42,941 nt of DNA from Tissierellales bacterium (GTDB lineage: Bacteria; Bacillota; Clostridia; Tissierellales; Dethiosulfatibacteraceae): assembly GCA_016938195.1 (NCBI GenBank), contig JAFGVC010000052.1:1-42941 (forward strand), read 5' to 3'. The notes beneath the pieces are model-generated. The model saw only the letters and a list, made by a program, of their open reading frames with translations. It made no database searches and had not been told where the DNA came from. The position numbers and the translations under genes are program-made. This document shows positions 1 through 42,941 of this stretch, one piece after another (position 1 is the first letter of the stretch; the number at the start of each line of letters is the position of its first letter).

Positions 1-1
1 A

Positions 2-2710
2 AATAAAAATGACTCTATCATAATTTTTTTTGGATTCTAATAGTATTTTTTCAGCTTGTAGAATTTGATTTTTTTCATACAAAACCCTTCCTTTGTTTGC
101 TAAGATATAGGCCAAGCCGGAATACAAATTCTTTTCACTGCAAATTTGGAGTGCCTTTTCATAATAATACAAGGCTTGGTCAAAATTTAGCTTCAGTCGG
201 TTGCTTTCTCCTAAATATAAGTAGGATGCCGCAATATTAAGAATATAACGTTCAATATTATTTGTCTTATTAAAAATAGCAATCGCCGCTCTAATATTTT
301 CTTCTCCTTCTTCATAATGACCTGTAAGGATTAAAAAATAACCTTTTAATCGAAGTACTTTGGCATAATCCCCTTCTTGGTCTACCGAAGAAATAATTCT
401 TTCAAGGTGTGTCAATGCCATTTCCATAAGTGTTAAATCAAAGGTGTTAATACTCTGGTGAATCAGCTTAAACCATCCTTTAATCAAATACTCCTGATTG
501 CCTATCTCAAGTGCGAGTTCAATCGTTTTATCAATTAGGCTTCTCCCAACTTTATAGTTCCCTGTATCAACGTGCAATCTTCCAATGGTAAACAAATAGA
601 CTACCTCAATATTCTTAAAATCTATTTGATGCTCATATTCTTTGATGGTTTCATATTCTTCTTGGATGCTTTTGAGTTCTGCTTCTAAATCTTCCTTGTC
701 GAGATATACGGCTGTGCCATTATTTCCCGGTCTATTATCAATCTCAGGAAACATTTCATGATTGATTTTCACTAGCCCTGAAAAACGTTTTAACCTATAT
801 TCAAAATATTTCGATCTATTTTTCGACTCATAATAATGATAAGATAGCTTTGGATAGTATTCACTGTCAGAATGCGTGTTTAGTAATTTATCCTCGTAAT
901 ATTCAGCAAATCGCTTATGAAGGAGAATTCTCTTAGAGTTAGACATTTCTTCTAATACATATTGTTTTATTTTATTGTGCGAAAACTGCAGTTTTAGCTC
1001 CCCGGCAGACGTCATGGACTCCACTAAAATTTTTCTCCATAGGAGGTTGTCCAGAATCTCAATTAAGTCAATTTTACTTTTTCCCGTAATAGATAAAAGC
1101 GCGTCGAGTTGAATGAAATCCAAAAAAATTGCACCTATTTCTAATATTCTTAAAGATTCTTGAGGCAGATTAACAATTCTGCTTCTAATAATATCCCCTG
1201 CTTTTGAATTGCAAATATCGAAGTCTTTATTTTGCATAATATTATTAACATATTCCATTATAAATAAAGGATTTCCTTCACTTTCTCTGAATATGTAACT
1301 TGTTCTGTAAGGGTCAATTTTGACATAATGCTTAATCAGTTGGTCTGTTTCTTCTAATGTAAATCTTTTTAACTCTATCCTTTTGAAATCACCTCTTGAT
1401 TTCATGTGAAAAAAGAGACGAGACACTTCTTCTCTGACAACATTTCTGCTAGTAATCACAACAAACATCCGAATATGATTTTGAAGCAAAAGTGTGTTTA
1501 AAATTTGCAAACTCATTTTATCAATCCAGTGAACGTCTTCAATGATCATAATCATCTCTCTCCCATTGCTTAATATTGAAAAGAGATTAACAAAGGCTTT
1601 TTCAATTACATGATAATTACTATCTTCGCCTAAATTCATGCTCATTGCATATGAAACATCAAATGATGGATATAGTGCTGCAATAGCATTCAATGTTGAT
1701 GCAGGTATCTCCAATTTTTCGTTTTTAATAATATTCCCCATTTGCTCTATGACAGCTCTGAAAGATTCGTAAAAATAATTTTCTTCAAGTTGGTAACAAT
1801 TCATGCGTAATCGGTAGCTTTGTCCTTGAATTGAATTTTCAAATTTCTCAACCAGATTTGTCTTGCCAATACCTGCTTCACCTTCAATCAATACCGTGCA
1901 ATACTTTTGCTTGCGGATGAAATAGTTATATTCCTGTTGTATAAGCTTAAGTTGAAGTTCTCGTCCAAAAGAAAAACAGATCTCCTCTTCATTCTTATCA
2001 CTGGTCTGTCTATCATTTAATAGTGTATCAATCAGATCATAAGCTTCTCGAGAGGGCGTAATGGATAATTCCTTTTGAAAAATCGACTCAAGCTGTTGAA
2101 AAGTTTCTACGCTTTTTTGATACATTTTCTTATCTTTATATAGCTTTATCAAATTGATATAGCTTTTCTCATCAAATTCATCTATTTTGATTAAAATTTT
2201 ACAGGCATTTATTTTATCATTTACAGTGGATTGACTATTATTTATGAGTTTTTCAAGATAAATCTTTATTTTTTCATTGAAAATTTCCCTTTGATAGATG
2301 ACCCAATCTTCATATTCAATAGAGTCCGGAACGAAGAAATCTTTTAATAACTCATATTCGTCCTGCATCAAGGTATCTTTTATGTAGCTTTCATTAAGTT
2401 GAAGTATCTGATCATAATCAAAAAATAAATTTGAATCCTTGTTAACTTTAATAAGTGATCGCTTATCCGAATCAAATATATCAATCCCTAAAGATTTTCT
2501 AATATTATAAATAGCGTTTCTTAAATTTTTTTTACCTACCTCTTCATTGTTATCCGGCCAAAAGATTGAACAAAGCCTAATTCGGTCCATTTGGCCTTCA
2601 ATCATAAGCATATAAAAGATAGCCTCTGCTTTTTTGAAAGGAAAAGTCACCGGCTGATCATCAATATACACTCTAGGGTATCCGATTACATAAACTTTTA
2701 ATTGTTTCAT
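2..2710 (-). CDS. Large SARP/BTAD-type transcriptional regulator with AAA ATPase and TPR-like repeats (C-terminus beyond window)
   Basis: The frame is open from the ATG at 2710 (preceded by AAAGGGATG) to the left edge: 903 residues, no stop, so the gene is cut by the window. Residues 1-95 look like an OmpR-type winged helix, and about 100-245 like a bacterial transcriptional activator (BTAD) helical domain. An AAA/NACHT-like ATPase follows, with Walker A GEAGIGKT at about 277-284 and Walker B MIIEDVHWID at about 385-394. From about 640 on, repeated helical segments resemble tetratricopeptide repeats. This order is known from SARP/MalT-like regulators that sense a ligand through the ATPase/TPR part and bind DNA through the winged helix. 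It lies 81 bp downstream of kbl on the same strand and has its own possible promoter overlapping a palindrome, so it may regulate itself and perhaps tdh-kbl. The ligand cannot be deduced. Confidence 0.85.
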   Translation of the reverse strand, partial: MKQLKVYVIGYPRVYIDDQPVTFPFKKAEAIFYMLMIEGQMDRIRLCSIFWPDNNEEVGKKNLRNAIYNIRKSLGIDIFDSDKRSLIKVNKDSNLFFDYDQILQLNESYIKDTLMQDEYELLKDFFVPDSIEYEDWVIYQREIFNEKIKIYLEKLINNSQSTVNDKINACKILIKIDEFDEKSYINLIKLYKDKKMYQKSVETFQQLESIFQKELSITPSREAYDLIDTLLNDRQTSDKNEEEICFSFGRELQLKLIQQEYNYFIRKQKYCTVLIEGEAGIGKTNLVEKFENSIQGQSYRLRMNCYQLEENYFYESFRAVIEQMGNIIKNEKLEIPASTLNAIAALYPSFDVSYAMSMNLGEDSNYHVIEKAFVNLFSILSNGREMIMIIEDVHWIDKMSLQILNTLLLQNHIRMFVVITSRNVVREEVSRLFFHMKSRGDFKRIELKRFTLEETDQLIKHYVKIDPYRTSYIFRESEGNPLFIMEYVNNIMQNKDFDICNSKAGDIIRSRIVNLPQESLRILEIGAIFLDFIQLDALLSITGKSKIDLIEILDNLLWRKILVESMTSAGELKLQFSHNKIKQYVLEEMSNSKRILLHKRFAEYYEDKLLNTHSDSEYYPKLSYHYYESKNRSKYFEYRLKRFSGLVKINHEMFPEIDNRPGNNGTAVYLDKEDLEAELKSIQEEYETIKEYEHQIDFKNIEVVYLFTIGRLHVDTGNYKVGRSLIDKTIELALEIGNQEYLIKGWFKLIHQSINTFDLTLMEMALTHLERIISSVDQEGDYAKVLRLKGYFLILTGHYEEGEENIRAAIAIFNKTNNIERYILNIAASYLYLGESNRLKLNFDQALYYYEKALQICSEKNLYSGLAYILANKGRVLYEKNQILQAEKILLESKKNYDRVIFI

Positions 2711-2742
2711 AACATCCCTTTGATACTATTTATTTTATCTAA

Positions 2743-2776
2743 AGTCTATTAGACTATATTGCACCCCATCTTACAA
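2743..2776 (-). promoter_or_regulatory. Possible regulator promoter overlapped by a 13-bp palindrome
   Basis: On the minus strand TTGTAA (2771-2776) and TCTAAT (2748-2753) are 17 bp apart, a moderate sigma-A-type promoter for the regulator starting at 2710. The -10 lies inside a perfect inverted repeat AGTCTA-T-TAGACT at 2743-2755. A repressor bound there would block the promoter, so autoregulation is a reasonable guess. The -35 matches the consensus at only 4 of 6 positions. Confidence 0.35.
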
Positions 2777-2791
2777 GTGAATTGTTGAAGT

Positions 2792-3982
2792 TCATATATT
2801 CATTTCTATTTTAACTTCTTGAAATGCCTTTAACGCTTGGTCTAAATCTTCCCTCGTATGTGCAGCTGAAATTTGAACTCTAATCCTAGCTTTTCCAACA
2901 GGAACAACCGGGTAATAAAAGCCAATAACATACACGCCCTTTTCTAGAAGCTTCTCAGCGATTTTTTGTGATAAAACAGCGTCTCCTAACATAATCGGAA
3001 CAATCGGATGAATCCCTTCAATAATCTTATACCCTATTGAACTAATTGAATCTCTGAAATATTTCGTGTTGTCCGCAAGCTTATCTCTAAGCTCTGTGCT
3101 TTCACTTAACATCTTAAGCACCTCTAAGGATGCAGATACAATGGCCGGTGCTAACGTGTTCGAAAATAAGTAAGGTCGAGATCGTTGTCTCAATAATTCA
3201 ATAATTTCCTTCTTACCGCTAGTATAACCTCCACTTGCTCCACCTAGTGCCTTGCCTAAAGTCCCTGTAATAATATCTACTCTATCCATCACATCATGAA
3301 ATTCATGTGTTCCTCTGCCATTTTTACCTATGAACCCCACGGCATGACTATCATCCACCATGACTAAAGCATGATGTTTTTCTGCTAAATCGCAAATACC
3401 TGATAGATTTGCAATAATGCCATCCATCGAAAAAACGCCATCGGTGGCAATAATCTTAATTCTAGCGCCATCCTTGTCAGCTTGTATGAGCTGTTGCTCC
3501 AATGAGGCCATATCATTGTTATGATATCGATATCTCTTGGCTTTGCTTAATCTAACCCCATCGATAATACTGGCATGATTCAACTCATCACTTATGATCG
3601 CATCTTCGCTAGTTGTAATGGTTTCAAAAAGTCCTCCATTTGCATCATAACAAGAAGAGTACAATATCGTGTCATCTGTTTTTAGAAAATCCGTCAATTT
3701 GGATTCTAATTCCTTGTGCATCGTTTGTGTCCCACATATAAAACGAACGGATGACATGCCATATCCCCATAGGTCATAGCTCTTCAAAGCAGCACTTCTA
3801 ATCCTTTCATTGTTTGATAATCCAAGATAATTATTAGCACACATATTTAATAAGTTATTTGACTTATCTGTGTTGATCCTGTTGCTTTGTGGTGTGGTGA
3901 TAATTCTTTCGTTTTTCCATAATCCACTGTTCTTAATCTCTGAAAGTTGATCCTTATATATTGATTTGTAACTATCGTACAT
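2792..3982 (-). CDS. kbl: Glycine C-acetyltransferase (2-amino-3-ketobutyrate CoA ligase)
   Basis: This is a PLP-dependent alpha-oxoamine synthase of 396 residues that cleaves 2-amino-3-oxobutyrate with CoA to glycine and acetyl-CoA, the second step of threonine breakdown in the cytosol. Visible signatures are the PLP lysine K244 in [14 protein letters not shown], the cofactor-binding DDSHAVGF at 210-217 (D210, H213), and the N-terminal [12 protein letters not shown] chose the ATG at 3982 rather than the upstream in-frame start at 4003, because TAGGAGGAGT at 3987-3996 sits directly in front of it and family members begin in this way. The tdh stop codon (3994-3996) lies within this ribosome site, so the two genes are translationally close and almost certainly co-transcribed from the promoter ahead of tdh. 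Confidence 0.96.
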
Positions 3983-3993
3983 TCTTACTCCTC

Positions 3994-5031
3994 CTATGAC
4001 CATTCTAAAATAACTTTTCCTGAATTTCCTGTTTTCATGATTTCAAAACCTTCTATAAAGTCTTTGTAATTGAAATGATGCGTAATCACGGATGATATAT
4101 CCAATCCTGATTGAAGCATCGAATTCATCTTATACCACGTTTCATACATTTCTCTTCCATAAATCCCCTTGATTTGCAATCCATTGAAGACTACCTTGTT
4201 CCAATCAATAGCTGTTTCAGCCGTTTGTATACCAAGCATGGCAATTTTACCGCCATGAACCATCAAATCTATCATATCACTGAAAGCTTTGCCACTACCT
4301 GACATTTCAAGCCCCACATCAAATCCTTCATTCATGCCAAGCTCTTTTTCTATATCCTTTAAATCTTCTTTCAACACATTAACAATACGATCCGCACCTA
4401 GTTTTTTTGCTAAATCAAGTCGATACTGATTAACATCCGTCACAACAACATGTCTTGCCCCTGCATGTTTAACAATAGCTGCAGCCATAGCTCCAATTGG
4501 TCCTGCTCCCGTAATTAATACATCTTCACCTAATACATCAAAAGACAAGGCTGTATGTACTGCATTACCTAGAGGATCAAAAATACTGATGATATCTTTG
4601 GAGATATTTCCTTTCGGAACCCATATATTGGAAGCAGGAATGGTCGCATATTCCGAAAAAATACCCGTTCGATTGACGCCTACTCCTTTCGTATCCTTGC
4701 ACAAATGTCTCCTTCCCGCTAAGCAATTTCTACATTTTCCGCATACAATGTGTCCTTCTCCCGTAACGATATCTCCAACTGATAATTCTATCACACCTTT
4801 TCCAAGTGATATAATTTCACCGACAAATTCATGTCCGGTTATCAAAGGCACTGGAATAGTTGCCTGAGACCACTCATCCCAATTGTAGATATGCACATCT
4901 GTCCCGCATATAGCCGTCTTAAGGATTTTAATTAAAACCTCTCCATACTGTGGTTCCGGGATGGGCACCCTCTCTAGCCAGAGTCCGGGTTCTGAATATT
5001 TTTTGACCAGAGCGTCCATTTTACTTTCCAT
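3994..5031 (-). CDS. tdh: L-threonine 3-dehydrogenase
   Basis: This zinc-dependent medium-chain dehydrogenase of 345 residues oxidises L-threonine to 2-amino-3-oxobutyrate with NAD+, feeding Kbl. Residues fitting the family are the catalytic zinc ligand C42 ([15 protein letters not shown] region) with H67/E68 in GHEFVG, the four structural-zinc cysteines C97, C100, C103 and C111, and a Rossmann motif [10 protein letters not shown] near 175. The ATG at 5031 is preceded by AGGAGG with a 5-nt spacer. A second in-frame ATG at 5019 lacks a site. It is the first gene of the tdh-kbl unit. Other MDR polyol dehydrogenases share the fold, but the NWDEW segment and the kbl neighbour make the threonine role secure. 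Confidence 0.96.
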
Positions 5032-5062
5032 AAAAACCTCCTGAGCCTTATCTTTTGAGAAT

Positions 5063-5091
5063 ATAATACACTATTTTTGTATTTTATTCAA
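5063..5091 (-). promoter_or_regulatory. Sigma-A-type promoter of tdh-kbl
   Basis: On the minus strand TTGAAT (5086-5091) is separated by exactly 17 bp from TATTAT (5063-5068), about 30 bp upstream of the tdh start. Spacing and hexamers fit a vegetative promoter. I see no clear operator in it. Confidence 0.65.
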
Positions 5092-5153
5092 TGACGTTTT
5101 TGTTTTTTGTATTAAATTAATGGACAGAAAGAAGTGTAATTTTTGACAATTAG

Positions 5154-5326
5154 TGGTATAATAGGATTAGTTAGAAATACATGTCAGCTTTCAATTCTTT
5201 TAATGAACGAAATCAAGAGCTTTGATTGTCTGAAAATTACAACAAGTCGTTGTAAAGAGGAAACGAATTTTCATCAAAATGAAATAACAAAAAAGCGACG
5301 CCTTAATTATAAGGGTCGCATTTTTT
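5154..5326 (+). ncRNA. Candidate small RNA: extended -10 promoter, two hairpins, then a terminator
   Basis: In the 293-bp gap between tdh and the amylase gene, the plus strand has an extended -10 (TGGTATAAT, 5154-5162). Two hairpins follow: TTACAAC/GTTGTAA with a 5-nt loop at 5237-5255, and TTTCAT/ATGAAA with a 4-nt loop at 5269-5284. The intrinsic terminator at 5295-5326 ends the unit. Transcription starting near 5169 would give an RNA of about 155 nt. A 14-codon frame (5181-5225) exists but has no ribosome site. Most of the 67-residue frame at 5143-5346 starts upstream of the expected transcript and resembles no family. There is no good -35, and the terminator alone is explained by the amylase gene, so this is a hypothesis. 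Confidence 0.35.
5289..5326. terminator. Bidirectional intrinsic terminator after the amylase gene
   Basis: The stem is GCGAC (5295-5299), a bulged G, CCTT, a 6-nt loop, then AAGG-GTCGC (5311-5319). It is flanked by a run of A on the left (5289-5294, a U-tract for minus-strand transcripts) and a run of T on the right (5321-5326). It starts just beyond the amylase stop codon (5325-5327), so the right T-run overlaps that stop. It should end the dnaE-pfkA-pyk-amylase transcript and any plus-strand RNA from 5169. Confidence 0.85.
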
Positions 5327-6656
5327 ATTTTTGCTCAAATAGATAAAATAGGATAGGTACACCCTTAACGATAACATGATTATTGGATACAACTAAAACC
5401 TGACCATTGAACTCATTGATGAATTCACCGTCAATTCTAGGTGTTTCAAAATACCCTAGACTTTTCCAATCCAACGTGATATCACCTACATAATCTCCAA
5501 AGCTAAAGATTCCGATTAACCATCTATTGCCTTGTTTATAAGAAGCTAAAACAACTTCCTTTTGAGGACAATCATGTATTCTGTACCTGCCCTCGGAGAA
5601 AATAACATCCTTTTTTAGACCACTTAATCGCTTTAGGGTTTTATAAAAATCATTTGAAGCTTCCTGATGTGAAATAGCATCTTTATCAAAAAGTGACGGG
5701 AGCTTTGATTCGTTTGATTCTTGACCTGCATATAGCAGCGTCATCCCCTTTTCAAAAAACATAAAAGCCGTCAGATTCTCAAGCTTTCTCTTGTCTTTGA
5801 CTAATCCAGCTATTCGTGGCTGGTCGTGATTCTCAAGAAATCTTAATTTAACATAATTATCCGGATAGATTGCTTCTTGATGTCTTTTCAGAATTAATGC
5901 TTCTTCGAGTGGTATTTGAGAGGAAATATACTTTATAAGCTTATCATGCGTGTCATAATCATAACAAACGTCAAAAACTGAATAGACTTCACTGTCAGAA
6001 GCAGCATAAAAGCCCATATTTCGCACTTGCTCAACAAAATGAGTGTGAACGGTTTCAGCCAACATGATTATTCCGGGATTTTTTTTCTTTAATCTGGCTC
6101 TAGCTTCTTTCCAAAATCCCATTGGAATCAATGGCGCTACATCACACCTAAATCCATCAATACCTAAGTCAGCCCAAAACTCAAGAGAAGTAATTTGATC
6201 TTCCCACAAGCTTTTATTGCTATAATCTAAATCGATAATATCCGACCAATCAGCAATCTTATTTCCAAAGTCGCCGTTTGGACCCTTAAAATAATACTCC
6301 GGGTGATGGTGTCTATAGACGCTATCATGTGATGTGTGATTAAATACGACATCTAACATGACCTCCATCTCTAGTTGATGTATCGCTTCTATGAGAAGTA
6401 TAAATTCATCAATTGTTCCATACTCCGGATTTATCTCATTATAATCCTTAATAGAATAAGGACACCCCAAACTCCCTTTCTTATTCAGCTGACCTATAGA
6501 TTGAACCGGCATAAACCATATCATATCAACACCTAACGATTTTATTCGATTCAAATCCTTTAAAACGCCCTGGAAGTTTCCCTCTTCAGTATGATTTCTA
6601 ACATATATTTCATAAATTATTTTATTTCTCAATAATATAGGTGTGTCTTTTGCCAT
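5325..6656 (-). CDS. GH13 alpha-amylase family glycosidase, cytoplasmic
   Basis: This protein of 443 residues has the (beta/alpha)8 GH13 fold acting on alpha-glucosidic bonds. The conserved GH13 regions are DVVFNH at 102-107, GFRCDVA with nucleophile D172, LAETVH with acid/base E201, and FLENHD with D278. A small C-terminal beta domain follows from about residue 355. There is no signal peptide, so it acts inside the cell on maltodextrin or glycogen-type substrates. Exact specificity (amylase, maltogenic, or sucrose/trehalose type) cannot be read from the motifs. AAAGGAG precedes the ATG. It begins 51 bp after pyk on the same strand and ends at a strong terminator, so it looks like the last gene of the glycolytic operon, where it would supply glucose units to PfkA and Pyk. 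Confidence 0.9.
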   Translation of the reverse strand: MAKDTPILLRNKIIYEIYVRNHTEEGNFQGVLKDLNRIKSLGVDMIWFMPVQSIGQLNKKGSLGCPYSIKDYNEINPEYGTIDEFILLIEAIHQLEMEVMLDVVFNHTSHDSVYRHHHPEYYFKGPNGDFGNKIADWSDIIDLDYSNKSLWEDQITSLEFWADLGIDGFRCDVAPLIPMGFWKEARARLKKKNPGIIMLAETVHTHFVEQVRNMGFYAASDSEVYSVFDVCYDYDTHDKLIKYISSQIPLEEALILKRHQEAIYPDNYVKLRFLENHDQPRIAGLVKDKRKLENLTAFMFFEKGMTLLYAGQESNESKLPSLFDKDAISHQEASNDFYKTLKRLSGLKKDVIFSEGRYRIHDCPQKEVVLASYKQGNRWLIGIFSFGDYVGDITLDWKSLGYFETPRIDGEFINEFNGQVLVVSNNHVIVKGVPILFYLFEQK

Positions 6657-6707
6657 AAGAACTCCTTTTACTCATCGATGAACCTTCTTTTCTTTCATTA
6701 AATTGTT

Positions 6708-8465
6708 TTACAGGACTCTGGCTTCTCCTCTATAGACGATTCCTCTAGACCCGATAACCGTTAATATTTCGCCATCTTCGATGATTTCTGTAGCTCGAGT
6801 AGCACCCACAACTACCTCTATGCCTAAATTCATGCACACGATAAATGCATGGGAAGTTAATCCGCCTTCCTCCGTGATAACGGCAGATGCTTTTTCCATT
6901 AAAGGAACAAGATCACGGTCTGTAACCGGCACTACCAGAATATCCCCTTCATTAAATCTTTCACTTAGGTCTTCATAGTATCTTCCTACGCAAGCTTTTC
7001 CGACTACGGTGCGTTTTCCGACTCCGACTTTTTTATAAAGTAATTCACTGACTACATGTACCTTAAGTAAATTGGTGCTTCCTGCTACCCCCACCGGCAC
7101 TCCGGCAGTAATGACCACCAAATCTCCGTAACCAATATAACCACGTTCCAGAGCCTTTTGAACAGAATAATCAATCACTTCATCCGTCGCATTCAGTTTA
7201 ACGGTCTTCACAGGATGAACTCCCCAAACCAAGGATAATTTTCTCATAACACGGTCAGAATGTGTGGCAGCAATAATAGGAGCCTTTGGTCTAAATTTAG
7301 AAACAGAGATAGCGGTATATCCTGAAGCAGTAGCTGTTATGATAGCCGCCGCATTCAAATTAAACGCTGTTCTGCAAGTAGAGAGACTTATGGCATTAGT
7401 AATGGTATTGTCTACACTCATATTTCTTGTTCTGAACAGTTCGTCATAGTTTAATGAATCTTCAATTTTTTGAGCAATATCCGACATTGTCCTCACAGAT
7501 TCAATCGGATACTTTCCTGCAGCCGTCTCTCCTGAAAGCATGATGGCATCTGAACCCTCAAAAATTGCAGTCGCTACGTCGCTGACCTCAGCTCTGGTGG
7601 GTCTTGGATTTCTCATCATAGAATCTAGCATTTGAGTTGCCGTTATGACAGGCTTCCCGGCCTGATTACATTTTTCAATCATCATTTTTTGAGCCAAAGG
7701 GACTTCCTCAGCAGGTATTTCTACACCCAAATCCCCTCTCGCAACCATGATGCCGTCAGATACTCTGATGATTTCGTCAATATTGTTAACCCCTTCACGG
7801 TTTTCAATTTTTGAAATAATCTGAATATGATCAGCGCCTTTATTTTCCAATACCTTCCTAATGGACAGGACATCATCGGCTTTTCTAATAAAAGAAGCCG
7901 CAATAAAATCAATATCCTGCTCAATGCCAAAATGAATATCATCTATATCCTTCTGTGTTAATGGCGGAAGATTGATTTTGACATTTGGTATGTTTACCCC
8001 TTTTTTGTTTTTAACCGTTCCGGGATTATTGACAATGCATTTCAAATCCGTCCCATTAATGACTTCAACCACCGACAAGCTAATGAGTCCATCATCAATT
8101 AATATGACATCTTTAATCTGGAGATCTTTAGCAATCCTTGGATAGTTGACCATAATCAAATCGTCATTTCCAAGTACTTCTCTTGATGTAACTATGACTT
8201 CTGAATCTTTTTCCAGCTCAATCGCTCCATTCTCAAAATCACCGGTTCTGATTTCAGGTCCTTTAGTGTCTAACATAATCGCAACAGGCCTATCAAGTTT
8301 TTCCCTAATCTCTTTAATCATATTTATACGATTAAGATGTTCCGGATGAGTACCATGCGAAAAATTCAGTCGAGCCACGTTCAATCCTTTCAGCATAAGT
8401 TCTGTAAGTATCTCTTTTGAATCTGAGGCCGGCCCCAGCGTACAAACTATTTTTGTCTTTCTCAT
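6708..8465 (-). CDS. pyk: Pyruvate kinase with C-terminal PEP-utilising domain
   Basis: Pyruvate kinase of 585 residues, converting PEP and ADP to pyruvate and ATP. Catalytic and binding residues are visible: R32, N34 and S36 (ARLNFSHG), D66, K219 and E221 (ISKIENREG), D245 (VARGDLGVE), and T277 (TATQMLDSM). After the usual 470 residues there is an extra mobile domain like that of PEP synthase and enzyme I, with GGLTSHAF around 534-541. This is the long form known from Bacillus and relatives. The start is set at 8465, where GGAGG stands 5 nt upstream. A longer in-frame start at 8486 has no such site. It follows pfkA by 43 bp. Confidence 0.97.
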   Translation of the reverse strand: MRKTKIVCTLGPASDSKEILTELMLKGLNVARLNFSHGTHPEHLNRINMIKEIREKLDRPVAIMLDTKGPEIRTGDFENGAIELEKDSEVIVTSREVLGNDDLIMVNYPRIAKDLQIKDVILIDDGLISLSVVEVINGTDLKCIVNNPGTVKNKKGVNIPNVKINLPPLTQKDIDDIHFGIEQDIDFIAASFIRKADDVLSIRKVLENKGADHIQIISKIENREGVNNIDEIIRVSDGIMVARGDLGVEIPAEEVPLAQKMMIEKCNQAGKPVITATQMLDSMMRNPRPTRAEVSDVATAIFEGSDAIMLSGETAAGKYPIESVRTMSDIAQKIEDSLNYDELFRTRNMSVDNTITNAISLSTCRTAFNLNAAAIITATASGYTAISVSKFRPKAPIIAATHSDRVMRKLSLVWGVHPVKTVKLNATDEVIDYSVQKALERGYIGYGDLVVITAGVPVGVAGSTNLLKVHVVSELLYKKVGVGKRTVVGKACVGRYYEDLSERFNEGDILVVPVTDRDLVPLMEKASAVITEEGGLTSHAFIVCMNLGIEVVVGATRATEIIEDGEILTVIGSRGIVYRGEARVL

Positions 8466-8508
8466 TTTATCCTCCAATGGAATCAATTATTATGAAACTA
8501 AGTCCATC

Positions 8509-9468
8509 CTATATGGACAATATTTTAGCCAATTCATATGTCTCTTGGTCAAATTCTTTTTCTATCTGAAGCGCTTCTCCTATGTCCATTGAGAAAATTT
8601 GGCCGTCTCTGGTTCCAATAACAACGTTAGTTATGCCATTCATTAAAGTGTGGACAGCCTTTGCTCCCATTTTCGAACCAATAATTCGGTCGAAAGCAGA
8701 TGGTGTGCCACCCCTTTGAATGTATCCTAAGACAGTGCATCGGACAGATAGTCCGGTGCTACATACAATTTGGTCTCTCAGCGAGTAAGCATTTCCCGCT
8801 CCTTCAGCAAGTATGATAATGCTATGCTTTTTTCCTCTTGCATTGCCACGCATAATAATATCGCAAATTTCTTCATTTGAAATAGGTGCTTCGGGTATCA
8901 CAACCACTTCAGCTCCCCCGGCAAGGCCTGCATATAAAGCCAGATCACCACATCGTCTTCCCATGACCTCCACTACATTTGTCCTCTCATGAGAGGAAGA
9001 GGTGTCTCTGATTTTTCCAATTGCATCCAAAATGGTGTTAAGCGCTGTATTAAAGCCTAGCGTATATTGTGTGTATGGCAAATCATTGTCAATCGTTCCC
9101 GGAATACCTGCTGTCAAGACACCTGCCTCACTCAGCTTTCTTGCTCCCTTAAAAGATCCATCTCCTCCAATTACAACAAGTCCCTCAATTTCACGATAGC
9201 GAAGTGTATCCAGAGCCTTCTGAAATCCAGATTCCTGCATAAACTCCTCACATCTGGCCGTTCCAAGTATTGTGCCTCCCCTATGAATAATGTCCGCTAC
9301 AGAAGATAAATCCATCGCCTTCATTTCATTTTCTATTAACCCTTTATAGCCCCTATATATTCCCATGACTTCAATATTGTTGTAAATGGAATATCTAACA
9401 ACGGCTCTAATCGCCGCATTCATACCAGGAGCATCTCCTCCGCTTGTTAAAACACCTATTCTTCGCAT
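8509..9468 (-). CDS. pfkA: ATP-dependent 6-phosphofructokinase
   Basis: This 319-residue enzyme phosphorylates fructose 6-phosphate to fructose 1,6-bisphosphate and is the committed step of glycolysis. The family signature is complete: GGDAPGMN at 10-17, GGDGS at 101-105 (D103) and PGTIDND with the catalytic base D127. The GGDGS glycine context is that of the ATP-using rather than the PPi-using type. The start at 9468 is chosen because CAGGAGG lies just upstream and it gives the standard N-terminus and length. The frame extends to 9513 without a better site. It stands between dnaE and pyk, and has its own extended -10 promoter at 9525-9533. Confidence 0.97.
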   Translation of the reverse strand: MRRIGVLTSGGDAPGMNAAIRAVVRYSIYNNIEVMGIYRGYKGLIENEMKAMDLSSVADIIHRGGTILGTARCEEFMQESGFQKALDTLRYREIEGLVVIGGDGSFKGARKLSEAGVLTAGIPGTIDNDLPYTQYTLGFNTALNTILDAIGKIRDTSSSHERTNVVEVMGRRCGDLALYAGLAGGAEVVVIPEAPISNEEICDIIMRGNARGKKHSIIILAEGAGNAYSLRDQIVCSTGLSVRCTVLGYIQRGGTPSAFDRIIGSKMGAKAVHTLMNGITNVVIGTRDGQIFSMDIGEALQIEKEFDQETYELAKILSI

Positions 9469-9524
9469 ATTTTCCTCCTGAAAGGGATTAAATTTGTCCC
9501 GATATACTCGCAACCCGTCCCTAT

Positions 9525-9533
9525 ATTATACCA
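9525..9533 (-). promoter_or_regulatory. Extended -10 promoter for pfkA-pyk inside the dnaE operon
   Basis: On the minus strand TGGTATAAT occupies 9525-9533, in the 93-bp gap between dnaE and pfkA. It would give a leader of about 50 nt. The -35 region (TTTTCT at 17 bp) is poor, as expected of a promoter leaning on its TGN element. It would allow glycolytic genes to be expressed independently of dnaE. Confidence 0.55.
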
Positions 9534-9561
9534 TGTTTTTTTGTAATAGAAAAGATGATTA

Positions 9562-12500
9562 TTACCCATTCAATTTATCTTTTAAAACAACGTTCTCGTC
9601 ACCTAACCGTTCTTTAAATTCTACTAGCATGAGTTGATTTGTAATGTCAACATTATACCGTGCCGGCAATTTATAGACTTTTTTGTTGTTTTCAAGATAT
9701 ACAAAAACTTCATTGACTCCTTGATATTTTTCTGCAATTTCTAGGATCTCTTTTTTTATACCTTCGATATTGTGATGGTTTCCGATTTTGAGGTATAAAA
9801 CACTGTTTAACTCTTTATTAAGCAACGAAATTTTTTCAGAAATCATCTTTGGAGCTTCCTCTTCGCTAAAGCTTAGCTTTCCGTGAATGATAACCATATT
9901 ATCAATTTCTATGATTTCTCTATATTTTTCATATATCTGAGGAAATATTATAATCTCAATTTCTCCATAAAAATCTTCTATTGTCATAAAGCACATCAAA
10001 TTGTTGTTTCTTGTGATTTTATTTTGCTTGGCAACAATCATGCCTCCGACAACCACCTTCGACCCGTCATAAATCAATGGATTCCTAACAGTTGGTTCAT
10101 TTAAATATTCTTCAATTTGAGAATAATTTAGAGTCACTGTTCTATTGATGATTTCTTCAAACTCAGAAAGAGGATGTCCGCTAACATAAATTCCTAGCAT
10201 CTCCTTCTCCATCAAAAGTTTAATGCGATCCTCAAACTCTCTCAATTCAGGCAAAAACTCATTTTCAAAGTCTGAATCAAAAGCTTGATGATCAAAGAGT
10301 GAAACTTGACCTTTTAGTCTATTTTTCTTTTCCCTTTGAACGCTATCGATGGTATTCTCATAAATAGCCATCAGTTGAGATCTTTTGACATGAAGAGAAT
10401 CGAAAGCTCCGCCTTTGATTAGAGATTCAATTTGTCGTTTATTTAAGACCATGGTATCTACCTTGTTGCAAAAATCCGAAAACGTCTTGAAGCGTCCATC
10501 TTTTTTTCTAGCGGCAACAATATTGTCTATCGCACCACTACCTACATTTTTCACTGCAGCTAAACCAAATCTAATACTATTATCCTTAACAATAAATTTA
10601 GACTCACTTTCATTAATGTCCGGGGGCAATACTTCAATTCCCAATCTTTTACATTCTCTTATATAAGTTGATACGGATCCTGCACTATTCATCATAGAAG
10701 ATATTTGTGCCGCCATAAATTCAACCGGATAATAGGTTTTTAGCCACGCTGTATGATAAGCCAACGCTGAATAAGCAGCTGAATGTGATTTGTTGAAGGC
10801 ATAGTTTGCAAAATCAATCATCAAGTCATATATTTTATTGGCCTCTTTTTCTGAAACGCCATTGGCGATGGCACCTGAAATTTCAACCTTGCCTTCGTCA
10901 TCTAGTTTTCCGTAAATAAAGTATTGACGTTCTCTTTCCATCTCCTTCATTTTTTTCTTGCTCATAGCGCGTCTTACCAAATCTGATCTTCCTAATGAAA
11001 ATCCCCCGATATCTCTTACTATCTGCATTACCTGCTCCTGATAAACCATACAGCCATAGGTGATTTCTAGAATATCCTTCAATTTCGGATGAATATATGC
11101 AATGTGATTTTTATCATTTTTGTTTTTGATATAGGTAGGAATCTGTTGCATGGGTCCCGGTCTGTATAGAGCATTAGCCGCAACAATATTCTCAAAATGG
11201 TCAGGCTTCATTTCTTTTAATATGGCTCTCATACCTGAGCTTTCAAATTGAAAAATACCTAAAGTCTCTCCCTTTGAAAAGAGTTCATAAATATTAGGGT
11301 CATCATACTCGCAATTTTCAAAGCTCACTTCTGTATTTCTGTTTTTCTGAACAAGATCAATGGCATCTCTGATAACCGTTAGCGTTCTTAGTCCTAGAAA
11401 ATCCATTTTCAAGAGTCCCAGCTCTTCAAGCTCGATCATATTGAACTGCGTCACAATGACGTCCTTGCTTCTAGATAAAGGCACGTAATCCGTAATCGGT
11501 AGCTTCGAAATAACCACACCGGCAGCATGAGTTGAAGTATGTCTTGGCAAGCCTTCTACTTTCCTAGCAATGTCAATCAACTCCTTGACATCATCATCTC
11601 TATCATAAAGCTCTTGAAGCTCTTTGCTTTTTTCTAAAGCTGATTTGATAGTAATGCCCAACTCCGTCGGAATCTTTTTTGCAATCAGGTCGACATCACT
11701 ATAAGGTATATTCATTGCGCGTCCTACATCCCTAATAGCTCCTCGTGCCGCCATGGTTCCAAAAGTAACAATTTGAGCAACTTTATCGCTACCATACTTC
11801 TGAACGACGTAATCGATAACTTCTTCTCTCCTTTCATAGCAAAAGTCAATGTCAATATCCGGCATCGATATTCTCTCAGGGTTCAAAAATCTTTCGAAAA
11901 TGAGATTGAATTTTAGTGGGTCTATATCTGTAATTTTCAATGCATACGCTACCAAGCTTCCTACCGCCGAGCCTCTACCTGGGCCAACCATAATTTTATT
12001 GTCCTTTGCATATTTTATAAAATCCCAGACAATCAAAAAATAATCCACATATCCCATGCTGCGAATGACTTCTAGCTCATATTCTATCCTTTGAAATATC
12101 TTATCATTAAGCTTAGGGTAGCGTTCCTTTAATCCTTCATAACACAATTTTTCAAGATATTTTTCATTCTTATATCCGTCAGGAGAGACAAATGACGGAA
12201 GATGTACTGTGTCAAAGTCGAGCTCTACATGGCATCTTTCACTTATTTTGACTGTGTTTTTTGCAGCTTCCTCCATTCCCGGAAATTCCTTCATCATCTC
12301 TTCATAAGACTTAAGATAAAAGGCATCCGTCGGAAATCGCATTCGGTCTTGATCATTCATAGTTTTGCCCGTTTGAATACATAACAAGACCTCGTGAAAT
12401 TTGGAGTCTTCTTTATTGATGTAGTGAACATCATTTGTCATCACAAGAGGAATATGATACTGTTTAGATATCTCCTGTAAGTATTGGTTGACCTTGATTT

Positions 12501-13053
12501 GTTCTGGCATACCGTGATTTTGCAATTCAAGATAAAAATTGTTTTTGCCAAATATTTGCTTATATTCCAATGCTTTTTCTATGGCTTTTTCTTGATTCCC
12601 TTCCATCAAAAACGTCTGAATTTCACCCGCAAGGCAAGCGCTCAGAACGATTAACCCTTCGCTGTGTTCCTTTAAAACAGCTATGTCAACGCGAGGCTTA
12701 TAATAAAAGCCCTCCACATATCCCTTGGAGACAATCTTAATTAAATTATTGTACCCTTTTTGATTTTCAGCCAACAAGACAAGATGGTATTGGTTTTTAT
12801 CTCTGACAGGGTCTTTATCTGCCATTGTTCTTGAAGCAATATAAACTTCACAGCCAATAATTGGGTTAATATTGTATTTCTTTGCCTCTTTATAAAATTG
12901 TACTACGCCATGCATATTTCCATGGTCAGTAATAGCAATGCTTTTCATGCCCATTGAAGCTGCTTTTTCTATCAATTTTTTGATTCTTGCAACCCCATCA
13001 AGCAGACTATATTCTGTATGGACATGTAAGTGTACAAATCGATTTGTTTCCAT
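9562..13053 (-). CDS. dnaE: DNA polymerase III subunit alpha (DnaE type)
   Basis: Replicative polymerase catalytic subunit of 1163 residues. An N-terminal PHP domain begins with HLHVHTEYSLLDG (8-20). The palm carries the metal-binding aspartates D399/D401/D403 in PDIDIDF, and D551 in LLKMDFLGL. A helix-hairpin-helix region follows, then an OB fold near 990-1060. It lacks the built-in exonuclease of PolC, so it is the DnaE1/DnaE3-like enzyme. In PolC-containing Firmicutes such a DnaE helps lagging-strand initiation. A GGAG site precedes the ATG. The order dnaE-pfkA-pyk is a familiar Firmicute arrangement. Confidence 0.97.
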   Translation of the reverse strand: METNRFVHLHVHTEYSLLDGVARIKKLIEKAASMGMKSIAITDHGNMHGVVQFYKEAKKYNINPIIGCEVYIASRTMADKDPVRDKNQYHLVLLAENQKGYNNLIKIVSKGYVEGFYYKPRVDIAVLKEHSEGLIVLSACLAGEIQTFLMEGNQEKAIEKALEYKQIFGKNNFYLELQNHGMPEQIKVNQYLQEISKQYHIPLVMTNDVHYINKEDSKFHEVLLCIQTGKTMNDQDRMRFPTDAFYLKSYEEMMKEFPGMEEAAKNTVKISERCHVELDFDTVHLPSFVSPDGYKNEKYLEKLCYEGLKERYPKLNDKIFQRIEYELEVIRSMGYVDYFLIVWDFIKYAKDNKIMVGPGRGSAVGSLVAYALKITDIDPLKFNLIFERFLNPERISMPDIDIDFCYERREEVIDYVVQKYGSDKVAQIVTFGTMAARGAIRDVGRAMNIPYSDVDLIAKKIPTELGITIKSALEKSKELQELYDRDDDVKELIDIARKVEGLPRHTSTHAAGVVISKLPITDYVPLSRSKDVIVTQFNMIELEELGLLKMDFLGLRTLTVIRDAIDLVQKNRNTEVSFENCEYDDPNIYELFSKGETLGIFQFESSGMRAILKEMKPDHFENIVAANALYRPGPMQQIPTYIKNKNDKNHIAYIHPKLKDILEITYGCMVYQEQVMQIVRDIGGFSLGRSDLVRRAMSKKKMKEMERERQYFIYGKLDDEGKVEISGAIANGVSEKEANKIYDLMIDFANYAFNKSHSAAYSALAYHTAWLKTYYPVEFMAAQISSMMNSAGSVSTYIRECKRLGIEVLPPDINESESKFIVKDNSIRFGLAAVKNVGSGAIDNIVAARKKDGRFKTFSDFCNKVDTMVLNKRQIESLIKGGAFDSLHVKRSQLMAIYENTIDSVQREKKNRLKGQVSLFDHQAFDSDFENEFLPELREFEDRIKLLMEKEMLGIYVSGHPLSEFEEIINRTVTLNYSQIEEYLNEPTVRNPLIYDGSKVVVGGMIVAKQNKITRNNNLMCFMTIEDFYGEIEIIIFPQIYEKYREIIEIDNMVIIHGKLSFSEEEAPKMISEKISLLNKELNSVLYLKIGNHHNIEGIKKEILEIAEKYQGVNEVFVYLENNKKVYKLPARYNVDITNQLMLVEFKERLGDENVVLKDKLNG

Positions 13054-13076
13054 AACAACTCCAATTTTTTAAATAG

Positions 13077-13085
13077 ATTATAACA
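13077..13085 (-). promoter_or_regulatory. Extended -10 promoter of dnaE
   Basis: TGTTATAAT lies on the minus strand at 13077-13085, about 24 bp before the dnaE start codon. At 17 bp upstream stands TAAACA (13100-13105), 4 of 6 matches to the -35 consensus. It is divergent from the NUDIX promoter at 13143-13171 and does not overlap it. Confidence 0.55.
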
Positions 13086-13142
13086 TATATTTCTCTCAAT
13101 GTTTAGTTCCGAGTGATGACTTTACGCTTACAGTATTTTTTA

Positions 13143-13171
13143 TTGATAAGTTTCAGTTAAACTGATATGAT
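13143..13171 (+). promoter_or_regulatory. Promoter of the NUDIX-whiA-ptsH operon with a palindrome in its spacer
   Basis: TTGATA (13143-13148) and TATGAT (13166-13171) are 17 bp apart, and the TGA before the -10 forms an extended element. The spacer from 13153 to 13165 is a perfect palindrome, TCAGTT-A-AACTGA, ideally placed for a repressor or activator. The NUDIX start is 30 bp downstream. Confidence 0.65.
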
Positions 13172-13201
13172 ATAACTATTATTTCAGACAAAGGAGTCAA
13201 T

Positions 13202-13618
13202 ATGATAGAAGAAGTCAGTGCCGGAGGCATCGTTGTTTTCGGAAATTCTATTTTATTGTTGCGAAAATTTAATGGTGATTATGTCCTGCCCAAGGGCCGT
13301 GTTGAAAAAAACGAATCAATAAATAATGCAGCGGTAAGAGAAGTTTTTGAAGAAAGCGGGTCCAGAGTCAATATAGTAAAATATTTAGATAAAATTACAT
13401 ATGAATTTATTCGTAATTCTAATAAAGAAAAAAAAGTCAGGAAAATCGTTCATTTCTTTTTAATGAACGCAAGAGATATGAATTGTCGTCCCCAAAAAAG
13501 CGAAGGCTTCGTTTCAGTTTCATTTTTCCCTTTTGACCGCGCTATTCAGCTCGCGAGATATGATGATGAACGAAGAATCCTAAAAAAAGCGGTGGAAGAC
13601 ATTTCGTTTTATGAATAA
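13202..13618 (+). CDS. NUDIX hydrolase
   Basis: A 138-residue hydrolase of nucleoside diphosphates linked to another moiety. The Nudix box is complete from G32 to G53: G32, E38, R46, E47, E50 and E51 are in the expected spacing, with the metal-binding helix REVFEESG. The start VSAGGIVV is typical of the AP4A/MutT-like subgroup, but the substrate cannot be assigned. AAAGGAG stands 6 nt before the ATG. It leads the whiA-ptsH unit with a 17-bp gap to whiA. NUDIX genes beside whiA/yvcK-type genes are common in Firmicutes, but no direct functional link is established by the sequence. Confidence 0.9.
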   Translation: MIEEVSAGGIVVFGNSILLLRKFNGDYVLPKGRVEKNESINNAAVREVFEESGSRVNIVKYLDKITYEFIRNSNKEKKVRKIVHFFLMNARDMNCRPQKSEGFVSVSFFPFDRAIQLARYDDERRILKKAVEDISFYE

Positions 13619-13635
13619 TAACTAGAGAGGATAAA

Positions 13636-14601
13636 ATGTCATTTTCATCAAATGTTAAAAATGAAATCTGTAGAAGTGTTGTATCTAACCACTGTTGCAT
13701 AGAAGCTGAGCTTGCCGCTATCACCAGAACCTCCGGGACAATTTTTCTCAAAGGCACCAGTGGCATTTCAATCGAATACACAACTGAAAATGCAGCTGTG
13801 GCACGTCGTATTTATAGTCTTTTGAAAGATGCCTATCACGATACGGTACAGGTTGAAGTACGCAAAACTAATAAACTAAAAAAAGGAAACAGTTACAAAA
13901 TTAAATTTAATGGTGATTCTGAAGAGTTGTTGAGAGATATGGGATTGTTGAATGCGCTTGAAATGAATCCCTTTGATTTAGATTCGGGAATACCTTTTCC
14001 TATGTTGGAAAAGGAATGTTGTAAGAGAGCCTACATTAAAGGTGCTTTTTTAGGAAGTGGTTCAATTTCAGACCCAGACAAAAGCTATCATCTAGAATTT
14101 GTTAATAATAATGAAAAACACGCTCAGGATTTATCTAACTTGTTGACTAACTATCATCTTAAAGTTAAAATAATAACAAGAAAGAATTATTTCATAAACT
14201 ATATAAAAGATAGTGAACAAATTGTAGACTTATTAAATATTATTGGCGCGTATAATTCTTTACTCGAAATCGAAAACATTCGAATAATTAAAGACATGCG
14301 CAACAATATCAACCGAGTCATTAACTGTGAAACCGCTAACCTTTCTAAAACAGTTGATGCCGCAGTCAGACAAATGCATAGCATTAAAATAATCAATCGC
14401 ACAATAGGTTTAGACAAGTTGCCGGAGCATCTTAAAATACTTGCTCAATTGAGGTTCGACAACGCAGAAGCAAGCCTCATCGAGCTTGGACAAATGCTAA
14501 ATCCCCCTTTAGGAAAATCCGGTGTTAATCATCGTCTGCGAAAAATTGATGCCATCGCTTCAAAAATTTTAGAAGAGGAGAAAGAAAATAATGACCACTA
14601 G
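13636..14601 (+). CDS. whiA: WhiA, LAGLIDADG-like DNA-binding protein
   Basis: A 321-residue protein of the WhiA/YvcL family, which combines an N-terminal domain related to LAGLIDADG homing endonucleases, without nuclease activity, with a C-terminal helix-turn-helix. Visible hallmarks are RAYIKGAFLGSGSISDP near 132-148, the ETANLSKTVDAAVRQ linker near 234-248, and the HTH segment SLIELGQMLNPPLGKSGVN near 276-294, which contains the invariant GKSGVNHR. In actinomycetes it controls sporulation division genes; in Bacillus it influences cell division and chromosome segregation. AGAGAGG precedes the ATG. Its stop overlaps the ptsH start by 11 bp. Unlike the usual yvcK-whiA order on one strand, yvcK here lies on the opposite strand. 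Confidence 0.96.
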   Translation: MSFSSNVKNEICRSVVSNHCCIEAELAAITRTSGTIFLKGTSGISIEYTTENAAVARRIYSLLKDAYHDTVQVEVRKTNKLKKGNSYKIKFNGDSEELLRDMGLLNALEMNPFDLDSGIPFPMLEKECCKRAYIKGAFLGSGSISDPDKSYHLEFVNNNEKHAQDLSNLLTNYHLKVKIITRKNYFINYIKDSEQIVDLLNIIGAYNSLLEIENIRIIKDMRNNINRVINCETANLSKTVDAAVRQMHSIKIINRTIGLDKLPEHLKILAQLRFDNAEASLIELGQMLNPPLGKSGVNHRLRKIDAIASKILEEEKENNDH

Positions 14602-14851
14602 AAAATACCTCATTAAAAACACAATTGGATTACATGCGCGCCCCGCTGCACTTTTTGTGAAACAGGCTGCCGGATATGAATCCTCCATAAAAGTCTTAAA
14701 AGACAACAAAACGGCTGATGCTAAAAGCATCATCAGTATTATGGCTCTCGGGGCTGTAAAAGGATCTGAAATCACAATAACGGCTGATGGAAAAGATGAA
14801 GAACTGGCTATTGAAGCATTAATTCAGCTACTTGATTCATTCGCGGATTAA
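14591..14851 (+). CDS. ptsH: HPr phosphocarrier protein
   Basis: This 86-residue phosphocarrier passes phosphate from PEP and enzyme I to sugar-specific PTS proteins. Active-site His15 is in GLHARPAA (13-20), and Ser46, the HprK phosphorylation site used in carbon catabolite repression, is present in AKSIIS. It is therefore a full HPr and not the Crh variant, which lacks His15. The region after Ser46 (SIIS instead of the common SIMG) is slightly divergent. The gene starts inside whiA, with GAGGAG in the whiA coding end as its ribosome site, so it is translationally coupled. Its TAA shares bases with the yvcK stop on the other strand. Confidence 0.95.
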   Translation: MTTRKYLIKNTIGLHARPAALFVKQAAGYESSIKVLKDNKTADAKSIISIMALGAVKGSEITITADGKDEELAIEALIQLLDSFAD

Positions 14852-15846
14852 TTCCTTTTAAACAAGCCTGATGCTTTATAATTTATAATCCTCTCCGCAA
14901 TTTTTTCTGCGTTGTGGCGCACATAGTTTTTCTCAATATCAAGAAAATTATCCTTAATAATCTTGATATTTTTGTTTTTCAAATAAGCCTCTTGTTCTTC
15001 ATCTAAAAGTATTTGTCTTGAATTTTGAGCCCCATACAAATTTTGAATCTCTTCATCAACAATTTCATCGTTTACCACGATATAATCAATTCTTAACTGA
15101 TTTGAGTGCCGAAATATAGCTTCAAGGTGATCTCTAACATTATAGTCATCCGTCTCGCCGCTTTGCGTCATTAAATTGCAAATGTAAAAAACTTTTGCCT
15201 TAGATTTACTAATAAGCTCTGGGATATCATCCACAAGCAAGTTAGGAATGATGCTTGTATACAAGCTTCCCGGACCTATCAAAATGATATCAGCCTCTTC
15301 AATCGACTTGATGGTTTCACTTAAAGGCTCACAAAAATTTGGAACAAGATTGATTTTTTTAATTCTGTCGCCGGTTTTCTTAACGTACTCCGGAATGGTA
15401 TTTTCGCCGAATATACTGTCGCCACTTTCAAGCTCAGCTACTAAATTGGTGTCCTCAAGTGTCATTGGCAATACTTGACCTTTAATTTTAAAAATATTTC
15501 CTAATTCCTTTAAAGCATGTTCAAAATCACCATATATCTCATTCATAGCTGCAATAAATAGGTTTCCAAAGCTTTGACCTTTTAGATAGCCCGCTCTAAA
15601 ACGATGTTGCATTAAGCTCTCTATAATAGGTGGCGTGTCCGCCAAGGAAATAATACAGTTTCTAATATCCCCCGGCGGCAACATGCCTAAATCCTCTCTT
15701 AAAACGCCCGATCCTCCACCATCATCCGCAACCGTTACAACGGCTGTTATATTGTCGGTTTCTTTTTTTAAGCCTCTTAGAATAATGGACAAGCCTGTCC
15801 CTCCTCCAAGAATAACGACTTTTTTATTTTCTTTTCCTGCTATCAT
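14848..15846 (-). CDS. yvcK: YvcK/CofD-like gluconeogenesis factor
   Basis: A 332-residue member of the YvcK family, homologous to the CofD phospholactate transferase. In Bacillus YvcK binds UDP-sugars and is needed for growth on gluconeogenic carbon and for cell shape. Signatures are the nucleotide loop VVILGGGTGLS (GGGTG at 14-18), VADDGGGSG, the PPGDIRNC motif, and GPGSLYTSIIPNL. I choose the ATG at 15846, which overlaps the GNAT stop as ATGA. A GTG 12 bp earlier is crowded by the GGGAGA site. It is co-transcribed with the GNAT-like gene and converges on ptsH. Confidence 0.94.
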   Translation of the reverse strand: MIAGKENKKVVILGGGTGLSIILRGLKKETDNITAVVTVADDGGGSGVLREDLGMLPPGDIRNCIISLADTPPIIESLMQHRFRAGYLKGQSFGNLFIAAMNEIYGDFEHALKELGNIFKIKGQVLPMTLEDTNLVAELESGDSIFGENTIPEYVKKTGDRIKKINLVPNFCEPLSETIKSIEEADIILIGPGSLYTSIIPNLLVDDIPELISKSKAKVFYICNLMTQSGETDDYNVRDHLEAIFRHSNQLRIDYIVVNDEIVDEEIQNLYGAQNSRQILLDEEQEAYLKNKNIKIIKDNFLDIEKNYVRHNAEKIAERIINYKASGLFKRN

Positions 15847-16265
15847 TCGTTGCAGCACTCTCCCTCAATATCTCCGTGCTTATAATACATATCTTCATCA
15901 TGAAAATTCTTATTTGCCAACTGAAAACCTAATTCTTTATATAAATCAATTCGTTCTTTTGATGGTTTGGCATAAATGCCTTGAGCGCCCATATCAGATG
16001 CCTTGCGAATCATTAATCTCAATGCCAAGTCATAAATTTCAATGTTTTTGTCTTCTTCTTCAATCCAGATTCCCGTAATTTGAAACAAGCCGTTCACAAG
16101 CTCTAATCTTCCGTAGGCCATAGGTTTTTTATTGTCAAAAACAACTAAATTATAGCTAAACATATTCTTAAAATCAGCCCTATCAAAGCAATCCTTGCCT
16201 TGAGTTATTAGAGCGTCTAATACTTCACTCCGTTCATCAAATCTGTACCATTTACTTTTTATCAT
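15843..16265 (-). CDS. GNAT-like N-acetyltransferase
   Basis: A 140-residue protein with a GNAT-like layout: a central strand pair FSYNLVVFDNKKPMAYGRLEL, a following ITGIWIEEEDK, a long helix DLALRLMIRKASDMG, and the C-terminal signature YAKPSKERIDLYKELGFQ typical of the last GNAT strand-helix. The acetyl-CoA loop usually written R/QxxGxG/A is not clear, so activity is unproven. The ATG at 16265 has GGAGGAA 3 nt upstream. It overlaps yvcK by 4 bp (ATGA) and is read from the promoter at 16291-16319. The substrate is unknown. Confidence 0.75.
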   Translation of the reverse strand: MIKSKWYRFDERSEVLDALITQGKDCFDRADFKNMFSYNLVVFDNKKPMAYGRLELVNGLFQITGIWIEEEDKNIEIYDLALRLMIRKASDMGAQGIYAKPSKERIDLYKELGFQLANKNFHDEDMYYKHGDIEGECCNE

Positions 16266-16283
16266 ATTTCCTCCATTATTTAC

Positions 16284-16312
16284 TTGATTTATTAAAATAG
16301 ATGTGGTATATT
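16284..16312 (+). promoter_or_regulatory. Promoter of the TM1266-like/ABC importer operon
   Basis: TTGATT (16284-16289), a 17-bp spacer, and TATATT (16307-16312) preceded by TGG make a strong extended -10 promoter. It would start transcription near 16319 and leave a leader of roughly 190 nt. It physically overlaps the opposite promoter at 16291-16319. Confidence 0.65.
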
Positions 16313-16319
16313 AAATCAA
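16291..16319 (-). promoter_or_regulatory. Promoter of the GNAT-yvcK operon, interlocked with the plus-strand promoter
   Basis: On the minus strand TTGATT (16314-16319), a 17-bp spacer and TTTAAT (16291-16296) form a promoter. The two -35 elements belong to an 8-bp inverted repeat TTGATTTA (16284-16291) / TAAATCAA (16312-16319), and each promoter's -10 lies in the other's spacer. Only one polymerase can occupy the site at a time. Confidence 0.6.
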
Positions 16320-16464
16320 AACAACGTTATTTTTTTAACAATCTCTGAGCTTAAGGTTAGTCTGAAGGCAAGGAAGTCATCCTGTTAATTTTATAAAGGG
16401 ATTTATTCCTTCATAATTTTAACACACAAATCGTCTTTCATCCACAAGATGTTTTTGGAATGAT

Positions 16465-16497
16465 ATCCTTACTGACAATGAGTAAGGATTTTTATTT
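16465..16497 (+). terminator. Terminator/attenuator hairpin in the leader of the TM1266-like gene
   Basis: ATCCTTACT (16465-16473) and AGTAAGGAT (16481-16489) form a perfect 9-bp stem with a 7-nt loop, followed by TTTTATTT (16490-16497). The ribosome site GGAGGAGC comes immediately after, at 16498. A terminator in the leader, downstream of the promoter at 16284-16312 and just ahead of the first gene, implies regulated read-through. The upstream leader holds alternative pairings, for example TGAAGG (16363-16368) or AAGGAA (16370-16375) with overlapping parts of TTCCTTCA (16406-16413). No known riboswitch core is recognisable to me. Confidence 0.6.
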
Positions 16498-16510
16498 GGA
16501 GGAGCACTTT

Positions 16511-16765
16511 ATGAACAGAATAGGCGTCATAGGAATAATTGTAGAAGATTTATCCGCTACAAACAAAATTAATGAAATATTGCATGCTTATAGTCACATC
16601 ATTATAGGTAGAATGGGACTCCCTTACAAAAATAGGAGCATCAGTGTCATTTCTCTGATTGTTGATGGCACTACAGATGAGATTGGTGCTCTAAGCGGCA
16701 AGCTCGGATCATTAAAAGGTGTCACTGTCAAAAGCGCCTTGACAAAAAATTCGTATATCGATTAA
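16511..16765 (+). CDS. TM1266-family putative regulator ('iron-only hydrogenase system regulator')
   Basis: A protein of 84 residues with the ferredoxin-like fold of the TM1266 family, related to the ligand-binding part of NikR/ACT proteins. The conserved run is visible: RIGVIGIIVED at the start, IIIGRMGLPYK near 30-40, SVISLIVDGTTDEIGALSGK near 46-65, and VKSALTK near the end. The family is often named for occurrence beside [FeFe]-hydrogenase maturation genes, but its biochemical role is not established. No hydrogenase gene is seen here. The start at 16511 has TTTGGAGGAG upstream; a longer frame from 16460 would run through the terminator hairpin. The next gene starts 13 bp after its stop. 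Confidence 0.85.
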   Translation: MNRIGVIGIIVEDLSATNKINEILHAYSHIIIGRMGLPYKNRSISVISLIVDGTTDEIGALSGKLGSLKGVTVKSALTKNSYID

Positions 16766-16778
16766 TATGGAGGAAACT

Positions 16779-17762
16779 ATGAAAAAACCAATACTTATTA
16801 TAATCATCGTATTGATATCAATCTTATCACTTAACGGTTGTACAACTGAGGTAGCCCCAACAACGGCATTGGAGCCAGCGAAAGTCACAATAGCCGGACT
16901 AAAAGGTCCAACCTCAATGGGCATGATTAAAATGATTGACGAAAATAAATTAAACAGCGAAAATTATAGTGTAGAATATTTTTCTGAAAGCGCACCTGAG
17001 AATTTAACTGGCAAGATTATCAGTGGTGAGATTCAAATAGCAGCCGTACCAACAAATCTTGCTTCTGTTTTATACAATAAAACAGACGGGAAAATTCAAT
17101 TTTTAGCTTTAAATACGCTAGGTGTTATACATATAGTCGGATCCGCTGAAATTGATAATTTGGCCGATCTAAAAAATGAAACACTTTATATTAGCGGAAA
17201 AGGATCAACACCTGATTATGCCATAAACTATATGCTAAAACAAAATGGCCTTTCCGATTTCGTGTCGCTTGAATTTTTTCCAGATCATGCTTCATTGGCA
17301 CAAGCCGTAGTGGCTAAGGATGCAAAATTAGCTGTTTTACCCCAGCCTTTTGTAACTCAAGTATTGATGCAGTCAGAGGATGTTAAGTTATTGATTGATC
17401 TCAATGAAGAGTGGGCTCACGCGTCGGAAGGCAAAAGTTTGCTTGCCATGGGTTGTCTCATTGTCAACAAGGAATTTGCGGAGAATAATAAGGAATTCGT
17501 TAAAGAATTTTTAACGGAGTACGAGCTTTCAGTCAATTGGGTTAATGAGAATCCTGTAGAAGCTGGCATATTGGTTGAAAAACATGGCATCCTACCAAAC
17601 AGCAAGCTTGCCACTGCCGCAATACCCTATAGTGCAATTGTTTATCAATCAGCCTCTGATTCAAAGACAGAAGTCAATAACTTCTTGGAAATACTGATGA
17701 ACTTTAACCCAAGTTCAGTGGGAGGAGCTTTACCGGATGAGGATTTCTATTTTTCAGAATAA
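16779..17762 (+). CDS. ABC transporter substrate-binding lipoprotein (NitT/TauT type)
   Basis: A 327-residue extracytoplasmic solute receptor. It has a lipoprotein signal peptide with lipobox LNGC and lipidated Cys21, a short linker, then an NMT1/TauA-like two-lobe fold: VTIAGLKGPTSMGM at the start of lobe 1, EIQIAAVPTNLASVLYNK, and PQPFVTQVL. The start at 16779 is preceded by GGAGG; an in-frame ATG at 16767 would be too close to any site. With the following permease and ATPase it forms a full importer. Members of this group carry sulfonates, nitrate, thiamine precursors and others. The binding residues do not let me choose, and the TM1266-like neighbour hints at a metal- or cofactor-related substrate (inference). 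Confidence 0.88.
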   Translation: MKKPILIIIIVLISILSLNGCTTEVAPTTALEPAKVTIAGLKGPTSMGMIKMIDENKLNSENYSVEYFSESAPENLTGKIISGEIQIAAVPTNLASVLYNKTDGKIQFLALNTLGVIHIVGSAEIDNLADLKNETLYISGKGSTPDYAINYMLKQNGLSDFVSLEFFPDHASLAQAVVAKDAKLAVLPQPFVTQVLMQSEDVKLLIDLNEEWAHASEGKSLLAMGCLIVNKEFAENNKEFVKEFLTEYELSVNWVNENPVEAGILVEKHGILPNSKLATAAIPYSAIVYQSASDSKTEVNNFLEILMNFNPSSVGGALPDEDFYFSE

Positions 17763-18501
17763 GAAAAACACTTTTTTCGGGATTTTCATATGGCTTATCA
17801 TTTGGGAGATAGCTTATTTGGCAATCAGCCAAGACATTTATCTCCCTTCTCCTTTCAGCGTCTTGATATCAATGATAGATATTATTCAAGAAAAAGAATT
17901 TTATCGAATCATTGTGATGACTTCTTATCGTGTTTGCTTAAGCTTTTTTCTCTCAGTATTGCTCGGACTTGCAACCGGTCTGATATGTGGCTTAAATCAA
18001 AAAATATTTGAAATATTTGAACCGCTTGTCATTTTAATTCGTTCAACGCCCGTTATCTCCATAATAATTCTCGCAATCATTTGGTTCAAATCCTCCTACT
18101 CTCCTGTTTTTACCGGTTTTCTAATGTGCTTTCCAGTTATATGGACAAATATGGTTCAGGGAATCAGAAGCACAGATACCCGATTACTTGAAATGTGCCA
18201 AATTTACGAAATCAGCTTTTTATCTAAACTTCGACATGTCTATTTGCCATCAGCGCTTCCGTTTATTTTCTCTGGCTTTAGCACTGCTTTAGGTTTAACT
18301 TGGAAAGTTGTTGCCGCTGCTGAGGTTTTATCTTTACCAAAATATGGTATTGGCAGCAAACTTCATGATTCAAAGGCTTATCTTGAAATTCCACAATTAT
18401 TTGCATGGACAACCATCATTATTTTATTAAGCTTTATTTTTGAATTTATATTAACTAGAATTTTTGCTAAAAACTACGCTTATCAGTACAAAGAAGATTG
18501 A
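17737..18501 (+). CDS. ABC transporter permease (NitT/TauT type)
   Basis: A 254-residue inner-membrane protein with about six hydrophobic helices (for example around 12-30, 60-85, 95-115, 120-140, 175-200 and 220-245). It has a BPD_transp_1-type EAA region near 155-185, running from MCQIYEISFLSKLRHVYLP into SALPFIFSG, which contacts the ATPase. The frame starts 26 bp inside the end of the substrate-binding gene, with GGGAGGAG about 9 nt ahead, so translation is coupled. It is the membrane channel of the importer. Confidence 0.9.
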   Translation: MRISIFQNKKNTFFGIFIWLIIWEIAYLAISQDIYLPSPFSVLISMIDIIQEKEFYRIIVMTSYRVCLSFFLSVLLGLATGLICGLNQKIFEIFEPLVILIRSTPVISIIILAIIWFKSSYSPVFTGFLMCFPVIWTNMVQGIRSTDTRLLEMCQIYEISFLSKLRHVYLPSALPFIFSGFSTALGLTWKVVAAAEVLSLPKYGIGSKLHDSKAYLEIPQLFAWTTIIILLSFIFEFILTRIFAKNYAYQYKED

Positions 18502-18511
18502 GGAGATTACT

Positions 18512-19222
18512 GTGATTAAAATTAGTCATCTTTATAAAAAATTTGACGACAAAAAAATATTCGACGATTTTTCATTGGAGATTCCGGAAAAAAAAATTAC
18601 TAGTATATTAGGCCCTTCCGGCATTGGAAAAAGTACTTTATTAAAAGTATTAAGTGGTCTTTCCTCTTTTGAATCAGGTGAAATAATTGGCATCTCAGAT
18701 AAGAAAATCTCATTTATTTTCCAAGAAACTCGATTGATTCCATGGTTAACAGTTGAAGAAAATATCGAATTTGTCTTGAAATCTCAGTATAAAGACGGAG
18801 AAAAAATAAAACTTATTTCACAAAGCATTCTTAATCTTGTTGAACTGATACCGTCAAAAAAACTTTATCCGAAAGAACTCAGTGGAGGAATGAAACAACG
18901 TGTGTCTCTTGCTCGTGCCTTTGCGTACCCCTCTGATATTCTTTTAATGGATGAACCCTTTCAAGGACTTGATTTGAGACTTAAAGAGTCAATTTTGAAT
19001 TCATTTATAAAGCTATGGCATTCAAATAATAAAACTGTCATTTTTGTAACACATGATATTGATGAGGCACTGTTGCTGTCGCATCAAATCTATATGATTG
19101 GACAAGAACCTCTAAAAGTCATTTATCATGAATCCTTCGAAAAAGAACTCTCATTAAGATCAATGCACAATCAAGAGCATATACTATCAAAACAAAAAAT
19201 GCTGTCTCAAATCACAGGCTAA
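18512..19222 (+). CDS. ABC transporter ATP-binding protein (NitT/TauT type)
   Basis: A 236-residue ATPase that powers the importer. Motifs are complete: Walker A GPSGIGKST (K40), Q-loop near 71 (FQETRLIPW), signature LSGGMKQR at 123-130, Walker B ILLMDEP (D147, E148), and switch histidine H181 in FVTHDIDEA. I place the start at the GTG at 18512, because GAGGAG lies 6 nt before it and it gives the normal N-terminus IKISHLYKKF. The longer frame from 18464 has no site and would overlap the permease by 38 bp. It is the last gene of the unit. No clear terminator follows before the ilvB promoter. Confidence 0.92.
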   Translation: MIKISHLYKKFDDKKIFDDFSLEIPEKKITSILGPSGIGKSTLLKVLSGLSSFESGEIIGISDKKISFIFQETRLIPWLTVEENIEFVLKSQYKDGEKIKLISQSILNLVELIPSKKLYPKELSGGMKQRVSLARAFAYPSDILLMDEPFQGLDLRLKESILNSFIKLWHSNNKTVIFVTHDIDEALLLSHQIYMIGQEPLKVIYHESFEKELSLRSMHNQEHILSKQKMLSQITG

Positions 19223-19267
19223 CACAGCAGGAAAAAATATTATCCTAGTGGATTCATATTTTATGTA

Positions 19268-19296
19268 TTGATTTTAGTGCAATTTTTTGTTATAAT
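19268..19296 (+). promoter_or_regulatory. Promoter of ilvBN
   Basis: TTGATT (19268-19273), a 17-bp spacer and a perfect TATAAT (19291-19296) with TGT ahead of it form the best promoter in the window. The leader is only about 30 nt, so there is no room for a T-box or leader-peptide attenuator. Confidence 0.75.
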
Positions 19297-19332
19297 CCTT
19301 AACTATATATTGAAAACAAGAGGTGACTAACA

Positions 19333-20988
19333 ATGAAATTAAAAGTATCTGAAGCTGTCATAGCATGTTTAGAGCTTGAAGGTGTTGATACTGTCTTCGG
19401 ACATCCCGGCGGAGCTGTTTTGCCTATTTACGAAGCTTTGAGAACGTCAAACATTCAACATGTACTTGTCAAAAACGAACAATCTTCAGCTCATATGGCC
19501 AACGGCTATGGGCGTGCGAAGGATTCTGTCGGTGTATGCCTTGCGACTTCAGGCCCTGGCGCTACCAATCTAATCACCGGTATAGCTACCGCATATATGG
19601 ATTCTATTCCTCTCATTGCTATTACAGGCCAAGTCAATTCTAAAAAAATTGGTACTGATCTCTTTCAAGAAGCAGATGTTATAGGATCAACAGAACCTTT
19701 TACTAAAAATAATTATCTAATCAAAAACAAAAATGATATTCCTAGAGTGTTTAAAGAAGCTTTTCATATAGCCAATACCGGAAGAAAAGGCCCTGTGCTC
19801 ATAGATATTCCAAGAGATATTCAAGACGAAATTATTGATTTTGAATATCCTGAAACAGTTGAAATCAGAGGTTATAAGCCTACCTTATCAGGCCATTCAA
19901 GACAAATAGCAAAGGCGGTCAAAAAAATCAATGAAGCCACACAACCCATAATATGTGTGGGTGGTGGTATAGGTTCTGCAAATTGCAGAGAAGAATTATA
20001 CGACTTTGTCATGAAAACCAAAATTCCAGTTGTATGCACATTGATGGGTGTAGATAGTTTCCCAAATGACTCTGAATATTTTGCAGGTCTTCTCGGGAGC
20101 CACGGTTACCCTTTTGTCAATGATGCCATGAATAAAGCTGATCTCATAATAGTCATCGGAGCCCGTTTTACTGACCGATCTACTGCAGTCATCAGCGGGA
20201 AAAATACTCATCAGCATATTGTTCATATCGATATTGATCCCGCTGAAATCGGGAAAAATATCAAAACACAAACGCCCATTGTAGGAGATGCTCGATTAAT
20301 TCTTGAAGAGCTATCTCAGAATGATTACAGCTTAGATATCAAAAAATGGACTGACAATATCAAGTATTCTAGAAAAACCTATATGGAAGAGACACTATCC
20401 AAAGTTTGGCCCTTGGAAGGCACTAATCCCTTCCGATTAATTAAAGCTGTCTCAGATTATTCAACCGGAAAATCTTTATTAACTTCAGATGTTGGACAAA
20501 ATCAAATTTGGGCTTCACATTATTACATCGCTAATCAAGAGCGACGATATTTAACCTCCGGAGGATTGGCCCCCATGGGTTATAGTCTTCCCGCCGCTAT
20601 AGGTGCAAGATTTGCCTTAAGGGATGATACAAAAGTAACGTCAGTCATGGGTGAAGGCGGTTTTCAGATGCTAATGGGTGAATTAGCCCTTGTAAAAGAA
20701 TACAATCTTGATATAAAAGTCATCATCCTGAATAATAATCGATTAGGTATGGTTCGTGAGCTTCAGCTACATGCTTATAACAAGAATAGCTTTCACGGCG
20801 TAGATATTGCATTTAATCCGGATTTCATGAAATTAGCAGAGGCTTATGGCATTAAAGGCTATCAAATAAGAAATGATGATGATATTTCAGATGTGCTCTC
20901 ACAAGCCTATGCGTCTGATGAGCCTTGCTTTATAGAATGTATTGTTCATCCAGATTTTCCGACGATGCCAAACGGGAGGTGGGAATGA
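19333..20988 (+). CDS. ilvB: Acetolactate synthase, large (catalytic) subunit
   Basis: This thiamine-diphosphate enzyme of 551 residues condenses two pyruvates to 2-acetolactate (or pyruvate plus 2-oxobutyrate), the first common step of branched-chain amino acid synthesis. The catalytic Glu49 (VKNEQSSAHMANGYGR), the central FAD-type domain (about 190-330) and the C-terminal TPP domain are present. The TPP metal motif, normally GDG...NN, reads MGEGGFQM at 439-446 followed by NNN, so the Mg2+ ligand Asp is Glu441. The rest of the protein is intact and it is paired with ilvN, so I expect activity, but this change should be noted. AAGAGGTGA is the ribosome site. ilvN follows with an ATGA overlap. 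Confidence 0.94.
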   Translation: MKLKVSEAVIACLELEGVDTVFGHPGGAVLPIYEALRTSNIQHVLVKNEQSSAHMANGYGRAKDSVGVCLATSGPGATNLITGIATAYMDSIPLIAITGQVNSKKIGTDLFQEADVIGSTEPFTKNNYLIKNKNDIPRVFKEAFHIANTGRKGPVLIDIPRDIQDEIIDFEYPETVEIRGYKPTLSGHSRQIAKAVKKINEATQPIICVGGGIGSANCREELYDFVMKTKIPVVCTLMGVDSFPNDSEYFAGLLGSHGYPFVNDAMNKADLIIVIGARFTDRSTAVISGKNTHQHIVHIDIDPAEIGKNIKTQTPIVGDARLILEELSQNDYSLDIKKWTDNIKYSRKTYMEETLSKVWPLEGTNPFRLIKAVSDYSTGKSLLTSDVGQNQIWASHYYIANQERRYLTSGGLAPMGYSLPAAIGARFALRDDTKVTSVMGEGGFQMLMGELALVKEYNLDIKVIILNNNRLGMVRELQLHAYNKNSFHGVDIAFNPDFMKLAEAYGIKGYQIRNDDDISDVLSQAYASDEPCFIECIVHPDFPTMPNGRWE

Positions 20989-21470
20989 TGAAAAAGGAAA
21001 GACATGTATTATCAATTACAGTTGAAAACTATTCGGGTACCTTGAGTAAGGTTGCCGGTTTGTTCACTAGGAGAGGCTATAACATCGACACATTAAACGT
21101 TGCAGAAACAATGGACCCGGGAATATCAAGGATCACCGTTACCGTCACAGGAGATGAGGAAGTCTTAGAACAGATTACAAAGCAGCTCAACAAGTTGATT
21201 AATGTCATTAAAATCATTGATTTGACTGCCAAGCAATCTATCTTGAGAGAATTCATGTTTTTAAAAATAAACTGCAATAAAGAAAATCGTTCAGAGATAA
21301 TCCAGCTTGCTACAGTTTTTAAAGGAAAAACAGTCGATGTCGCCGCAAAATCCATCACCATAGAGGTTACAGGAGATGAAGAAAAAAACAATGCTTTTAT
21401 AGAGCTTATGCGTCCTTATGGCATCATAGAAATTGTAAGAACAGGTCTGACAGCAATAGAAAGAGGGTAG
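20985..21470 (+). CDS. ilvN: Acetolactate synthase, small (regulatory) subunit
   Basis: The 161-residue regulatory partner of IlvB mediates feedback by branched-chain amino acids. The N-terminal ACT domain is clear (HVLSITVENYSGTLSKVAGL, then FTRRGYNIDTLNVAET), followed by the C-terminal domain of the family (REFMFLKINC to the end). The ATG at 20985 forms ATGA with the ilvB stop and has GGGAGGTGGG upstream. A second ATG directly follows. The stop codon region is itself part of the terminator stem that ends the operon. Confidence 0.95.
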   Translation: MMKKERHVLSITVENYSGTLSKVAGLFTRRGYNIDTLNVAETMDPGISRITVTVTGDEEVLEQITKQLNKLINVIKIIDLTAKQSILREFMFLKINCNKENRSEIIQLATVFKGKTVDVAAKSITIEVTGDEEKNNAFIELMRPYGIIEIVRTGLTAIERG

Positions 21471-21491
21471 CCCCTCTTTCTTATTTTTTTT
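21458..21491 (+). terminator. Intrinsic terminator of ilvBN, lying within the ends of ilvN and nadE
   Basis: AGAAAGAGGG (21458-21467), loop TAGC, CCCTCTTTCT (21472-21481) make a perfect 10-bp stem followed by TATTTTTTTT. The left arm encodes the last residues of IlvN and the loop holds its stop. The T-run is the antisense of the terminal Lys codons of NadE. On the minus strand the same stem has only a poor T-tract. Confidence 0.9.
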
Positions 21492-23406
21492 GGAGTTCCT
21501 TCATCCATAATGCCATCGACGCATCACTAGGCATTCTCCAATCACCTCTAGGCGAAAGACATACCGACCCAACCTTCGGCCCATCCGGAAGACAAGAACG
21601 TTTAAATTGCTGCGAAATAAATCTACGATAAAAGTTTCCAAGCCATTTTTTTATATATTCCGGTGAATAAATATCTGCAAAAGCCCTGCAAGCTATCAAA
21701 TACATCTTTTGTGGACCAAATCCAAATCTTACCGTATTATATAGGAAAAAGTCATGCAATTCATAAGGTCCTATCAAATCTTCTGTCTTTTGACTGATAT
21801 TTCCATCTTTGTCAGGAGGAAGTAATTCAGGACTTACCGGGGTATCGAGGACATCCATTAAAAGCCCTTTAGTCCTATCGTCCGAATCGTTTTCAGCGAC
21901 CCATTCAACGACATATCGAACGAGTGTTTTTGGGACTCCGCTATTGACACCATACATAGACATATGATCCCCGTTATAGGTAGCCCATCCCATTGCAAGC
22001 TCAGATAAATCACCCGTACCAATAACAATCCCTTGGATTTGATTTGCTAAATCCATCAAAACTTGAGTTCTTTCTCTTGCTTGACTGTTTTCATAGGTAA
22101 CATCATAGGTTTTTGTATCATGTCCAATATCTTTGAAGTGAAGCAAACATGCTTCCTTGATTGAAATTTCTTTAAAGGATGTTCCTAACGACTGAATTAA
22201 TCCTACTGCATTGTTATAGGTTCTATCTGTTGTTCCAAATCCTGGCATTGTAACAGCAAGCACATCACTTCGATTGATTTTCATCTTATCACAGGTTTTT
22301 ACAGCCACAAGCAATGCCAACGTTGAATCCAGCCCTCCTGATATGCCAATAATCATTTTATTCGAATGAATGTGATCCAATCTCTTAGCTAGGCCATTGA
22401 CCTGGATATTGAATATCTCCTCGCATCTTCTAGTTCTTTCGTCATAGTCACTTGGCACAAAAGGATGCGGATTAAAAACTCTTTGAATATCCTCATTTTT
22501 TTCATGAATTGAGAAGAAAACAGGCCTAAATGTTCCTTTTTCCGAATCATGAAAGGTGTTGTTCTGTCTTCTGTCATGGACGATTATATCTAAATCGATA
22601 TCCGCACAAATTAACTCGCCTTGAAATAAATATTTAGATGATTCCTTTAAAAGCTTTCCATTTTCTGATATCAAACAATGTCCCGCAAAAACAAGATCTG
22701 TACTGGATTCACCATAACCTGCAGAAGCATAAACATAACCCGCTATACATCTTGCAGATTGATTGACGACCAGATTTGTCCTATAATCCCCCTTTCCAAC
22801 CAAGTCGTTAGAAGCCGATAGATTGAGAATTACAGTTGCTCCTCCTATTGATAAAGAACTGCTTGGAGGTATAGGTGCCCACAAATCCTCACATATTTCA
22901 ATGCCTACTATCAATTCCTCGAGATTCTCGCACCTGAAAATTAAGTCAGTTCCAATATTTACATCAAATCCACAATATTTTATAGATTTGCTAATACACT
23001 TTTTACCGGATGCAAACCATCTTTTCTCATAAAACTCATTGTAATTTGGCAAAAAAGTCTTTGGTACAATCCCTATTACTTTTCCTTGATTGATTACAAC
23101 CGCACAGTTGTATGTAATACCATCAACAACTATAGGGGCTCCAACAACAATGAACATTTCAAAATCTTTTGAATAATCCGCAATCTCTTTGATCGCATTC
23201 TCAGCTTCATCTGTTAGAATTTTTTGAAAAAAGAGATCTCCGCATGTATATCCGGTAATTGAAAGCTCCGGAAATGCCAAGATTTGTATGCCAAATTGAT
23301 TTGCTTTTTCAATAGTTGACTTAATTTCATTTTTATTGTGATGGCAATCCGCCACCTTCAACTGAATATTGGCTGCTCCTGTTCTGATGTAATTGAATTT
23401 TTTCAT
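21481..23406 (-). CDS. nadE: Glutamine-dependent NAD+ synthetase
   Basis: A two-domain enzyme of 641 residues that amidates deamido-NAD+ with ammonia released from glutamine. The N-terminal nitrilase-type glutaminase carries the triad E47 (FPELSITGYTCGD), K116 (PKTFLPNYNEF) and C172 (GIEICEDLWAP). The C-terminal ATP-pyrophosphatase domain starts around 335 with the P-loop ISGGLDST (356-363). The start at 23406 has GGAAGGG 7 nt ahead; the frame extends to 23439 without support. It converges on ilvN with only 10 bp between the stop codons. Confidence 0.96.
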   Translation of the reverse strand: MKKFNYIRTGAANIQLKVADCHHNKNEIKSTIEKANQFGIQILAFPELSITGYTCGDLFFQKILTDEAENAIKEIADYSKDFEMFIVVGAPIVVDGITYNCAVVINQGKVIGIVPKTFLPNYNEFYEKRWFASGKKCISKSIKYCGFDVNIGTDLIFRCENLEELIVGIEICEDLWAPIPPSSSLSIGGATVILNLSASNDLVGKGDYRTNLVVNQSARCIAGYVYASAGYGESSTDLVFAGHCLISENGKLLKESSKYLFQGELICADIDLDIIVHDRRQNNTFHDSEKGTFRPVFFSIHEKNEDIQRVFNPHPFVPSDYDERTRRCEEIFNIQVNGLAKRLDHIHSNKMIIGISGGLDSTLALLVAVKTCDKMKINRSDVLAVTMPGFGTTDRTYNNAVGLIQSLGTSFKEISIKEACLLHFKDIGHDTKTYDVTYENSQARERTQVLMDLANQIQGIVIGTGDLSELAMGWATYNGDHMSMYGVNSGVPKTLVRYVVEWVAENDSDDRTKGLLMDVLDTPVSPELLPPDKDGNISQKTEDLIGPYELHDFFLYNTVRFGFGPQKMYLIACRAFADIYSPEYIKKWLGNFYRRFISQQFKRSCLPDGPKVGSVCLSPRGDWRMPSDASMALWMKELQKK

Positions 23407-23481
23407 CTTACCCTTCCTAATTTTATAATCTATATTCAAACTCTTACCTTGAATGAATGCTGTATCTATTGTATCATCATA

Positions 23482-23490
23482 AGTATATCA
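23482..23490 (-). promoter_or_regulatory. Extended -10 promoter of nadE
   Basis: TGATATACT on the minus strand (23482-23490) lies about 75 bp before the nadE start. The -35 region is weak. An identical TGATATACT stands on the plus strand at 23543-23551 for the divergent ThiF-like gene. Confidence 0.4.
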
Positions 23491-23542
23491 TATTATCCCA
23501 TGCTTGAAATCTTGAATTTATCGTTTTTTTTATGATTAATTG

Positions 23543-23551
23543 TGATATACT
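23543..23551 (+). promoter_or_regulatory. Extended -10 promoter of the ThiF-like/hisS unit
   Basis: TGATATACT lies 28 bp before the start codon of the E1-like gene. No good -35 is visible: the region 17 bp upstream is a T-run. Confidence 0.45.
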
Positions 23552-23579
23552 ATAAAATATTTAGGAATAAGGAGGACTT

Positions 23580-24260
23580 ATGGAAACAAGATATCTCAGA
23601 AATCTAACTACAATCAGTGAAGCAGATTTGAAGATACTTGCTTCAAGCAAAGTTCTAGTCGTTGGTTGTGGTGGTCTTGGCGGCTATATCATTGAAATGC
23701 TATCAAGAATTGGGATAGGTTATCTAACAATTATGGATCCGGATACCTTTGATGAAACAAATCTTAATCGTCAAATTTTATCTCATGTTTCAAACATAGG
23801 CAAGCCAAAGGTTGATGAGGCTGATAATCGCATCAAAATTGTAAATCCAAGTGTGCATGTCATAAAATATAAAGAAGCCCTCACAGAAGGTAATGCAGAA
23901 AAAATCATAAAAGGTCATCACATAGTCATGGATGCGGTGGACAATATCAGTACTCGACTTCTAATGGAAAAAATCTGTGAGGTCCAAAATATTCCTTTAA
24001 TTCATGGTGCCATTGCTGGCTGGTATTTTCAAGTATCGGTTGTCATGCCGGGAGACAAAACTTTATCTAAAATTTACAGCGAAGCACATGAACACGGCAT
24101 TGAATCAGCAATAGGAAACCCCTCTTTTATTCCGGCAGCTGCAGCCTCATTTCAAGTAAGTGAATGTATCAAAGTATTACTAAACAAAGAGATAGAGCTG
24201 CAAAAAAAACTTATGTATGCAGATTTATTACATAATACCTACCAAATATTCGAAATTTAG
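23580..24260 (+). CDS. HesA/MoeB/ThiF-family E1-like adenylyltransferase
   Basis: A 226-residue single-domain E1-like protein. Signatures are the nucleotide loop VVGCGGLGGY (29-35 GCGGLGG), the acidic strand MDPDTFDETNLNRQ around 52-65 with the family's conserved N-N-R-Q, K76-region GKPKVDEA, and the DAVDNISTR segment near 117-125. The zinc-binding CXXC pairs of MoeB/ThiF are absent and no obvious catalytic Cys follows GAIAGW, so it is a minimal family member. Such proteins adenylate the C-terminus of ThiS/MoaD-like carriers, but no carrier is encoded nearby. AAGGAGGAC is the ribosome site. The histidyl-tRNA synthetase gene follows after 11 bp. TcdA-type tRNA dehydratase is an alternative that fits less well. 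Confidence 0.85.
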   Translation: METRYLRNLTTISEADLKILASSKVLVVGCGGLGGYIIEMLSRIGIGYLTIMDPDTFDETNLNRQILSHVSNIGKPKVDEADNRIKIVNPSVHVIKYKEALTEGNAEKIIKGHHIVMDAVDNISTRLLMEKICEVQNIPLIHGAIAGWYFQVSVVMPGDKTLSKIYSEAHEHGIESAIGNPSFIPAAAASFQVSECIKVLLNKEIELQKKLMYADLLHNTYQIFEI

Positions 24261-24271
24261 GAGCGTTAATC

Positions 24272-25522
24272 ATGAAAATTAATATGAATCCAGTAAAGGG
24301 AATGCGGGATGTACTCCCTGAAGAAAAGGAAATACGAGATTATGTTGAGAAAATGATTGTTGAAACCTACAGAATCAATGGTTTTCAACCCATAGAAACA
24401 CCTGTCGTTGAATCGATTGAGAACTTGCTTGGAAGTAAAGGTGGCGATAATTTAAAGCTCATTTACAAAATATTAAAACGCGGCAACAAGTTAACCCTCG
24501 ACCAACCCAATTTAACAGAAAATGATATCGCAGAATTAGGATTAAGATACGATTTGACAATTCCTCTCAGCCGATTCTATTGCAATAATAGGAATCATTT
24601 ACCTTCAGTATTTAAAGCCGTACAGGTCGGAAATGTTTTTAGGGCAGAAAGAGCTCAACGTGGAAGATATCGAAGCTTTAAACAATGTGACATCGACATC
24701 ATCGGAGATGACTCAAGCAACGCTGAAATTGAATTATTAACAACGACGGCCAAAGCACTCAATCAATTGAATATAGAAAATTTTCAAATCAGAATTAACG
24801 ATAGAAGAATACTCAGATCGGTTGTTCTTCACTGTGGCTTTAAAGAAGACGATTTCGAAAATGTATGCGTTATCTTAGACAAGCTTGATAAGATTGGTAT
24901 AGAAGGTGTTCAGAAAGAACTGCAAGATAAAAAATACGAAACGACAAGCATCGTCAATATCATCAATGCATTGCAACAAATCAATTCAGCCGGACTACAA
25001 GTGTTGAGTGATTTTAATGTGGAAAAATCTGTTACTTCAAACATGGTTTATATTATGAATAATGTGGAAAAAATCGCTTCGGGTAAGTATGATATCGTCT
25101 TTGATTTTACGCTTGTTAGAGGCATGGGCTATTATACCGGACCTATTTTTGAAATTATATATAAGGATTTAGGCTATTCTATCGCAGGCGGTGGAAGATA
25201 CGATGAAATGATTGGCAATTTTATCGGTGAAAATATTCCTGCTGTAGGTTTTTCAATTGGTTTTGAAAGACTAGTCAATCAAATGATTGAAGAAAAATAC
25301 CAAGCCACTGATAACGAGAAACTCGTTTTTCTTTATGAACCCTCTGATAATATTGCAGAAGTCATTCTGCAAGCCGAGTTGCTAAGAAATCAAGGTTATT
25401 TGGTTTCCATCGTGCTTAAAGCTAAGAAAATTGGTAAACAACTTGATCAGTTCTCTAAAAACGGATTTAAAAAATTTGCTATCATCTCTCTTAACCAAGT
25501 AGAAATCAAATCGTTAGATTGA
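24272..25522 (+). CDS. hisS: Histidyl-tRNA synthetase (class II)
   Basis: A class II aminoacyl-tRNA synthetase fold of 416 residues. Motif 2 is at 123-145 (FRAERAQRGRYRSFKQ, with the Gln that contacts tRNA-His in bacterial enzymes). The histidine-specific motif is LVRGMGYYTGPIFE with R283, and motif 3 is AVGFSIGFERL at about 324-334. These catalytic parts, plus a C-terminal anticodon-binding-like domain, argue for a true HisRS rather than HisZ, which lacks that domain. Two oddities: the usual RGLDYY is RGMGYY (Asp replaced by Gly), and the protein ends right after EIKSLD, where related enzymes usually carry a few more residues. It is isolated from aspS, its frequent partner, so it may be a second copy. 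AGGAGCG precedes the ATG. Confidence 0.85.
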   Translation: MKINMNPVKGMRDVLPEEKEIRDYVEKMIVETYRINGFQPIETPVVESIENLLGSKGGDNLKLIYKILKRGNKLTLDQPNLTENDIAELGLRYDLTIPLSRFYCNNRNHLPSVFKAVQVGNVFRAERAQRGRYRSFKQCDIDIIGDDSSNAEIELLTTTAKALNQLNIENFQIRINDRRILRSVVLHCGFKEDDFENVCVILDKLDKIGIEGVQKELQDKKYETTSIVNIINALQQINSAGLQVLSDFNVEKSVTSNMVYIMNNVEKIASGKYDIVFDFTLVRGMGYYTGPIFEIIYKDLGYSIAGGGRYDEMIGNFIGENIPAVGFSIGFERLVNQMIEEKYQATDNEKLVFLYEPSDNIAEVILQAELLRNQGYLVSIVLKAKKIGKQLDQFSKNGFKKFAIISLNQVEIKSLD

Positions 25523-25544
25523 ACTACGCAAAACTCAAAATTAG

Positions 25545-25553
25545 TGGTACAAT
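25545..25553 (+). promoter_or_regulatory. Possible extended -10 promoter of the RND efflux genes
   Basis: TGGTACAAT lies in the 87-bp gap after hisS, 56 bp ahead of the adaptor start. The surrounding TTAGTGGTA is also seen at 5151-5158. No good -35 is present. Confidence 0.4.
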
Positions 25554-25609
25554 AATGTTACAAATTAGTTATTCTAACTCTTGTATCAAAATATGAATAG
25601 TGGTGTGTT

Positions 25610-26803
25610 ATGAAAAAAATAATGCTGTTTCTTCTGTGTTTAGTATTGTTGTCCGCTTGCTCTTCAGAAGTGATTATGGAATCTGAAAAATCTGTCAATG
25701 TAGAAGTTCAAATCCTCAAGCTGGAAACTTATCCGGAAAAACTAAGCTATACCGGCGTTGTTAAGTCAAGCCAGATAAAAAATTATGCTTTTAAATCCAG
25801 TGGATATTTGGAGCAATTATATGTCTCTGAATTTCAACAGGTTGAAAAAGGTGATGTATTGGCGTCACTGGATACAAAGGACATTGAATTTCAATTAGCT
25901 GCATCCAAAAATAATATGGATGCGGCTTATTCAATCTATCAAAAGGCCTTATCAGGAACTCAACAGGAAGATATTAATACAGCTGCTATTAATGTCGAGA
26001 AAGCTAGAGCTGTCTTTGATTATAATCAGGAAAATTTTATTAATCTATCAAAATTGTTTGATGAAGGAGTAATTTCACAATCTGCGCTTGATCAAGCTGC
26101 ATTATCACTTGAAATATCTGACCAAGAACTCCAACAGAGCATCGAAATTTACAACAAAGCCGTTGAAGGAGCTAGTGATGAAGACATTCAATCGGCCTAT
26201 TCACAATATCTTGCAGCTAGACAAGGTTATGAAGCCTATCAATCCCTGATTAATGACGCTACCCTCATGAGCGATGTGTCCGGAAAGGTGCTGAAAATAT
26301 TGTTTGATGAATCTGAAATTGTACCTGCAGGATATCCGGTCGTTATTGTCAGTAGTCATAACATGACTATTGAAACAAGCGTTTCACAAAAAGATATCTA
26401 TAAAATATCAAATGGCATGCCCTGTGAGATTATCATTGAGAATCAAAGATATACAGGTGAAATACAATCAATCAGTCAATCTCCAAATGAAAACTCTCTA
26501 ACCTACCCCATTACAATACAATTATCGTCAGATGTGACAAATATTTTGAATGGCACAATCGTAAAAATCGATATTATCCTTAATGAAATTGAGGGAATCT
26601 GGCTAGACATAAAAAATATACTCAACGATGGAGATGATTATGTTTATATCGTTGAACAGGAGCGTGCGTTGAGAATACCCATACAAATAAGATCAATCAA
26701 CAATGACAAGCTCCTAATTGAAGGGTTGAATCCTGAAGATATCCTTATTATAGGCGGACTTGATGTTATTAAAAATGGCAGCAAAATAAAAATAGTCGAA
26801 TAG
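25610..26803 (+). CDS. RND efflux periplasmic-adaptor-type lipoprotein (HlyD/AcrA family)
   Basis: A 397-residue membrane-fusion protein. A lipoprotein signal peptide ends in LLSAC with Cys17. A biotinyl/lipoyl-like half follows (SGYLEQLYVSEFQQVEKGDVLASLD, about 64-88). A helical hairpin of about 100 residues comes next (two antiparallel segments rich in Gln/Ala/Asp), then the second lipoyl half (MSDVSGKVLKILFDESEIV) and beta-barrel and membrane-proximal domains. In a monoderm cell it would be anchored to the outer face of the membrane and assist the RND pump encoded 8 bp downstream. Its ribosome site (GTGGTG) is weak compared with the rest of the window. Confidence 0.88.
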   Translation: MKKIMLFLLCLVLLSACSSEVIMESEKSVNVEVQILKLETYPEKLSYTGVVKSSQIKNYAFKSSGYLEQLYVSEFQQVEKGDVLASLDTKDIEFQLAASKNNMDAAYSIYQKALSGTQQEDINTAAINVEKARAVFDYNQENFINLSKLFDEGVISQSALDQAALSLEISDQELQQSIEIYNKAVEGASDEDIQSAYSQYLAARQGYEAYQSLINDATLMSDVSGKVLKILFDESEIVPAGYPVVIVSSHNMTIETSVSQKDIYKISNGMPCEIIIENQRYTGEIQSISQSPNENSLTYPITIQLSSDVTNILNGTIVKIDIILNEIEGIWLDIKNILNDGDDYVYIVEQERALRIPIQIRSINNDKLLIEGLNPEDILIIGGLDVIKNGSKIKIVE

Positions 26804-26811
26804 GTGTATAT

Positions 26812-29800
26812 ATGAGTTATTTAATTCGTTTTTCCGTTAAAAACAGGAAAGTCACGATTATTCTATCCATTATTTTAATGATTGCGGGTATTTTATCCTA
26901 CCTTAATCTTCCACGTCAAGAAAACCCCGATGTAACAAGCCCTTCTGCTGTTATCACAACTATCTACCCAGGCGCTTCTGCAGAAGAAGTCGAAGAATTA
27001 ATCACAAAAAAAATAGAGACTGAAATATCTCTTCTTGAAGGAATAGAAAGCATTGAATCTATTTCATCTGATAATGCGTCTATTGTTATTATAACTATCA
27101 ACTATTCAGTCGATAAGGATAAACAATGGGACAATCTGGATAAAATTATCAACCGAATTAAACCTACATTACCAGAAGGCGCATTTATGCCAACTATTGA
27201 TACTGAAAGTATGGTTGAAACTGCAGGGATGATTTTAGCCCTATATGGAAATGACTATTCGTATGAAAATCTTTCTGCCTATGCGGAAGATTTAAAGAAA
27301 GAATTAATAAATACTGAAGGCATAAAGAAGGTGGCCATTGAAGGTAGCCTCCAAAAGCAAATCTATATCAATATCCGTACCGACCTATTGAATCAAATGA
27401 GCCTCTCTATAGAAGATATCCACCAACTTCTTCTCATGCAAAACATTGAGATTCCTTCCGGATCCATCGATACCCATTCAGGAAAGATTGGCGTAAGCAT
27501 TCCTGGATCTTTTGAAAATTTGAGAGATATCGAAAACATGGTCATTGATATATCGGAAAGCTTTGGAATTACAAGACTAAAGGATATTGCTGAAGTTACT
27601 ATTGGGTATGATACTGAATCTAAAAAATTTGAATTCAACAAAGTTCCCGCTGTTCTCTTAACTGCTTATTTTAAAGACAACCAAAACATCATGAAGACAG
27701 GAAAAGAGATTGATGCTATTTTAAACAAAGCAACCGCTAATATGCCCGAATCAATGCATATTAAAAAAATAACCTATCAGCCTGATGATGTGTCTGCATC
27801 TGTAAATAAGTTTATAATAAATTTATTTCAAGGTGTATTTTTTGTACTTCTAGTCGTTTTAATTGGAATGGGGTGGAAAAACGCCGCTATTGTATCTACA
27901 GCGATGCCCTTTAGTATTTTAGTGACCTTCATCGCAATGAGACTCCTTCAAATAAACATTCATCAGATTTCAGTGGCCGCTCTCATCATCTCACTGGGAA
28001 TTTTGGTGGATAATTCTATTGTCGTCACAGACGCTATTCAACACAAGATTGACGAAGGATACGATCCCGCCGAAGCTTCCAGCATAGGAGCTATTGAAAC
28101 CTCAGCCCCTGTATTTTCATCAACCTTGACGACCGTTGCAGCATTTGCTCCTCTTGTCGTCCTTCCGGGCGAGGCTGGAGAATTTGCCAAATCTCTCCCT
28201 ATCGTTGTCATTATCGCCTTGTCCGTTTCGTATGTTTCTGCGATGCTTCTGGTCCCTGCAATCACAAGTATTGTATTGGATAAATCAAAAAAAAGCCTCG
28301 TCAAAAACAATTACTTGAAAAATATATTCAAAAATGCACTCCTCAAAACTTTAAAGCACAGCGTGCTTACACTTATTCTTGTATTCTCTTTTTTCATTAT
28401 TTCTGTAGGCGTTGGTTTGTATTTTTTGCCAATTGAAATCTTTCCTTATGCGGATAAAAATTACCTGTATATCGAAACTGAAAATGAAAAAAAAGGGGAT
28501 ATCGATCACACCGAACAACTGGTACAAAAGCTTTATACCTTACTTGAAGAAGAGCAAAGCATTACATCCTATATTGCAGCAATCGGAGGATATTTGCCAA
28601 AATTTTATTTGACAGTTCCCCCAGGTACCGATGCAGAACACAGCGCACAAATTTTAGCCACATTTTCATTAAATGAATCCTTTCCTACTAATGAAGCTTA
28701 TGCCATCTTTTTAGACCAAAAGCTTAATGCTCAAATAACCGGTGGAAAAATCAATGTTGCATTGCCTGCTATCACAGCTCCAACAGCCGATGTAGAGGTT
28801 ATTTTATTTGGCGACGAGAAAAACAGTCTCTACGAATACGCAGAGAATCTGATGTCCAAAATATCAAGTCTTGAAAGTATTGAAAAAGTAGAAAACAACA
28901 TCCCCCGAACCGCTTATAAGTATGAATTGGTAATTGATGATGATTTGTCAACCGTTGTCGGTCTGACAAAATATGATATCCAAAGACAAGTTAATATGGC
29001 CTTGAACGGCATTAAATCTTCTACTCTAACTACACCTACCAAAGAATATGAAATCTACTTGCAATCGGATATTAAATCAATCACTGACCTTGAAAACCTA
29101 ATGATAAAATCTTCTTTAACCGGACAAAAAATATTGCTGAAGCAAGTATCCCAAATGGGATTAACACTTCAGACACCTCTTGTTTATCGGTATAGTCGAA
29201 AGCCTTCTGTCACAATTAAAGCACAGGTTGCACAAAACTACAATGTTCAATCATCACAAAGTCATATTGAAGATTTGATAAACGACTCTTTGACGGAAGA
29301 TGGACTTGTCGTCAATTTTAAAGGAGAAAAAGAAACCATTAATAAATACCTTGGCGGCATAGCCGAAGCTGCTTTATATGCTTTGGCAGCAATTTATATT
29401 ATTCTATTGCTCCAATTCAAATCCTCGAGACAGTCCTTGATTATTCTATTGACCGTTCCTTTGTCAGTCATAGGTTCAATTGCAGGGCTTTATCTGTTCA
29501 GACAGCCTTTTTCATTCACAGCAGGTCTAGGGTTAGCAAGTCTTATCGGTATTGTCGTAAATAATGCTATTCTTTTGTTGGAACATATCAACCATGAAAC
29601 TAGAGAGGGAGAAACCGTTACTAATGCATGTATTTCTTCTCTTGATAGAAGATATCGTCCTATCATGCTAAGTACAATAACTACTGTTATAGGACTCGCT
29701 CCGCTAGCTATTTCAGGCAGTTCATTTTTTATGCCTATGGCTGTAACTTTAATGTCAGGCTTGTCCGTTTCAACATTTTTTACCTTGTTGGTCATTCCCA

Positions 29801-29847
29801 CCATGTTTGATCGCATCTTCAGTGGCTCAAAAGCTCACAATGTTTGA
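26812..29847 (+). CDS. RND-family efflux transporter permease
   Basis: A 1011-residue proton-driven pump of the HAE/AcrB-like class. It is built as two homologous halves: a first helix at about 12-29, a large external loop, a helix bundle at about 335-490, then the second half with helices at about 520-540 and 850-1000. The TM4 segment GILVDNSIVV and its TM10 counterpart GIVVNNAILLLEHIN are typical of Firmicute RND pumps. The RND-type entry motif LPRQENPDV (with PRQENP at 35-40) and TTIYPGASAEEVE are clear. Substrates are unknown. It has no outer-membrane partner, consistent with a Gram-positive cell. Its ribosome site (AGGTG) is weak. The 3' end overlaps the yfcE-like gene on the other strand by 21 bp, with no terminator between them. 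Confidence 0.94.
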   Translation: MSYLIRFSVKNRKVTIILSIILMIAGILSYLNLPRQENPDVTSPSAVITTIYPGASAEEVEELITKKIETEISLLEGIESIESISSDNASIVIITINYSVDKDKQWDNLDKIINRIKPTLPEGAFMPTIDTESMVETAGMILALYGNDYSYENLSAYAEDLKKELINTEGIKKVAIEGSLQKQIYINIRTDLLNQMSLSIEDIHQLLLMQNIEIPSGSIDTHSGKIGVSIPGSFENLRDIENMVIDISESFGITRLKDIAEVTIGYDTESKKFEFNKVPAVLLTAYFKDNQNIMKTGKEIDAILNKATANMPESMHIKKITYQPDDVSASVNKFIINLFQGVFFVLLVVLIGMGWKNAAIVSTAMPFSILVTFIAMRLLQINIHQISVAALIISLGILVDNSIVVTDAIQHKIDEGYDPAEASSIGAIETSAPVFSSTLTTVAAFAPLVVLPGEAGEFAKSLPIVVIIALSVSYVSAMLLVPAITSIVLDKSKKSLVKNNYLKNIFKNALLKTLKHSVLTLILVFSFFIISVGVGLYFLPIEIFPYADKNYLYIETENEKKGDIDHTEQLVQKLYTLLEEEQSITSYIAAIGGYLPKFYLTVPPGTDAEHSAQILATFSLNESFPTNEAYAIFLDQKLNAQITGGKINVALPAITAPTADVEVILFGDEKNSLYEYAENLMSKISSLESIEKVENNIPRTAYKYELVIDDDLSTVVGLTKYDIQRQVNMALNGIKSSTLTTPTKEYEIYLQSDIKSITDLENLMIKSSLTGQKILLKQVSQMGLTLQTPLVYRYSRKPSVTIKAQVAQNYNVQSSQSHIEDLINDSLTEDGLVVNFKGEKETINKYLGGIAEAALYALAAIYIILLLQFKSSRQSLIILLTVPLSVIGSIAGLYLFRQPFSFTAGLGLASLIGIVVNNAILLLEHINHETREGETVTNACISSLDRRYRPIMLSTITTVIGLAPLAISGSSFFMPMAVTLMSGLSVSTFFTLLVIPTMFDRIFSGSKAHNV

Positions 29848-30306
29848 GAGAATGCTACTTGCACTTATTTCCAACAATCCGTATGAAGGCTTTATATTAT
29901 TTCCTCTTGGAAAGGCTGCACTTCCCGGATTAAAAAGCAACATGCCGTCAATCCATTGATTATAAGCAACATGAGTATGTCCAAATAAAACAATATCAGC
30001 TTTGCTTTCGATACCCTTATAATACAGTCTATTCAAGGAGTTTTTTACACCGTATTTATGCCCATGCGTTATCAAAATTTTTCGTCCAAAAAGCACAATT
30101 TCTTTTTCAAGCAAGTCGTGATTTGAAGACCAATCACAATTTCCTTTAACTTCTATCAATGGCAATGATATGGCTTGAGAGATAATCTCAGCATCCTTCA
30201 CAAAATCTCCCAAATGAATCATTAAATCTATGTTACTATTTTTTTTTAATTCATGAATCAATTCTGATACTGAATGGTGGGTATCACTTATTACAATAAC
30301 CTTCAT
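29827..30306 (-). CDS. YfcE/MJ0936-family metallophosphoesterase
   Basis: A 159-residue calcineurin-like phosphodiesterase. Metal-binding motifs are all present: SDTHH (D8, H10), GD (D34), GNCD (N56), HGH (H81) and GHTH (H110, H112). Relatives such as YfcE hydrolyse phosphodiesters in vitro, while natural substrates remain unclear. Its start overlaps the end of rdgB by 4 bp (ATGA), so it is the last gene of the pcrA operon. Its 3' end runs into the RND gene from the opposite side. Confidence 0.92.
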   Translation of the reverse strand: MKVIVISDTHHSVSELIHELKKNSNIDLMIHLGDFVKDAEIISQAISLPLIEVKGNCDWSSNHDLLEKEIVLFGRKILITHGHKYGVKNSLNRLYYKGIESKADIVLFGHTHVAYNQWIDGMLLFNPGSAAFPRGNNIKPSYGLLEISASSILSNIVSF

Positions 30307-30902
30307 CTCAAAATATCTTTAAAAATTGATTCAAGTCCACGGACGGCTCTCCCTCTATGGCTAATACTATTTTTTTCATAATCTGTCAACTCAGCAAATG
30401 TATTTGAAAATCCTTCCGGTATAAATAACGGGTCATAACCAAATCCGTTCTTACCTGAGGACGAAAAAGCTATTTCTCCTTTGCAGATGCCTTCGCTAAT
30501 GTGACTTTTTCCTTGTAAATCAATTACAACAATGATCGTTTTGAAATAAGCTTCTCGATTCTCTTTGTTAATATTTTTCATTTCTTCTAAAATCAGCTTG
30601 TTGTTATCGGCATACGAGGCATTTTCACCAGCATATCTGGCTGAATGAACTCCCGGTGAACCATCCAAAGATTTTACAAATAAGCCTGTATCGTCTGCTA
30701 TTACAATACCACCCGTATGATTCCACAGCTCCTTTGCTTTTTTCATTGCATTGTCTTCCAAAGTATCACCATCTTCTTGAACTTCGAGCGTACCAAATCC
30801 AATTTCATCTTTTGATACAATCTCCACATCAAAAGCAGATAGTATTTCTTTGATTTCCTTGATTTTATTTGTGTTCCCACTTGAAAGTATCACCCTAACC
30901 AT
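30303..30902 (-). CDS. rdgB: RdgB/HAM1 non-canonical purine NTP pyrophosphatase
   Basis: A 199-residue housecleaning enzyme that hydrolyses dITP, ITP and XTP to monophosphates, keeping deaminated purines out of DNA. Family motifs in order: SSGNTNKIKEI at 7-17, ADDTGLFV at 69-76 with the catalytic acidic pair, SPGVHSARYAGE at 82-93, GFGYDPLFIPEG near 153-164, and SHRGRA near 181-186. TAGGAGAG stands before the ATG. It sits downstream of ligA and pcrA, which suits a genome-maintenance operon. Confidence 0.96.
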   Translation of the reverse strand: MVRVILSSGNTNKIKEIKEILSAFDVEIVSKDEIGFGTLEVQEDGDTLEDNAMKKAKELWNHTGGIVIADDTGLFVKSLDGSPGVHSARYAGENASYADNNKLILEEMKNINKENREAYFKTIIVVIDLQGKSHISEGICKGEIAFSSSGKNGFGYDPLFIPEGFSNTFAELTDYEKNSISHRGRAVRGLESIFKDILR

Positions 30903-30951
30903 TTTCTCTCCTATCGGTATTTATACAATTTATTACCCTGATCACATTTTT

Positions 30952-31932
30952 TTAAACTACCTTGTATAATTCATCGCTACTAGGCTGCTTAATCTCCATA
31001 ATCTTATCACCGTATTTCATATTGACGCCTTCCTCAACCAACTCACCTATTTTGGTTGCTAATATCCCATGATCAAACAATGTGTCTTTTATCACGTTGT
31101 ATCTTTCCGGGCTTGCAATCATCAACATTGAACCACTGGAAATCAGTTTTGTATAATCTAGGTCAAAGCAGTCACATATTTTTTTAGTTGCTGAAGTTAC
31201 CGGAATTGTACTTTCATCGATAAGCACTCCCATGTCCATCGCTTTAGCAGCTTCCCAAACCGCTCCGGCTACACCACCTTCGGTAATATCATGCATATAT
31301 TTCACACCTATCTTAGAGGCTATCATGCCCTCCTTGACAACGCTCAAAAAATTGATGTAATTTTTTGCGGATTCGATTTCTTTTTCATCAACTTGACATC
31401 TTAGAAGTTCTTTTTCCTTTTCTTCTGCTAAAATGGCTGAACCTTCCATTCCGGCATATTTTGTCATTATGATATAATCGCCTATTTTATGCGGTTCATT
31501 GGTGGGTAGTTTCTCTTTGATTCCAATTGCAGTTAGGGACAATATCATTCTATTAACCGCATTTGTTACTTCGGTATGGCCACCAACAATTTCAACATTT
31601 AACTTGCGACTTTCTTCATTCGCTTCCTCCATTATTTCTCTAATGGTTTCTTTAGATGTATTCGGAGGAGCTAGAATAGTAATTAGGAGTGCTATTGGTT
31701 CGGCGCCCCCGGCTGCAATGTCATTACATGCAACATTTACGGCAATTTTCCCCAAATTTTTCTCTGCCCCTGTAATGGGATCTGTTGAGAGGACACAATA
31801 TTTATCCCCATAATCTATAACCGCACAATCTCTACCTACTGCCGCTCTTTCAACCACTTCTTCTCTCTTGTTTTTTATGGCTGAAATCACAATCTCTTCT
31901 AACACTTCATTTGGCAATTTACCTATTTTCAT
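30952..31932 (-). CDS. AIR synthase-related protein (HypE-like)
   Basis: A 326-residue member of the PurM/HypE/ThiL/SelD ATP-binding superfamily. Visible are GRDCAVID (34-40), LSTDPITG (48-55), VACNDIAAGGAEP (68-79) and EIVGGHTEVT (114-123), which form the ATP/Mg site, and HDITEGGVAGAVWEA in the second half. The C-terminal cysteine tail that carries the carbamoyl/cyano group in true HypE is missing (it ends DELYKVV), and no hydrogenase maturation genes are nearby, so it is not the hydrogenase protein. Such stand-alone paralogues are common in Clostridia and have no agreed function. The start at 31932 has AAGGAG upstream; the frame open to 31965 has no site. Confidence 0.85.
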   Translation of the reverse strand: MKIGKLPNEVLEEIVISAIKNKREEVVERAAVGRDCAVIDYGDKYCVLSTDPITGAEKNLGKIAVNVACNDIAAGGAEPIALLITILAPPNTSKETIREIMEEANEESRKLNVEIVGGHTEVTNAVNRMILSLTAIGIKEKLPTNEPHKIGDYIIMTKYAGMEGSAILAEEKEKELLRCQVDEKEIESAKNYINFLSVVKEGMIASKIGVKYMHDITEGGVAGAVWEAAKAMDMGVLIDESTIPVTSATKKICDCFDLDYTKLISSGSMLMIASPERYNVIKDTLFDHGILATKIGELVEEGVNMKYGDKIMEIKQPSSDELYKVV

Positions 31933-31981
31933 TTTGTTCTCCTTGATTTTAACCTGTATAGTCAATTTGAATGCTTTATTT

Positions 31982-33646
31982 TTAGTTTTCTATGTAGACC
32001 CATTTGAAATCATACCCAGCTCCAAGAGGATATATGCCTAAATCCTTCACATAATTCTTTACAGCTATACTCTTATTGGGATGATATAACGGATAAATAG
32101 GAAGCTCTTCAGCAAGTATTGCCTCCGCCTCAGCTAAAGCATCAATTCTTTCAAAGCCCTTCCCTTGAATTGCTATATTGATTGCGTCATCGTATCTTTC
32201 GCTACTCCAATAAGCTGTATTGTTTCCACCTTCACTGACCCAAACGTCCAGAAAAGTAAGAGGATCGTTGTAATCTCCTCCCCATCCCGCATGTGCAATT
32301 TCATACTCTCCTGAACGATATCGCTCCAATCTTTCTGAAAAAGAAATCTGCTCAATAAAGAGTTCAACGCCAAATGATTCCTTCCATTGTTCTTGAAAGA
32401 ATTGCGATATTCTGCTCCATGTATCTCCTTCACCCGCCACTATAGTCACCTCATTTTCGAATTCCTCTTTAGTCGCTCCCAACTCATCCATAGCCTCTTG
32501 AAACAGTCTTGCCGCTTTAACAGGGTCATATCCGGGCAATTCTGAATGTCGATCCTGTGCAAATGAATGACCCTTCCCAGCAAGCGTTGGCGGAGTTAGT
32601 CCTTCAGCTACAAGTCCCTGCCTCTGACGCAATACATTCACATAAGTTTCTGCATCTGTTGCCAACGCAAATGCTAGTCGCATCTTTGGATTAGAAAAAT
32701 ACTTTCCCTCTGTATTAAACATGAGATACCAGGTTGTAGCCTCAGCAAGAGATCGGTACTCAGAACTATTAATAAATTTATCCAGAAATTCTGCAGGTAC
32801 TACGATATGGTCTAATTCATTGGACTCATACATGTTTATCAACGTACTATTATCATTGATCATATAACCAATGATTCGGTCTAATTTTACCGAATCCGCA
32901 TCCCAATAATCAACATTTTTTGTTAAGGACAATTTTTCATCATGTATCCACTCTTCAATCACAAATGGTCCGCTATAAATTATTTTTCCAGCTTCATTCG
33001 CATAGTCAGCACCATACGCTTGAATAGCTTTTTTCTGTGCCGGAATATAAGTGATGAATGTCGTCAATCTCAAGAAGAACGGAGTGGGCCTCACCAATTT
33101 TACCTGCAATGTCTTATCGTCCAATGCTTTGATAGCAACTTTTGACGCGTCTTTTTCCTGACGGGTATTATATTCTTTAGCTCCCTCAATATAGTAGAGC
33201 TGATAGGCATATTGAGATGAAATTTCAGGATTCAATGCTCTTTTCCATGCATATTCAAAATCCTCTGCGGTAATAGGTGTCCCATCCGACCATAGAGCGT
33301 CTCTTAAGTGAAATGTGTATGTTGTTTCATCTTCGCTAACCTCATAAGATTCTGCCAAACCTTCTCCCACTGACCCATCTATATTCAGTCTAAATAGACC
33401 TTCCATTGTAGCATTAATGACTAAAAAAGAAATATTATCTGTTGAGGTTTGGGGATCAAGATCTGGTGGCTCTGCAGACCAATTAAATCTCATCACAGGA
33501 TGCTTAGATAAATCAATAGTCTCAATTGCGTCGTTGTTCATCGTAGTTCTCTCTTCAACAGGCTTCATCCGAGTGTCACAGGATGTCAAAAGGGATACCG
33601 CTATCAATAAAATGATCATAACCGAAAACTGACCTTTTCTGGACAT
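31982..33646 (-). CDS. Peptide ABC transporter substrate-binding lipoprotein (OppA-like)
   Basis: A 554-residue extracytoplasmic receptor of the SBP_bac_5 family. The signal peptide ends in lipobox LLTSC with Cys23. The mature part has the family layout, with RFNWSAEPPDLDPQTS near 52-67, the signature YTFHLRDALWSDGTPITAEDFEYAWKRAL split across about 108-136, and an NPLTFLDVW-like region (GGDYNDPLTFLDVW) near 465. Oligopeptides are the likely ligand. No opp permease or ATPase genes are nearby, so it is an orphan receptor that would borrow a transporter encoded elsewhere, or serve as a sensor. GAAGGGGAA stands upstream of the ATG. It lies 28 bp after ligA. Confidence 0.92.
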   Translation of the reverse strand: MSRKGQFSVMIILLIAVSLLTSCDTRMKPVEERTTMNNDAIETIDLSKHPVMRFNWSAEPPDLDPQTSTDNISFLVINATMEGLFRLNIDGSVGEGLAESYEVSEDETTYTFHLRDALWSDGTPITAEDFEYAWKRALNPEISSQYAYQLYYIEGAKEYNTRQEKDASKVAIKALDDKTLQVKLVRPTPFFLRLTTFITYIPAQKKAIQAYGADYANEAGKIIYSGPFVIEEWIHDEKLSLTKNVDYWDADSVKLDRIIGYMINDNSTLINMYESNELDHIVVPAEFLDKFINSSEYRSLAEATTWYLMFNTEGKYFSNPKMRLAFALATDAETYVNVLRQRQGLVAEGLTPPTLAGKGHSFAQDRHSELPGYDPVKAARLFQEAMDELGATKEEFENEVTIVAGEGDTWSRISQFFQEQWKESFGVELFIEQISFSERLERYRSGEYEIAHAGWGGDYNDPLTFLDVWVSEGGNNTAYWSSERYDDAINIAIQGKGFERIDALAEAEAILAEELPIYPLYHPNKSIAVKNYVKDLGIYPLGAGYDFKWVYIEN

Positions 33647-33674
33647 ATTTGAATTCCCCTTCTAAAATTATAGT

Positions 33675-37857
<4,183 letters not shown>

Positions 37858-37889
37858 TTCTTACCTTCCTTCTTATACATTGTCTTATA

Positions 37890-37918
37890 ATTTTATCACA
37901 TATCCATGTAGTCCACAA
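37890..37918 (-). promoter_or_regulatory. Promoter of the pcrA-ligA operon
   Basis: TTGTGG (37913-37918), a 17-bp spacer and TAAAAT (37890-37895), preceded by TGA, form an extended -10 promoter. It starts about 60 bp before the pcrA ATG. Confidence 0.65.
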
Positions 37919-37937
37919 AATTTTTTTAATCCCACAT

Positions 37938-37977
37938 TTAAAGGGACAACAAATTATTGTTGTCCCTTTAATTTTTC
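37938..37977. terminator. Long hairpin between the EF-G-like gene and pcrA
   Basis: TTAAAGGGACAACAA (37938-37952), loop ATTA, TTGTTGTCCCTTTAA (37957-37971) is a perfect 15-bp stem. It lies downstream of the EF-G-like gene (minus), where it would act as terminator. The better T-run, however, follows it on the plus strand (ATTTTTCATTT, 37971-37981). The minus side has only TTTAAAT, so its direction is uncertain. It separates the EF-G-like transcript from the pcrA promoter. Confidence 0.65.
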
Positions 37978-37993
37978 ATTTAATATCCCGTAA

Positions 37994-40057
37994 TCAGCTT
38001 TCTTCCACTTTAGATTCAGCAATAATTTTATCAGCCAAGTTTGAAGGTATTTCATCATATCTCAGGAATTCCATCTCAAAGCTTCCTCTCGCTTGAGTCA
38101 TCGATTTAAGATCTATGGCATATTTAAACATTTCAGTCTGAGGGGCTTCAGCCATAACAAGTTGCTTGCCACTTGGAAGCTGTTCCATTCCGAGGATTCT
38201 ACCTCTTCTTTTGTTCATGTCCCCCATAATATCTCCCATATATTCTTCAGGGACCACAATCCTGACTGACATGATTGGCTCAAGAAGTATCGGTTTTGCC
38301 TCTTTTATACCTTTCTTAAAAGCCTGTGAAGCCGCTAGTTTGAAAGCCATCTCACTTGAGTCAACCGTATGGTATGAACCATCATATAAAATAGCTCTAA
38401 CATTTACAACCGGAAATCCTGCTAATACGCCTTTATCCAATGACTCTCTAAGCCCTTTCTCGACAGCCGGAATATATTGTCTTGGAACTGATCCTCCGAA
38501 TATTTCTTCTTTAAATTCAAATATCTCCTCTGAGGGTTCAAATCTAATATGAACATCACCATATTGTCCTGCACCACCGGATTGCTTCTTATGCTTTCCT
38601 TGTACATCTGATTTTCCTTTTATAGTTTCTCTGTAAGCTATCTTTGGATCTGATAAATCAACTTCTACATTGAAAGTATTTTTCATTTTCTTAACTATAA
38701 CATCTAATTGAATGTTTCCTTGTCCGCCAATTAAGAGCTGCTTTGTCTCGGTATTTCTTTCGACTATAAAGGTTGGATCCTCATCTGTAAGCTTGTGAAG
38801 TGCCTGTCCTATTTTTTCCTCGTCATCTTTTGATTTCGGTTCAACACTCATGAATAGACAAGGTTTAGGATACTTGATTTCAGGAAATCTGACCGGATTG
38901 TTTTTCGTTGCAAAGGTATCACCCGTTTGTGCATATTGAAGCTTCGCAACAGCACCAATATCTCCTGCTGAAATCTCAGAAGCTTCTATTTGTTCCTTAC
39001 CACGTACAAAAAATACGTTTCCTATTCTCTCAGTTTCTTCTTTATTAACATTATAGATTTCCATATCTTTCTTAATCTTTCCGGAAAGAACCTTGAAAAT
39101 TGAAATTTTTCCAACAAATGGGTCAACAATTGTTTTAAATACAAATGCCGCTAAAGGTTCACTAGCATCAACCTTTAACTTAATCTCTTCAGTTCCTTTG
39201 AATGCGGTAGTTTTTGTTAATTCTGCCGCTGAAGGCAAATAGTCGATAGCTAGATGCATCAGTTCTTTTACGCCTATCGTTTTGGCAGCAGTACCTACAA
39301 CAACAGGTACCAAATCTCCATTGTTAACGGCTACTTTTAAACCCGTTCTAATTTCATCGTCAGTAAAGCTCTCTCCCGCAAAAAACTTTTCCAGCATGCT
39401 TTCGTTGGTTTCAGCTACTGATTCCATCAACGAATCCCTTAACTCAGATGCCATAGCCATGACATCTTCCGGAGCGTCTCCGGGAACACATTCTGAACCA
39501 TTGTATACCATGGCCTGTAACGAAATAATATCTACATATCCACGAAAATCTTTTTCCGCCCCGATAGGAACTGAAAATGGAACAACCTTCTTTCCTAATT
39601 TTTCTTGAAGTTCATTCAATACTTTTTCAAATTTAACGTTTTCCTTATCCATTCTATTTAAGAAAATTAATCTCGGTACATTATATTCTTCCGTCAAATC
39701 CCAAGCTTTCTCTGTTCCGACTTGGACACCTGATGTCGCATCTACTATGATAATAGCGCCACTAGCAACTCTCAGCGCTCCGTAAACTTCCCCAACAAAA
39801 TCAAAATATCCAGGTGTATCTAAAATATTTAATTTATTATCATCGAATTCCAAAGGCAATACGCTTGTCCCTATTGAGAAACCTCTTTCTTTTTCTTCCT
39901 TGTCGAAATCCGAAACAGTGTTTTTATCATTAACATTTCCCATTCTGTTTAGTACGCGGGTTCTGAATAGCATTGACTCAATTAATGTTGTTTTACCACA
40001 TCCCCCATGACCAAGCAATGCAATGTTTCGAATTTTGTCCGTGCTGTAATTTTTCAT
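37994..40057 (-). CDS. Elongation factor G-like GTPase (FusA2/EF-G-II type)
   Basis: A 687-residue translational GTPase with the EF-G domain order: G domain, domain II, and the III-V region ending around PTEMFKYAIDLKSMTQARGS. It is not the housekeeping EF-G. G1 is GHGGCGKTT (16-24) instead of AHIDAGKTT, switch I reads ERGFSIGTSVL rather than ERGITI, and G4 is NRMD (134-137) rather than NKMD. G3 is DTPGYFDF. This set is typical of the EF-G-like paralogues of Firmicutes, whose role is not settled. It is not beside rpsL/rpsG/tuf. TATACAAGGGAGG precedes the ATG. I see no clean promoter in the 110 bp upstream, only a TATAAA/TATAAT-rich stretch. Confidence 0.92.
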   Translation of the reverse strand: MKNYSTDKIRNIALLGHGGCGKTTLIESMLFRTRVLNRMGNVNDKNTVSDFDKEEKERGFSIGTSVLPLEFDDNKLNILDTPGYFDFVGEVYGALRVASGAIIIVDATSGVQVGTEKAWDLTEEYNVPRLIFLNRMDKENVKFEKVLNELQEKLGKKVVPFSVPIGAEKDFRGYVDIISLQAMVYNGSECVPGDAPEDVMAMASELRDSLMESVAETNESMLEKFFAGESFTDDEIRTGLKVAVNNGDLVPVVVGTAAKTIGVKELMHLAIDYLPSAAELTKTTAFKGTEEIKLKVDASEPLAAFVFKTIVDPFVGKISIFKVLSGKIKKDMEIYNVNKEETERIGNVFFVRGKEQIEASEISAGDIGAVAKLQYAQTGDTFATKNNPVRFPEIKYPKPCLFMSVEPKSKDDEEKIGQALHKLTDEDPTFIVERNTETKQLLIGGQGNIQLDVIVKKMKNTFNVEVDLSDPKIAYRETIKGKSDVQGKHKKQSGGAGQYGDVHIRFEPSEEIFEFKEEIFGGSVPRQYIPAVEKGLRESLDKGVLAGFPVVNVRAILYDGSYHTVDSSEMAFKLAASQAFKKGIKEAKPILLEPIMSVRIVVPEEYMGDIMGDMNKRRGRILGMEQLPSGKQLVMAEAPQTEMFKYAIDLKSMTQARGSFEMEFLRYDEIPSNLADKIIAESKVEES

Positions 40058-40167
40058 CTTTTTCCTCCCTTGTATACTATTGTGCTTTCATTATATTTTA
40101 TACGAAAATCTCTTGCGGCGCAATATGAAATAAAAACGTTTTCAAGTGATTTATAATGTCTTTTCTA

Positions 40168-40647
40168 TCATTGCATAAGAAATTGATAGATCATTAACGC
40201 GTGTCCCTTTGCCTTAACATTTCTAAATTCTTTCATTATTTTTCCGTCTTGATCAATAATAAAAGTTGATCTAATGACACCCATTGTTTTTTTTCCATAC
40301 ATGTTCTTTTCGCCCCAAACATGATAAGCTTCATGTGCCTTTCTATCCTCATCACTTAAAATGATAAACGGCAAATCGTATTTTGTACTAAAAGCGACAT
40401 GTGATTTTAATCCGTCACGACTTATTCCTAATAATTCAAACCCCAGTTTTCGAATATCATCATAAATCTCTTTAAACTCGCACGATTCAGTCGTACAACC
40501 CGGTGTGTTGTCTTTAGGATAAAAAAACAAAACCACACCCTTTTTATTTTTATAATCTGACAACGTGTACACTTTCCCATCATTTCCTTGCAGAGAAAAA
40601 TCCGGTGCATCGATACCCTTTTCGAAAACGACTTTTTTATCACTCAT
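40168..40647 (-). CDS. bcp: Thioredoxin-dependent peroxiredoxin, BCP/PrxQ type
   Basis: A 159-residue cytosolic peroxidase that reduces hydroperoxides with thioredoxin. The peroxidatic Cys51 and resolving Cys56 are in NTPGCTTESCEF, the C-x4-C pattern of two-cysteine BCP proteins. The conserved YPKDNTPGC and SRDG segments are present. AAGGAGG stands ahead of the ATG. It begins 25 bp after the rmuC stop and is the last gene of the isomerase-rmuC-bcp unit. Confidence 0.96.
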   Translation of the reverse strand: MSDKKVVFEKGIDAPDFSLQGNDGKVYTLSDYKNKKGVVLFFYPKDNTPGCTTESCEFKEIYDDIRKLGFELLGISRDGLKSHVAFSTKYDLPFIILSDEDRKAHEAYHVWGEKNMYGKKTMGVIRSTFIIDQDGKIMKEFRNVKAKGHALMIYQFLMQ

Positions 40648-40672
40648 TTTATACCTCCTTGCACTGATATAT

Positions 40673-41938
40673 TTATTCTTCTAAGATATCATCATTATTC
40701 TTTTCAATGTCTACGCATGATATCTGATTGAATCTTCTTTCTATCTTGTCCGAAGTGACATAAATATCCTTGACATCCTTTGATACCTTGTCGATATCCT
40801 TCGCCAGCAAATCCCATCTCGATTTGTAACGCGTAAATTCTTCACTTAACTTATTTAATTCGGAATGAATGATGCTTGTGTATTGATCCCTTTCTATGTT
40901 TTTCAACACCACCTGTACGGTAGATAAAACAGACATCAATGTTGTCGGCGAAGCCATCCATACCTTTTTATCCCGGCCATACTCAATCAAATCAGTGTGA
41001 TAAGCATTTATTTCCGCAAAGATGGCTTCAGCCGGAATAAACATAACGGCTTGGTCCGAAGTCACACCCGTGATAATATATTTTGAGTTTATATCGAAAA
41101 TATGTTTTCTTACGTTAATCTTAAATTCCTTCTCTGACTTTAGTCTTTCAGACTCACTCAATTTTCTATCTGTCATTCTCTGATAATTCTCTAATGGAAA
41201 TTTAGAATCAATTGCTATCATACCCACGGGATCCGGTATATGTAGAACCGCATCAGCCATAGTTCCATTTGGGAGCAGCTTTTGTAGCTGATAGATTTTT
41301 TCATTCTTCTCACCGAATATTGATTTTAAAAGTCCATTCAGCTGTACTTCTCCAAAAGTGCCTCTGCTTTTTTTATCTGTCAGAATATCCTGCAGAGAAA
41401 TAATATTGGTTGAGAGACTATCTATTTTCTTTTGCGCTTCATCTATTTTTGTCAATCTCTCAATCACATCACTAAATGTCTTATTTGTTTTTTCAAACCC
41501 TTCACTTAATCTTTCATCCACCTTTCGGCCAATTTTTTCCAGATTATCATCGATTTTTTGATTCATCGCACCAATGTTATGGCTAATACTATCTGTTAAA
41601 CGTATATTGGATTCGTTAATATTGTTTGAAGTGTTATTTTGAAATCTAAGAAAAGCTTCCATCATCTCTGTTGTATTGACTTGAAGTCTTTCTATTGTAT
41701 CAGTCTTGATTTCCATTAGGTTTTTTTGATTTTTTTCTTCTGAAGACGCTATCCTCATCAAAATATTTTCAATCAACCGACCATTGCTTTCTGACAATGC
41801 GAGTCTAAGCTCGGATATTATTTCTCGTGTTGAATCATTGTCTCTAATCCCATTAATCTTAATAATCATTATAATGCCAATTATAATGATTAAAAAAAGT
41901 ATTGCGTATATAATAATCCATTCTGTAGCTATAACCAT
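40673..41938 (-). CDS. rmuC: RmuC-family DNA recombination protein
   Basis: A 421-residue protein with one N-terminal membrane helix (about 7-26, WIIIYAILFLIIIIGIIMII), a long coiled coil (about 35-175), and the conserved RmuC domain from about 185 (KSRGTFGEVQLNGLLKSI, MADAVLHIPDP, IDSKFPLENYQRM). RmuC limits recombination at inverted repeats in E. coli, and its domain resembles a restriction-endonuclease-like fold, but its activity is uncertain. AAGGAGAG precedes the ATG. A hairpin occupies the leader just before this site. Confidence 0.94.
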   Translation of the reverse strand: MVIATEWIIIYAILFLIIIIGIIMIIKINGIRDNDSTREIISELRLALSESNGRLIENILMRIASSEEKNQKNLMEIKTDTIERLQVNTTEMMEAFLRFQNNTSNNINESNIRLTDSISHNIGAMNQKIDDNLEKIGRKVDERLSEGFEKTNKTFSDVIERLTKIDEAQKKIDSLSTNIISLQDILTDKKSRGTFGEVQLNGLLKSIFGEKNEKIYQLQKLLPNGTMADAVLHIPDPVGMIAIDSKFPLENYQRMTDRKLSESERLKSEKEFKINVRKHIFDINSKYIITGVTSDQAVMFIPAEAIFAEINAYHTDLIEYGRDKKVWMASPTTLMSVLSTVQVVLKNIERDQYTSIIHSELNKLSEEFTRYKSRWDLLAKDIDKVSKDVKDIYVTSDKIERRFNQISCVDIEKNNDDILEE

Positions 41939-41951
41939 TATTGTCTCTCCT

Positions 41952-41982
41952 TAATAATCAAAAATTGATTTTGATATTATTA
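41952..41982 (-). promoter_or_regulatory. Leader hairpin beside the rmuC ribosome site
   Basis: TAATAAT-CAAAA (41952-41963), a 5-nt loop ATTGA, then TTTTG-AT-ATTATTA (41969-41982) form a 12-bp stem with a 2-nt bulge. It lies in the 58-bp gap immediately upstream of AGGAGAG. It could modulate translation of rmuC or act as a processing site. It has no GC clamp and is not a standard terminator. Confidence 0.35.
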
Positions 41983-41996
41983 ACTTTACTCTTATG

Positions 41997-42782
41997 CTAT
42001 TTCATCAGCTTTTCTCTGAATAATTCGCCAAATTTATAGATGTCCTGTAACATTAGTTCCGGCTTCATTTCACTTTTATCAGGAAAGACTTCAAAGGATA
42101 CGTGTCCATTATATGTCGCTTTTTTAAGATTTTCAGTCACAACTGACCATTTTATTTTGCCTTGATCAGGCATCCAATGTCGATCCTTTTCCAAATCATT
42201 GTCAGAAAGATGCAAATATTGAAGCTTTTCACCATATTTCAAAATTATATCTCCTTGACTTCCCGAAGGAAGCCAATCATGAGAAGAATCATAGCAAAAC
42301 TTTAGAAGCTTGCTATCTATTTCCCCGAAAATATATTCTAAGAGTCTATAATTGAAAGTGTTTTCTAAAGCAATATTAATATGGTATCGCTCTGCAATTT
42401 CAAGCACTCTCGAGATATTATCAATGCCATATATAGGATTATTAATAACAAGACCCTTGTTTTCAACATGCATAACCAGACCGGAAATACCATAATGATG
42501 GCAATCACAAACCCATTCCTTCAGACTTGAGACTAACTGCGCAGAGTCATAATGATTATCCCATAGGTCATTGATTCTTTCATAAGGTATATGGATATTC
42601 TCAACCTCTAGTCCCGAACTTAAAACACATTTTATCAATTCATCCTTGTTATATTCGTAAAAAGCCGCTTGGTCTCCCCACCATAACATCGTTGAGTCAA
42701 ACCCAGCTTTTTTAATCATATCCAATCTTTTTTGAATGGGGGCCATATGTCCAAACCAAGAATAAATACCTAACTTTTGCAT
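41997..42782 (-). CDS. Sugar phosphate isomerase/epimerase (xylose isomerase-like TIM barrel)
   Basis: A 261-residue protein of the AP-endonuclease-2/xylose-isomerase-like family. Metal ligands fitting the family are E140 (IALENTF), D165/H168 (CYDSSHDW), H191 (YLHLSDND) and E231 (VSFEVF). An N-terminal GIYSWF strand and MHVENKG at 104-110 also match. Substrates in this family include sugars, inositols and hydroxypyruvate, and I cannot choose. The frame starts at 42782; a weak AAAGG stands upstream, preceded by a small hairpin (AGGATT/AATCCT, 42794-42811). It is first in a unit with rmuC and bcp, a combination without obvious metabolic logic. Confidence 0.85.
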   Translation of the reverse strand: MQKLGIYSWFGHMAPIQKRLDMIKKAGFDSTMLWWGDQAAFYEYNKDELIKCVLSSGLEVENIHIPYERINDLWDNHYDSAQLVSSLKEWVCDCHHYGISGLVMHVENKGLVINNPIYGIDNISRVLEIAERYHINIALENTFNYRLLEYIFGEIDSKLLKFCYDSSHDWLPSGSQGDIILKYGEKLQYLHLSDNDLEKDRHWMPDQGKIKWSVVTENLKKATYNGHVSFEVFPDKSEMKPELMLQDIYKFGELFREKLMK

Positions 42783-42835
42783 AAATACCTTTCAGGATTT
42801 AACGTAATCCTAGTTAATGAGCGCATTTTAAATAT

Positions 42836-42844
42836 ATTATACCA
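42836..42844 (-). promoter_or_regulatory. Extended -10 promoter of the isomerase-rmuC-bcp unit
   Basis: TGGTATAAT stands on the minus strand at 42836-42844, about 55 bp before the start codon at 42782. The same 9-mer occurs at 9525 and 5154. The best -35 (TTGATA, 42863-42868) is 21 bp away, too far, so it would depend on the TGN element. Confidence 0.5.
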
Positions 42845-42904
42845 TACCTATCATCATATTTTTATCAAAATAAAAAGATTTTAGTGGTTGTAAACAAGTC
42901 ACGG

Positions 42905-42941
42905 GGACGTTTTGATTGACTGGCAGTCAATCAAAACGTCC
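42905..42941. repeat. 37-nt palindrome, probable REP-type repeat at the window end
   Basis: The last 37 bases are an 18-bp arm (42905-42922, starting GGACGTTTTG), one centre G (42923), and the exact reverse complement (42924-42941). It is preceded by CACGG, so the palindrome may continue outside the window. GGGGACG-type palindromes are recurrent in Clostridia near IS200-like (REP-associated) transposases; that resemblance is from memory. It lies upstream of the isomerase promoter and is not a plain terminator, because no T-run is visible. Confidence 0.6.

Follow-up and report, generated by a model that had tools for sequence, protein, structure and literature searches.

A probable cis-regulatory leader RNA with a switch-like layout, associated with H-cluster maturation genes and a putative importer in Tissierellales

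The window analysed here is a 42,941-nt stretch of a Tissierellales bacterium contig in which a TM1266 gene and an ABC importer stand behind a long leader. What is this leader, and does it reveal what the importer carries? The original prediction, made from the letters and open reading frames without database searches, described a leader of about 190 nt that ends in a perfect 9-bp hairpin with a T-run followed by the ribosome site. It proposed an orphan riboswitch or attenuator, recognised no known class, listed alternative pairings and suggested that the ligand might identify the importer's substrate. Inspection of the window letters confirmed a ~190-nt leader between an extended -10 promoter and the Shine-Dalgarno sequence, and the hairpin, T-run and ribosome site are as described. 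The features of the locus are listed below; R1 is a covariance model described further on.

16284-16312, plus strand: promoter-like TTGATT-17-TATATT with TG preceding the -10, from a consensus scan (TTGATT 16284-16289, TATATT 16307-16312)
16324-16341, plus strand: Rex-box-like inverted repeat ACGTTATTTTTTTAACAA, 11/14 consensus positions, just 3' of the -10, from a box scan
16340-16378, plus strand: conserved RNA motif (putative switch core), R1 match of 41.2 bits, E 6e-7 per genome, with covariation
16344-16374, plus strand: paired part of the motif, with UCU/GGA, GCUU/AGGC and GG/CU helices and GA/AA and AA/GA internal loops between them
16370-16382, plus strand: predicted antiterminator 5' strand AAGGAaGUCAUcC, overlapping the 3' strand of the motif, from the fold of a transcript ending at 16475 and from homologues
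16383-16424, plus strand: linker hairpin between motif and terminator, from folding
16414-16453, plus strand: linker block conserved in the window's family only, 87% over 46 bases in G004, from leader comparison
16458-16470, plus strand: predicted antiterminator 3' strand, overlapping the 5' arm of the terminator, from the fold of a transcript ending at 16475
16465-16493, plus strand: intrinsic terminator, perfect 9-bp stem (arms 16465-16473/16481-16489) and T-run
16498-16504, plus strand: Shine-Dalgarno GGAGGAG, from the window letters, with ATG at 16511
16511-16765, plus strand: TM1266-family protein, NikR C-terminal-like, without a DNA-binding domain (TIGR03959, E 2.7e-35; PF21699)
16779-17762, plus strand: substrate-binding lipoprotein, NMT1/SsuA-like (PF09084; model pLDDT 89)
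17737-18501, plus strand: ABC permease (PF00528)
18512-19222, plus strand: ABC ATPase (PF00005)

A terminator scan by itself was uninformative, finding four candidates in the region against 3.1 expected, which is not above chance. The whole-leader fold did better than shuffled sequences (z -2.78, 1/200), and the leader is more than a chance structure because its core is conserved. When Rfam was run on 16313-16510, no family matched at gathering score; matches under lax thresholds were noise, the Rfam T-box model had no match in the window leader, and neither the window motif nor its copies at 29 further loci scanned matched Rfam. The failure to recognise a known riboswitch class was therefore upheld by the Rfam scan. 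The linker block contains a DnaA-box-like TCATCCACAAGATG and matched the dnaA upstream region of G010, a match that we treat as a coincidence of that DnaA-box-like sequence. On the minus strand, a divergent 140-aa gene (15843-16265) without a Pfam or NCBIfam match has homologues that lie divergent and upstream of the motif in ~14 loci.

Covarying stems in homologous TM1266 leaders had been named as a check to make in the absence of an Rfam match. We gathered TM1266 genes from 60 related genomes and compared their leaders directly. The core TCTRAGCTYAAGG-N-TCTRAGAGYAAGGA recurs upstream of 10 TM1266 genes in two families. In other families the leader looks different, CCTRATTACRAGG...CCGAGTAAAAGG, and keeps the architecture with different bases. 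In both types an outer helix of 3 bp is followed by an RA/AA loop, then by a central helix of 4 bp, an RA/RA loop and finally a GG/CY helix. When both were aligned, 96.7% of cells were paired with 23 double changes, and none of 500 shuffles was as good.

The model R1 was built from these aligned TM1266 leaders of both types only. Across 52 distinct sequences, 96.0% of cells were paired, with 76 double changes and no shuffle of 500 as good; the third central pair occurs as UA, AU, CG, GC, UG and GU. This alignment was fitted to the model and is hence biased towards R1, yet slid controls and shuffles remained far below it. The consensus hairpin reads CURA-N4-AAGG-loop-CURA-GN3-AAGG, and since each strand reads CURA-N4-AAGG, the duplex is two-fold symmetric. 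The window copy is not among the strongest: its outer helix has only three pairs, and its core scores below most copies. A riboswitch should have a conserved structured domain with covariation, an expression platform exclusive with the sensor fold and a coherent set of regulated genes; the first of these is met.

Within the order, 43 of the 249 genomes had an R1 match at E<=0.01, and 38 of these were strong. Beyond the order, at E<=0.001, it matched seven further genomes in a sample of the class and 15 in a sample of the phylum, giving 22 loci. Nineteen of these precede HydE, HydG, HydF, AspA or TM1266 genes, arranged as TM1266 (followed by HydG, HydE, HydF or an ECF component), HydG alone, HydE-HydG, AspA-HydF, or HydF behind TnpB. 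NCBIfam confirmed the identities of HydG, HydE, AspA-HydF and HydF behind the motif. Because R1 was trained solely on TM1266 leaders, the copies that lead HydG, HydE and AspA are independent evidence. Four of the 22 matches first seemed to lack an adjoining H-cluster gene. One (G931) precedes HydF with a TnpB gene between; the other three (G377, G541 and G758) have no H-cluster gene in the fetched neighbourhood and are probable false positives.

HydE, HydG, HydF and AspA behind the motif correspond to the published [FeFe]-hydrogenase maturation set, a hyd operon with ammonia-lyase genes in which AspA belongs to the H-cluster maturation pathway (PMC11736057). The requirement for a coherent regulated gene set is met. 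The suggestion that the ligand might point to the importer's substrate thus proved productive, since the same RNA precedes H-cluster maturation genes. RNA regulation of HydE, HydG, HydF or AspA was not found in the literature searched, which gave nothing relevant on TM1266 with riboswitches, on the H-cluster with riboswitches or on absent maturases. An earlier description under another name is not excluded (a 224-motif survey, 10.1093/nar/gkx699, was not compared). We conclude that the leader is very likely a real, previously uncatalogued cis-regulatory RNA, conserved, laid out like a switch and linked to H-cluster supply.

Several motif loci have further peculiarities. At L124 an IS605-type TnpB gene is inserted between the motif and HydF. 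Genomes G030 and G014 carry a second motif copy upstream of HydE (L090, L091), besides the copy leading TM1266-HydG-HydF. A motif-TM1266-importer arrangement (L219) lies on a contig labelled Heimdallarchaeota, which is probably bacterial and has been mis-binned. Some motif-led TM1266 or hyd operons contain small ECF-type substrate components (PF12822; L111:4263-4811, L115:6622-7152, L117:935-1462, and L119); they could possibly be a second transporter of the same compound.

Of ~55 distinct leaders, 46 contain a terminator candidate. Most of these lie 10-103 nt 3' of the motif, although two, those of L115 and L121, are weak or far away. About nine motif leaders have no terminator in the scan, which counts against the switch explanation given below. 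Pairing of the motif 3' strand with the 5' arm of its own terminator averaged -10.8 kcal/mol; with swapped partners the figure was -8.2 (0/500), and with shuffled ones -5.8. In the predicted fold of the window transcript ending at 16475, 16370-16382 pairs with 16458-16470, opening the outer helix of the motif and blocking the terminator. Since the 3' strand of the motif is able to pair with the 5' arm of the terminator, the sensor hairpin, the antiterminator and the terminator are predicted to be mutually exclusive, and the requirement for a platform exclusive with the sensor fold is met by predicted pairing. The alternative pairings originally proposed held in part: the one starting from AAGGA (16370-16374), extended to ~16382 and pairing with 16458-16470, is supported by homologues, whereas the segment TTCCTTCA sits instead in the separate linker hairpin 16383-16424. 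The proposal of an orphan riboswitch or attenuator is supported by the absence of an Rfam match, the covarying structure and the exclusion of the terminator in most homologues; direct ligand binding remains unproven.

The HydG genes of one family (f166) lack a terminator, and here the motif 3' end GGGAAGGAG reads as a Shine-Dalgarno sequence near the start codon. With the Shine-Dalgarno inside the motif strand, control would therefore be translational. Taken together, the terminator and Shine-Dalgarno layouts lead us to predict that expression is switched off when the hairpin is stabilised, and transcription attenuation in that direction is likely, with the direction itself inferred.

The promoters carry a second signal. 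A member of a Rex regulon should have an operator near TTGTTAAN4TTAACAA at its promoter; the window box reaches 11/14, and boxes of at least 11/14 occur in 36 of 56 motif leaders against 3.5 expected from dinucleotide shuffles. This fits the expectation, and Rex control of the motif-led operons is inferred from these boxes without binding data. Such boxes are consistent with hydrogenase physiology.

Our best explanation is an OFF-type RNA switch that represses H-cluster supply genes when supply is sufficient. We consider it likely, while ligand, direct binding, OFF direction and transported substrate are all inferred and there are no ligand, probing or expression data. The hairpin with its two symmetric RA/AA internal loops would be the sensor. 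Once stabilised, it would make the motif 3' strand unavailable, the downstream terminator would form and transcription would stop. When not stabilised, the 3' strand would pair with the terminator's 5' arm and allow read-through into TM1266 and the ABC importer. In the HydG genes with the internal Shine-Dalgarno, the same strand would instead control translation. The putative ligand would be an H-cluster precursor or intermediate bound directly by the RNA; on balance we favour small-molecule sensing by the RNA, direct binding being inferred.

The window operon represents a second class of motif-led genes, TM1266 with an NMT1-type ABC importer, found in Sedimentibacter and in the window's family, which has Dethiosulfatibacter aminovorans as a named member. 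The TM1266 protein scored 120 bits against a curated TIGR03959 cut-off of 60.8. An NMT1/THI5-like importer is recognised by an NMT1 family match and a Tau/Ssu-type fold, and both were found: the nearest solved folds to the predicted binding protein are 3hn0, PqqT and TauA, and SsuA is also similar. In six genomes (G012, G022, G028, G041, G052 and G059) a binding-protein gene lies directly 3' of HydA, followed in most by permease and ATPase; these relatives are more distant (E about 1e-60). Operons of the order HydA - binding protein - permease - ATPase were also seen in other families of the order (L257, L258, L259, L260, L262), with no R1 motif detected ahead of them.

Importer-bearing genomes of the window's family and Sedimentibacter encode several [FeFe]-hydrogenases, and the HydA motifs TSC(S/C)P, MPC..K..E and C.GGC..GGG are intact in those checked. 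Genome searches found no HydG, HydF or HydE above cut-off in nine importer genomes that are >=95% complete (G000, G001, G004, G025, G038, G049, G186 (S. hydroxybenzoicus), G187 (S. saalensis) and G201); G004 has one weak HydE-like match and G187 an estimated contamination of 7%. HydA genomes without maturases, among them those of the cultured Sedimentibacter saalensis and S. hydroxybenzoicus, are a puzzle in their own right. G057 and G191 keep HydE and HydF, lack HydG and have the ABC importer. G519 has HydE and HydF without HydG, as judged by HydG search and operon, with an ECF component in place of the ABC importer. HydG is possibly the first maturase to be lost.

The binding protein was present in 14 of 16 genomes with HydA and no HydF, compared with 12 of 30 with both (p=0.002). 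Counted by genus the association was weaker (9/10 versus 10/21, p=0.027). The sample was 60 genomes picked by kinship and not by importer, with hand counts from tables; kinship means that the genomes are not independent observations, and genes can be absent from draft assemblies. Among 42 further importer carriers reached by name, of which at least three duplicate earlier genomes, all have HydA and 24 lack HydF. An importer of H-cluster material should be present where HydA lacks maturases, and this was met. There are exceptions: importer carriers G008 and G047 had no HydA match at E<1e-50, and G007 and G043 have HydA without HydF yet no importer match. Import cannot be only a replacement, because many genomes hold both importer and maturases. 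In the proposed explanation, the importer would bring an H-cluster precursor into cells without HydE, HydF and HydG. On this point we see the evidence as balanced; transport and binding of an Fe-CO-CN compound are inferred.

The alternative that survives best is that the importer carries an ordinary nutrient (sulfonate, a thiamin precursor or the like) and that its link to hydrogenase genes comes from shared redox regulation alone. The binding protein belongs with NMT1/SsuA/TauA, a fold that does not reveal the substrate, and the Rex-like boxes could account for co-regulation. Against this, the importer has the H-cluster-specific RNA motif, several genomes carry it immediately 3' of HydA, and it is over-represented in genomes without maturases. 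We rate this alternative as a real possibility, though less likely than not.

Alternatively, the leader could be a protein-binding attenuator: a dimer of TM1266, or of another protein, would bind the two-fold symmetric hairpin and thereby autoregulate its operon. TM1266 is the first gene behind most motif copies, the symmetric RNA consensus suits a protein dimer, and the annotation of TM1266 is that of a putative regulator of the hydrogenase system. However, some copies lead HydG, HydE or AspA-HydF operons in which TM1266 is not the first gene (its presence genome-wide was not assessed), and the TM1266/NikR_C domain is not known to bind RNA. We find this explanation unlikely.

A DNA operator for a transcription factor, with the direct repeats CTNAGNNNAAGG, is practically ruled out. 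The halves are near-direct repeats close to the start site, but their central four bases covary as reverse complements (GC, CG, AU and UA at one position), their spacing varies, some families have the motif further downstream from the promoter, and the motif 3' strand complements the terminator arm of its own leader. The covariation of the central bases, which is that of an RNA helix, is our reason for rejecting the DNA reading. An ordinary promoter-proximal terminator without sensing, which chance could yield in AT-rich DNA as a terminator-like hairpin, can be virtually dismissed, as families retain both the conserved hairpin upstream and the pairings that exclude one another.

The RNA switch that we prefer can be set beside known systems. 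The Moco RNA motif (PMC2408646) likewise leads biosynthesis and transport genes of a metal cofactor and is a proposed cofactor sensor, but it concerns another cofactor, has no sequence or structure match here in Rfam, and the present core is much smaller (~35 nt). The NMT1 motif/xanthine riboswitch (PMC8266621) and the TPP riboswitch had no Rfam match in the window at gathering score or E<=10. Both classes can precede NMT1/THI5-type ABC importers. The PyrR binding site (RF00515), also an antiterminator/terminator attenuator, gave a sub-threshold match in two leaders; at 17.5-19.5 bits against a 54-bit threshold, and with no pyrimidine-biosynthesis gene among the neighbours examined, we attribute it to chance. 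PqqT (9b1v) shares the fold of the window binding protein and binds the redox cofactor PQQ in intact form, which sets a precedent for importing cofactors, but the two are 14% identical and the substrate of the window protein cannot be read from the fold. To our knowledge no earlier RNA sensor has been tied to the H-cluster, and this would be the first.

Since the motif stands ahead of genes that make the cofactor and, in bacteria unable to make it, of genes that apparently import it, some microbes may acquire the H-cluster or a precursor from outside. Uptake is chemically plausible because synthetic [2Fe]adt, supplied from outside to E. coli cells, activates HydA without HydE, HydF or HydG (PMC6984386). 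That artificial maturation likewise uses a ready-made diiron complex from outside, but the complex is synthetic and no dedicated transporter appears in the relevant sections of that work, whereas a natural importer is proposed here. A bolder reading, towards which we are more sceptical than inclined, is that some bacteria have lost HydE, HydF and HydG while keeping several [FeFe]-hydrogenases, and that their neighbours provide the [2Fe] cofactor or an Fe-CO-CN synthon, taken up by the dedicated ABC importer (elsewhere perhaps an ECF transporter), governed by a new riboswitch class that would sense that compound. It makes the testable claim that an organometallic hydrogenase cofactor or its precursor is shared between cells. 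If true, HydA activation without the three maturases would be relevant to biotechnology, and H2 production in maturase-less Sedimentibacter and its relatives would depend on their neighbours, which would bear on syntrophy.
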